Part shown: piece after piece, positions 1 to 59,645 of the stretch
How the letters are laid out: each line of letters starts with the position of its first letter
Position numbering within the stretch: position 1 is the first letter of the stretch
Source of the DNA: Byssovorax sp.
Lineage (GTDB): Bacteria > Myxococcota_A > Polyangia > Polyangiales > Polyangiaceae
Length of the DNA stretch: 59,645 bases
Assembly: GCA_025362495.1 (NCBI GenBank)
Contig: JANYGI010000158.1
Location: 1 to 59,645 of the forward strand
Reading direction: 5' to 3'
Made by a program: the position numbers and the translations under genes
Notes under the pieces: model-generated
Databases searched by the model: none
Told to the model about the DNA's origin: nothing
What the model saw: the letters and a program-made list of their open reading frames with translations, nothing else

Positions 1-33
1 GGCGATTACCCGGAGAACGTCGACGACGAGTAG
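1..33 (+). CDS. C-terminal end of a truncated upstream gene
   Basis: The first ten codons of the window read GDYPENVDDE followed by TAG at 31-33. The acidic hydrophilic tail and the lack of a competing gene suggest the end of a protein that starts before the window. The fragment is too short to name, and chance cannot be excluded. It is followed by about 220 bases without an obvious gene, which hold the inverted repeat at 122-205. Confidence 0.35.
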   Translation, partial: GDYPENVDDE

Positions 34-121
34 CCGCGCCGGAGACGACCCGGAATCGGAGGCACGGAGTCTGGGCCAGGGCGCCGATCCGCTTGAAATG
101 CCAAAAAACACCGGAAATTTA

Positions 122-205
122 ACAGGGAGGCGAGGAGACGGGGAGGTGAGAGGAAGATTGGGAAGGATTTTCCCTCGGGTCTCCCAGTCCTCCTCGCCTC
201 CCTGT
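122..205. repeat. Long inverted repeat with 16-base perfect arms
   Basis: ACAGGGAGGCGAGGAG at 122-137 is the exact reverse complement of 190-205. The loop between is purine-rich on its left side and pyrimidine-rich on its right, so the stem can extend imperfectly inward. It lies after the stop of the upstream gene and about 50 bases before the EamA-like start. It could be a terminator for the upstream gene or a structured leader. There is no U-tract next to the arm, so a classic terminator is not certain. Confidence 0.6.
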
Positions 206-254
206 GAATTCTCCGATTCTTCAACCTGTTCGGTGCTCTAGGCTCCCGCTCACG

Positions 255-683
255 ATGCCTCCGTGGTCCCTCTCGGCGCTCTGCGCCGCCGCCTTCATCA
301 CCGTCCACTACCTCACGCTCCGCGCCGCGAGCGGCCGCATCGGCGACGCCTTCGGGGCCTTTTGCCTCGAAGGATCGGCGGCCCTCGGGCTCCTGGTGAT
401 CCTCTTCTTCCGCCGCGGTCACGAGCTGTCCACCACCGGGACCGGGCTCGCGTGGGCCTGTGTCTCGGGGCTCTGCATCAGCGGCGCGACCACGCTGCTC
501 TTCGCGGCGCTGCGGCTCGGCGGGCCGGTGTCGGCGACTGGCACCATCGTCCTCGGCGGCGGCGTCGCGCTCTCCGCGCTGGTGGCGCCGTTCCTCTTCC
601 AGGAGGCGTTCACCCCGCGCCGCGCGGTCGGCGTCGCGCTCGGCATCGCGGCGATGGCCATCCTCGCGACGGAGAAGAGCTGA
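255..683 (+). CDS. Small EamA/DMT-like integral membrane protein
   Basis: This 142-residue, highly hydrophobic protein has about four to five predicted transmembrane helices. It ends in a helix typical of one EamA repeat, with a proline/arginine loop (FTPRRAVGVALG) before the last helix. Full drug/metabolite transporters carry two EamA repeats, so this half-size form would need to dimerise, as small multidrug resistance proteins do. I chose ATG 255 because the longer start at 204 lies inside the right arm of the inverted repeat and adds a hydrophilic tail unlike the family. The substrate is unknown. It converges with the kinase-like gene on the other strand, with only ten bases between the two stops. 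Confidence 0.6.
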   Translation: MPPWSLSALCAAAFITVHYLTLRAASGRIGDAFGAFCLEGSAALGLLVILFFRRGHELSTTGTGLAWACVSGLCISGATTLLFAALRLGGPVSATGTIVLGGGVALSALVAPFLFQEAFTPRRAVGVALGIAAMAILATEKS

Positions 684-693
684 CGGGCTTCGA

Positions 694-1500
694 TCAGGCG
701 CGCGGTAGCAGCAGCGCGCCGCCCACGCCGAAGCCGACGGTGATCACCAGCGCCGTGGCCGATGCGGCCACGAGGCGCGCCGCCGAGAGCGCGGCGAGCT
801 CGGCGTCGTTGAGCAAGAGCACGCGCGCCCCGGGGATCCCCGCGCGGGCGCAAACCTCGGACGCGACGTCACGATCGCCTTGCAAACCAGGGTAACTGGA
901 GCCATCGGGGCAGCCGGCGTCGTCGAGCTCGGCCGGCAGCGCGAGGACGATCGCGTCGGCCTCGCCGAGATCGCGCATCGCCGCCGCCACCGCAGAGGCC
1001 ACGAAGTCACGGAACGGATCGCGCGGATCGCCGCGATCGCCGAGCGGCCGTGTGACAGGAAGACGCTCGAAATCGCGAGGGATCCGCGCTCGGCCCGCGC
1101 GCGACGAGATCTTGATCGACGACTGCCCGACGTCGACGACCAGCCCGGCTCGCGCGCCGATCGCGTCGAGCAGATCGAGCCCGCCGGCCTCGCCCGCGAA
1201 GACGCCGCCGTGGTGAAACGGGAGGCCGATCGATCGCAGCGCGGCCTCGACCGGGGCCGTCACGCCGCCGCCGCCCGCGAAGATCGCGTCGATGGCGCGG
1301 CAGGCGGCGGGCAAGGTGATCCGCGATCGCGTCGTCGCCTCGCCGCGCCGGATCGCCTCGATGCCTTCGGCGAGCCGCGCGCCGAAATCGATCGCGTCCC
1401 GCGCCTCGAAGAGCGTCTCTCCGCGCACCTCGAGATCCCAGATCTCGAGCGCCGTCACCCGGTGAGGGCGGATCCGGGGGTGGGCGGCGTTCGCGCGCAT
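694..1500 (-). CDS. ASKHA/ROK-like sugar-kinase-fold protein, motif order apparently permuted
   Basis: The product is 268 residues. The C-terminal half has a phosphate-1-like strand (LVVDVGQSSIKI), an LLLNDAELAAL segment like the ROK interdomain Asn-Asp, and a phosphate-2-like loop (VITVGFGVGG). The N-terminal half carries a glycine-rich adenosine-like motif (IFAGGGGVTAPVEAALRSIG) followed by GEAGGLDLLDA, which normally lies at the C-terminus of ROK kinases. This order suggests a circular permutation, which is inference. I chose ATG 1500 because the longer reading frame runs into the divergent RDD gene and adds no domain-like sequence. The substrate is unknown; it may be a kinase or an inactive homologue. 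Confidence 0.5.
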   Translation of the reverse strand: MRANAAHPRIRPHRVTALEIWDLEVRGETLFEARDAIDFGARLAEGIEAIRRGEATTRSRITLPAACRAIDAIFAGGGGVTAPVEAALRSIGLPFHHGGVFAGEAGGLDLLDAIGARAGLVVDVGQSSIKISSRAGRARIPRDFERLPVTRPLGDRGDPRDPFRDFVASAVAAAMRDLGEADAIVLALPAELDDAGCPDGSSYPGLQGDRDVASEVCARAGIPGARVLLLNDAELAALSAARLVAASATALVITVGFGVGGALLLPRA

Positions 1501-1687
1501 CAGAGTCACGAAACATACTCGACACCGAGCGTCGAGCGCCGCCGCGCCTTCTTCGCCGGCTTCCCACGTGCGAGGATAGGTTGACGAAAGACGGGCAAAC
1601 ATGCTCAAGTCTCGCCCGAGCAGCGATGGGGGAGCCGCGACGATCCAGGACTCGAGAAGGTCGTTTGCGCGCGCCCACGCGCCGCCG

Positions 1688-2470
1688 ATGACGAAGCGTG
1701 ACGCCCCGCGCGAGCCGCTCGACACCACGACGGAGATCGAGACACCCGAGCACGTGCGGTTTCGCTACCACGTCGCGGGGCCGGCCAACCGCGCGCTCGC
1801 GTACCTCCTCGATCTGCTGCTCCGCGGCGGCGTGCTCATGGTCTTCGGGCTCCTCGCGGCGCTCGGCGGCATCAACGCCGGTGAGGCCACGAAGGCGGCT
1901 CACGGCGGGGTGATCCTCCTCGCGCTCTTCGTGCTCGAGTGGGGCTATTACGTCTTCTTCGAGACGATCTGGAGCGGGCGCACGCCGGGCAAACGGGTCT
2001 TCCATCTCCGCGTCGTCACCGAGGGCGGCCACCCTCTCCGCTTCGGCGACAGCCTCCTTCGCAACCTCCTCCGCGCCGCGGATTTCCTCCCCGGCGCTTA
2101 CGCCGTCGGGCTCCTCGTGATGGGCCGCGACGCGCGCTTCCGCCGCCTCGGCGACCTCGCGGCGGGCACCATCGTCGTCACCGAAGCGCGCCACGCCGTC
2201 ACCGCGCGATCACGCCTCGATCCGCCGCCCACCGCCGCCGAGCTGCGGGGGTTGCCCCAGCGACTCCCGCTCTCGGGCGAGGAGCTCGATGCCATCGATC
2301 TCTTCCTCCGTCGCGTCGGCCGCCTCGCGCCCGCCCGCGAAGAAGAGCTCGCCGAGATGGTCGCGCCGCTCTTCGCCCGCCGCGTCGGCGGTCGCTACAA
2401 GAGCGCGACTCGCTTCCTCGGTTTGCTCCACCACCGCGCCCACGAGCACCGCGAGAAGAAGAGCGGATGA
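1688..2470 (+). CDS. RDD-family membrane protein
   Basis: This 260-residue protein opens the six-gene MoxR/DUF58 operon. Its N-terminal region (TTEIETPEHVRFRYHVAGP) is typical of RDD proteins found with SpoIIM and MoxR genes. Three to four hydrophobic segments follow, with Arg near the first helix and a conserved GRTPGKRVFHLRVV loop between helices. The C-terminal third is soluble and charged, with a long helical segment. RDD proteins are integral membrane proteins of uncertain role, sometimes linked to transport. ATG 1688 was preferred to 1601 because the extra 29 residues do not resemble the family. Its stop overlaps the next start as ATGA. Confidence 0.85.
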   Translation: MTKRDAPREPLDTTTEIETPEHVRFRYHVAGPANRALAYLLDLLLRGGVLMVFGLLAALGGINAGEATKAAHGGVILLALFVLEWGYYVFFETIWSGRTPGKRVFHLRVVTEGGHPLRFGDSLLRNLLRAADFLPGAYAVGLLVMGRDARFRRLGDLAAGTIVVTEARHAVTARSRLDPPPTAAELRGLPQRLPLSGEELDAIDLFLRRVGRLAPAREEELAEMVAPLFARRVGGRYKSATRFLGLLHHRAHEHREKKSG

Positions 2471-3459
2471 CGACGCAACGCTCTCAGGACGAGTTCGTGG
2501 CCTCGCGCAAGCGCGACTGGGACGAGCTCGACGCGCTCCTCGGCACGGGCGAGCCGCTCCACCTGAAGGACGGCGCGACGATCTCGCGCGTGGCAGCGCT
2601 CTATCGCTCGCTCTGCACCGATCTCATGCGCTCGCGCGCCGCGCGTTACACCGTCGATCTCGCGAGCTACCTCGACGCTCTCGCGGGCCGCGCGCACGCC
2701 ACGCTCTACGGCGCGCAGCCGTTCCACATGCCGAGCCTCGTGGCGCTGTTCCGGCGCGATTTCCCCCGCGCTCTCCGGGCCAACTGGCGGCCCTTCGCCG
2801 TCGCCTGCGCGCTCTTCTTCGTGCCTTTCCTGATTGGCCTCCTCGGCGCGCTCGGCTCGGACGAGCTGGCGCTCAAGGTCCTCCCCGGCTCGGTCCTCGA
2901 AGGGATGGCGAACGCCTACTCGAAGGGCTTCGACGCCGGACGCGACGCGGGCGCGGGCGCGGGCATGGCCGGATTCTACGTCTACAACAACGTGGGTATC
3001 GCCTTTCGCTGCTTCGCGACAGGCATCCTCTTCGGCACGGGCAGCCTCTTCTTCCTGCTCTACAACGGCCTCTACACCGGCGTCGTCGCTGGCTACGTGA
3101 TGAGCGCGGGCCACGGCGCCAACATCTGGACGTTCATGTGCGGCCACGCCCCCTTCGAGCTGACGGCCATCGTCATCGCCGGCGGAGCGGGCCTGCAGAT
3201 GGGCTATTCCCTCGTCGACACCGGGGGCCTGACCCGCACCGGCTCCCTCCGCCGCGCGGCCCCGGCGATCACGCGGCAGATCCTCGGAGCGGGGATGATG
3301 CTGCTCATCGCCGCGCTGATCGAGGGCTTCTGGTCACCGTCGTCGGCGCCGGCTCCGCTCAAGTGGGCGGTGTCGTTCGTCTTCACCACGCTCGTCGTGC
3401 TCTATCTGGCGCTGGCCGGGCGGGGCGCGGATCGTCGCCGGGAGAGTGCCAGTCCATGA
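2467..3459 (+). CDS. SpoIIM-like (stage II sporulation protein M family) membrane protein
   Basis: The product is 330 residues. A soluble helical N-terminal region (about 1-105) precedes five to six membrane helices with the small-residue-rich loops typical of the SpoIIM/DUF95 family, for example FRCFATGILFGTGSLFFLLYNG and HAPFELTAIVIAGGAGL. In Bacillus, SpoIIM acts in engulfment. In operons like this one, family members occur with RDD, MoxR and DUF58 proteins outside any sporulation context and their role is not established. Its start overlaps the RDD stop and its stop overlaps the following start, both as ATGA, implying translational coupling. Confidence 0.85.
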   Translation: MTTQRSQDEFVASRKRDWDELDALLGTGEPLHLKDGATISRVAALYRSLCTDLMRSRAARYTVDLASYLDALAGRAHATLYGAQPFHMPSLVALFRRDFPRALRANWRPFAVACALFFVPFLIGLLGALGSDELALKVLPGSVLEGMANAYSKGFDAGRDAGAGAGMAGFYVYNNVGIAFRCFATGILFGTGSLFFLLYNGLYTGVVAGYVMSAGHGANIWTFMCGHAPFELTAIVIAGGAGLQMGYSLVDTGGLTRTGSLRRAAPAITRQILGAGMMLLIAALIEGFWSPSSAPAPLKWAVSFVFTTLVVLYLALAGRGADRRRESASP

Positions 3460-4256
3460 ACCTCGGCGCCTCGGCGATCGTGCTGCGACCCCGCTCGCTG
3501 GCCGAGATCCTCGATCTCGCCTGCCGGCTCTCGTGCGGCCTCGCGCTCGGGCTGTACCTGCGCCTCGCGGCCGTCGTGCTCCTCCCGTGCCTCGTCGCGT
3601 GCCTCGCGCTGCGCTACGCCGCTGGCTGGTCGTGGCCCGTCGTCTGGATCGTCGCCGTCGGGCTCGGCGCGATCACCCAGGGGGCATTCACGGTCGCCGT
3701 CGGTCGACTCCTGTTCTCCGAAGCGCTGACGACGCGCGGCGTGCTCCGCCTCTTCTCGCGTCGACTCGGCACCTACCTCGCCGCGCTCGCGCTGAGCCGG
3801 GCGCTGCTCGCGCTGGCGGCGCTCCCGTTCTTCCTCGGGCTCCCTTTCGTGTGGCCGCGCGTGCTCGTCGTCCACGAGGCGAGCTTGCTCGAAGGCGCGG
3901 GCCCGAGCGACGCGATCTCGCGCGCCGGTCGCTTCATCGCCGGTCGCGGCACGAGCGCGCTCGCGGCGCTGGTGGCCTTCGTGGTCGTCCAGGCCGGCCT
4001 CACCGCGGCCGCGGAGATCCTCGGTCAAGGCCTCGTGGACGAGCTGCTCCAGCTCGGAACCCCGTTTGGATCGGTCGTCGCCGACGGCGGCTCGGCCTTC
4101 GCGCTCGCCGGATTCTTCCTCTCGGTCCCGTACCTCGCGACGGCCAGGTTCCTCTATTACCTCGACTCGAGGACGCGCTCCGACGGGTGGGACGTGCAGG
4201 TTCGCTTCATGGCCATCGCGGCGCAGGCCTCGGCCCAAGGGCGGCAGGCGGCGTGA
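3456..4256 (+). CDS. Polytopic membrane protein of the MoxR/RDD operon
   Basis: This 266-residue protein has five to six hydrophobic segments and ends in a soluble tail (YYLDSRTRSDGWDVQVRFMA). That tail resembles the tail of membrane proteins related to the glycerophosphodiesterase membrane domain, which are often encoded between SpoIIM and DUF4129 genes. No catalytic motif is visible. A role as a membrane partner of the MoxR/DUF58 machine is inferred from position only. It overlaps the SpoIIM-like stop (ATGA), and its own TGA shares one base with the next ATG. Confidence 0.6.
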   Translation: MNLGASAIVLRPRSLAEILDLACRLSCGLALGLYLRLAAVVLLPCLVACLALRYAAGWSWPVVWIVAVGLGAITQGAFTVAVGRLLFSEALTTRGVLRLFSRRLGTYLAALALSRALLALAALPFFLGLPFVWPRVLVVHEASLLEGAGPSDAISRAGRFIAGRGTSALAALVAFVVVQAGLTAAAEILGQGLVDELLQLGTPFGSVVADGGSAFALAGFFLSVPYLATARFLYYLDSRTRSDGWDVQVRFMAIAAQASAQGRQAA

Positions 4257-6370
4257 TGGTCAATCGCGCGCTCTCCTCGTCACCCGGTCGACATGCCGTG
4301 TCCGCGGCGCTCGTCCTCGCGGCGCTCGCGTGCTCATCAGGTCTCCTCGCCGCGCCCTCCGATCCCGGGCCCGCGGTGCGTGCGGTCCTGTCCGACGAGC
4401 GGTATCGGTTCTGCCACGAGGCCGATTACCCCCTCTCGGCCGACGAGCACGCCTGGTGTCCAGTCCTGACCGAGTCGAGCGACGTTTGCCCCTCGCTCGC
4501 GCGGGCCTGCGCGGCGCCGCCGGTCGCGGCGAGCGCGGGGCCTCGCACGCCCCATCGGCCCGACGAGAAACCCCCCGAGACGAAGCCCGAAGAGCCCACG
4601 GCACCGCCGCCGCAGCAGCCGCAGGGCGACGCGCGGCCGCACAGCGAGCCCGATGGCGTCTCCGTCGCGCCGTCGCTCAGCCTCGCTTCACAGGTGCTCT
4701 TCATCGGCGTCATCGTCGCGTTCCTGTTCGTCGTCGGTCGAGCGCTCGCCAGGTCGTTCTTCCGCGGCGCCGGCAGCGAGCCCTTGCCCGACGACGCCGC
4801 GCCGGCGCCCGCCGCAGAAGCCGCGGCGCCGATCGCGCGCGGCCCCGTCGAGACCGACGTCGATCGCCTCCTCGCGCGGGCGCGGGCCGCGGGCGCGCGC
4901 GGCGAGTACGCGCGCGCCATCGACGACGCCTACGCGGCGCTCCTCCGCCGCCTCGACGCGGACGGCGCCATCGACATCCACCCCTCGCGCACCAACGGCG
5001 ACTACGTGCGGCAGCTCCGCGATCGCGCCGTGCGCGGCGCCATGCGCGAGGTCGTGCGCGAGGTCGAGCAGGTCCAGTTCGGCGCGACGGCGCCCTCGGA
5101 GCGCGCCTTCCGCGCCGTGCTCGATCGGGTCGTCCCGCTCGTGAGCCGGGCCCTCGTCCTCGCGCTCTTCTGCCTGGGCGCGTCGGCCGTCGTCTCGTGC
5201 TCACCCCTTGGTGTAGAATCAACACGAACCGAGGCCGTCGGCGCTTCGCCCTCGGGCTCGCAGGCCCTCTTCGAGGTCCTCGCGAAGCATGGCTTCCGCG
5301 TCGAGCGCCGCACCGCGCCGCTTTACACGCTCACCGGCGCGAAGACCGTCGTCCTCCGCGCGGCGACGCCGATCGACGCCACGACCTGGGCGCACCTCCT
5401 CGCGTGGGTCGACACCGGCGGTCGCCTCGTCATCGCCGGCGTGCGCCCGCTCCCGCCCCAGCTCCACCTCGCGATCGGCGCGACCACGCTGCCCGGCACG
5501 GTGCTCACGATCGACGAGGAAACCAGCCTCGTTCACGACAACGCCGAGCTCCACGTCCCCCCGGGCCCGGTGCTCCTCGACGCCGAGGGTAGCGCCGACG
5601 ACGGCTCCTCCGCGAGCCGGCCGCTGCTGCTGCGCGGCGACGCGACCTACGCCGTCTCGCTCACTCGCGGCGCGGGCAGGCTGGTGGTCTTCGCCGACGA
5701 TCGCCTCTTCACCAACGCCGCGCTCCTCGCCCCGGGCAACGCGGGGTTCGTCGTGCAGCTCCTGCAATCGTTCCCCGGCCCGCGCGAGATCGAGCTCACC
5801 GACGGGTGGACGGGCGTGGGCGCGTCGACGCCGTTCGCGGCCGTCGAGCACGCGAACTTGCTGCCGATGATAGCGCAGCTCTTCGCGCTCCTTTCGCTGC
5901 TCTACCTGTGGAAGGGCACGCCCTTCGCGCGCCTGCGCGATCCGCCGGCCGAGACGCGGCGCGCCTTCGCCGATCACGCGCGCGCGCTCGGCCTCGCCTA
6001 CGGCCGCGCGCGAGCCTCGAAGCACGTGCTCGGCCTCTACGCGTCGTGGGCGCTCGATCGTCTGCGCGAGCGCGTGCAGCGCGGCGGTCGGCAAGGCCTC
6101 CTCCCGCTCGCCGAGGCCATCGCCGCGCGCACCGGCCGCTCCGAGGCCGACGTGATGCGCGTGCTCGTCGAGGCCAGCGGCGCGCGCGAAGACGCCGCGC
6201 CCCTCTCGACGCGCTCGCCCCGATCGACGCGTTTCGACGCAGAAAAGAAGCCTATTCGTGACGAGCACGCCGCCGACCTCGCCTTGATGCACGAGCTCGA
6301 GGGCTTCCTCGGCGCCACCGGCCGCCGACACCCGGCGCGCCGATCCTCGAAAGAGAACCCCCCCGCATGA
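4256..6370 (+). CDS. DUF4129-DUF4350 fusion membrane protein
   Basis: The product is 704 residues. It has a signal-like first helix, a Pro/Ala-rich periplasmic stretch and a transmembrane helix near 150. A DUF4129 region then contains the conserved pattern YARAIDDAYAALLRRLDADG followed by HPSRTNGDYVRQL. A second helix (about 300) leads directly into a DUF4350 region with the characteristic SPSGSQALFEVLAKHGFRVE. A further helix near 545 is followed by a soluble C-terminal part rich in Arg and Asp. These two domains are usually separate neighbouring genes. Here there is one uninterrupted frame with no internal stop or restart site. DUF4350 proteins are thought to be periplasmic partners of MoxR systems, which remains unproven. 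Confidence 0.8.
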   Translation: MVNRALSSSPGRHAVSAALVLAALACSSGLLAAPSDPGPAVRAVLSDERYRFCHEADYPLSADEHAWCPVLTESSDVCPSLARACAAPPVAASAGPRTPHRPDEKPPETKPEEPTAPPPQQPQGDARPHSEPDGVSVAPSLSLASQVLFIGVIVAFLFVVGRALARSFFRGAGSEPLPDDAAPAPAAEAAAPIARGPVETDVDRLLARARAAGARGEYARAIDDAYAALLRRLDADGAIDIHPSRTNGDYVRQLRDRAVRGAMREVVREVEQVQFGATAPSERAFRAVLDRVVPLVSRALVLALFCLGASAVVSCSPLGVESTRTEAVGASPSGSQALFEVLAKHGFRVERRTAPLYTLTGAKTVVLRAATPIDATTWAHLLAWVDTGGRLVIAGVRPLPPQLHLAIGATTLPGTVLTIDEETSLVHDNAELHVPPGPVLLDAEGSADDGSSASRPLLLRGDATYAVSLTRGAGRLVVFADDRLFTNAALLAPGNAGFVVQLLQSFPGPREIELTDGWTGVGASTPFAAVEHANLLPMIAQLFALLSLLYLWKGTPFARLRDPPAETRRAFADHARALGLAYGRARASKHVLGLYASWALDRLRERVQRGGRQGLLPLAEAIAARTGRSEADVMRVLVEASGAREDAAPLSTRSPRSTRFDAEKKPIRDEHAADLALMHELEGFLGATGRRHPARRSSKENPPA

Positions 6371-7338
6371 TGTCCATCCCCGACTACCGCGATCGTTTCG
6401 AGAGCATCCAGAAGGAGGCCGCGCGCGTGCTCCTCGGGCAGGACGATCTCGTCCTCCACACGCTGGTAGCGGTGCTCGCCGGCGGTCACGTCCTGATCGA
6501 GGGCGTGCCCGGCCTCGGCAAGACGCTGCTCGTCCGCACCCTCTCGCACGTGCTGGGCGCGACGTTCAAGCGGATCCAGTTCACCCCGGATCTGATGCCC
6601 AGCGACGTCACCGGCGGCAACGTCTTCAACCAGAAGGAAGACCGCTTCGTCTTCCACGAGGGGCCGCTCTTCACGCAGCTCCTGCTCGCCGACGAGATCA
6701 ACCGCGCTCCCGCGAAGACGCAGTCGTCGCTGCTGGAGGCGATGCAAGATCTCGCGGTCAGCTCCGACGGCGTGACGCGCGCGCTGCCCGATCCATTCTT
6801 CGTGCTCGCCACGCAGAACCCGATCGAGTCGCAGGGCACGTACCCGCTCCCGGAGGCGCAGCTCGATCGCTTCCTGCTCAAGCTCAACGTCGTCCACCCC
6901 ACGGCCGAGGTCGAGAAGCAGATCCTCCGCAACCACGCCCAGGGCTTCAACGCGGCTCGCCTCGAAGACTGCGGCCTCACCCGTGTCGCCACGGCCGAAG
7001 ATCTCCGCGCCATGCGCCGCACCCTCACCACGGTGCGCGTCGACGAGGGGATCATCGACTACATCACCGACATCGTCGGGCGCAGCCGCGCGCACCGCTC
7101 CGTGTACCTCGGCGCCTCGCCGCGCGCTTCGATTGGCCTGCTCTCGGTCGCGCGCGCGCTCGCGGCCTCCGAGGGGCGCGAGTTCGTGATCCCCGACGAC
7201 GTGAAGGCGCTCGCCCCCGCGGTCCTGCGCCACCGGCTGATCCTCCATCCCGACGCTGAAATCGAGGGGATCAGCGCCGACGACTGCGTCGCCGACATCC
7301 TGCGCGAGGCCAAGGTACCGAAGACCGCCGCCTCATGA
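6367..7338 (+). CDS. MoxR-type AAA+ ATPase
   Basis: This 323-residue ATPase shows Walker A (GVPGLGKTLLV), Walker B with the MoxR signature (LLADEINRAPAKTQSSLLEA), sensor 1 (VLATQNPIESQGTYPLPEAQ) and an Arg finger segment (LDRFLLKL). Length and motifs match the MoxR family. These cytoplasmic ring ATPases act as chaperones for vWA partners, and the DUF58 vWA protein is encoded immediately downstream with an ATGA overlap. Start 6367 is chosen because it gives the four-base overlap with the fusion gene; ATG 6370 is an equally plausible start one codon later. Confidence 0.95.
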   Translation: MMSIPDYRDRFESIQKEAARVLLGQDDLVLHTLVAVLAGGHVLIEGVPGLGKTLLVRTLSHVLGATFKRIQFTPDLMPSDVTGGNVFNQKEDRFVFHEGPLFTQLLLADEINRAPAKTQSSLLEAMQDLAVSSDGVTRALPDPFFVLATQNPIESQGTYPLPEAQLDRFLLKLNVVHPTAEVEKQILRNHAQGFNAARLEDCGLTRVATAEDLRAMRRTLTTVRVDEGIIDYITDIVGRSRAHRSVYLGASPRASIGLLSVARALAASEGREFVIPDDVKALAPAVLRHRLILHPDAEIEGISADDCVADILREAKVPKTAAS

Positions 7339-8630
7339 TCCCCGCGCGCGCTCTCGTCCTGCTGGCGCTGTTCCCGCTCGGCCTCGCGGTGGCGACGCTG
7401 CTCGATCGCACGCTGCTCTACCCGATGCTCGCGGTCGATCTCGCCATCGCGCTGCTCGCGGGCTTCGACGCGCTGCTCGCGCGCCGCGCGCTGATCACCG
7501 TCCACCGCCACGCGCCGGCCGTCTTCTCGATCGGCAAGCCCAACGTCGTCACGCTCGAGGTGCGATCGAGCGCGCGCCGCCGCCTCGCCGTGAGCGTGAC
7601 CGACGATCTCTTCGCCACGGCCGGCTCCGCCGATCTCCCGCTCTCGCTCGACCTCGCCCCGGGCGGACGCGAGACGGCGCGCTACCGGGTGATCCCGAGC
7701 CGCCGCGGCGCCCACTCCCTCGGCGATCACCACGTGCGGTATCCATCGCCGTTCGGCTTCTGGATCCGGCAAATCACCCTCGCGGCCGAGCTGCCGGTCA
7801 AGGTCTATCCCGACGTTCAGGCGGTGCGCGCGTACGATCTCCTCGCGCGGCAAGATCGCGATCCCTCGGCTTCGCGCGCGTCGCGACGCCGCGGCGGCGA
7901 GAGCGAGTTCGAGCGCCTCCGGGAGTACCGCCGCGGGGACGAGTACCGATCGATCGACTGGAAGGCGACGGCGCGCCGCCAGAAGCTGATCAGCCGCGAA
8001 TACCAGCTCGAGAGCAACCAGAGCCTGCTCTTCGTGCTCGACGCCGGGCGCCTGATGACGGCGCGCTCGGCCGGGCTCTCGCTCTTCGATCACGCCCTCA
8101 ATGCGACGCTGATGCTCTCGCACATCGCGGCGCGCGGCGGCGATCGCGTCGGGCTCCTGGCCTTCGCGGGCGAGATCACGAGCTACGCGCCGCCGGCCCG
8201 GGGCGCGGGCGCCGCGCGGCAGATCATCCAGGCGGGGTACGATCTCCACCCCGAGCTGGTCGAGTCGAACTACGGCGCCGCGTTCGAGCACATCGGCCTC
8301 TGCGTGCGCCAGCGCAGCCTCGTCGTCCTGTTCACCCAGGTGGTCGACGAGGTCGCGGCGGCCGAGCTCGTGAGGATGATGCGCGGCGTGCTCCCGCGGC
8401 ACCTGCCGCTGATGGTGCTCCTGCGCGACGTGGAGATCGACGAGCTCGTCGAGGGCGCGGCCGTCGATCCGTACCTGCGCGGCGCCGCGGCCGAGCTCGT
8501 CGGCTGGCACGATCGGCTCGTGCACGACCTGAAGAAGCACGGCGCCCTGGTGCTCGACGTCACCCCGGCCGAGCTGACTCCGCAGCTCATCAATCGCTAT
8601 CTGGAAATCAAGGCCCGTCACCTGCTTTGA
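7335..8630 (+). CDS. DUF58 protein with vWA-like domain
   Basis: The product is 431 residues. Two hydrophobic segments at the N-terminus form a membrane anchor, followed by a beta-sandwich region. The DUF58 signature is clear: SEFERLREYRRGDEYRSIDW, then KATARRQKLISREY. The vWA-like part (LLFVLDAGRLMT) has a degenerate MIDAS, with Gly-Arg where DxSxS is canonical, so metal binding may be lost. DUF58 proteins are the usual partners of MoxR ATPases. This is the last gene of the operon; the next gene starts about 200 bases downstream. Confidence 0.9.
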   Translation: MIPARALVLLALFPLGLAVATLLDRTLLYPMLAVDLAIALLAGFDALLARRALITVHRHAPAVFSIGKPNVVTLEVRSSARRRLAVSVTDDLFATAGSADLPLSLDLAPGGRETARYRVIPSRRGAHSLGDHHVRYPSPFGFWIRQITLAAELPVKVYPDVQAVRAYDLLARQDRDPSASRASRRRGGESEFERLREYRRGDEYRSIDWKATARRQKLISREYQLESNQSLLFVLDAGRLMTARSAGLSLFDHALNATLMLSHIAARGGDRVGLLAFAGEITSYAPPARGAGAARQIIQAGYDLHPELVESNYGAAFEHIGLCVRQRSLVVLFTQVVDEVAAAELVRMMRGVLPRHLPLMVLLRDVEIDELVEGAAVDPYLRGAAAELVGWHDRLVHDLKKHGALVLDVTPAELTPQLINRYLEIKARHLL

Positions 8631-8828
8631 GCGCGAGGTGCGTAACCATTGTGGCGAGCTGCGTAGCTGATGACGCGGCGCTCGTGGCCGGTGGAGCGCG
8701 TCATTGCGAAAGTTCCGGACTCTAACCGCATTCTCAGTTTTTTCATCGTCGACGTGAATCGTGGTGGCATCGGGTCGTCAAAGACTGACTTTCCGCGAAA
8801 ACCCTGCCCCTTGCTTCCCGGAGTGACC

Positions 8829-9512
8829 ATGAAGGTTCGTTCGTTCGCCCCCGTCTCGGTGCTCGCTGCTCTCCTCGTTTCGGTCGTCTCCACCTCTGCC
8901 TTCGCGGATCCGGAAGGAACGATGGCGCCTCCTCCCCCCGGCGCCATGGCTCCTCCCGGCATGGTGCTTCAGCCGATGATGCCGCCCCCCGCGGCGGACG
9001 GCGCCCGCTTCCGCGGCGGCGTCGCCCTCGAAGGCGGCTCGCTCATCGTCCCCGGGATCTTCTCGGTCGGCGTCATCGGCATCCAGGGCCAGCTCGGCGC
9101 CCAGATCAACAACAACTGGGGCGTGTACGCGGTCCCGAGCTTCGATGTCGTGTTTGGCAAGGTCGGCGGCGTCAACCTCGGATTCGCCGTCATGGTCGAC
9201 TACACGCTCGACGACTCCCTGACGTTCGGTGCCGGCGTGGACACCGACGCCTTCGCGGCCTTCGGCGGCGGCTCGGGCACGGTGACGGCGGCCGGCGGCG
9301 CCCTCTACGGTGCTCGCCTTCACTTCGGCTGGAACCCCGCCCTCAGCCATGATGCGTTCAAGCCGCGTCGCAAGGCCCTCACCATCGGTGTCGACGTGCG
9401 CATGCTCGGCGGCGGCGCCGGGTTCGCCAGCTCGTCGGCCTCTTCGGCGAGCGCCGGCGGAGGCACCTTCGTGCTCTCTCCCATGCTCACGATCGGCTAC
9501 AACGCCTTCTGA
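8829..9512 (+). CDS. Secreted outer-membrane beta-barrel-like protein
   Basis: The product is 227 residues. A cleavable signal peptide (about 1-25, ending SAFA-DPE) is followed by a Pro/Met-rich linker with repeated APP and PPP steps. A glycine-rich region of alternating hydrophobic strands ends in an aromatic C-terminal residue (IGYNAF), which is typical of BAM-targeted outer-membrane proteins. No enzymatic motif is visible. The 198 bases upstream (8631-8828) hold no gene and presumably its promoter, although I could not assign -35/-10 boxes. The gene ends at a strong hairpin shared with the converging glycosyltransferase. Confidence 0.7.
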   Translation: MKVRSFAPVSVLAALLVSVVSTSAFADPEGTMAPPPPGAMAPPGMVLQPMMPPPAADGARFRGGVALEGGSLIVPGIFSVGVIGIQGQLGAQINNNWGVYAVPSFDVVFGKVGGVNLGFAVMVDYTLDDSLTFGAGVDTDAFAAFGGGSGTVTAAGGALYGARLHFGWNPALSHDAFKPRRKALTIGVDVRMLGGGAGFASSSASSASAGGGTFVLSPMLTIGYNAF

Positions 9513-9537
9513 TCGACTCCCGCTCTCGTCTCGCTTT

Positions 9538-9572
9538 CTGAAGCTCTGCGGCGGTGATCCGCAGAGCTTCAG
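9538..9572. terminator. Bidirectional hairpin terminator
   Basis: CTGAAGCTCTGCGG at 9538-9551 is perfectly inverted at 9559-9572 around a seven-base loop, giving a 14-base stem. It lies 25 bases after the barrel-protein stop and overlaps the last codons of the converging GT2 gene, so it can serve both transcripts. There are no long T-tracts, as is common for GC-rich genomes. Confidence 0.8.
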
Positions 9573-10534
9573 TCGTGTCGATCGAGCCCCTCGATCGGCC
9601 GCTTGGTCTCGGCTATCGGCGTCCAGTCGGCGCACGGCGTCCGCGCCAGGTGCAGATAGAACGCGCGCTCCGCCGCATAGACTATCTCGCACGCCTTCAC
9701 GGCGGCCTGGAAGAGCCGGAACAGCCGGCGCTCCTCCGCGGTCGCGCGCGCCACGGCGGCGGGATCGGTGCGGCGGATCCCGTGCTTCTGGTGCGTGCTC
9801 CGCGTCTCCGGGAAGATCTGATCGAGGCGCTCTACCTCCATCCGCATCCGGCGAAAATAGCGGTACATGCCCCGCAGCGTCTCCGGCGGCCGGAACCACA
9901 GCAGGCCAGTCGCCGTCTCGCGGATCGCTCCGGGGCCGTGCTCGCGGGCGATGGTCCGCGAGAGATAGACGTCGTCGACGCGCAGCCCGAGGTGGGCCTG
10001 GTAGAAGAGATCGCGCGGCAGGCCTGCCAGCCGCGGGCCGAGCTCCGCGAGCGTGGGTATCGCCCAGTGGCGGATCGCGAAGAGCTTCCCGTTGAACCAC
10101 GTCCGCTGCGCGCTGAAGCCGCGATGGGCGTTGTAGACGTGGATCGCCCGCGCGATCGGCGTGCGCCGCGCGGGGGCGAGCGGCCGTCGGGGCGGGCACG
10201 CGACCTCGATCGCGGGATCGTCCATCGCGCGCGCGAGCCCGAGCAGCGTCTCTTCGTCGACCGCGATGTCGGCGTCGGCGAACACCTGAAACGGCGCGCC
10301 GGGGACGAGCCCGCGTCGCTGCGCCGCGACCTTGCCGCCCGAGCTCACGATCGTCCGCACCCCGCGCGACGCGGCGACGGCGGCGGTCGCGTCGACGCAA
10401 TCATCGAGGATCACCACCGGATCGAAGCGGATCCCCGCGTGACGCTCCGCGAACGCCGCCGACGCGAGCAGCGAGTCGAGGCACGCGCCGAGCGCGCGCT
10501 CCTCGTTCTTCGCCGAGACCGAAAGCGGGATCAT
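9569..10534 (-). CDS. GT2-family glycosyltransferase
   Basis: The product is 321 residues. It opens with the GT-A fold signature (SVSAKNEERALGACLDSLL), followed by VVILDDCVDAT and a DxD-like metal site in VFADADIAVDEETL. A later DDVYLSRTI segment supplies the usual acidic base region. No membrane helices are apparent, so it is likely cytosolic or peripheral. GT2 enzymes transfer a sugar from a nucleotide-sugar; donor and acceptor are unknown. It is the last gene of the radical SAM/asparagine synthetase cassette, and its start overlaps the GT1 stop as ATGA. Its stop lies inside the shared hairpin. Confidence 0.8.
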   Translation of the reverse strand: MIPLSVSAKNEERALGACLDSLLASAAFAERHAGIRFDPVVILDDCVDATAAVAASRGVRTIVSSGGKVAAQRRGLVPGAPFQVFADADIAVDEETLLGLARAMDDPAIEVACPPRRPLAPARRTPIARAIHVYNAHRGFSAQRTWFNGKLFAIRHWAIPTLAELGPRLAGLPRDLFYQAHLGLRVDDVYLSRTIAREHGPGAIRETATGLLWFRPPETLRGMYRYFRRMRMEVERLDQIFPETRSTHQKHGIRRTDPAAVARATAEERRLFRLFQAAVKACEIVYAAERAFYLHLARTPCADWTPIAETKRPIEGLDRHD

Positions 10535-11697
10535 GCGCCGAGCTCGAGCGCGCGCTCGGCGGCGATCACCGCGCCGTCGCGCGCCGCGTACGACGTCGCG
10601 ATCCGCGCTGCGGCCTCTCGATGCGAGCCCGCGGCGACGAGAGCGCGCAGCGCCGCGCGGCACTCCGCCACGCTGGCGACGCTCAGATCCAGGCAAATTC
10701 CCGCGCCGCTCCGCTCCACGAAATGCGCGTTGTGCGGCTGATCGTTGCAGATCGGCGTCACCAGGAGCGGCACGCCGGACGAGAGCGCCTCCATCACCGA
10801 GTTCGCTCCGCCGTGCGTGACCATCGCCGCGGCGCGCGGCAACAGCGCGAGCTGCGGCGCGTAGGCGACGGCGCAGACGCCGGGCGCGGCGATCGACGCC
10901 GCGAGATCGCCGGCGGAGATCACCAGCGCGTACGGCTCGCCCCGCGCGGCCTCGATCACCGTCGCGAAGATCCGCGGCTGATGAAACACCTGGCTCCCGA
11001 GCGAGACGTAGACGAACGGGCGATCGTCTTCGAGCTGATCCCACGGGAAATCGAGCTCATCGCCGCGCGCGCCGCGGGGACGCGACGGCCCCGCGAGCAC
11101 CACGCCCGGCGGCGCCTCGCCCACGAGCGCCCCGGTGGTGAAGGCGATCGTCAGATCGGGAGAGAGGCAATCACAGACGCGGAACCGCGCGGTGAGCCCG
11201 TGGCGCGCGAAGAGCGCGTCGCGATCGACCGCGAGCCAGGCGTTGGTGGCGATGAGCTCGCTCTCCAGCGTGTCGGGCACGACGGGGTTGAGCGACGACG
11301 AGAGCGCTGCCCAGGGGATCCCGGCGCGCGCGGCGACGATCGGCGCCTCGTAGGCCATCGGATCCGCGACGATCACCGCGGGCCGAAGCTCGGCGACGAC
11401 GCGCTCGAGCCGCTTCACCGCGGCGGGGACGTCGTCGAGCAGCAGCGCCTTGACCCAGGCGCGCAGGCGCGGCGCGTCGCGGACCAGCGCGGCGAGCGCG
11501 GCGCCGCGGTTGTCGTCCGCGGGCGCGGGCACCTCGTGCGCGTGGATCTGCTCGAATCCAAGCCTCGCGAGCGTGCCCGAGATGTCGCGCGCCGCGTGGA
11601 ACGCGACCCGATGACCACGGCGCGCGATCTCGGCGGCGGGGCCGAGCATCGGGTGGAGATGCCCTCGCTCGGGCAGCGTCACGAAGAGGACGTTCAC
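10531..11697 (-). CDS. GT1-family (MGT-like) UDP-glycosyltransferase
   Basis: This 388-residue enzyme has the GT-B architecture. The N-terminal acceptor domain begins MNVLFVTLPERGHLHPMLG, with the family's catalytic-region GHxxP. The C-terminal donor domain carries the signature THGGANSVMEALSSGVPLLV followed by DQPHNAHFVE. MGT-type enzymes glycosylate small hydrophobic molecules such as macrolides and peptides, so the acceptor is probably a small metabolite rather than a polysaccharide; this is inference. It lies 40 bases downstream of the asparagine synthetase-like gene and is translationally coupled to the GT2 gene. Confidence 0.88.
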   Translation of the reverse strand: MNVLFVTLPERGHLHPMLGPAAEIARRGHRVAFHAARDISGTLARLGFEQIHAHEVPAPADDNRGAALAALVRDAPRLRAWVKALLLDDVPAAVKRLERVVAELRPAVIVADPMAYEAPIVAARAGIPWAALSSSLNPVVPDTLESELIATNAWLAVDRDALFARHGLTARFRVCDCLSPDLTIAFTTGALVGEAPPGVVLAGPSRPRGARGDELDFPWDQLEDDRPFVYVSLGSQVFHQPRIFATVIEAARGEPYALVISAGDLAASIAAPGVCAVAYAPQLALLPRAAAMVTHGGANSVMEALSSGVPLLVTPICNDQPHNAHFVERSGAGICLDLSVASVAECRAALRALVAAGSHREAAARIATSYAARDGAVIAAERALELGA

Positions 11698-11737
11698 GGC
11701 GCGAGGTTACCTCGCCTCGCGCGCCGCGTCCGAGGCG

Positions 11738-13525
11738 TCAACTCGAGGCCTCGGAGCTCGCCGTGACCACTCCATGATGCCGCGCCCACGAGGCCAGGGC
11801 GGCGACGCGGAACAGGCCTGCTCGCTCCGCCTCGTCGAGGGTACGCCCCGGCACGAGCCAGGCGTTCACCGCCTCCAGATCGAGGAATTCGCCCAGGAAT
11901 CCGCTGTCTTCGTCGATGGCTTTACGCGCCTCGGCGCGCCAGATCTCGCCCACGCCCTGATCTTTCGGCAAAGCGCTCTTCCGGCGCACGCGAATCGCCT
12001 CGGGGATCAGCCCCTTGACGGCCTCGCGCAGCGCCCACTTCTCCACGCCTCCACGCAACCCCAGCTCCGGGGGAACGCGGAGCGCCAGATCGACCAGCTC
12101 CGGGCTCGCGAACGGGACGCGCGCCTCCAGCCCGAAGGCCATGGTGTGGATGTCTCCGTTGTGGAGCAGCCGCGGTAACCAGCGCTTCACGATCAGCAGC
12201 GTTGTCGCCAGTTGCCGGTCGCGCGCCGTGTCGTGGCGACCGCCCGCCTCCTCGATCAGGCCGCGATAGTGCGCGTCGAGATTGAAGGCCGGATCGGCCC
12301 AGCGATCCCTGCGGACTGGCACGCTCCCGAGGCGTCGCACGATCGCCCCCGGCGTCCGCGTGGCCGCCTCGTCGAGCAAGAAGTGATATCCATAGTGCGT
12401 CTCGTCGGCGGCGTCCCCGACGAGCACGGCCTTGAAGCGCCGGCTCGCCGCGCGGGCGAGGTGGTGCTGCGCGATCTCCTGCTCCCAGGCGGGCAAGGCG
12501 TCGTCGATGGCGGCGATCCGGTGGAGATCGGCGCCGAGCCCCGAGCGAGGGACGGAGACCGTCTCCATCGCCACACCGAGCTCTCTCGCGGCCAGCGCGG
12601 CGAACGGGCCGTCGTAGGAGACCACGATGGTCGAGCGAGCGTAATCGTAGGAAGCCTGTCCCTCGAAGGCGACTGTGAACGTCTCGATCGGGGCCTCGCG
12701 AGCCGCGAGCGCCGTCAAGATCGTCGAGTCGAGTCCTCCGCTCAGGAACGCTCCCACCGGCTCGTCGGCGCGCAGCGAGCGCGACACCGCGTCGCCCAGG
12801 GCTGCGCGGAGGGCGGATACGAGAGTGTCACTCTCCTGAGTGCCTGGATCGCGATCGAGGCGCGGAGCCCACCAGGGCGCGATCTCCACGCCCGCGCGCG
12901 AGACCCGCATCCGGTGGCCGGGCAACAGGTGCTCAACCTGCTCGAACATCCCGTGCTCGACGCCGCTGAAGCACGGGGCGACCAGGTACTCGAGGATCGA
13001 AGGCGCATGGCCACGAGGCGCGCGATCCTCCGCGGCGAGGATCGCCTTGGCCTCCGACGCGAACAGCAATCCATGCTCGGTGCGCGCGAACACGAGAGGC
13101 TTCACCCCGAGCCGATCGCGCGCGAGCAAAGCCTCCTGGCGGTGGCTGTCCCAGAGGCAGAACGCGAACATTCCATCGAGGCGGGCGAGGGCGCCTTCGC
13201 CCCAGCGCGCGCAGGCCGCGAGCACCACCTCGACGTCGCCGCGCGTCCGGAAATCCCAGCCGGAGCGGAGCTCTTCGCGCAGCTCTCGGTGGTTATAGAC
13301 CTCGCCGTTGTAGGTGAGCACGTAGCGCCCGTCGCGGCTCGTGAAGGGCTGAGCGCTGCCCGCGTGATCGAGGAGCGAGAGCCGTCTGTGGGCGAGGCAG
13401 GCCGCGCCGGAGGATAGCAATCCTCGACCGTCGGGCCCACGGTGGGCGAGGGCGCGCTCCATGCGTCGCACCCGCGCTTCGTCGGGAGGCGCGTCGAAGC
13501 GCAAGATGCCGGCGATCCCGCACAT
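11738..13525 (-). CDS. Full-length divergent asparagine synthetase (glutamine-hydrolysing)
   Basis: The product is 595 residues. The class II glutamine amidotransferase domain starts MCGIAGIL with nucleophilic Cys2, then RGPDG near 30 and YNGEVYNH near 72. The synthetase domain has the ATP PP-loop SGGLDST at 262-268. The segment that is G-x-G-x-DE-x-FGGY in AsnB reads VGDAADETHYGYHF, so the substrate-binding loop is altered. The enzyme should release ammonia from glutamine and amidate an adenylated carboxylate, but the acceptor may not be aspartate. Its ATG abuts the TAG of the upstream truncated homologue with no spacer. Housekeeping AsnB is an alternative. Confidence 0.85.
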   Translation of the reverse strand: MCGIAGILRFDAPPDEARVRRMERALAHRGPDGRGLLSSGAACLAHRRLSLLDHAGSAQPFTSRDGRYVLTYNGEVYNHRELREELRSGWDFRTRGDVEVVLAACARWGEGALARLDGMFAFCLWDSHRQEALLARDRLGVKPLVFARTEHGLLFASEAKAILAAEDRAPRGHAPSILEYLVAPCFSGVEHGMFEQVEHLLPGHRMRVSRAGVEIAPWWAPRLDRDPGTQESDTLVSALRAALGDAVSRSLRADEPVGAFLSGGLDSTILTALAAREAPIETFTVAFEGQASYDYARSTIVVSYDGPFAALAARELGVAMETVSVPRSGLGADLHRIAAIDDALPAWEQEIAQHHLARAASRRFKAVLVGDAADETHYGYHFLLDEAATRTPGAIVRRLGSVPVRRDRWADPAFNLDAHYRGLIEEAGGRHDTARDRQLATTLLIVKRWLPRLLHNGDIHTMAFGLEARVPFASPELVDLALRVPPELGLRGGVEKWALREAVKGLIPEAIRVRRKSALPKDQGVGEIWRAEARKAIDEDSGFLGEFLDLEAVNAWLVPGRTLDEAERAGLFRVAALASWARHHGVVTASSEASS

Positions 13526-14563
13526 CTAGACGACGAGACCCATCGCCTCGCAGGCGAGCGAGAGCGTCGTCCACTGCGTTCGCGAGCGCGCGTCGTCGAG
13601 CCCGAGCGGCCGGTCGAGCGACGCCGCGAGCCGCTCGAAGCGGGGGAGATCGACGAAGCGTGCGAGGTCGATCGCCGGCGCCAGGCGAGGCACCTTGGGA
13701 GCGTCGACGAGCGCGTCGGGGAGCTTGCCGCGCGCCGCCTCGCGCAGCGCTGACTTGCGCGGATCGGGCGCGCTCGGGGCCGCGAGCGCGATCACCGCCT
13801 CGTCGAGGAACGGGCACGAGAGCGCGACGCCCGAGGCCGCGGCGAGGGCTCCGACGATCGGCAGGTAGATCTCCGAGGGCGCGCCCGCGAACACCTGATC
13901 GGCGCCGTCGCCGGTGATCACCACGTCGATCTCGTCGCCGGCGAGCTGCTCGAAGAGCAGGTGCTTCGCCACCGGGTGCGCGTTGAAGAGCGGTGTTTCG
14001 GCCTGCGCGATGCACGCCGGGAGCCCGAGGAGAAAGTCCTGCTCCGAGGCCTCGATCACGATTGGTTTGAGGTCAAACGATCGCACGAGGCGCGCCGCGG
14101 CCTCGCTCTCGTCGTACGCGGCGTCGCCGGCGAGGCGCGGCGCGAGCACGTAGATCGCCGGCATCGACGAGCGAAACGTGCCGGCGAGGAGCGCGAGCAG
14201 CAGCGCCGAGTCGAGGCCGCCGCTCAGCGCCAGCGCCACGCGCTTGCCGCGGCCGACGACGCTGTCGAGCGCCGCGAGGAGCCGCCGTTCGAGGCTGCCC
14301 ACGCCGCTGCCCGTGGGCGGCGGGGCCGGCTCGACGCGCCACGCGCCGGGCTCGCCGGAGAGCCGGTGCCCGCGCGGGACGCGACGGATCCCCTGGATCC
14401 AAGCGCGATCGGTCGCGTCGATCTCGCCGAACGCGAAGCTGACGCCGACCGGATCGAGGCCGAGGCCCGCTTCGCCGGACCCCGCGAGCGCGCGCAGCGT
14501 CGTCGCCGCGGGGCCGTCAGGCCGGTAAAACAGCCGCCGCAGGCCGTGAGGATCGCGATCCAT
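13526..14563 (-). CDS. Truncated asparagine-synthetase-like ATP-dependent ligase lacking the glutaminase nucleophile
   Basis: The product is 345 residues. The synthetase domain has an intact PP-loop (SGGLDS at 114-119) and VVITGDGADQVFAG. The first 85 residues keep only the end of the amidotransferase domain (DPVGVSFAFGEI, then IQGIRRVPRGHRLSG) and have no N-terminal Cys, so glutamine hydrolysis is impossible. It could adenylate a carboxylate and use another amine, as beta-lactam synthetase and lasso cyclase homologues do, or act with the full-length homologue next door. ATG 14563 shares one base with the radical SAM stop (TGATG). The upstream in-frame extension overlaps that gene and is rejected. 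Confidence 0.72.
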   Translation of the reverse strand: MDRDPHGLRRLFYRPDGPAATTLRALAGSGEAGLGLDPVGVSFAFGEIDATDRAWIQGIRRVPRGHRLSGEPGAWRVEPAPPPTGSGVGSLERRLLAALDSVVGRGKRVALALSGGLDSALLLALLAGTFRSSMPAIYVLAPRLAGDAAYDESEAAARLVRSFDLKPIVIEASEQDFLLGLPACIAQAETPLFNAHPVAKHLLFEQLAGDEIDVVITGDGADQVFAGAPSEIYLPIVGALAAASGVALSCPFLDEAVIALAAPSAPDPRKSALREAARGKLPDALVDAPKVPRLAPAIDLARFVDLPRFERLAASLDRPLGLDDARSRTQWTTLSLACEAMGLVV

Positions 14564-15867
14564 CACGCGGCGCCCGGCCTCGCGCGGAGCGCCGGGAGGA
14601 AGCGCCCTTCGCGCACGTCGCGCCGCGAGAGCTGCACGTGCGCGACCAGCGGCCCCGAGGATCCATGGCAGTAGCGGCACGCCGAGAGAGCCTGATCGGC
14701 GTTGAGGTACGCGAGCAGGCGGTCCTCGAAGTCCATCGCGTCGAGCGCGACGCCGTCGTCGCCCGGCTGCGGCGCGGGATCCAGCTCGCGCCCCTTCACG
14801 TCGAGCCGCTCGCGAAAGTCCTTCTGGTAGGCGGCCCGCGTGCACTTGAAGAAGACGCCGCCGCGCACGACGAGGCAGCGATGCCGGAGCCAGCAGGCCT
14901 CGTAGACGGCCTGGGTCGCCGCGTCGTCCGGGCGCCGCTCGCTGGCCATCACCTCGCTGAAGCGGTCGACGGGCTTGACGTTGAGCACCACGTCGAACTC
15001 GCGCGCTCTGTCCTCGACGAGGCGCAGGTGCTCGGGCTTCACGGGAGCGCTGGAGTAGCTGGAGATGGTGAGATGATCGAGCGCCCGCCAGAAGTCGTCG
15101 GTCATCCGGTGGAGCAAGAGGCCGTTGGTGAAGAGGCGGATCGTCGGACTTATCCCCGTCTCGCGCAGCACGCCGAGGATGGCGGTGATCTCCGGGTGGA
15201 GCAGCGGCTCACCGCCCATGATCTTGAAGACGTCGACGTCGAGGTGCCGGGCCATCGTCCGACACTGGGCCTCGATCTCGGCCACCGATAGCATCTTGTC
15301 GGCCACGTAAGGCGACATGTTGCAGCAGTGAGCGCAGCGCAGGTTGCAATGCTCGACGACGTGGAGCTCGAAGGCCTCGACGCGGATCCGCCCGCCGGCG
15401 CGCGTGTACTGCTTTCGCTGCGAGGTCGCGATCTCGCCGCGCCGCGCGAACACCGCGTCGACGGCTATCGGCCCGTCGCCGGACGGCGATCCTACCTCGA
15501 CGAGAATGGCACTCTCCTGCGGGAGCCGGCGCTGCAGCCACCGCGCGGCGGCCTCACGGTCGGCCTCGTCGCGGAGCACGACCCGCGCGGAGACGATGTC
15601 TTCGACGCGAAACCCGTGGTCGAGACCGAGCCGCTCCAGGCTCCCGAGCGCCGAGATCGCCCGCAAACGCGCGGCGATCCCCTCGAGGCCTCGAATCAGA
15701 TCGTCGGCTGGCGAGGCCGCCATGGAGGCCAGCAAGAACTGGCGGCCGGCGGCCTCGAACACCGTCGCTCGAGCGAGGCTGTCGCGGACCTCGCCGAGCG
15801 CGTGGCCGTCGCCCTCGTGCAGGCCGACGACCACGCCCTCCGGCACCCACGCGAACCCGTCCAGCAT
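14563..15867 (-). CDS. RidA-like domain fused to a radical SAM enzyme
   Basis: The product is 434 residues. Residues 1-145 resemble the RidA/YjgF (chorismatase-like) fold: RVEDIVSARVVLRDEADREA followed by a final strand GPIAVDAVFAR aligns with its second half. The radical SAM core follows, with CNLRCAHC (Cys174, 178, 181), a KIMGGEPLLHPE SAM-binding motif and later strands LFTNGLLL and TISSYSS. The C-terminal region has extra cysteines (CWLRHRC, CTR, CRYCHG) compatible with a SPASM-like auxiliary cluster. It is the first gene of the cassette, 48 bases after the Cys-rich lipoprotein. The substrate is unknown; peptide or small-molecule modification is inferred. Confidence 0.75.
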   Translation of the reverse strand: MLDGFAWVPEGVVVGLHEGDGHALGEVRDSLARATVFEAAGRQFLLASMAASPADDLIRGLEGIAARLRAISALGSLERLGLDHGFRVEDIVSARVVLRDEADREAAARWLQRRLPQESAILVEVGSPSGDGPIAVDAVFARRGEIATSQRKQYTRAGGRIRVEAFELHVVEHCNLRCAHCCNMSPYVADKMLSVAEIEAQCRTMARHLDVDVFKIMGGEPLLHPEITAILGVLRETGISPTIRLFTNGLLLHRMTDDFWRALDHLTISSYSSAPVKPEHLRLVEDRAREFDVVLNVKPVDRFSEVMASERRPDDAATQAVYEACWLRHRCLVVRGGVFFKCTRAAYQKDFRERLDVKGRELDPAPQPGDDGVALDAMDFEDRLLAYLNADQALSACRYCHGSSGPLVAHVQLSRRDVREGRFLPALRARPGAA

Positions 15868-15915
15868 CAGGATGATCCTCGAAATCGCGCGGGTAATGCC
15901 GGAAAAGCGGGGCTC

Positions 15916-17652
15916 TTACGGGCAGGCGGCCGAGGCCACGAGGACGTCGTCCACGTTCCACGAGCCGGTGACGAAGACGCCACTCTGACCGATGTCGAAG
16001 CCGAAGCGCACCTTCATTCCTGCGTTCTTGTAATTCGTCACATCGTAGCTCACGTAGGTCCATCCCATCCCGACAGGGGGAGAGTCGGTGATCGCGGGCG
16101 AGCTGCCCGACTGCCACAGCACGATCCACTGCGTGCCGTTGTAGACCTCGACGCGGTTGTCCATGTACGGCGAGTAGTCGCTGTTGAGCCAGCGATAGAA
16201 GCCGAAGATGACGGGGCCGGTCGCGCTCGAGGTGTCGAACGCCGGGCTCTCCAGGTAGGAATACGGGTGGAGCATGGGGTTCTCGGCGCCGCCGATGACG
16301 ACGCCGGCCACCCCGTTGTCAGCCGTGGGCGTGTGGTCGTTCGGCGGATCGTCGCCGTTCATGCCCGACGAGCTGACGACCTCCGGGCCAATCTGCCACT
16401 CGGCTCCTAGGAGCCATCCCTTGGAGTTGTTCTTGAAGTCGTCGGTGAAGTAGATCGTGGGTCCCTGGCCGCCGCCGCACACGCCCGCGGTGCACTTGTC
16501 GCCCGAGGTGCACGAGCTCGCGACGCAGGCCCCGCCCTCGTTGGTGGGCGTGCCGGCGCCGCAGACGCCCGCCGCGCACGTGGTCCCCGCGGTGCAGTTG
16601 TTGCCGTCGTCGCAGACGGCGCCGTCGTTGCCAGGGACGCTGTTGCACGTCTGGGTCCCCTCGTTGCACTGGAAGACGAAGCAGCCGTTGGCCGGACCGC
16701 AGGTGTTCGGATCACCACCGCACAGGCCCGCCGTGCAGTGATCGTTCACCGTGCAGAACAGGAAGTCGTCGCAGGACGTGCCGTTGGCGGCGTTGCCAGA
16801 CTTGCACATGCCGACCGAGCAGACTCCCTGGGTGCAGGGGTCGAACATGCCGTCGTCGCACAGCGTTCCATCGTTGGCCGGCTGCGGCGTGCACGTCGCG
16901 TTCTGGCACACGCCGACGACGCAGGGGTTGAACCCTCCGACGGCACACGACGCGCCGTCGTTCTTGGTCGTCTTCTGGCACGCTCCGCCCATGCAGAACG
17001 CGTCGAAGCAGGTGTTGTTCTGCCCCGAGTCGCAGGGCATCCCGTCACCCTTCATCTCGGGCTTGCAGCCGATCTGCGGGTCGCAGACTCCGACGCTGCA
17101 GAGATCGTCGAAGATCGAGCAATCCTTCGTCGTGCCGCCGCCGCAAACCCCGTTACTGCAGGTCGTGTTGCTCTTGCAGAAGTCGTTGCTCGGGCAGCTC
17201 TGTCCGTCGTTTCCCGGCGCCGCGGCGCAGCTCTTGGTCGCCTCGTCGCAGGCGCCGACGTTGCACGCGTCGGCCCCGGGACAGACCTTCTGGGAGCCGC
17301 CATGACAGACGCCGGCATGGCAAGTATCGTTCTGCGTGCAGAACAGTCCGTCCTCGCACGGCGCGTTCTCCTTGGCCATGTCGGGGAGCTTGCCGCACAT
17401 GCCGTTGACGCACGCGCCTTGATTGCAGGCGTCGCCGAAGCCGGCGCACTCCGTTGCCGTCGTGCAGGTCGACGGCTGGCCGCCGACGCCGGTGGTGGCG
17501 GTGGCCCCCTTGCCACCGGTGCCCATGCCCCCTGCGCCTCCGTCGCTGATGCCGCCCGCCCCCGTCGGGTCGACGCTCGTCGCACACCCCATCGCCACGA
17601 TTGAAAGCGAAATTGCTGCCGCTCCCAGGCTCGAGCTCAAGCTACGCCACAT
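15916..17652 (-). CDS. Cys-rich repeat lipoprotein with C-terminal beta-sandwich-like domain
   Basis: The product is 578 residues. A short signal peptide ends VAMGC, a loose lipobox with Cys near 23. A Gly/Ala/Thr linker follows, then about 330 residues of tandem disulfide-type repeats with spacing like C-x-GVC-GG and C-x2-G-x-PC. The last 180 residues form a Trp/Tyr-rich region (TDDFKNNSKGW and onward) resembling a jelly-roll adhesion or carbohydrate-binding module. Such proteins are common surface components of myxobacteria with unknown targets. It precedes the radical SAM gene on the same strand but ends 48 bases before it, and no functional link is shown. Confidence 0.78.
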   Translation of the reverse strand: MWRSLSSSLGAAAISLSIVAMGCATSVDPTGAGGISDGGAGGMGTGGKGATATTGVGGQPSTCTTATECAGFGDACNQGACVNGMCGKLPDMAKENAPCEDGLFCTQNDTCHAGVCHGGSQKVCPGADACNVGACDEATKSCAAAPGNDGQSCPSNDFCKSNTTCSNGVCGGGTTKDCSIFDDLCSVGVCDPQIGCKPEMKGDGMPCDSGQNNTCFDAFCMGGACQKTTKNDGASCAVGGFNPCVVGVCQNATCTPQPANDGTLCDDGMFDPCTQGVCSVGMCKSGNAANGTSCDDFLFCTVNDHCTAGLCGGDPNTCGPANGCFVFQCNEGTQTCNSVPGNDGAVCDDGNNCTAGTTCAAGVCGAGTPTNEGGACVASSCTSGDKCTAGVCGGGQGPTIYFTDDFKNNSKGWLLGAEWQIGPEVVSSSGMNGDDPPNDHTPTADNGVAGVVIGGAENPMLHPYSYLESPAFDTSSATGPVIFGFYRWLNSDYSPYMDNRVEVYNGTQWIVLWQSGSSPAITDSPPVGMGWTYVSYDVTNYKNAGMKVRFGFDIGQSGVFVTGSWNVDDVLVASAACP

Positions 17653-17805
17653 GCTGCATCATTCGGTGAAAAACGCTCTCGGGTCAACCGCTGCCGTCGT
17701 CCTCGTTCGCTCGTATTTCCATCGCATGCGTCGTCGCGGCCGCTCCGGCCCGCACGCCGACGCGCCTCGCCGACGCCCTGGAATCGAGGTATGCGCGGGT
17801 TCGCC
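17653..17805. promoter_or_regulatory. Divergent intergenic region
   Basis: About 150 bases separate the start of the Cys-rich lipoprotein (leftward) from the PHP metallohydrolase (rightward). Both promoters must lie here or nearby. I could not identify convincing -35/-10 or -24/-12 boxes, and no perfect operator-like inverted repeat is visible. Confidence 0.4.
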
Positions 17806-20457
17806 ATGAGCTACCGCCTCGTTCGTCGGCGTATTTTCCTGGCCGCGATCGTGGTGGGCGCCGCGGGCGCCGCCTGCGCGCCGCCGATCCAGAACGGCGG
17901 AGTCGAGGTTCGCGCCGGCGCGGCCGAACGGCTCGGCGTGGTGTGTCGCTGGCGTCATGGCGGCGCGGCCGGAGAGGGCCTCTGCGGCGAGACCGACGCG
18001 CCGATCGCCCCGGCGCGCGTGAAGCGCATCACCGTCCCCGGCGACGCGCTCCGCGGCCCCCTCGCGGCGGGGCGCGTCGGCGATCTCGTGATCGAGAACG
18101 GCGAGATCGCCGTGGTCATCGATCAGCTCGGGCGCGGCAGCGGCTTCGCCGAGAGCGGCGGGAACATCATCGACGCCGCAGATGCGATCACGCGGCGCGA
18201 CGAGCTCGGCCAGATCTTCACGTACTTCGGCGTCTTCCCGCGCCAGGCTGTCCACGACGCGCTCGACAGCGGCGTCGACGCCAAGGGCACCGCGTGGATC
18301 GAGGTCCGCGGCCACGAGCTCTACGAAGAGCACCTCCGCGTGACGACGCGCTACGAGCTCGCGCCGGGGCAGCGCGCGCTCTCGATCCAGACGACGCTGG
18401 TGAACGAGAAAGACGCGGCCATCGCGGATCTCGAGCTCGGCGACGCCATCCAGTGGGGCTCCACCGAGAAGTTCGCGATCGGCAAAGAGCCTGGATTTCA
18501 CGGCGATTATGCGGGTCCCTGGATCGGCGCGGCCGGTCGCTCCGCGGCGTACGCGATCCTCGACGCCGATCCGCACGCGACAGCCGGCCTCACGTCGAAG
18601 AACGGGACGGCGTGGAGCAACGTCAGCTTCGCCCGCGGCGTGACGATCGCGCCGGGCGCGAAGGTCACGTACGCGCGGGTCCTCGTGGTCGCTCCGCGCG
18701 GCGACACGCTCGGCGCCGCGACCGAGGTGTTCTACCTCCAGGGCGGCGCGCCCGGCGGCCTCGAGATCGCGCTCGTCGACGCCGCCGGTGCGCGGATCGC
18801 GCCGCCCGAAGGCGGACGATTCTCGCTCGCGCGCGTGGACGCCGAGCGATCCATGGCCGCACCGCTGTGGCTCGGCGTGAGCGCCGAAGCTGCAAAATCC
18901 GGGGCAAACGCTGCGGCAGAGGCGCCCCCCGGGAGCTACCTCGTCACGTTCTCCGGCGGGGGTCGCCACGAGATCGCGGCCGTCCCGGTGACGATCGAGT
19001 CCGGCCACGCCGCGGCGATCAAGCTCGCGGTCTCCGACGCCGACGCGCTCCGCTTCGCTCTCACGGAGCGTCGCGCCGGAGCGGCGACAGCGCCGTCACC
19101 CGGCAAAATCCAGGTCTTCGACGCGAGCACGGGCGGACGCGTCGGCCCCCCGCTGCTGGTCGGCAGCGACGGCGTGGCGGCGCTCCCCGCCGCTCCGGGC
19201 AGCTACCACGTCGTCGCCTCGCGCGGCCCGGAGTTCGCGCTGGCCGAGCAGACGATCGCCGTCGAGGCCGGGAAAACAAGCTCCGCCGAGCTCACCCTCG
19301 ATCGCGTCGTCGACACGCGCGGCTTCCTCGGCTGCGATCTCCACCAGCACAGCGCGCCCAGCGCCGACACCGGCGTGTCGACGCGCGAGCGCATCCTCTC
19401 GAACGTCGCCGAGGGGGTGGAGTGCGCCGTCGCGAGCGAGCACAACCTCATCGTCGACCTCGGCGCGCTGGTCCACGAAGCGAAGCTCGAGCCGTTCTTT
19501 CGATCGATCGTCGGCGACGAGCTCACCAGCGACGCGAGCCGCGATCCCTTCGGCCACGTCAACGCCTTCCCGCTCTCGGTCGATCCGACCGACGCGCGCG
19601 GCGGCGCCTTCGCCGTGCGCGATCGCACCGCGAAGGACGTGATCGAGGCGATCCGCGCCGCGCCCGGCGAGCCCGTGATCCAGGTCAACCACCCGCGCAC
19701 CGGCCGCACCGGGTACTTCGATCAAAGCCACTTCGACGCGGCCCTCGGCGCGGGGACGACGCCCGGCTACGACGCGCGCTTCGACGCCGTCGAGGTGTGG
19801 AACGGCCGCTTCGTCAAGGAGCGATCGATCGTGCTCGACGACTTCTTCGCGCTGCTCCGCACCTCGCACCCGGTGACGCCGACGGCGAACACCGACACCC
19901 ACGCGATCTTCGGGCAGGAGGCGGGCTACCCCCGCACGTACATCAAGGTCACCGACGACGATCCCGCGCGCTTCGATCCGCAGGACCTCGTCGCCGGCTT
20001 GCGGACACGACGTGACGTGGTGTTGACGAACGGACCCTTCGTCACCGTTCGCCTCGGTGACGTCGAGCAGGGCGGCCTCGCGACGCTGCCGAAGCAGGGC
20101 GCGACGCTGCACATCCACGTCGAGCGCGCGCCGTGGATCGACGTGAACGAGCTCCTTCTGCGCGTCGGGGGCGTCGTCCAGACGGCGCCTCTCACCGGCA
20201 AGCCGGGGCCGACCGGGGCGCTGATCGACGACGTCGAGGCGCAGCTCGCGCGCAAGCCCGCGGCCACCCCGCCGAAGGGAGGACGCCTCCGCGCGATCGT
20301 GAACGAAGACACCTTCGTCGTCGTCGAGGTCCGTGGTCAGAAGCCGCTCGAGCCCGTCCTCACCGGCGACGCGGCCGGAATCCTTCCTTTCGCGATGACG
20401 GCGCCCCTCTGGATCGACGCGGACGGCGACGGAAAAGCCCTTGGGCGGGTCCGCTGA
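17806..20457 (+). CDS. CehA/McbA-like PHP-family metallohydrolase, probable lipoprotein
   Basis: The product is 883 residues. A basic-hydrophobic signal peptide ends GAAGAAC, a loose lipobox, so it is probably lipidated. Residues 30-500 form beta-rich domains. The PHP catalytic region begins at CDLHQHS (His513 and His515) and continues with ASEHNLIVD, VNHPRTGRTG and NTDTHAIFG, giving a full set of metal ligands. CehA/McbA proteins hydrolyse esters or carbamates; the physiological substrate here is unknown. ATG 17806 is preferred to 17791 because it gives the tidier signal peptide. Neither start has a well-spaced ribosome binding site. Confidence 0.85.
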   Translation: MSYRLVRRRIFLAAIVVGAAGAACAPPIQNGGVEVRAGAAERLGVVCRWRHGGAAGEGLCGETDAPIAPARVKRITVPGDALRGPLAAGRVGDLVIENGEIAVVIDQLGRGSGFAESGGNIIDAADAITRRDELGQIFTYFGVFPRQAVHDALDSGVDAKGTAWIEVRGHELYEEHLRVTTRYELAPGQRALSIQTTLVNEKDAAIADLELGDAIQWGSTEKFAIGKEPGFHGDYAGPWIGAAGRSAAYAILDADPHATAGLTSKNGTAWSNVSFARGVTIAPGAKVTYARVLVVAPRGDTLGAATEVFYLQGGAPGGLEIALVDAAGARIAPPEGGRFSLARVDAERSMAAPLWLGVSAEAAKSGANAAAEAPPGSYLVTFSGGGRHEIAAVPVTIESGHAAAIKLAVSDADALRFALTERRAGAATAPSPGKIQVFDASTGGRVGPPLLVGSDGVAALPAAPGSYHVVASRGPEFALAEQTIAVEAGKTSSAELTLDRVVDTRGFLGCDLHQHSAPSADTGVSTRERILSNVAEGVECAVASEHNLIVDLGALVHEAKLEPFFRSIVGDELTSDASRDPFGHVNAFPLSVDPTDARGGAFAVRDRTAKDVIEAIRAAPGEPVIQVNHPRTGRTGYFDQSHFDAALGAGTTPGYDARFDAVEVWNGRFVKERSIVLDDFFALLRTSHPVTPTANTDTHAIFGQEAGYPRTYIKVTDDDPARFDPQDLVAGLRTRRDVVLTNGPFVTVRLGDVEQGGLATLPKQGATLHIHVERAPWIDVNELLLRVGGVVQTAPLTGKPGPTGALIDDVEAQLARKPAATPPKGGRLRAIVNEDTFVVVEVRGQKPLEPVLTGDAAGILPFAMTAPLWIDADGDGKALGRVR

Positions 20458-20594
20458 GGCGCCTCTTCGCGACCTTCCCCGGCGTGACCAGAGCGAAATT
20501 TCACGAAAAGGAAACTTGATGAGGTAAGCGGGATCCAGAGGCTGGTCTGAGGCGTATCGAGACCCGTGGGGCGTAACTGCATGAGATGGCTGCC

Positions 20595-21350
20595 ATGAGC
20601 GATCGACTCGGCACCGACGTGATCTTCACGGCGCTGCTCGCGCGGGCGCCGGCCCGCACGGTCGACGCGCTGGCTGCGCTCAACCCGGACGACGCTGCCG
20701 ATCTGGTGGAATGCCGCGAGCTGCTGGTCGATCTGGCGCTCACGGCGCCGCCCGTCGCGCCCTCCTCGTCGGCGCGGTCGCGCTTGCTCGCCGCGCACCC
20801 GCGTCCCCGGCGGCCGAAGCGCCCGGTGGTGATCGTGCTCGACATGATCCAGGACCACCTCACCGAGGGCAGCCCGGCCGAGGTCCCGCGCGCTCTCGGG
20901 ATCGTCCCCGCGCTCAAGGCCCGCATCGCCGTCGAGCGCGCGCGCCAGACCCCGATCATCTACGTCTGCGACACGCACGAGGCCGACGACACCACCTTCG
21001 ACGACTGGCCCGTGCATGCGCTCGCCGGGACGCCGGGCGCCGACGTCTGGCCCGACCTCGCCCCGGAGCCGGACGATCACATCGTCCGCAAGCCCACGTA
21101 CAGCGCCTTCACGCGATCGAGGCTCGGCCCGCTGCTCGACGAGCTCGGCGCCGACGAGATCATCCTCACGGGCTGCGCGACGGAGCTCGGACTGTCGGCG
21201 ACGGCGACGGACGCGCTCCAGCGCGGCTTCGTCGTGACGATCCCGCCCGATTGCCAGGCGGGCATCAGCCCGCTGGCCGAGGGGCTGACGATGCTCACCC
21301 TCTCGACGATGCCCCCGTACGATCCGCGCTACCTGCAAAAGGCGCGTTAA
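20595..21350 (+). CDS. Isochorismatase-fold cysteine hydrolase with N-terminal extension
   Basis: The product is 251 residues. The core has the catalytic triad of the family: Asp83 in VLDMIQDH, Lys166 in RKPTYSAF and Cys194 in TGCATELG. The first 75 residues (TALLARAPARTVDALAALN and LVECRELLVDLALTAPP) are an extra segment that resembles the helical N-terminus of anti-sigma-like or regulatory proteins, rather than the catalytic fold. Family members hydrolyse nicotinamide, isochorismate or ureides; the substrate cannot be read from the sequence. ATG 20586 is an alternative start three codons upstream. Confidence 0.8.
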   Translation: MSDRLGTDVIFTALLARAPARTVDALAALNPDDAADLVECRELLVDLALTAPPVAPSSSARSRLLAAHPRPRRPKRPVVIVLDMIQDHLTEGSPAEVPRALGIVPALKARIAVERARQTPIIYVCDTHEADDTTFDDWPVHALAGTPGADVWPDLAPEPDDHIVRKPTYSAFTRSRLGPLLDELGADEIILTGCATELGLSATATDALQRGFVVTIPPDCQAGISPLAEGLTMLTLSTMPPYDPRYLQKAR

Positions 21351-21431
21351 CGCGTGGTTGGCGGGGCGGGATCTTGCCCCTACACTGCGCGCTGGAACAA
21401 CGCCGGCCCGAGCTGGTTCCGTCTTCCGCGC

Positions 21432-22661
21432 ATGCCCGTACGCCGCTCTTTCGCCTCGATTGTCGCCCTCGGCGTGCTCGCCGCGGCCTCGTCGATCGCG
21501 CCCCCCGTTGCGGCCGCGCCTTTTCTCGGCACCGCGGCGACGCTGCTCGATCAGCCGCCCCGGCTCTTCAATTTCAAGCTCGACGATCCGTCGACGTCGA
21601 GCCTCGCCCTGCTCGAGTCGTTCCACGAAGCGGCGGCCTCGCACCCCGGCGGCACGGGTCAGTACCTCGCCGGCTCGTGGAGCCGCTGGCACGCGCAGCC
21701 CTGGTGGAAGCTCGCGTGGGCCTCGTCAATCACCGGGCTCGCGCCCGACGCGACGGCCGAGATCGACGCCGACGGCGCCTCGCGCGATGACGGCCTGCTC
21801 GGCGACGGCGCGGCCCTCTTCGGCTTCGGAACGCACGAGAGCGACGTCGCGGGGCGCGTCCTCGATCTCTCGCCCGATCCCGCGCCGGCGTGGATTCAGC
21901 GGTTGCTCTCGCCGGCGTTCGCCACCACGGGGCGCACGTTCGCGTCGAATGGCTTCGACGCGCTCTGGTCGCTCCCGCCCACCAAGCCCGTCCCCAACTG
22001 GCGCTGTCGCCGGCGCCCCGTCCGCTTCGTCCGCTACGGCGCCGAGACCGACGCCTTCGCGCTCGTCCGCTGCGACGGCGCGGTGGCCGCGCAGGCCCTC
22101 GACCGACTGACGTTCATGGCACGTGTGCCTGACGCGAAACGACCGGGCGAGCTCCTCCCTGACGAGCCCGATCCCTCGGCAGGCAAAGGCGAATGGCTCC
22201 CCGGCGTGCGCGTCGTCAACCCGCGCTTGCTCTGGGCGTTGCAGCGCGTCGCCGACGCGTTTCCGTGGCGCACGATCTACATCTTCAGCGGCTACCGGCC
22301 CGCTCCGAAGGGGGCCAAGCCCGGCGGCCACCACAGCCTCCACGGCGAAGCGCGCGCGATGGACATCAGCGTCAGCGGCGTGCCCAACGAAGGCCTGTTT
22401 GCCGTGTGCCGTAAGCTCGACGACATCGGTTGCGGCTTCTACCCGAACAGCAAGTTCGTTCACGTCGACATCCGTCGTCCGGGCACGGGCCACGCGTACT
22501 GGATCGACATCTCGAGCCCCGGCGAGCCCTCGCATTACGTCGACGGCTGGCCCGGTGTCGTCGAGGGCGGCGCGCTCTCGTGGGATCCGGCCGCGCGCGA
22601 CGCCGCGGCGACGCCGGGTGGCAGCGAGGCGAACTGTACGCGGCGCACGGATGGGCGCTGA
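21432..22661 (+). CDS. Secreted M15-type (DUF882-like) peptidoglycan peptidase
   Basis: The product is 409 residues. A signal peptide (about 1-30) is followed by a 240-residue region of unknown function with repeated Trp. A C-terminal M15 metallopeptidase-like domain follows, with FSGYRP, then HSLHGEARAMDI (His304, Asp311) and KFVHVDI (His344, Asp346), matching zinc ligands and catalytic residues. Such enzymes trim peptidoglycan peptides in the periplasm. ATG 21432 was chosen because the residues before it lack family resemblance and the signal peptide begins directly there. Four cysteines near the catalytic core could form disulfides. Confidence 0.82.
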   Translation: MPVRRSFASIVALGVLAAASSIAPPVAAAPFLGTAATLLDQPPRLFNFKLDDPSTSSLALLESFHEAAASHPGGTGQYLAGSWSRWHAQPWWKLAWASSITGLAPDATAEIDADGASRDDGLLGDGAALFGFGTHESDVAGRVLDLSPDPAPAWIQRLLSPAFATTGRTFASNGFDALWSLPPTKPVPNWRCRRRPVRFVRYGAETDAFALVRCDGAVAAQALDRLTFMARVPDAKRPGELLPDEPDPSAGKGEWLPGVRVVNPRLLWALQRVADAFPWRTIYIFSGYRPAPKGAKPGGHHSLHGEARAMDISVSGVPNEGLFAVCRKLDDIGCGFYPNSKFVHVDIRRPGTGHAYWIDISSPGEPSHYVDGWPGVVEGGALSWDPAARDAAATPGGSEANCTRRTDGR

Positions 22662-22806
22662 CAGTATCATCGCGATCGGGCTCCGGCGGTGGTCGCCTGG
22701 GCCGGATCGGTGATGTAAGCTCCGGTTCTACCCCCGCAGGCGCGCTCGCGACGAGCGGCTTCATCGAAGAGGCGTACGGGGCGCCGTGCTCGGAGAAGGT
22801 GCCACG

Positions 22807-24864
<2,058 letters not shown>

Positions 24865-24925
24865 GCGCAAGCGACCGACGCCCTCCTGTTCGCTCGCACG
24901 AGCGGGTGGGAGGGCGTTCTTGCGC
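24865..24925 (+). terminator. Long nested hairpin after prkA
   Basis: GCGCAAG (24865-24871) pairs with CTTGCGC (24919-24925), ACGCCCTCC (24878-24886) with GGAGGGCGT (24909-24917), and CGCTCG with CGAGCG around a two-base loop. The nested stem follows the prkA stop directly, so it is a strong candidate transcription terminator. It isolates prkA from the lower-GC remnant downstream. Confidence 0.8.
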
Positions 24926-24959
24926 GGCCTGCCTGAACGCGATCTGAAGACAGCGACCC

Positions 24960-26338
24960 ATGATTACATCCATTCGGCTCCAGAACTTCAAGGGGCACCG
25001 CGATACCACTGTTCCATTCGGGCGGTTCACGGCTCTCGTTGGACCCAACGGGGCAGGAAAAACAAGTGTTCTCGAGGCGTTGGCGCTGCAGAGCAGGCTC
25101 GTAAGAGAAGATCCCTCGACGGTCTTGGGGGGTGACAGTTCGCCGTTGGATCTCTATCGACGAGGTAGCGGTGAGCCGCTCGTCATTACCTCGGGAGGGA
25201 CGTCTGCTCAAATAGATTGGAGCTTGCGACTCTCGATCGACGTGGTCCTGAAACCGTCTTCATCCTGGCGACACGTCGTTGAGTGGCAGCTAGGGTCGCA
25301 GGTCCTCGAGGGGATGACAAATCCAGACAACATTCCGAGTGTCAGAGATGCTGTGGGCGCGGCTACGCTGTACAAGCTAAGCGCGCGCAACGTCGCGGCT
25401 GCGGCTCATGGTACTTCGATAGAGCCGGTCGTTGAGTTTGATGGCATGAACACGGCGGTGGCCTTAGCTGCCATCAAGATGGGCCGAGATGAGGACTTTG
25501 CTCGGATCGAGCAAGAGATGCGGGTCATCGTCCCCAATGTTCAACGTGTCAGGATCAAGCCGGCAGCCATGCGGATTCCGATACCGAAAAACGTTCATCC
25601 TGGAGCCGAGCAGGACGCGATAGGCAACAAGGTATTTTTTGACTTCCGCGGCGCTCAAGACGTGCCTGCTCATCTGGCCAGCGAGGGGACGCTTGTGACC
25701 TTCCCTCTCGACAACTTCTGTGAATGGATCGGGGATCGGGGCGGCAACCCGTTCTTCGACGTTCATCGAGTCTACAAATACGCTCAAGAAAGAGGCGTAC
25801 GTCTCCCTCATAACCGCTTCGACGGGCGCTCCGCGGCGCCCGGCTATCTCATGGCTCGGACCGCGTTTCTCGTGGCGCGGCAAGAAGCGAAAGCCAGCGA
25901 GCCGATTGACGCCGTGATCCTCATCTGGGACGCAGACGATCAGGGCGATGCGCGCCGTGGCGGCCTCGATCAAGCCCGGACCATCGCGCGACTGGAGGAA
26001 CGATTTCGCGTCGTGCTTGGCTGCCCCGATATGGAGCGCGAAGCCTGGGTGCTCGCGGGGTTCGAGCCTGAGCACAAGACCGAGCAGCAGCAACTGGACG
26101 AGGAGCATCGCGCTCTCGGCTCTGTCCCCGCGATGAGGCCCACCGCTTGCGCGACAACGACGATAGGGCTCCTCGCAGCCCCAAGCGCGCTCTCGCGGCG
26201 CTCACCGCGGGCGACTCGTTGCGTGAGGAGCGGTGCTGGACGGAGGCGCCGCTCGACCGCCTCAAGCAACGAGGCGAATCGAGCGGATTGAAGGCGTTTC
26301 TCGACGAGATCGAGAGTGAGCTGGTCCCGCTGTTCTAG
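24960..26338 (+). pseudogene. Degraded AAA ATPase plus TOPRIM/DUF4276-like partner, fused by deletion and frameshifted
   Basis: The frame starts as an SMC/RecF-like ATPase (IRLQNFKGHRD, Walker A LVGPNGAGKTSVLEAL) and runs to ASEGTL (25678-25695), the start of the ABC signature. It then switches abruptly to the body of a partner protein (FFDVHRVYKYAQERGV, AVILIWDADDQGD, EREAWVLAGFEP). Walker B and the rest of the ATPase are missing. The original frame ends at 26291, but the partner's conserved C-terminus (ERCWTEAP, SSGLKAFLDEIESELVPLF) lies in another frame ending at 26338. One base lost at about 26120 explains this. GC is visibly lower than in the neighbours, suggesting transfer. A sequencing error is possible for the frameshift but not for the deletion. 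Confidence 0.75.
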
Positions 26339-26598
26339 CGATTGTTCGACAGCCGGGCCACCTCGCGCTCCAGGGCGGTGACGGTGCGCTTCAGATCGCG
26401 CACCTCGTCCTGGGACGCGAGGCCCATCGCCCTGGCGAAGTGCTCTTTCTGCTCGGTGGTGAAGCTCTCGACGCGGCCGGGCATCGCCATGGCCGTCATC
26501 ACCAGCTTCATGAAGCGCGGGTCCTGCATCAGCTTGGAGAACGCGGGGTTGGTCGCGAGCTTGACGCCCTCGCTCATCAGCTTGTCTTTGATTGACAT
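26335..26598 (-). CDS. Small phasin-like helical protein
   Basis: The product is 87 residues, almost entirely helical. A hydrophobic middle (FMKLVMTAMAMPGRV) precedes a heptad-patterned C-terminus (LKRTVTALEREVARLSNNR), as seen in small poly-hydroxyalkanoate-associated or regulator-like proteins. Function is unknown. It lies 26 bases downstream of the alpha/beta hydrolase gene, so the two are probably co-transcribed. Its stop overlaps the stop of the opposing remnant in a shared CTAG. ATG 26598 is chosen over 26628 because the longer start overlaps the hydrolase stop and adds a basic tail. Confidence 0.6.
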   Translation of the reverse strand: MSIKDKLMSEGVKLATNPAFSKLMQDPRFMKLVMTAMAMPGRVESFTTEQKEHFARAMGLASQDEVRDLKRTVTALEREVARLSNNR

Positions 26599-26624
26599 GG
26601 GCGCGAGCTTAGCATCCCGACGGG

Positions 26625-27668
26625 TCACCTGGCGCGGGCGCGGAGCCAGGCCGTGAGCAGCGGCCAGACGCTGGTGGGCGAGTCGCGGCCCATGACGAGA
26701 TCGATGTGGCCGCGGGGGAACACGCGGTAGGTTTTGTCGCGGGCGCGGCTGTGCTGGAACGCGGGCTCGACCGAGGCCGGCGGCGCGAGATCGTCCTCGG
26801 TGCCGGCGATGACGAGCAGCGGTAAATCGAGCGCTTCGAACACCCCCGCGTACCCGTAGAGGCTGCCGAGGCGGTGGCCGCGCTGCCGCGCCTCGGCGGC
26901 GTCGAGGAACATGTGGCGGAGCACGGCGATGCTGCCGCTGTCCATCGCCAGCGACATGTGCTGCTCGAGGACCTCGGGCTCCATCGAGCCGCGCGCGAAG
27001 CCGCGGATCGGCAGCGGGAAGATCGGGCTGTCGACGAAGAGCCGCGCGAGCCGCATCGCCTCGCCGAGGCCCTTGAGGCCCACCGCGCCGTGGCCGAACG
27101 AGCTGCGCCGATCGAGCGCGAGCATCGCCCCGCCGAGCACCCGCAGCGGCCAGGAGCCTTTCGTGAACAGGTACGGGCTGCCGAGCGAGGCGACGCCGGC
27201 GATCGCGCCGTCGAGCGGGCCCGCCGCGGCGTAGGCCACGAGGCCGCCGAGCGAGTGGCCGACCAGGAACACCGGGCGGTTGCCCGAGAGGCGCCGCACC
27301 TCGTCGACCGCCGCGGGCACGTCTTCGCTGACGAAATCGGTGATGTGGCTCGGGCGGCGCGCGCCGAGGTGACGCGAGCGCCCGTGACCGCGCAGATCGA
27401 GGTTGAAGACGTCGAACCCGGACTGCGCGAGGTGGTTCGAGAAGCTGCGCGAGGGCAGGTGCCAGGCGTAACGATTCTGCCCGTAGCCGTGGATCAGCAG
27501 CACCGGTGCGCGCGTTTCAGCCGCGTTTGCCCGACGTTTTCGCACCATCGCGAGCGGCACCTCGGGTCCGGCCTTGCTCTGGGCTCGGACGATCACGAGC
27601 TCCTTGGTGAAGCTCCCGCGCTCGTCGCGATCGATCGTCTGGTCGACTTGGGTGCGATTGAGGATCAT
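26625..27668 (-). CDS. Alpha/beta hydrolase (PhaC/lipase-like)
   Basis: The product is 347 residues. It has the oxyanion region LLIHGYGQNRYAW, the nucleophile elbow GHSLGG, an acid in IAGTEDDLAPP and the catalytic His in RGHIDLVMG. The cap region is long and includes EVLEQHMSLAMDSGS. The motif arrangement resembles poly(3-hydroxyalkanoate) synthase-type and membrane lipase-type hydrolases, but the nucleophile is Ser, not Cys, so a hydrolase is favoured over a PHA synthase. No signal peptide is apparent. The phasin-like gene downstream would fit a lipid or granule context, which is inference. Confidence 0.8.
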   Translation of the reverse strand: MILNRTQVDQTIDRDERGSFTKELVIVRAQSKAGPEVPLAMVRKRRANAAETRAPVLLIHGYGQNRYAWHLPSRSFSNHLAQSGFDVFNLDLRGHGRSRHLGARRPSHITDFVSEDVPAAVDEVRRLSGNRPVFLVGHSLGGLVAYAAAGPLDGAIAGVASLGSPYLFTKGSWPLRVLGGAMLALDRRSSFGHGAVGLKGLGEAMRLARLFVDSPIFPLPIRGFARGSMEPEVLEQHMSLAMDSGSIAVLRHMFLDAAEARQRGHRLGSLYGYAGVFEALDLPLLVIAGTEDDLAPPASVEPAFQHSRARDKTYRVFPRGHIDLVMGRDSPTSVWPLLTAWLRARAR

Positions 27669-27778
27669 CCGTGGGCGTGAATCTTTACAGCGTCCATCGA
27701 GGATAGAAAGCTGGAGATGTGCAAGCTTGCTCGGCGCGCCTCGTCACCCTGTAGCATCGACAGTGGGTGGAGGAGCTG

Positions 27779-28990
27779 ATGACTTTTCTTCGATCGATGC
27801 AGCATGCGCGGCTCGTCGTCGTCGCGATCCCGGTCGTGATCGGCGGTTGCAACCTCGTCACCGGCGTCGGCGATCTCGAGGTGCGTCCGAGCGGCGCGGG
27901 CGGCGCGAGCGCCAGCGCCACGAGCGGCCAAGGCGGCGGCGCCACGGTCGCGACGGGCGTCGGGCCGGGCGGCGCCGGCGTCACCTCCGCGGCGAGCGGT
28001 GTCACCACCGACGCGGCGAGCTCGGGCACCGGCATGGCGGCCACGTGCAAGCCCGCGTGCGCCGCGAATCAGTACTGCGAAGCGGCGACGCTGAGCTGCG
28101 TGTGCAACCCCGGCTTCGTCATGCAGGGCGGCGCGTGCAGCGCGGCTCCCACCGGAGATCCGACGAGCCACACGCAGCAGGACGTGTGCGATCACTGGAA
28201 GGCGGGGCACGTCGTCACCGAGCCCGATCCGCTCACGACGACGGGCGCCGCGTGCGACGCGGGGACGCTCAAGCAAGCCGCGATCGTCGACACGCTGGTG
28301 CGGATCAACATGTTCCGCTGGATGGACGGCCTCGGCCCCACGAGCGACGACGCGACGTTCGACGCCGACGCGCAGAAGTGCTCGAACCTCGAGTCGTGGT
28401 GGCCGTGGATGGGCGGCAGCCCGCACGCGCCGCCCACGAGCTCGAAGTGTTACACGCCCGAGGGCGGCGCCACGGCGGGCCAGAGCAACATCGCCTGGGG
28501 CTCGGGCAATCCCGCGCAGGCCATCGATCAGTTCATGGAAGACAACGGCAACGAGACCACGCTCGGTCATCGCCGCTGGATCTTGAACCCACCGCTCGGC
28601 CCCGTCGGCATCGGCTACTGGCAAGGCGGCGGGATGTACGGCAACGCGGAGTGCCTGCGCGTGTTCGGGATGAGCGGCGGCGGCCCCAACCCGCCCTGGG
28701 TCTCGATCCCGACCGCGGGCTTCACGCCGATCGAGACCGCGAAATGGACGTGGTCGTTCCACGGCTCGCTCGGCGGCATCGCGAGCGCGACGGCGACCGT
28801 GCTGCGCGTCGAGGACAACACGATGCTCCCCGTCACCATGCTGCCGCTCTCGCAAGGCTACGGTCAGGACACGGCCTCGTGGAAGCCCAACGGGTGGACC
28901 GCCGAGGTCGGCAAGACGTACCGCGTGACCGTGTCCGGGCTCGCGGGCGGCGACGTCGTCTACGACGTGAAGCCGGTGATGTGCAACTGA
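27779..28990 (+). CDS. CAP-domain (SCP/PR1) lipoprotein
   Basis: The product is 403 residues. The signal peptide ends VVIGGC, a lipobox, and is followed by a Gly/Ala/Thr-rich linker and a short EGF-like Cys module (CKPACAANQYC, CVCNPGF). The CAP domain follows, with conserved helix NMFRWMDGLG, SNIAWGSG and GHRRWILNPP. CAP proteins are secreted or surface proteins with roles in adhesion, lipid binding or proteolysis; this one is probably outer-membrane attached. ATG 27779 is supported by GGAGGAG five bases upstream, whereas the GTG at 27767 overlaps that site. It is divergent from the hydrolase gene, with 110 bases between them. Confidence 0.85.
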   Translation: MTFLRSMQHARLVVVAIPVVIGGCNLVTGVGDLEVRPSGAGGASASATSGQGGGATVATGVGPGGAGVTSAASGVTTDAASSGTGMAATCKPACAANQYCEAATLSCVCNPGFVMQGGACSAAPTGDPTSHTQQDVCDHWKAGHVVTEPDPLTTTGAACDAGTLKQAAIVDTLVRINMFRWMDGLGPTSDDATFDADAQKCSNLESWWPWMGGSPHAPPTSSKCYTPEGGATAGQSNIAWGSGNPAQAIDQFMEDNGNETTLGHRRWILNPPLGPVGIGYWQGGGMYGNAECLRVFGMSGGGPNPPWVSIPTAGFTPIETAKWTWSFHGSLGGIASATATVLRVEDNTMLPVTMLPLSQGYGQDTASWKPNGWTAEVGKTYRVTVSGLAGGDVVYDVKPVMCN

Positions 28991-29149
28991 AGCCTGCCTG
29001 ACGGTTGGCTCAGTTGGTCTTGCTGGACGGGCGTGAATACCCCTGCCCGAACGGGCTCTTCCTCGTGTAGCCTGCGGGTCGCGTGGCACACCTCGGCACT
29101 CGCCCGGGCGTCCGCGCGGCTTTTCCTTTTTGACGAGAAGGTGACCATC

Positions 29150-30112
29150 ATGCCCTCCGACCTTCGCCGCGGATCCGCCCGCGCAGCGCGCAGCTTCCAG
29201 GTTTCGATCCTCGCCGCTCCGCTCGCGCTCGGCGCCGTGCTGCTGCTCGCGTCGCCCGCGCGCGCCGACGAAGGCGAGGGCTTCGACAAGAAGGGCGACG
29301 ACGCCATCGCGGCCGAGAAGAACGCGCGCGCCGAGAAGGGCGACAAGATGCCCGGCGAGAAGGACAAGCCTCCGCCCGCGGCCGACGCGCCGACCGATCC
29401 GGCGAAGTACGATCCGCTGGAAAAGCCGGGCACTCGCTACAACTTCGTCGGCGTGCGCTTCCGCGACGTCATCGTCCCGAAGTTCATGATCAACTGGTTC
29501 GCCGACGGCGGAGCGACGGTGAACGTCGCCATGGTCGGCGCCGAGTTCAGCACGCGGAAGAACGGCATCGAGGCCGATTTCGCCGTGCAATACGCCGACT
29601 ACTCGATGAAGCCCTTCATGTTCAAGGGCAAGAGCGACGGCGAAGAGGCCTTCGAGATCGTGTCGAGCACGATGAAGATGGCGCTCTTCACGGCCGAGAT
29701 CCTCTACGACGTGCCGATCGACAAGACGGGCAAGCTCTCGTTCCTGATCGGCGGCGGCATCGGCTTCGGCGTGGTGGCGGGCAACCTCTACCGTCAGCAA
29801 GCGGCCCCCGCGGGCGGCCTCCAGACGGCGGATCCCGGCGACGTGACCAAGTGGGTCGGGTGCGCCAAGGCGACCGCTTCGCCGACCACGAAGACCGGCG
29901 CGCCGTACTGCGACTCGAGCAACAGCCACTTCACCGGCTACACCGAGCCGAGCTGGGCGAACGGCGGGTCGAAGCCCAACATCTTTCCGTGGCTGTCGCT
30001 TCCGCAGCTGAGCTTCCGTTACAAGCCGATAAAGCAGCTGCAAACCCGCTTCGATACCGGCTTCTCGACGTCGGGATTCTTCTTCGGGCTCTCGGCGGGC
30101 TACGGCCTGTGA
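29150..30112 (+). CDS. Outer-membrane beta-barrel-like protein
   Basis: The product is 320 residues. The signal peptide is about 1-38 (ending SPARA), followed by a Lys/Asp/Glu-rich linker rich in KGDD and KPPP steps. A beta-rich domain then ends with FFFGLSAGYGL, a terminal pattern of outer-membrane barrels. Two Cys (near the VGCAKA and YCDSSN segments) could form a disulfide. No catalytic motif is visible. ATG 29150 is supported by GAGAAGG eight bases upstream; a longer in-frame start at 29033 has no signal peptide. Its stop overlaps the kinase start as GTGA, so expression is coupled to the regulator. Confidence 0.72.
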   Translation: MPSDLRRGSARAARSFQVSILAAPLALGAVLLLASPARADEGEGFDKKGDDAIAAEKNARAEKGDKMPGEKDKPPPAADAPTDPAKYDPLEKPGTRYNFVGVRFRDVIVPKFMINWFADGGATVNVAMVGAEFSTRKNGIEADFAVQYADYSMKPFMFKGKSDGEEAFEIVSSTMKMALFTAEILYDVPIDKTGKLSFLIGGGIGFGVVAGNLYRQQAAPAGGLQTADPGDVTKWVGCAKATASPTTKTGAPYCDSSNSHFTGYTEPSWANGGSKPNIFPWLSLPQLSFRYKPIKQLQTRFDTGFSTSGFFFGLSAGYGL

Positions 30113-33100
30113 CGGTGGAGGGAGAGACGCCGAGCGGCCGAGCGGAGGCGCTCGCTCTCCCGCCGCGATACGCGCCGATTGCCTCTCTCGGCAAGGGCGG
30201 CGGAGGTGAGGTGTGGGCGGTGCGCGACCGGATCACCGGACGCACCGTGGCCCTCAAGGCGCTGCGCGAGAACGCCGACGAGCGCGAGGTGATGGCGCTG
30301 GTGCGCGAGGCGGTGGCGCTCTCGGGCGTCGAGGGCCTCGGCGTGCCGCGCGTGCTGCGCTTCGGTCGTCTGCCGGGCGGATCGCGATCGTACCTCGTGC
30401 GCGAGCTCGTCGAGGGGAAGAGCCTCGCCGAGCGCATCGCGAGCGGCACCGACACGATCGCTTGCGTGAGCGCGATCGCGCAGGCCGCCGATCAGCTCAC
30501 GCGGCTCCATCGCGCGCTGCTGCTCCACGGTGACATCAAGCCGGCGAACATCATCGTCGACGACGCGGGGCGCGCCACGCTGGTCGATCTCGGCCTCGCC
30601 ACCGCCTGGCGCGAGGGCGGAGGCAAGCCCGAGGGGATCACCCCGCGCTACGCCGCGCCCGAGCTCTTCCAGGGCTCGGCGCTCACGGTGCGCGCCGAGG
30701 TGTTCGCCCTGGGAATCACGCTCCGCGAGGCCCTCGGGGCGAACGGCGATCACCTGCCGCGCGAGGTGCGCGACGCGCTGTCCCGCGTGGTCACGCGCGC
30801 CGTCGCGGAGGATCCGGCGGTGCGCTTCCCCAGCGTCGACGAGCTCGCGAGCGCGCTGCGTCGCGCGGCCCATCTCGCCGATCCGACGTCGTCTTCGGCG
30901 ATGGGCGGCGCGGCGCTGGTGTGGCCGATCGTCGGCCTCGACGCGTCGTCGGCCGAGCTGCTCGGCCAGATCGCAGCGCTGCCGCGCGGCGGCGGCATCG
31001 TCGTCACCGGCCCGCCGAAGGCCGGCCGCAGCACGCTGCTCCGCCGCATCGCGTGGTCGCTCGGCGTCGAGCGCGCCGTCGCGTGGATCGAGGCCGGCAG
31101 CGTCGGCAACGTCGAGGAGGCGCTGCGGATCGAGCTCGCCGCGTTCACGGGCGACGCCGCGCAAGACATGGTGGTGCTCGTCGACGACGCCGATCGCCTC
31201 GGCGACAAGGAGCTGCAGATCCTCGCCGGCGCGCGCGAGCGCGGCGCCAAGCTCGTGCTCGTCGTCGGCGAGAGCAAGAGCGGCGGCTCGCTGCCCGGCC
31301 CCACGTTCGAGATCTTCGCGATGCGCCCGCTCGACGAGGCGCTCGCGGGCGAGGTCGTGCGGCGCACGATCCCTTCGCTGAGCGACGCCGTCATCGCTCA
31401 CGTCGTCGCGCGCGCCGAGGGCTGGCCCGGTCGTATTCGTGGCATCGTCACCCGCCTCGAAAGAGCGCCGGTGGTCGCGCCGTCGGATGTCGATCGCCTG
31501 CTCGAAGAAGAGAGCTCGCCGATGACGGGGCGCGCCGACATCCACCGGCTGCTCGATCGCGGTCACTTCGACGAGGCCGGCGCGGTGCTCGCGCGCTACG
31601 CCGACGACGCCACGCCGACGATCGCGGTCGCTCGCGCGCGGCTGCTCACGAACCGCGGCGACGCGGCGCGCGCTCTCGCCGAGCTGATGCGCGTCGCCGT
31701 CGCCGTCGAGGAGGCCGACGACGACGCCCTCGCGGCCTCGTGGCTGCTCACCGCGGCGCGCGCTCACCTGCGCGCCGGCGACTACGCCGAGGCCGAGCGC
31801 CGCGCGGCCGAGGTCGCCGTGCGCCTCGGCGTCGTCGAGGTCCAGCGCGTCTCGTCGAGCGACGGGCTGACGATGCTCGCGACCGGGACCGAAGACTCGA
31901 ACCTGCAGAAGCTCCCGACCGCGCTGCGCGTCACGCTCGCGGACTCGGTCGCGGTGCGCGGGCTCGCGCAGAGCTTCGCGTCGCGCCACCAGGAGGCGCG
32001 CGCCACGCTCGAAGACGCCGTGCGCCTCGCCCGCGGCGTCTCCGAGCCGCGCATCCTCTCGGTCGCGCTCGGCTCGCTGGCGTTCGCGCTGCAGCGCGAC
32101 GATCACCTGGTCGAGGCCAAGGTCGCCTACGAAGAGGGCCTGCTCGCCGCCGAGGAAGCCGGCGACGCGGGCAGCGTCGCGACGACGCGCCTCAACCTCG
32201 CCGGCATCGCGAAATCGCAGGGCGACCTCGCGGCCGCGATCCGTCACCTCGAGGCCGCGGTCGACATGGGGCGGCGATCGGGCCGCGTCCCCACGCTGCG
32301 CCAGGCGCTGCTCAACCTCGCCGATCTCGATCTGTTCCTCGCGCGCCTCTCGCGGGCCCGCGTCTCGCTCGACGTCCTCGCGAAGGAGCGCGCCGATCTC
32401 CCGCCGCAGCAGCACGCGCAGCTCCTCGCCCTCGAGGCCGATCACGCGGCGCGATCCGGCGATCTGCTCCTCGCCGATCGCTTGTGCGGCGAGTGCGCCG
32501 AGGCCTACGAGGCGATGGGTCGATCCGTCGACGAGGCCGAGGCGCGCCTCGAGCGCGTGCTGATCGCGGCGCCGCGCGCCTCTGCCGATCCGGTCGAGCT
32601 CGGCGCCGAGATCAAGCGCGCCACGCTCTTGCTCGGCAGCGGCGGCGCGCACCGCGCCCTCCTGGCGCAGGCCAGGGGCCGCGTCGCGCAGCTCGTCGGC
32701 GACGACGTCGCGGCCCGCGCGGCCTTCGACGAGGCGCTCGAAAACGCGCGCGCTGCAGGGCAAAAAGACTGGATCTGGCGCGCGCTCGAGGGCCGCGCCC
32801 AGCTCTCGGCCGAGGCCGGGCAGTCGCTCCTCGCGCGTCGCGATCGCGAGGCCGCGCTCGCCGTCCTCGAAGAGGTCGCCGCGCGCCTCCCGCGCGATCT
32901 CCGCGAGGTGTACTGGAACGATCCGCGTCGCCAGGCCGTGCGCGCCGCGTGCATGGTCGAGCTCGCGAGCGCACAGACCACCTTCTTCGGTGTCCCCGGC
33001 GAAGATCGCCTCGCGCGCGTCCTCGAGATCAACCGCGCCATCGCCGGCGAGCACAACCTCGGTCGCCTGCTCGGCAAGGTCACCGATCACGCCATCGCGC

Positions 33101-34743
33101 TGCTCCGAGCCGAGCGTGGCTTCATCATCCTCCGCAGCGGCTACGCCCGTCGCGACGGCGCCGCGGCGGATCGCCCCGCCGGCTCGTCGCCCGAGCCCGA
33201 CGCCTTCGCTCCGATCGACGCCGGCGCTCCCTCCGCGCCCACGCCGACCGAGCGATCGACCATCTCGACCCGGTCGATGCCGCGCGTCGGCGACGGCGAT
33301 CTCTCGATCTTCGCCTCGCGCGATCAATCGGGCGACGATCCGCACGCGCGCTTCTCGCAGTCGATCGCCGACAAGGTGATCAAGAGCGGTGAGCCCGTCG
33401 TCTCCGCCAGCGCCAGCGACGACGCGCGGATGGCCGGCTACGTCTCGGTCCATCAGCTCATGCTCCAGTCGGTGGCGTGCGTGCCCATCCGCGCCCGGAC
33501 TGGCACCGTGATTGGCGCTCTCTACCTGGAGACACGGCTCCGCCCCGGCGTCACCTTCGCCCAGGAGCTGCCCACGCTCGCCGCGCTCGCCGATCAGGTG
33601 GCGATCGCCATCGAGACGGCGCGCCTCGTCGGCGAGAACGAGCGCCGCGCCGCCGAGCTGGAGAAGGCCAATGGCGAGCTGACCATCGCTCAGGGCAAGC
33701 TCGAAGAGCTGCTCGGCCACCGGACTGCCCAGCTCGTCGCCACGCGCCGCGATCTCCGCTCGGCCCGCGCCGTGCTTCGCAGCCACTTCGGCTACGAGGG
33801 ATTGGTGGGCACCAGCGAGGCGATGCGCCGCGTCTATGCGCTCATCGACAGGGTCAAGGACACCGACGTTCCCGTCCTGATCCTCGGCGAGAGCGGCACC
33901 GGCAAGGAGGTCGTCGCCCGCGCGCTCCACAACGCCGGCCCGCGATCGAAGAAGCCGTTCACCGGCATCAACTGCGGCGCGATCCCCGAGCACCTCCTCG
34001 AGAGCGAGCTCTTCGGTCACGTCCGCGGGGCCTTCACCGGGGCTGATCGCGATCGCAAAGGCCTCTTCCGCGAGGCCACCGAGGGGACGATACTCCTCGA
34101 CGAAATCGGCGAGATGCCCCAGAAAATGCAGGCCGGGCTGCTCCGCGTCCTGCAGGAGAAGGTGGTTCGCCCCGTGGGATCGGCCCGCGAAGAGGCGGTC
34201 GACACGCGCGTCATCGCGGCCACCCACCGCGATCTCGGCGCCATGGTCGAGGACGGTAGGTTCCGCGAAGACCTCTATTACCGGCTCCACGTCATCGAGG
34301 TCCGCGTCCCCCCGCTGCGCGAGCGCCTGGAAGACATTCCCATCCTCATCGATCACTTCCTCGGCATCTTCGCGGCGCGCTACAGCCGTGATCGGCGCAG
34401 CGTCTCCCGGGCGGCGCTGAAGCGCCTCATGGCCTTCTCGTGGCCGGGCAACGTGCGCCAGCTCGAGAACGTGCTGCTCAACGCCTGGGTGCTGAGCGAT
34501 CGCCCCGAGCTCGAGATCGAGGACTTCGAGCTGCCGACCGGCCGGATCGCCCGCGCGCCCGAGGCGGCGGCGCCCGATCCTCATCAATCCTCCACGTCGC
34601 TCGACGCCCACAAGGCGGGTGAGCGCGAGCGCATCCTCGGGGCGCTGAAGGAGTGCAACTGGAACCGCGTCAAGGCGGCTCAGGTCATCGGACTGCCGCG
34701 GAGGACGTTCTACCGGCGGCTCAAGGAGTACGGGATCCAATGA
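30109..34743 (+). CDS. Ser/Thr kinase - NTPase - TPR - GAF - sigma-54 activator fusion
   Basis: The product is 1544 residues. Residues 21-275 are a Hanks-type kinase: Lys50, HGDIKPAN with Asp142, then DLGLAT in place of DFG. Residues 290-520 hold a STAND-like NTPase with GPPKAGRST, where Arg307 replaces the P-loop Lys, and a Walker B VVLVDDAD. About 540-950 is TPR-like helical repeat, 965-1180 a GAF domain. A sigma-54 AAA+ domain begins at 1232 (GESGTGKE, RGAFTGAD at 1307) and a Fis helix-turn-helix ends the protein. It should integrate a phosphorylation signal, a ligand and RpoN-dependent transcription. GTG 30109 is chosen for the GTGA coupling. Confidence 0.88.
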   Translation: MTVEGETPSGRAEALALPPRYAPIASLGKGGGGEVWAVRDRITGRTVALKALRENADEREVMALVREAVALSGVEGLGVPRVLRFGRLPGGSRSYLVRELVEGKSLAERIASGTDTIACVSAIAQAADQLTRLHRALLLHGDIKPANIIVDDAGRATLVDLGLATAWREGGGKPEGITPRYAAPELFQGSALTVRAEVFALGITLREALGANGDHLPREVRDALSRVVTRAVAEDPAVRFPSVDELASALRRAAHLADPTSSSAMGGAALVWPIVGLDASSAELLGQIAALPRGGGIVVTGPPKAGRSTLLRRIAWSLGVERAVAWIEAGSVGNVEEALRIELAAFTGDAAQDMVVLVDDADRLGDKELQILAGARERGAKLVLVVGESKSGGSLPGPTFEIFAMRPLDEALAGEVVRRTIPSLSDAVIAHVVARAEGWPGRIRGIVTRLERAPVVAPSDVDRLLEEESSPMTGRADIHRLLDRGHFDEAGAVLARYADDATPTIAVARARLLTNRGDAARALAELMRVAVAVEEADDDALAASWLLTAARAHLRAGDYAEAERRAAEVAVRLGVVEVQRVSSSDGLTMLATGTEDSNLQKLPTALRVTLADSVAVRGLAQSFASRHQEARATLEDAVRLARGVSEPRILSVALGSLAFALQRDDHLVEAKVAYEEGLLAAEEAGDAGSVATTRLNLAGIAKSQGDLAAAIRHLEAAVDMGRRSGRVPTLRQALLNLADLDLFLARLSRARVSLDVLAKERADLPPQQHAQLLALEADHAARSGDLLLADRLCGECAEAYEAMGRSVDEAEARLERVLIAAPRASADPVELGAEIKRATLLLGSGGAHRALLAQARGRVAQLVGDDVAARAAFDEALENARAAGQKDWIWRALEGRAQLSAEAGQSLLARRDREAALAVLEEVAARLPRDLREVYWNDPRRQAVRAACMVELASAQTTFFGVPGEDRLARVLEINRAIAGEHNLGRLLGKVTDHAIALLRAERGFIILRSGYARRDGAAADRPAGSSPEPDAFAPIDAGAPSAPTPTERSTISTRSMPRVGDGDLSIFASRDQSGDDPHARFSQSIADKVIKSGEPVVSASASDDARMAGYVSVHQLMLQSVACVPIRARTGTVIGALYLETRLRPGVTFAQELPTLAALADQVAIAIETARLVGENERRAAELEKANGELTIAQGKLEELLGHRTAQLVATRRDLRSARAVLRSHFGYEGLVGTSEAMRRVYALIDRVKDTDVPVLILGESGTGKEVVARALHNAGPRSKKPFTGINCGAIPEHLLESELFGHVRGAFTGADRDRKGLFREATEGTILLDEIGEMPQKMQAGLLRVLQEKVVRPVGSAREEAVDTRVIAATHRDLGAMVEDGRFREDLYYRLHVIEVRVPPLRERLEDIPILIDHFLGIFAARYSRDRRSVSRAALKRLMAFSWPGNVRQLENVLLNAWVLSDRPELEIEDFELPTGRIARAPEAAAPDPHQSSTSLDAHKAGERERILGALKECNWNRVKAAQVIGLPRRTFYRRLKEYGIQ

Positions 34744-35183
34744 GCGAGGAAGCATCGAAGCTCGCGGGCATCGTCGACGGCGTGACCCTGTCGGAGAGGG
34801 AAGCCAAGGCCCTCTGGATGGAGTTCAGCGAGCACATGGATGAAAAGCGCGGCGACATGGTGGGCTACGCGAAGAAGAAGGGCTGGTTCTCGGTGGCGCC
34901 CGAATACCGCGGCGGAAAGGCGGTGCTCATCGTGCGGACGACCGCGACCGCCAAGGGCCCTCCGCCGGTCCTCGCGCCGCCGAAGCCGCAGAGCAAGGCC
35001 CCGCAGAAGGGCAAGCCGCAAGCGCCGCAGAAGGGCAAGGCGAAGCCCGCGCCGAGCGCAAAGCCGCAACCGAAGCCGGCGCCGAAGCCGCAAGCAGGTC
35101 AGAAGGCGCCGCCGAAGCCCGCTCAACCGGTCAAGCCCGCAGCGCAAGGCGGCAATTCCCCGCCGAAGAAGCGTCCGGCCTGA
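34740..35183 (+). CDS. Small protein with Lys/Pro/Ala-rich C-terminal tail
   Basis: The product is 147 residues. The first 70 residues form a compact domain (LSEREAKALWMEFSEHMDEKRGDMVGYAKKKGWFSVAPEY holds its core, positions 17-56). The remaining half is a low-complexity run of K-P-x-P and A-P-Q-K-G-K steps, which is basic and probably disordered and resembles nucleic-acid-binding or wall-associated tails. Its ATG overlaps the regulator's stop as ATGA, so it is co-translated with the kinase/sigma-54 protein and may be its substrate or partner; this is inference from position. No family was recognised. Confidence 0.72.
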   Translation: MSEEASKLAGIVDGVTLSEREAKALWMEFSEHMDEKRGDMVGYAKKKGWFSVAPEYRGGKAVLIVRTTATAKGPPPVLAPPKPQSKAPQKGKPQAPQKGKAKPAPSAKPQPKPAPKPQAGQKAPPKPAQPVKPAAQGGNSPPKKRPA

Positions 35184-35265
35184 CATTTTTCGACCGTGAT
35201 CGTTCACCACTGAACGGATTTCGTGGTAACAACCGAGCAGGCCCCTACCGAGGACTGTTGCTCGC

Positions 35266-35988
35266 ATGTCACGATCACCGATTCATCGCCAGGCGATCGA
35301 TCACCACGCGGCGCAGCTCTCGACGCTGCTCTCCGGGGAAGATCCCGCTGCGGCGGCCCAGGTCGCGGCGAGCGCGGCGAGGCACGTTGCCCGGGCGCGG
35401 CAGGCTCGAAATGCCGGGCCGCACGCGCTCCGGGCGCACTTCGAGCGGGAGGCGTCGCCGGTCCCGCCGCCGGTGGCCGCCGCGGGCCCTCGCACCTACG
35501 TGCACCAGGGGCCGACGCGCTCGCTGGTGCTCAACGCCTTTCTCCACGCGACCGGGCAACCCGGGCTCGTCGCGGCCAGCTGCGCTATCTTCAACGAGCA
35601 CACGCTGGCGCCAAGGCTCCTCGAATGCACGCGGCGCTTCTGGGCTCATGTGATGGTCAACGCCGGTGACGTCGCGGCGGCGCTCCGGCTCGAGGCCGAG
35701 ATCCCGCCGATCGCCAACGAGCGGGCCGCGCGCTTCCATCTGCGGCGCGCGCTCTCGCTGCGCGACGAGCTCGGCGACATCGCCCGTGACTACGAGCAGC
35801 ACCGGAGTCGCCTGCCCGACCTCGACCCCGACGATCGCGAGGCCGGATGCATCATGGCGGCCTTCGCGGGCAGGCTCGTCGTGCTCGTCGAAGAGCGCCT
35901 CGGCGCCTACGTTCTCGACGACGTGCGCTGGGCCCTGAGCCGCCTCCTGGCCGAGGGGCCGCCGCCGCGTCGTCCGAGAAATTCCTGA
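35266..35988 (+). CDS. Hypothetical helical protein
   Basis: The product is 240 residues with a helical, Ala/Leu/Arg-rich composition. No signal peptide, metal site or catalytic motif is apparent. The C-terminal half alternates acidic and basic helices (RAARFHLRRALSLRDELGD, LPDLDPDDREAG). I do not recognise a family. Eighty-three bases separate it from the preceding small protein, so it probably has its own promoter. The gene seems real: its frame is uninterrupted and its codon use matches the neighbours, while the other frames over it lack plausible starts. Confidence 0.55.
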   Translation: MSRSPIHRQAIDHHAAQLSTLLSGEDPAAAAQVAASAARHVARARQARNAGPHALRAHFEREASPVPPPVAAAGPRTYVHQGPTRSLVLNAFLHATGQPGLVAASCAIFNEHTLAPRLLECTRRFWAHVMVNAGDVAAALRLEAEIPPIANERAARFHLRRALSLRDELGDIARDYEQHRSRLPDLDPDDREAGCIMAAFAGRLVVLVEERLGAYVLDDVRWALSRLLAEGPPPRRPRNS

Positions 35989-36071
35989 GGTTTCTCTCGC
36001 CAGTATTTGACAGCACCTCGACAACCCCGGATCCTCGGCGAGCGCCGCGTGAAGACGCGCCCCGAGGGATC

Positions 36072-36716
36072 ATGACGAAGCGAGCCGAGATCACCGAAAC
36101 CCATGTGTCGTTGCGCGCTGGGGTGGCCTCTCCTGGAGCGTGGGTGGGGCCCGCGGCGGGCCTCATCGTCGCGGCGCTGCTCGCGTCGGGCGTGATGGGG
36201 TGTGTCGAGACTGGCCTCTACGAGAAGGCCGCCCTCGATCTCGACGGCGCGCGCCGCGAGAGCCTGCGGAAAGATCAGCAGATCCGCGCGCTCCAGTGGC
36301 AGCTCGCCGCGGCGGGGCAGCAGGTCCAGTCGATGGCGCAGCAGGACGCGGCGGCGATCACCGAGGCCGAGCGTCGCGCCCAGGAGAGCGCCACCGCGAA
36401 TCGGCTCCTCGCCGATCGGCTGACGGCAAAAGAGCAAGACACCGCGCGGCTGACGCTCGCGGTCCAGCGCGCCGAGGAAGACGCAGCGACGTCGTCGAAG
36501 CACGGCCCGCCGGGCCCGACGGCGCGCCTTCGCCCCGAGGACTTGAAGCGGATCGAGGCCGCCGCCGGCGGGCGCGACGCCGATCTCACCAAGCTTCTCG
36601 CCCGCGTCGAGAAGATCCTCGCCGACCGCGCCGCGCGCGGGGCCCGCCCGGGCGAGCGCCCTCAGCGCGTCGTCGAGGGCGATCTCGTCGATCCCTGGGA
36701 CGGCGAGCGCAAATGA
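36072..36716 (+). CDS. Coiled-coil lipoprotein of unknown function
   Basis: The product is 214 residues. A short hydrophobic segment ends LASGVMGC, a loose lipobox, followed at once by a long helical region rich in Ala, Gln, Glu and Arg with heptad character (RKDQQIRALQWQLAAAGQQ, RRAQESATANRLLADRLTA). It could be an envelope-spanning or scaffold protein. ATG 36072 gives the lipoprotein signal; earlier ATG codons in the same frame lie upstream and add no signal. It converges with the molybdopterin oxidoreductase gene, 72 bases apart. Confidence 0.65.
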   Translation: MTKRAEITETHVSLRAGVASPGAWVGPAAGLIVAALLASGVMGCVETGLYEKAALDLDGARRESLRKDQQIRALQWQLAAAGQQVQSMAQQDAAAITEAERRAQESATANRLLADRLTAKEQDTARLTLAVQRAEEDAATSSKHGPPGPTARLRPEDLKRIEAAAGGRDADLTKLLARVEKILADRAARGARPGERPQRVVEGDLVDPWDGERK

Positions 36717-36788
36717 TTCGAGTGGACTCCAGCGCTCGAGATCGTCCGCTGCGCGCCGTTGACGAGAGCATGGCGGCTCGCGGCGTGA

Positions 36789-38723
36789 TCAGATCACCGG
36801 CTCTAGCCGCACGCCCTGATCGTAATAGGCCGCTCCCTCGCCCGCGTCGGTAGGTCGCGCGCGGATCAGCGAGTTGGGCCCGCCGAACTTCCCCCAGCGG
36901 CCCTTGGCGTAAATCACCACGTCCCGCCGCTGGTTCGCGTCGAAGCGGAGCCGCACCGTGACGGCGCCGATCGGCGATACCAGGCGCACCAGGCTCCCCT
37001 CCTCGTGGCCGGGCGCCGCGTCGGGGTGGAGCGTTATCGAAGCCGGCTCTTGCTGCGAGGCCGCGGACATCTGCGAGGCCTGGGTGCGGTAGCTGGAGAT
37101 CGAGAGCAGGTGGAGCGGATACCCCTCGTCGAGCGCCGCGGGGGCCCCAGGAAAATCGGTGATCAGCTGGAATCGGCCGCTCGGCGTGGGAAAACGCCGC
37201 TCCGGGAAGACGACGCGCGGCGCCTCCGGCTTGCGCAAACCACCCTTCGACAGGGCCTCTCGCGTGACGCCGCGCGCGGCCATCGGGGCGAGGAAGCGCT
37301 CGATCCACGACTCGGCCGAGCCCTTCAGGGCATCTCCGAAGCCGAGGCGGTCGGCCAGCGCCTGGTAGATCGCCAGATCCGTGAGCACGCCCTCGGGCGG
37401 CGCGACGACCGGCTGCGCGAGCGACACGTAATGGTGGCCATACGAACCCACGACGTCGTGCTCTTCGAGCATCGTCGTCGTCGGCAAGACCACGTGCGCG
37501 AGCTCGGCCGTGTCGGTGAGGAAAGGATCGATGACGACGAGGAAATCCACCCGTGACAGGCCCGCAGCCACCGATTTCGAGTCCGGGAGCTGGCTCACCG
37601 GGTTGCCCGTGTCGAGGATGGCGACGCGCACCCTCGGGTCGGCGTTCAGCAGCTCTTCGCCGAGCATCGGCTCCAGGAAGGTGCGCGCCGCGGCGTTCTC
37701 CGGCTTCCTGATGAAGCTCGTGTCGAAGCCTCCGCGGCGCGCGAAGTAATACGAGACGCCGCCGCCGGGCACGCCGAGATTGCCAGTCAGCGCCCCGAGC
37801 GCGTCGAGCAAGCGGACCGTGGCCGAGCCGTGCAGCCGCCGCCCGAGGCCCCAGCCGACGAAGAGCGCAGCGGGCTTGTGGCAGGCGTAGAGCTCGGCGA
37901 TGGCCCGCACGTCGGCCACGCTCAGATCGGCGAGAGCGGCCCACTCGGCTACCGTGTGGCGGTGGGCCAGGGCCATGAATTCGTCGAAGTTATCGCACCA
38001 CGAGGCGGCGTCTTCGTGGGCCCAGCCCTCGTCGAGGATCACCCGGGCCACGCCGAGCGCCACGAAGCCGTCGCAGCCCGGGGCAGGGGCGTAGTGGCGG
38101 TCGGAGAGCTTGAGTGTCTGGGCGTTGTGCACGGGATCGATCTGGATTACCGGGACCCCGCGGGCCTTCGCCGCCTTGAGGTGGGGAATCAGGTGGACGC
38201 CCGTCTCGCTCACGTTCTTGCCCCAGAGCACGATGGCCTGGCTGTTCTGGAGGTCCTCGAGATCGTGGGCGTCTTCGTGGCCCATGTCGGCGAGCTGGGC
38301 CGCGTCGCCGGCGCCGGAGCAGATGTCACCGCGCTTGTGGGTGACGGGGCCGAAGTGCTCGAAGAAATGGCGATTGAGCTGCTTCATCATCCCGAGCGAG
38401 CCGCCGCTCGAGTAGTAGAACACCGACTCTGCGCCGTGCTGCGCCCTGGCCTCGGCGAGCTTCGATGCGACGAGATCGAGCGCCTCGTCCCAGCTCGCGG
38501 GCTCGAGGGCGCCGTTCCTGCGGATGAGCGGCGTGGTGAGGCGCTCCGGCGAGTACTGCTGTCGTTCGAGGTAGTGGTCAGTGCGGTAGCAGAGGAACCC
38601 GCGGGTGATCGGGTGCGCGGGATCGCCCTTGAGCTTGACGATCTTGCCGTCGTCCACCGTCGCGATGATCTGGCACGCATCGGGGCAATCCCGGGTGCAG
38701 GCGGTACGTACGGTGTGGCTCAT
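36789..38723 (-). CDS. Molybdopterin oxidoreductase with [4Fe-4S] site
   Basis: The product is 644 residues. The N-terminus has the Fe-S ligands of the family: Cys9, Cys13, Cys17 and Cys45 in C-x3-C-x3-C-x27-C. A bis-MGD binding region follows (GGSLGMMKQLNRHFFEHFG, then ICSGAGDAA and later TGNLGVPGGG). No Tat signal is visible, so the enzyme is probably cytoplasmic, as in formate or thiosulfate-type reductases of this group. The substrate is unknown. It follows the 163-residue hypothetical gene by only 27 bases and is the last gene of the leftward block. ATG 38723 has an ordinary upstream spacing. Confidence 0.88.
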   Translation of the reverse strand: MSHTVRTACTRDCPDACQIIATVDDGKIVKLKGDPAHPITRGFLCYRTDHYLERQQYSPERLTTPLIRRNGALEPASWDEALDLVASKLAEARAQHGAESVFYYSSGGSLGMMKQLNRHFFEHFGPVTHKRGDICSGAGDAAQLADMGHEDAHDLEDLQNSQAIVLWGKNVSETGVHLIPHLKAAKARGVPVIQIDPVHNAQTLKLSDRHYAPAPGCDGFVALGVARVILDEGWAHEDAASWCDNFDEFMALAHRHTVAEWAALADLSVADVRAIAELYACHKPAALFVGWGLGRRLHGSATVRLLDALGALTGNLGVPGGGVSYYFARRGGFDTSFIRKPENAAARTFLEPMLGEELLNADPRVRVAILDTGNPVSQLPDSKSVAAGLSRVDFLVVIDPFLTDTAELAHVVLPTTTMLEEHDVVGSYGHHYVSLAQPVVAPPEGVLTDLAIYQALADRLGFGDALKGSAESWIERFLAPMAARGVTREALSKGGLRKPEAPRVVFPERRFPTPSGRFQLITDFPGAPAALDEGYPLHLLSISSYRTQASQMSAASQQEPASITLHPDAAPGHEEGSLVRLVSPIGAVTVRLRFDANQRRDVVIYAKGRWGKFGGPNSLIRARPTDAGEGAAYYDQGVRLEPVI

Positions 38724-38750
38724 CGGTCGTCGAAGCTCCCGCTCAGGTGT

Positions 38751-39242
38751 TCACAGCGGCCAGTACTCGTCGATGGCCTTGAGCTGGGCGTGCGCGAAGT
38801 AGTCGTCGAAGTCGCGCATGGGGTTGGTGATCTGGTGGACGAGGCGGGCGACGGCGCACTTCTTCCGCGGGACCTCCCACGGCTGCGTCGGCCCCGGGTT
38901 GGGGACGGGGAGGATGCCCTGGCCGCCGTCGACGCTGATCAGCGTCTCGCGGAACACGAGGGCCGAGTTGAAGAAGAAATCGAGGTAGCGGAGCGAGCTG
39001 ACCGGGTTGGGGAAGAAGCGGGCGAACTCGACCTCGACGTTGGTGTGGCAGAGCATGCCGTACGCCATGGTGACGCAGAGGTTCTTGCGGAAGGCCATGA
39101 CGAACGCGTGCGTCGAGACGCTGGCGTCGAGCACGGCGGAGGAGGCGTCGGGCGACGGCTGAAAGAAGAGCGGGCCGCTCTCCACGTTCCAGTCGGCGGG
39201 GGCGCTGCGCGCGATCGTGTCGATGTAGGTGGGGAAGTCCAT
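38751..39242 (-). CDS. Hypothetical protein beside molybdopterin oxidoreductase
   Basis: The product is 163 residues. It contains hydrophobic strands (FVMAFRKNLCVTMAYGML) and an acidic helical C-terminus (DFDDYFAHAQLKAIDEYWPL). There are two Cys in the central strand region, spaced eight apart, which might bind a metal or form a disulfide. No family was recognised. It lies between the sulfatase-fold transferase (20 bases) and the oxidoreductase (27 bases) on one strand, so it is probably co-expressed with the latter and could be an accessory subunit; this is inference from position. Confidence 0.55.
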   Translation of the reverse strand: MDFPTYIDTIARSAPADWNVESGPLFFQPSPDASSAVLDASVSTHAFVMAFRKNLCVTMAYGMLCHTNVEVEFARFFPNPVSSLRYLDFFFNSALVFRETLISVDGGQGILPVPNPGPTQPWEVPRKKCAVARLVHQITNPMRDFDDYFAHAQLKAIDEYWPL

Positions 39243-39262
39243 CGGTGCGCGCGAGCGTAGCG

Positions 39263-41113
39263 CTACCTCTCGGAGGGGCTCAAGCTGTTCGGCCCGTCGC
39301 CGCCGAACGCGCGATCCAGCGTCGCGCGCAGGGCTTCGCAGCGGCCCGGCGCGAGCGGCGCGAGCTCGCCGGGATCGCGCTCGAGATCGTGGCAGGCGTA
39401 GCGCCCCTCGTGGCCGACGTAGTGGAGCTTGAGCGGCCACATGACGATCCCGAACGCGTCGGCGGGGCACTCGCGCGTGAGCGGGCAGTTCCAGAGCAGC
39501 GTGGGCCGCGGGCCCGGCGCGGGGCGCAGCAGGCTCGATCCGGCGAGCGCGGCGACGGGCTCGCGGAGCGCCGGGTCGTCGATCGCGCCCACGAGATCGA
39601 TCAGCGTGGCGGCGACGTCGAGCGTGGAGACGGGGCGCGTAGGCCCGTCGTGACGGAGGCGATCGACGACGTCGCGCGGGAGCGTGCCGTCGGGCGCGTC
39701 GATCCATAGCGGGACGTCGATCTGCTCGGCGTAGAGGTCGAACGAGTGGGTGTACGAGCCGTGCTCGCCCCACGCCTCGCCGTGATCGGACGAGGCGATC
39801 ACGATCGCGCGTCGGCCACGCGCGCCGCGGCGGAGGCGCGCGACGAGCTCGGCGACGAGGAAGTCGTCCTGGGCCACGGCGTTGCGATAACGATTGTGCA
39901 CGGCGTCGTCGCCGTCGATCGGAAATGCCGTGAATTCAGGCGTTTGTCGGTACGGCGTGTGGGTGTTCGAGCGGTGCACGACGACGAGCGCGGGGCCGCC
40001 TTGCTCGATGAAGTCGACCGCCTCGTCGGTGAGATCTTCGTCGGGGGAGCCCTCGTCGACGCGGGCGTCCGCGTGGCGATCGCGCGCCTCGCGCAGTCGA
40101 TCGATCGCGCTCGTTTGCAGGAAGAGATCGCCTTGCTGGTAGAGCAAGTTCTGCGAGGTGAGGTAGGCGGTGCGGTAGCCGCGCGCGCGGGCGTAGTCCC
40201 AGACGAGCGGGGCGCGCGCGAGGAGCGGCGGCGCGGCGGTGATCGGGAGGCCGGTCCACAGCGCGGCGGAGACGAGCTCGGTGCACGAGGCGATCGAGAA
40301 CGCGCGCGAGAAACCAAGGCGATCCGGCGCGGCGGCGTCGACGGCGGGGCTCGCGGTGCAGGCCGCGTTGCGGGCGGAGCAGACGGCGTCGCGGCGGAGG
40401 CTCTCGCCGAGGAGGAAGACGATCGAGGGCGCGTCGTCGGCGATCGACGTCGCCTTCGGCAGGGCGGGGCGATGACCCGGCGGGAGGCTGCGCGGCGCGC
40501 CGAGGAGCCCCACGCTGCGAAGGATCGGCCCGCCCGTGCCGTGGAGCCAGAGCACATCGGGCGGGAGCCCCTGCAGGCCCTGAGCGGCGAACGGCGTGAA
40601 GATGGAGATCAGGGCCGCCGCGAGCGCGCCGGAGGCGATCGCCGACGGGTGCGATCGAAGCGGTCCGAAGCGATGCGCGCGCCCGACCGCGAGCATCACG
40701 GCGAGGGCCGCGGGGACGAGGCACACGCTGCCGATGAGGAGCGCGTTCTTGGCGAAATAGCCGGCGTGCGCGAGATCGGGGACGCCCAGCGCGAGCATCA
40801 GGGCGCGTCGCCCGACGTAGGCGTGGGTGAGCCCGCGCGCGAACGCTTGCAAGCCGACCCCGAACGCCGCGAAGAAGCCGAGGAAGCTCAGCGCCGCGAC
40901 GCGAACGAGGCGCCGCGGGTGGCGCGCCGTCTCGAGCGCGAGGCCCCACGCGAGGACGCTGAGGACGACGCCGACGACGTAGGTGAGCCGCACCGTGGCG
41001 CCCGCCGAGGCGAGGAGCGGGCCGCGGATCGCGAGATCGATGCCGACCCAGAGCGTGGGGATCAGCAGCGCGCTCAGCGCCACGAAGGCGCTCCTGCGCG
41101 GCGGGAGGTGCAC
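39263..41113 (-). CDS. Alkaline-phosphatase-fold membrane transferase or sulfatase
   Basis: The product is 616 residues. The first 290 residues hold about five transmembrane helices. A periplasmic catalytic domain follows: FLLGESLRRDAVC with metal-binding residues, then FSIASCTELVSAALWTGLPI containing the Cys/Thr nucleophile region, then SSDHGEAWGEHGSY and a metal-binding THSFD segment. Architecture matches phosphoethanolamine transferases and LTA synthases, which decorate lipid A or polysaccharide. The nucleophile (Thr or Cys) is not settled. I chose GTG 41113 because GGAGAAG lies upstream and the longer frame overlaps the regulator tail. Confidence 0.72.
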   Translation of the reverse strand: MHLPPRRSAFVALSALLIPTLWVGIDLAIRGPLLASAGATVRLTYVVGVVLSVLAWGLALETARHPRRLVRVAALSFLGFFAAFGVGLQAFARGLTHAYVGRRALMLALGVPDLAHAGYFAKNALLIGSVCLVPAALAVMLAVGRAHRFGPLRSHPSAIASGALAAALISIFTPFAAQGLQGLPPDVLWLHGTGGPILRSVGLLGAPRSLPPGHRPALPKATSIADDAPSIVFLLGESLRRDAVCSARNAACTASPAVDAAAPDRLGFSRAFSIASCTELVSAALWTGLPITAAPPLLARAPLVWDYARARGYRTAYLTSQNLLYQQGDLFLQTSAIDRLREARDRHADARVDEGSPDEDLTDEAVDFIEQGGPALVVVHRSNTHTPYRQTPEFTAFPIDGDDAVHNRYRNAVAQDDFLVAELVARLRRGARGRRAIVIASSDHGEAWGEHGSYTHSFDLYAEQIDVPLWIDAPDGTLPRDVVDRLRHDGPTRPVSTLDVAATLIDLVGAIDDPALREPVAALAGSSLLRPAPGPRPTLLWNCPLTRECPADAFGIVMWPLKLHYVGHEGRYACHDLERDPGELAPLAPGRCEALRATLDRAFGGDGPNSLSPSER

Positions 41114-41160
41114 CGCGTCCAGGCTACTTCTCCGCGGTGAACTCACGGAAATGGCGCGGG

Positions 41161-43104
41161 TCAGATCCCGAACTGGCGGAGCTTCTTGTGCAGCCCCTCG
41201 CGCGTGATCCCGAGCGTCTTGGCGGAGTTGGTCTTGTTGTTCCCGTGCTCGCGCAGCGACTCGATCAGGAAGAACTTCTCGACCGAGTCCATCATCTCTT
41301 TGAGGGTGCCCTTGGCGACGCCGGCGCGGCCGACGAGGCCCTCGACCTGGCGGATGCGCGGCGAGAGCAGCTCGGGCGTGGCGAACGAGCCGGCGTCGCA
41401 CTGGATCACCAGGCGCTGCACCTCGTTCTGCAGCTCGCGCACGTTGCCAGGCCAGTTGTAGGCCGTCATCAGCTCCATGGCCTGCTGGCTGAATCCGCCG
41501 ATGGGTTTGCCGATCTCGTCGCAGTAGCGCTTGAGAAAATGCGCGGCGATGAGGGGGATGTCGTCGCGCCGCTCGCGCAGCGGCGGGAGGCGGATCGGGA
41601 AGACCTTGAGCCGGTAATAGAGGTCCTCGCGGAAGCGACCGCGGGCCACCTCTTCTTCGAGGTTGCGGTTGGTCGCCGCGACGATGCGCACGTTGACGTG
41701 CTTGGGCGCGGTGGCGCCGACGGGCCGGATCTCGCCTTCTTGAAGCGCGCGGAGCAGCTTCGATTGCAGCGACATCGGCGTCTCGGTGATCTCGTCGAGA
41801 AAGAGCGTGCCGCCGTCGGCGATCTCGAAGAGGCCTTTTTTCTCGTCGACGGCGCCGGTGAACGAGCCCTTCTTGTGACCGAAGAGCTCGCTCTCCAGCA
41901 GGCTCTCGGCGAGGGCGGCGCAGTTCTGCGCGACGAATAGCTTGTCGCGGCGGCGCGATCGGTAGTGGACCGCGGCGGCGATGAGCTCTTTCCCGGTGCC
42001 TGTTTCGCCCTCGATCAGCACCGTGACGCGGGTGTCGACGACCTTGTCGAGGTGGTCGATGACCTTGCGCATCGCCTCGCTCTTGCCGATGATCTCGACC
42101 TGGCTCCCGCCGCCGCGGCGCTTCTCTTCGCGGCCCTTGAGGAAGCTGTTCTCTTTCTGGAGGCGGTCCTCGGCGAGCACGAGGCGCTTGATCAGCCGGG
42201 CGTTGGCGACGGCGAGCGAAGCGTTCGACGCGAGCACGAGGAGCAGCTCGACGTCGCTTCCGTTGAGCATCCCCGGCGCGTTGCGGTTGTCGGCCTGGAG
42301 GACGCCGATGATCTCTTCGCCGCGCCAGAGCGGCACGCCGATCGTGCTGCGGATCGAGGCGCCCATGATCGACTCGGTGTGGCCGACGTCCTCGGGCGCG
42401 TCGGCGGCGAGCACGGCGGCGCGCTCCTTCACGACCCGGCGGTACACGGCGCGCGTGATCGGCACGGGGCCCGACGGAGGCCCGCTGGCGCCGCCGGCCA
42501 TGCGCACGCGCGTCATCACGGGGACGAACGCGGCGGTGGTGCTGGCGTCGCTCTGATCGTCGTCGCGGAGCACGATCGTCACGTGCGTCGCGGTGTGGAC
42601 GAGGCCCAGCACGGCGTCGGCGACCTCGATCAGCACCTGATCGAGATCGTTGCCGGCGCCGATGCGCTTCTGCGCGGCATAGAGCGCCGAGAGCGCGCCG
42701 GGATCGCGCTCGACGATCGCCGCAGCGGGCTCGACCTCGTCGAGGCGGGTCATCGAGACCACGCGCGCCACGTCAGTGTCGTCGGTGATCGTCGCGCGCA
42801 TCGACGTGACGCCGTCGCCGCTCCCGAGCTCGATCACGTCGCCGGTCTCGAGATCGACCGAGCTCTGTTCGCCGGTGAGCCGGCGGCGCTCGCTGCGGCG
42901 GATCAGCGTCGTCCCGTTGGTCGAGCGCAGGTCCGTGAGGACGACGCGCCCCTCGTGCAGCGTCACCCGCGCGTGCTCGCCGGAGACGTGCATGTCCTCG
43001 AGCACCAGCTCGTTGGAAGGGGCGCGGCCGATCCCGGCGACCTCGCTCGTCAGCTCGAAGGTGCGCCCGGCAGCGAGCCCCTGCGTGACCTCGAGCAACA
43101 GCAT
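41161..43104 (-). CDS. FHA-GAF-sigma-54 transcriptional activator
   Basis: The product is 647 residues. Residues 1-105 are an FHA domain (GIGRAPSNELVLEDMHVSGE, DLRSTNGTTL), which binds phosphothreonine. About 135-315 is a GAF domain. About 335-575 is a sigma-54 AAA+ domain with GETGTGKEL and a GSFTGA loop instead of GAFTGA, a known variant among these activators. A Fis-type helix-turn-helix (NKTNSAKTLGITREGLHKKL) ends the protein. It probably responds to a Ser/Thr kinase through its FHA domain and activates RpoN-dependent genes. The HEAT-like lipoprotein upstream is separated by 69 bases. Confidence 0.92.
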   Translation of the reverse strand: MLLLEVTQGLAAGRTFELTSEVAGIGRAPSNELVLEDMHVSGEHARVTLHEGRVVLTDLRSTNGTTLIRRSERRRLTGEQSSVDLETGDVIELGSGDGVTSMRATITDDTDVARVVSMTRLDEVEPAAAIVERDPGALSALYAAQKRIGAGNDLDQVLIEVADAVLGLVHTATHVTIVLRDDDQSDASTTAAFVPVMTRVRMAGGASGPPSGPVPITRAVYRRVVKERAAVLAADAPEDVGHTESIMGASIRSTIGVPLWRGEEIIGVLQADNRNAPGMLNGSDVELLLVLASNASLAVANARLIKRLVLAEDRLQKENSFLKGREEKRRGGGSQVEIIGKSEAMRKVIDHLDKVVDTRVTVLIEGETGTGKELIAAAVHYRSRRRDKLFVAQNCAALAESLLESELFGHKKGSFTGAVDEKKGLFEIADGGTLFLDEITETPMSLQSKLLRALQEGEIRPVGATAPKHVNVRIVAATNRNLEEEVARGRFREDLYYRLKVFPIRLPPLRERRDDIPLIAAHFLKRYCDEIGKPIGGFSQQAMELMTAYNWPGNVRELQNEVQRLVIQCDAGSFATPELLSPRIRQVEGLVGRAGVAKGTLKEMMDSVEKFFLIESLREHGNNKTNSAKTLGITREGLHKKLRQFGI

Positions 43105-43173
43105 GCGGCGTTCGTTACCAGAGGAAGATGACGGAGGCGAGGGCCCGCCGCGCGGAGCCCTCGCCGCGCGGCA

Positions 43174-44967
43174 TCACTGCGCCTTGGCGTTGAGGCGGTA
43201 GATCACGGTCTTGAAGGACGAGTTGCCCTGGATCTTGATCGTGTCCTTCGTCGCCTCGCCGTTGTCGACGATCTTCTGAAGCGTCGTCGCCAGGGCCGTG
43301 TCGCCCTTGGGCGAGTCGTGATCGATGATCTTGCCCGTGATGAAGCGGAGCGCCGCGTTGTTGAGCTTCGGCAGCGTGTCGATGAGCTTCTGCCGGACCT
43401 CGGGGCCGCTGAGGACGCCGATCATGTAGAGGGCCTTCATGCCCTGGAACTGCGTCTTCTCTTCCTGCGCGGCGGGCTCGAGGAGCTTGCCGAAGTAGCA
43501 GTCGACCTTGTCCGCGCACGCCTTGAGCATGTCGGTCGTGATCTTGTACTCCTTGTCGTAGGCCTTCCCGAGCGTGCTCGGCTTGCCGTCGGGGCCGTCG
43601 GCCTTGATGCTGAAGAGCTTCTCGCCCTCGCTGATCTGATCGGCCTTCATCACCTTGAGGACGGTGGTGAACGTCGAGGCGCGGATCGGATCGATGGTAT
43701 CGGCCTCGCCCTTGAGATCGACGGCGGTCTTCACCATCCACGGGACCATGCTCGCGTCGAAGAAGTCGCTCGCGGCGTCCATCATCGACTCGCGCGCGCC
43801 CGAGCTCGGCGGGATCGACAGCGACGCCGGCGTCTTCTCGTAGGCGGCCTCGAAGGCCTTGATCGTCGCGTCCGTCTTCGGGAGCTTGGGCAGCTCGCGG
43901 GCGATGATCGCGCGGGAGAGGTCGTCGCCCTTGTCGCCGATCTTGCCGAGCGCATCGAGCAGCGCGGCGCTGCAGTCTTCGCGACCGATGGTCGACAGGA
44001 TGATCGCCGCCGTGCCGACGTGGGCCTTCTTCGCGGCCTCTTGCGCGGCCGGCGGCACCTTGCCGTCGGCGCCGATGTTGGCGCGCGCGTTCTCCTCCTC
44101 GGAGTACTTCATCAGCTCGGCGTCCTCGCTGCGGAGCAGCGCCGTAGCCGGGCCGACCGCGGGCTTGCCGATCTTGATCAGCGCGTTCACCGCCGTCGCG
44201 GCGACGTCGGCCTTGATCGGCGAGAGCACGACCTTGATCAGCGGCTTGATCGCCGCGACCGACTTGAGGTTGCCGAGGATCAGCGCGCTCGTCGACTGCC
44301 AGACGATCTCGTCCTTGAGCGTCGCGACGTCTTTCCGGTCGGCGATCTGGTGGTCGAGCTTCTTGATCAGCTCGCCCTCCCACGCCGGCTCGGCGAGCTC
44401 GACCATCGCGTCGCTCACGTCGCGGTAGAGGTCGGGCTCCTGCTTCAGCTTCGAGACCTGCAGGTGGACGAAGACGTCGAGCAGGGGGCCCGCCGCCGCC
44501 TTGAGCTTCATCGGGCCGATGGCGCGCGCCGACCAGCGCACCGACGTCTCGGTCTCCTTGCGCTCGGGCTTGAAGTCCTTCAGCGCCTTGATCAGGCAGT
44601 CGCCGCCGCGCGGGTCGCGGGCGTCGGAGATGAACTTCACGAGCTTGGCGTTGGTGCGCTCGTCGAGGTCGCCGGTGAGGCACGTCTCGTTGAGCGGCCC
44701 GATGATCGTCTCGAGGAGAGGCGTCACGGTGGGGCCCTTGCGGTCGCCCTTATCGCGGCTCATCGCGTCGTCGAAGAACTGGATGAGCCGAGCGACGGCC
44801 TGGGGCCGCGTCGCCGCCTCCGACAGCTTCTTCACGTGGGTGGCGGGGTCGTTCTCGTCGCCGCAGCCGACGAGGGTGCCCGCCGCCATCATCACCCCGG
44901 AGGTGAGCGCGGCCCCGACGAGAAGGGAGTGGAGCAGCGGGGCGATCTGGCGAAGTGAGCGGGACAT
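43174..44967 (-). CDS. HEAT-repeat-like lipoprotein
   Basis: The product is 597 residues. A signal peptide ends TLVGC, a good lipobox, followed by about 500 residues of paired helices with repeats such as ALIKIGKPAVGPATALLRSE and TAAIILSTIGRED, typical of HEAT/ARM solenoids. Lipidation implies a surface or periplasmic scaffold; partners are unknown. ATG 44967 has GGAGG at ideal spacing, which fixes the start; the upstream in-frame ATG lies beyond this site and adds a basic N-terminus. It may be co-transcribed with the FHA/sigma-54 regulator downstream. Confidence 0.82.
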   Translation of the reverse strand: MSRSLRQIAPLLHSLLVGAALTSGVMMAAGTLVGCGDENDPATHVKKLSEAATRPQAVARLIQFFDDAMSRDKGDRKGPTVTPLLETIIGPLNETCLTGDLDERTNAKLVKFISDARDPRGGDCLIKALKDFKPERKETETSVRWSARAIGPMKLKAAAGPLLDVFVHLQVSKLKQEPDLYRDVSDAMVELAEPAWEGELIKKLDHQIADRKDVATLKDEIVWQSTSALILGNLKSVAAIKPLIKVVLSPIKADVAATAVNALIKIGKPAVGPATALLRSEDAELMKYSEEENARANIGADGKVPPAAQEAAKKAHVGTAAIILSTIGREDCSAALLDALGKIGDKGDDLSRAIIARELPKLPKTDATIKAFEAAYEKTPASLSIPPSSGARESMMDAASDFFDASMVPWMVKTAVDLKGEADTIDPIRASTFTTVLKVMKADQISEGEKLFSIKADGPDGKPSTLGKAYDKEYKITTDMLKACADKVDCYFGKLLEPAAQEEKTQFQGMKALYMIGVLSGPEVRQKLIDTLPKLNNAALRFITGKIIDHDSPKGDTALATTLQKIVDNGEATKDTIKIQGNSSFKTVIYRLNAKAQ

Positions 44968-45149
44968 GTCTTTCCTCCGATGAGCTGGGATCCGTCGCGG
45001 GATCCCGGGGTTCGGGGCAGCCTTTCGCCCCATCGTCAGCTCGGGCCGTCGGGCGCGGTTTGCGAAAAAGAGGCGATCCTGCCCTCGCCTCGGCTCACCG
45101 CGATCGAAATAGAGTCGGCGGCCGAAAGTATTCGCCGACGCCTACGGTG

Positions 45150-45992
45150 TCAACGAAGGCGCGGAAGGTTCAGCAGCCGGCGGATGCCGCTCGCGAAAAG
45201 ACGGTCGGGAACCATGCGCCGAAGAGTGACCAGAGTGCGCGCGTCCGTCCCGATCACCGTGCGGAAGCGCGGCGACTCCTGGCCGAGGAGCCCGGCGATC
45301 GCCCGGCCCACCGAGTCCGGCTCCGAGGCCTTCTCCGCTTCTTCCAGGAACAGCTTCTCGACCATCTCGGTCAGCGCGGAGTACGGACCCGACGTCGGGA
45401 CAGCGGCGCCGCGACGCAGATGCTCGAAGAAAATAGGTGTCTTGAAGGTGCCCGGCTCGACCAGGCAGACGTCGATGCCGAAGCCTTCGAGCTCCCACCG
45501 CAGCGACTCGCTCAGGCCCTCGACGGCGTGCTTCGTCGCCGCGTACGTCGACACGAGCGGGAGGCCGACGCGCCCCGAGATGCTCGACACGTTGATGATC
45601 CGCCCGCGCTTCGCCGCGCGCATCGTCGGCAGGACCGCGCGCGTCACGGCCATCAGGCCGAAGACGTTGGTCTCGAACTGCTCGCGGACGTCGGCCTCGG
45701 ACTGCTCTTCGAAGGCGCCGCCGATGGCGAGGCCCGCGTTGTTGACGAGCCCGTAAAAAGGACCGTATTTCAGCACCAATTCGCGGATTTTCGGCACGAC
45801 GTGCCCGGCCGTCACGTCGAGCTGCTCGACCGAGACCGAGACGCCGCGGGCCTTCGTCGCCTCGTCGAGCGCCTTGCGCCGGTCGACGTCGCGCATCGTC
45901 GCGACGACGCGGAAGCCGGCCGCGGCACACTCTACGGCGGCGGAGAGCCCGATGCCGCTCGAGGTCCCGGTGATGAGGACGAGGTTACCCAC
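45150..45992 (-). CDS. Short-chain dehydrogenase/reductase
   Basis: The product is 280 residues. Classical SDR features are present: the nucleotide motif TGTSSGIG, NNAG, and a catalytic Ser-Tyr-Lys in VSSISGRVG and YAATKHAVEG. The length fits the family. The substrate is not visible; the C-terminus is basic and may aid membrane or complex association. It lies 38 bases downstream of the FAD oxidoreductase, so the two may act on related intermediates; this is inference. A GTG start at 45992 is used, because no nearer ATG retains the first strand. Confidence 0.85.
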   Translation of the reverse strand: MGNLVLITGTSSGIGLSAAVECAAAGFRVVATMRDVDRRKALDEATKARGVSVSVEQLDVTAGHVVPKIRELVLKYGPFYGLVNNAGLAIGGAFEEQSEADVREQFETNVFGLMAVTRAVLPTMRAAKRGRIINVSSISGRVGLPLVSTYAATKHAVEGLSESLRWELEGFGIDVCLVEPGTFKTPIFFEHLRRGAAVPTSGPYSALTEMVEKLFLEEAEKASEPDSVGRAIAGLLGQESPRFRTVIGTDARTLVTLRRMVPDRLFASGIRRLLNLPRLR

Positions 45993-46030
45993 GGGGCCGC
46001 GGACTATAGCCGTTTTCGCGTCACCGAGCG

Positions 46031-47179
46031 CTATCCGATGATCATCGCCTCGCTGAGCAAGCGGCCTTCCTTGAAGCGGCGGAGGTTCCACCGCTCGAAC
46101 ATCGGCAGCTCGGTCCCCTCGGCGATGTACTGCGCGATCAGCCGGCCCATCACCGGCGCCATCATGAACCCGTGCCCCATGAAGCCCGAGGCTTGATAGA
46201 AGCCCTCGATGTCGTCGACCTCGCCGACGATGGGGTTCGCGTCGGGCGTGAGATCGTAGCAGCCGGCCCACTGCCGCAGCACCTTCACGCTCCCGAGGAT
46301 CGGGCAGGTGTTCACCAGCGCCTTGCCGTAGAGCGCGAGGAAGCGGTGCGACGAGTCCATGTTCATGCCCGCGGGCACGTCGTGGTTCGTCACCCCGCCG
46401 ACGATCTCGCCGCGCATCGACTGCGAGAAATAAAGGCCGTTGGAGAGGTCGGCCACCAGCGGCTTGAGCCAGGGCTTGAGCGGCTCGGTCGAGCAGATCT
46501 CGTGGCGGTGCGGGTGGTTCGGGAGCTCGACGCCGAGCAGCTTCGCCACCTCGGGGCTCCAGGCGCCGGCGGCGTTGACGACGCGGTTGGTCTTGATTTT
46601 CCCCTTGGAAGTGACGACCGCGGTGATCTTCGAGCCCTCGGTGTCGAAGCCGACGACGTCGGTGAACGGCGCGATCTCCACGCCCAGCTTTTCCGCGACC
46701 TGCGCGTAGCCCCACACGAACGGCCACGGGAACACCACCCCGTCGTCGCCGTTGTAGCTGGCCGCGACCACGCCTTCGAGGCTGAGCTCGGGCACGACGT
46801 GCTGCGCCTCTTTCGGCGAGAGCATCCGCGTCTGGAGACCGCACCCGTTCTGGACCGCGACGCTCTGCTCGAGGGTGCGCCGCCCCGCCTCGTCGCGGAC
46901 CAGGAACAGGTACCCGCCCTGGCGGAACCAGATGTTGATCTTCATCTCGCGGGCAAAATCACGGCAAATGCGGATCGACTCCTGCATCAGCCGGATGTTG
47001 CCCTCGCTCGAGAACTGGGCGCGCACGCCGCCGCCGTTACGCCCGCTGGCGCCGCCGCAGAGGTACGTCCGGTCGAGGACGACGACGTTGGTGAGCCCGT
47101 GATTCTTGGCGAGGTTGTAGGCGATCGAGAGGCCCATGATCCCGGCGCCCACGATCACGACCTCGGCTCGGTCCCGCAT
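46031..47179 (-). CDS. FAD-dependent amine-oxidase-like oxidoreductase
   Basis: The product is 382 residues. The N-terminal Rossmann fold has VVIVGAGIMGLSIAYNLAK, then VVLDR, the FAD-adenine-binding acid position. Further segments (GVVFPWPFVWGYAQVAEKLG, RVVNAAGAWSPEVAKLLG, QASGFMGHGFMMAPVMGRLI) match sarcosine-oxidase and glycine-oxidase-like DAO-family enzymes. These oxidise secondary or primary amines to imines, releasing hydrogen peroxide. No signal peptide is visible, so it is cytoplasmic. It is divergent from the acyl-CoA ligase and upstream of the SDR. Confidence 0.88.
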   Translation of the reverse strand: MRDRAEVVIVGAGIMGLSIAYNLAKNHGLTNVVVLDRTYLCGGASGRNGGGVRAQFSSEGNIRLMQESIRICRDFAREMKINIWFRQGGYLFLVRDEAGRRTLEQSVAVQNGCGLQTRMLSPKEAQHVVPELSLEGVVAASYNGDDGVVFPWPFVWGYAQVAEKLGVEIAPFTDVVGFDTEGSKITAVVTSKGKIKTNRVVNAAGAWSPEVAKLLGVELPNHPHRHEICSTEPLKPWLKPLVADLSNGLYFSQSMRGEIVGGVTNHDVPAGMNMDSSHRFLALYGKALVNTCPILGSVKVLRQWAGCYDLTPDANPIVGEVDDIEGFYQASGFMGHGFMMAPVMGRLIAQYIAEGTELPMFERWNLRRFKEGRLLSEAMIIG

Positions 47180-47311
47180 GGCGCGACGTTACCACCGCCG
47201 CCGCGCCGTCGATCCTCGATCCTCGCTCCTCGCGTCCGCGATTCCCCGTATCATCCGCGGCCGGGCTCGGCGGTGCCGATCCACACGGCCTCGCGGAAAG
47301 GAACGCTCTCT
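47180..47311. promoter_or_regulatory. Divergent intergenic region
   Basis: These 132 bases lie between the FAD oxidoreductase start (leftward) and the acyl-CoA ligase start (rightward) and must hold both promoters. Direct repeats of CGATCCTC are visible near 47213-47230. No canonical promoter box or clear operator could be assigned. Confidence 0.4.
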
Positions 47312-48964
<1,653 letters not shown>

Positions 48965-48996
48965 AACCACCGGGGCGAGGCGCCGTAGCCTGCTCC

Positions 48997-49755
48997 ATGC
49001 GAGCAGTCCTCGGCGCCCTCGTCCTCGCGGCCCTCCCGGCCTGCACCCCGGCGACGGAGGGCACGGCGTTCGCGAGCCCGCCCGGGGAGCGTCAACCGGT
49101 GATCCTCGAGCTGTTCAGCTCCGAAGGGTGCTCGAGCTGCCCACCGGCCGATACCGTACTCGCCGCGCTCTCGAAGGGGCAGCCCGTGCCCGGCGCGGAG
49201 GTGATCGCCCTCGAGCTCCACGTCGATTACTGGAATTACCTCGGCTGGTCCGATCCCTTCTCCGACGCTGCGTACTCGGCCCGTCAACGCGCCTATGGCG
49301 CCGCCTTCAGCCACCGCGGCATCTACACTCCCCAGCTCGTCGTCGACGGCCACGCCGAGCTGCTCGGCTCCGACGCAGGCGGCGCGAAAGAGGCCATCCT
49401 CGCGGCCTCGCGCGCGCCCAAGGCCCGGGTGACGATCGGCTACAAAGACGGCAAAATCGTCGTCAAAGTCGCCGATCTCCCCGGCGCCCGCGAGCCGGCG
49501 TCGGTGTGGCTGGCGCTCACCGAAGAGGGCCTGCACACCGATGTTCCGCGCGGCGAAAACGCTGGCTCACGGCTCGCGCACGGCCCGATCGTACGCCGCC
49601 TCTCTCGCCTCGGCGCGGCCGATCCCGGCTTCAGCGGCGCCGTCGCCCCGACGCTGGATCCCGCCTGGAACAAGGACAACCTGCGCGCCGTCGTCTTCGT
49701 CCAGAGAGACGCCTCGCAGCAGATCGTCGGAGCCGGCGCGGCCTCGCTGAGGTAG
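48997..49755 (+). CDS. DUF1223 thioredoxin-fold lipoprotein
   Basis: The product is 252 residues. The signal peptide ends LPAC, a lipobox, followed by the family's ILELFSSEGCSSCPPAD with a C-x2-C redox pair and LELHVDYWNYLGW. DUF1223 proteins adopt a thioredoxin-like fold and are mostly of unknown role; the C-x2-C suggests disulfide or redox activity in the envelope. It is 32 bases after the acyl-CoA ligase, so it is probably in the same operon. The NRPS starts 119 bases later. Confidence 0.85.
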   Translation: MRAVLGALVLAALPACTPATEGTAFASPPGERQPVILELFSSEGCSSCPPADTVLAALSKGQPVPGAEVIALELHVDYWNYLGWSDPFSDAAYSARQRAYGAAFSHRGIYTPQLVVDGHAELLGSDAGGAKEAILAASRAPKARVTIGYKDGKIVVKVADLPGAREPASVWLALTEEGLHTDVPRGENAGSRLAHGPIVRRLSRLGAADPGFSGAVAPTLDPAWNKDNLRAVVFVQRDASQQIVGAGAASLR

Positions 49756-49874
49756 CCCCGACAGGCCTCCTCCCCGGGCGCTCCGGGTCGAAATACGACC
49801 GACCCTCGGCCCCGCGCGACGTCCGGTCCCGGGTATCGCGGGCGGGCCGTTGATGGTAATGGTGTCGGCCGAAA

Positions 49875-59645
<9,771 letters not shown>

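Follow-up and report, generated by a model that had tools for sequence, protein, structure and literature searches.

Genes of the locus

The stretch analysed here (the window) comprises 59,645 nucleotides of Byssovorax sp. DNA and carries five minus-strand genes (9569–15867), which encode a radical SAM protein, a glutaminase-less (AsnT) and a full-length (AsnB) asparagine synthetase homologue, a GT1, and a GT2. As read from the sequence, three of their four junctions are overlapping or zero-spaced: the stop codon of the radical SAM gene and the ATG of AsnT have one base in common (14563), the AsnT stop at 13526 directly adjoins the AsnB ATG at 13525, and GT1 and GT2 overlap by ATGA (10531–10534). 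Between the AsnB stop at 11738 and the GTG start codon of GT1 at 11697 lies a gap of 40 bp. A sixth gene, for a kinase-like protein designated KIN, sits 8 kb from this block, and a seventh, for a PIG-L deacetylase, is missing from the window. The features are as follows.

14563..15867, minus strand: P0001, RidA-fold domain fused to a radical SAM enzyme assigned to the SpeY/HygY twitch type, 434 aa (PF04055, 2.6e-12; phmmer to SpeY 7wzv, 5.5e-39)
15430..15810, minus strand: P0001 predicted RidA-fold N-domain, residues 20–146 (AF2 model and structure matches)
14614..15405, minus strand: P0001 radical SAM and twitch domain, residues 155–418 (three radical SAM and four auxiliary-cluster Cys in 17 of 17 aligned sequences)
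14875..14877, minus strand: P0001 Cys331 codon (aligned with Cys183 of a Streptomyces HygY-type protein)
13526..14563, minus strand: P0002 (AsnT), asparagine synthetase-type amide ligase, 345 aa from ATG (PF00733, 1.1e-24)
11738..13525, minus strand: P0003 (AsnB), full-length glutamine-dependent asparagine synthetase homologue with Cys2, 595 aa (PF13537, 5.3e-42; PF00733, 9.7e-56)
10531..11697, minus strand: P0004, MGT-like GT1 glycosyltransferase, 388 aa (PF00201, 2e-19; PF06722, 7.6e-17)
9569..10534, minus strand: P0005, GT2 glycosyltransferase with a DAD motif, 321 aa (PF00535, 8e-7)
694..1509, minus strand: KIN, ROK/ASKHA-type kinase with an apparently circularly permuted order (family A2 of 13 members; PDB profile matches; ROK alignment)

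A sequence-only reading had described the tightly coupled block as a RidA-like radical SAM protein, an asparagine synthetase homologue without the glutaminase Cys, a full-length one with Cys2, an MGT-type GT1, and a GT2. All five were recovered as described, the RidA fold by predicted structure and the MGT assignment by a below-cut-off match. The set itself proved larger than five genes, with KIN at 694–1509 and PIG-L in most relatives.

Recurrence of the gene set in other myxobacteria

Genome searches were carried out by scoring the best few candidates per genome (4 to 7), part of them on sampled genomes drawn from larger groups. At E ≤ 1e-15, a P0005-type GT2 turned up in 11 of the 317 genomes of the class, each time within a cassette locus; a search of plasmid records with P0005 gave no useful match. 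In all 11 genomes GT1 precedes GT2 and a kinase-like gene is near, KIN directly adjoining in nine, about 2 kb off in L038, and 8 kb off in the window; the radical SAM gene, both asparagine synthetase homologues, and PIG-L are present at most of these loci. The order across the GT2-bearing genomes is radical SAM, glutaminase-less AsnB, AsnB, GT1, GT2, KIN, PIG-L, contiguous for all seven genes at 5 of the 11 loci (L008, L009, L018, L019, and L039) and split in L038. Hardly any flanking genes were common to the loci beyond the genus level when these were compared with the pair L008/L009 and ORFs below 110 aa set aside. Other myxobacteria thus carry this gene set too, in the same order, and the five-gene block together with KIN is the window's copy of it. 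An undescribed biosynthetic cassette had been anticipated, with homologues scattered free of any common neighbourhood named as the outcome that would speak against it; the neighbourhood is conserved, and no description of this cassette was found in the literature searched.

Membership varies among relatives. Two loci found via GT1, L063 and L064, carry AsnB/AsnT, GT1, and PIG-L with neither the radical SAM gene nor a P0005-type GT2 in the stretch examined, so the radical step is not shared by all loci. At L021 and L022, GT1, PIG-L, the glutaminase-less ligase, and KIN occur together, and a full AsnB and a P0005-type GT2 were not found. Since full AsnB, GT2, and even the radical SAM gene were not found in some relatives, these do not form an invariant core. 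L020 and L064, in which no KIN was found, have APH-family kinases.

A RidA-fold radical SAM protein

P0001 is 58% identical to its Nannocystis orthologues, and its nearest solved structure is SpeY. Its radical SAM domain is assigned by sequence to the SpeY/HygY family, the AF2 model (three sequences, mean pLDDT 52.8) being of low quality except in the N-domain. The CxxxCxxC motif and the four twitch auxiliary-cluster Cys (C325, C342, C397, and C400 in P0001) are kept in all 17 rows of alignment A6. The position equivalent to Cys331 holds Cys in 15 of 17 rows and Ser in SpeY and L020. It aligns with Cys183 of a Streptomyces SAT1 protein, which we take to be HygY, with Cys183 presumably its hydrogen donor; P0001 would therefore carry the HygY-type donor Cys at this position, not the Ser of SpeY. 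The radical SAM search gave a single match in plasmid records, in a Streptomyces cluster that also holds an APH(7'')-Ia prediction at 94.9% identity, glycosyltransferases, and aminotransferases.

Known members of the SpeY/HygY family act on already glycosylated sugars, and P0001 is probably a sugar epimerase working after glycosylation. For this reason, the sequence-only reading, which placed the radical step first, amidation second, and glycosylation last, probably has the order wrong. A SpeY-like dehydrogenase yielding a keto sugar, which would equally be compatible with a glycoside product, could be argued from the nearest solved structure and from the SpeY-like Ser of the L020 relative; the Cys in P0001 and in 14 of the other 16 rows makes this a doubtful alternative to epimerization.

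For the N-domain, no Pfam model matched at E ≤ 1. The AF2 model (ten-residue means of 63–84 over residues 21–140) matched the chorismatases 5ag3 (Z 14.2) and 5a3k (Z 13.2) and RidA chains (Z 11–12.6), and the domain is, on this predicted structure, a RidA fold nearest to the C-terminal half of chorismatase. A full two-half chorismatase was considered and rejected, only about 150 residues with the C-terminal-half fold preceding the radical SAM domain. The L020 relative also has an N-half match to PF21168 (9.2e-6; 26.1 bits against a cut-off of 27). A literature search for chorismatase together with radical SAM returned one paper, PMC11888242, and led no further.

Amide ligases and glycosyltransferases

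P0003 begins with MCGIAG (Cys2) and has both a glutaminase and a PP-loop synthetase domain. The alignment of P0002 with P0003 (A5) starts at about residue 133 of the latter; most of the glutaminase domain is thus missing from P0002, and the glutaminase Cys with it. GATase_7 was matched in P0003 only and Asn_synthase in both. P0002 keeps the SGGLDS and GDGAD motifs; the PP-loop serines are replaced in 5 of 12 AsnT proteins and kept in that of the window. P0003 scored 376.9 bits against TIGR01536 (cut-off 267.1), and its nearest solved chain is 7ylz (1.1e-61). Three other homologues in the genome also exceed this cut-off (493, 441, and 336 bits, against 377 for P0003), which rules out P0003 as the only, housekeeping AsnB, the other objection that had been foreseen.

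P0004 matched UDPGT and EryCIII-like_C and, under the cut-off of 260, the NCBIfam MGT model TIGR01426 (9.3e-39, 133.5 bits); from these matches, it is classed as a GT1 of the small-molecule MGT type. P0005 matched no NCBIfam family at E ≤ 0.1.

O-antigen and exopolysaccharide loci often contain AsnB homologues along with glycosyltransferases, and O-antigen amidotransferases convert uronic acids to amides. The cassette might accordingly decorate a cell-surface glycan or glycolipid, with AsnB-type enzymes amidating a uronic acid while the glycosyltransferases and the kinase build the repeat unit. P0003 does score on the XrtA/PEP-CTERM amidotransferase model, but far under its cut-off (290 of 816.9 bits), the seven conserved families include no polymerase, flippase, or polyprenyl-phosphate transferase, and both the MGT-type GT1 and the SpeY/HygY-like radical SAM domain speak against this role, which we consider unlikely.

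A probable kinase with an apparently permuted ROK order

KIN was searched for in 377 genomes of the phylum and in plasmid records, the latter without a useful match. N223, D224, G250, and G252, which correspond to the ROK ND and GxG motifs, are invariant in all 13 members of family A2. KIN has D-x-G, NDA, and GxGxA in common with ROK kinases and matches 1woq at 2.8e-7, but the linear ROK order, with DxGxT close to the N-terminus and an ExGH segment downstream of GxGxA, is not kept: the N-terminus of KIN is the segment that in ROK comes after GxGxA. The order is swapped relative to KIN in six of six ordinary ROK proteins, chosen by their match to its second half. In hhalign comparison with ROK, the permuted profile scored 99.3 and the native one 87.8, against a mean of 77.6 and a maximum of 92.2 for 40 column-shuffled controls. 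Because of the PDB matches (1woq and 3lm2), the swapped order, and the hhalign result, KIN appears to be a circularly permuted ROK kinase.

Other comparisons were mixed. Pfam scans of the native and permuted letters gave ROK E values of 0.12 and 0.08, with one of five proteins matched in either form. By HMMER whole-sequence bits, four of six ROK proteins scored higher with native than with permuted order. In all six, the best of 30 column-shuffled controls beat the permuted score, which still lay above the mean of the controls; in four, the permuted alignment ran across the junction without a break. The moved half alone added −0.4 to 3.6 bits per ROK match. With the permuted profile, the match to MreB weakened (E 0.014 to 0.18). 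Structure comparison placed KIN in the ASKHA fold (best Z 9.6; AF2 pTM 0.77, with one good model of five at mean pLDDT 76.8 and the rest at 45.7–55.4), a comparison that is unable to show permutation, given the similarity between the two ASKHA lobes. The motif CxCGxxGC, which we take to be the ROK zinc motif, is absent from family A2; among the ROK proteins, it is present in L057 and L059 and absent from L056, L058, L060, and L061. We know of no earlier circularly permuted ROK kinase. In PMC1976428, circular permutation and the ROK family are both mentioned, in unrelated passages.

The PIG-L deacetylase

PIG-L is found at 8 of the 11 GT2 loci, including the N. bainbridge cassette (PF02585, 7.5e-14), and its S-P-H-x-D-D motif is invariant in 11 of 11 sequences. 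Neither the window nor the L040 and L041 stretches carry it, and genome-wide none was found in the drafts G548 (94% complete; 150 of 192 candidates scored) and G550 (72% complete). The window's genome has five PF02585 matches, the best of which reached 115 bits against the cassette PIG-L profile (150 of 242 candidates scored), compared with 277–322 for cassette members. As a relocated PIG-L this protein was rejected: its neighbours, judged by eye, encode a GGPP synthase and a carotenoid desaturase, and because of this carotenoid-type setting it was not counted.

The co-occurrence of GT1, PIG-L, glutaminase-less ligase, and KIN in L021 and L022 would suit a molecule resembling mycothiol or bacillithiol, in which GT1 adds a HexNAc to an acceptor, PIG-L deacetylates it, and the amine so exposed is acylated by the glutaminase-less AsnB. 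Against this, the window, L040, and L041 have the radical SAM gene, AsnT, AsnB, the glycosyltransferases, and KIN with no cassette PIG-L found, and the sporadic distribution (11 of 317) is unlike that of a housekeeping thiol, so that such a product seems decidedly improbable.

Proposed product and pathway

The reading preferred here, on which we are evenly divided, is that the cassette makes a small amide-bearing amino-sugar glycoside, including a HygY-like radical inversion. GT1 and GT2 would build the glycoside on an acceptor made elsewhere, and in lineages with PIG-L the transferred N-acetyl sugar would lose its N-acetyl group. The AsnB-type enzymes would activate a carboxylate as acyl-AMP, with full-length AsnB supplying ammonia from glutamine and AsnT using the substrate's own amine, and KIN may phosphorylate a sugar at one of its hydroxyls. 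The twitch radical SAM enzyme would take a hydrogen from a sugar carbinol carbon and Cys331 give one back from the opposite face, leaving the centre inverted. HygY, in hygromycin B biosynthesis, reportedly inverts a sugar centre in this way, and changing its donor Cys to Ala reportedly switches the outcome between epimerization and dehydrogenation.

Counted for such a glycoside were the closeness of the radical SAM protein to SpeY, its seven invariant cluster Cys, Cys331, the Streptomyces plasmid cluster, the conserved order with hardly shared flanks, PIG-L at most loci, the APH-family kinases, and the lack of a conserved short ORF; counted against it were L063 and L064, the PIG-L gaps, and the AsnT serine replacements. 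A single DHQ-synthase-type match (PF01761) was found in each of six cassette genomes (listed completeness 89–98%) and is presumably the shikimate enzyme. With no dedicated 2-deoxy-scyllo-inosose synthase found in any of the six, a 2-deoxystreptamine aminoglycoside was rejected; inositol-1-phosphate synthase occurs in three of them, and on these two counts no cyclitol acceptor can be named. We suggest only tentatively that the product represents a new amino-sugar glycoside class, in which a HygY-like epimerase has a chorismatase-derived RidA domain, AsnT acylates the PIG-L-freed amine, and a permuted ROK kinase phosphorylates the glycoside.

A RiPP or lasso-type pathway with an AsnB homologue as macrolactam cyclase is very improbable: P0003 matches the lasso cyclase model (197 bits, cut-off 525) and both homologues match the albusnodin/ikarugamycin macrolactam cyclase model (P0003, 82 bits; P0002, 42 bits; cut-off 300), but all far under the cut-offs, and no conserved precursor ORF lies beside the maturase. 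None of 766 short ORFs (18–120 aa, lying no more than 2 kb from the cassette ends, as far as the contigs reached) beside 12 cassettes had a non-sister match at E ≤ 0.01, the pairs L008/L009, L040/L041, and L021/L022 being left out and L020 and L042 not included, in keeping with the earlier remark that no precursor peptide is visible.

With the cassette, culturable Nannocystis strains provide a well-defined biosynthetic gene set that can be put to the test. The Cys or Ser at one position within one family provides a natural test of epimerization versus dehydrogenation in twitch radical SAM enzymes, and the set also includes a kinase whose ROK fold appears to be circularly permuted and an AsnB-type ligase from which most of the glutaminase domain has been lost.

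Comparison with known systems

The moenomycin cluster is, by description, similar in gene content: it has paired AsnB homologues, several glycosyltransferases, and a radical SAM enzyme, which there is a methyltransferase. PIG-L GlcNAc de-N-acetylases, as in mycothiol, bacillithiol, and aminoglycoside pathways, have counterparts in the relatives' cassettes, though none was found in the window's copy. P0003 resembles class B asparagine synthetases, including beta-lactam synthetase and the hydroxyamidotransferase 7ylz, in its two domains; beta-lactam synthetase keeps a Cys-less glutaminase domain, unlike P0002, which has lost most of it. KIN has the motifs of ROK kinases of the polyphosphate glucomannokinase type (1woq and 3lm2) in swapped segment order. 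Compared with the settings of HygY (hygromycin B) and SpeY (spectinomycin), the cassette differs in its two AsnB-type ligases, GT1, and apparently permuted ROK kinase, with no dedicated 2-deoxy-scyllo-inosose synthase found in the six genomes. P0001 itself is like these enzymes in its radical SAM core, its twitch domain with four auxiliary Cys, its C-terminal CRxCxG, and the Cys at the Cys183 position, and is set apart from both by the extra predicted RidA-fold N-domain.

Gene organization of the cassette

The window is one entire contig (C160) of a 10.8-Mb genome in 240 contigs. As the sequence-only reading had it, five closely coupled genes lie on one strand. A sixth, kinase-like gene (KIN), outside that reading's set, belongs with them:

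9569-15867, - strand: radical SAM protein (rSAM, P0001), Asn-synthetase homologues AsnT (P0002) and AsnB (P0003), and glycosyltransferases GT1 (P0004) and GT2 (P0005), in that order
694-1509, - strand: KIN

Three of the four junctions in the five-gene run overlap or abut, and the remaining gap is 40 bp. Family assignments were radical SAM for P0001, Asn_synthase for P0002 and P0003 (with a glutaminase domain in P0003 only), UDPGT/EryCIII-like GT1 for P0004, and GT2 for P0005. Directly upstream on the same strand lies a gene for a Cys-rich repetitive protein (15916-17526, -), for which no Pfam match was seen at E<=0.01.

P0003 carries Cys2 together with glutaminase and synthetase domains. The alignment of P0002 begins only at about P0003 residue 133, and most of the glutaminase domain is therefore gone; SGGLDS, GDGAD, and two invariant lysines are retained. 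In 5 of 12 AsnT proteins (L018, L019, L039, L040, and L041) the PP-loop reads GGGxDA/G. P0003 is not the only AsnB of this genome, in which three further homologues score above the family cut-off. The genome also encodes a LarE sulfur transferase (L007, G000:C176; TIGR00268, 289.8 bits against a cut-off of 150).

Conservation of the cassette in other genomes

The P0001 pattern matched 24 GTDB contig stretches, two of which, from Nannocystis exedens and N. bainbridge, encode a relative. Both hold the five genes in unchanged order (58/58, 43/42, 52/52, 60/58, and 57/57% identity to P0001-P0005, respectively), followed by KIN and a PIG-L deacetylase (PF02585, 7.5e-14). Across 377 phylum genomes, P0001 matches (E<=1e-20) were found in eight: five genomes at loci with KIN and GT1 (G000, the window's own, and G051, G216, G207, and G095), G282 at a variant locus (L020), and two outside any such gene set, where profile searches for the other cassette families returned none in G087 (L023) and only a GT1-like stretch in G353 (L024).

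P0005 matches (E<=1e-15) were found in 11 of 317 class genomes, of which G458 and G459 are apparently the same genomes as N. exedens and N. bainbridge. Gene presence at these 11 loci was scored with profiles. GT1 and KIN are present in all 11; rSAM and AsnT are each present in 10, the exception for both being L042, which ends at a contig end; AsnB is present in 10 (not found in L043) and PIG-L in 8 (not found in the window, L040, or L041). All seven genes are contiguous in five loci (L008, L009, L018, L019, and L039). In the window KIN lies 8 kb from the rest of the cassette, and in L038 about 2 kb; L040 and L041 hold a tandem pair of rSAM genes, one with and one without the RidA-fold N-domain of P0001. 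The proposal of an undescribed biosynthetic cassette is supported; no description of the gene set was found in the literature searched, whose coverage excluded most subscription papers.

Flanking ORFs of at least 110 aa are common to same-genus locus pairs; beyond the genus there were five weak flank matches (65-100 bits) among L009, L022, L024, and L041. Pairwise gene identities correlate over nine loci (r 0.41-0.79; ten gene pairs, 34 locus pairs each), a correlation that by itself cannot tell cassette history from species history. In a joint tree, L019, L018, and L039, from three different families, cluster with support of 1.0, which suggests that the cassette was transferred, or anciently duplicated, as one unit.

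Variant loci

The distant loci L021 and L022 contain rSAM, AsnT, GT1, KIN, and PIG-L; profiles for full AsnB and GT2 found neither there. Two more genes, common to both loci, lie downstream of PIG-L (L021 61-2116, -; L022 2382-4323, -), one encoding an AMP ligase related to the PaaK/FlxY models (below their cut-offs) and the other a protein without a Pfam match. A GT1 search (E<=1e-50; 15 of 289 class genomes) added six loci. L063 reads AsnT-AsnB-GT1-KIN-PIG-L and L064 AsnB-GT1-PIG-L, with neither rSAM nor P0005-type GT2 found within the stretch examined; at the remaining four only GT1 was found, two of these having PIG-L at a distance of 2.5 to 4.3 kb. At L020 and L064, the usual place of AsnT before AsnB is taken by a cytidylyltransferase-like protein (PF01467; 47% mutual identity):

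L020 17962-18888, - strand: cytidylyltransferase-like protein
L064 1323-2249, + strand: cytidylyltransferase-like protein

APH-family kinases are present in these two loci and KIN was not found there; KIN and APH would perform equivalent small-molecule phosphorylation.

KIN as a putative circularly permuted ROK kinase

No significant family was reported for KIN by Pfam (ROK at E 0.13). A 13-member KIN profile matched the ROK glucomannokinase 1woq (2.8e-7) via its second half, and the first half gave weak alignments to the C-terminal regions of ASKHA proteins (MreB, 0.014; DnaK, 0.42; CoA activase, 0.44). When the halves were swapped, the matches improved from 2.8e-7 to 1.3e-8 for 1woq and from 9.7e-4 to 1.1e-5 for 3lm2, with a single alignment spanning the junction, and the MreB match weakened to 0.18. 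All six ordinary ROK proteins brought in by the KIN search of phylum genomes match KIN in the swapped order. The moved half contributes a few bits at most to the ROK matches, and HMMER bit scores taken alone showed no preference for the swapped order; in hhalign the swapped order aligned end to end with a score of 99.3, versus 87.8 for the native one, with 40 column-shuffled controls at or below 92.2. Structure prediction gave an ASKHA fold (pTM 0.77, best Z 9.6). Among the best six candidates from each of the 377 phylum genomes, 11 matched the KIN profile; those over the full profile come from cassette loci in five genomes, and the other six span the ordinary ROK half only. We regard it as likely, rather than proven, that KIN is a circularly permuted ROK kinase; a permuted ROK protein was not described in the papers searched.

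Nature of the product

The sequence-only reading had seen no precursor peptide, and among 766 short ORFs within 2 kb of 12 cassettes none had a non-sister match (E<=0.01); a RiPP precursor adjoining the genes is therefore unlikely. Each of six cassette genomes holds a single DHQ-synthase-family match, and the search thus turned up no dedicated 2-deoxy-scyllo-inosose synthase in them; inositol-1-phosphate synthase is present in three of the six. Our best reading, held with moderate confidence, is that the cassette product is an amide-bearing amino-sugar glycoside formed with radical epimerization. Elsewhere in the window's genome, a PIG-L protein (L049 8612-12155, G000:C166) adjoins genes that read by eye as GGPP synthase and carotenoid desaturase.

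The radical SAM enzyme and its relation to HygY and SpeY

The N-domain of P0001 was reported by no Pfam family. Its predicted fold (residues 19-146) matches the C-terminal halves of chorismatases (5ag3, Z 14.2, rmsd 2.2, 119 aligned; 5a3k, Z 13.2), as well as numerous RidA proteins (Z 11-12.6). The L020 relative has a longer N-terminal part that matches the chorismatase N-half (PF21168, 9.2e-6; 26.1 bits, cut-off 27). Together with the fold match to chorismatases, this points to a possible chorismatase origin of the domain. P0001 would then retain only half of that enzyme, as a putative binding or structural domain.

The solved structures closest to P0001 by sequence are 7wzv, 7wzx, and 7x0b (E 5.5e-39; MoaA, 8.9e-5), whose titles name the twitch radical SAM dehydrogenase SpeY (spectinomycin biosynthesis). 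Plasmid records gave one P0001 match, an rSAM of Streptomyces sp. SAT1 (37.6% identity over 61% of P0001), in a stretch that also encodes glycosyltransferases, aminotransferases, and a predicted APH(7'')-Ia (94.9% identity). We take this stretch to resemble the hygromycin B cluster, in which case its rSAM would be HygY.

All 17 rows of the rSAM alignment hold the three radical SAM and four twitch cysteines. The Streptomyces protein has Cys at residue 183, aligned with Cys331 of P0001 and with Ser in SpeY; Cys occupies this position in 15 rows, the Ser rows being SpeY and L020. P0001, like most cassette members, lacks two residues just ahead of it, with an equal distance (11) to the next cluster Cys. 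HygY-like twitch radical SAM genes also lie outside the cassette, in other neighborhoods (L023 9380-10297 and L024 9490-10350), both with Cys at this position. In L020 (9578-12692, -), the chorismatase-radical SAM fusion, with its Ser, adjoins a second, SPASM-domain radical SAM protein, and an APH-type kinase is next (12769-13662).

Presumably residue 183 is the H-atom-donating Cys of HygY, and because Cys331 aligns with it, we predict that P0001 epimerizes a sugar carbinol. The mechanism proposed from sequence is thereby refined: since HygY and SpeY both act on preformed glycosides, the radical step probably comes after glycosylation and not, as in that proposal, before it.
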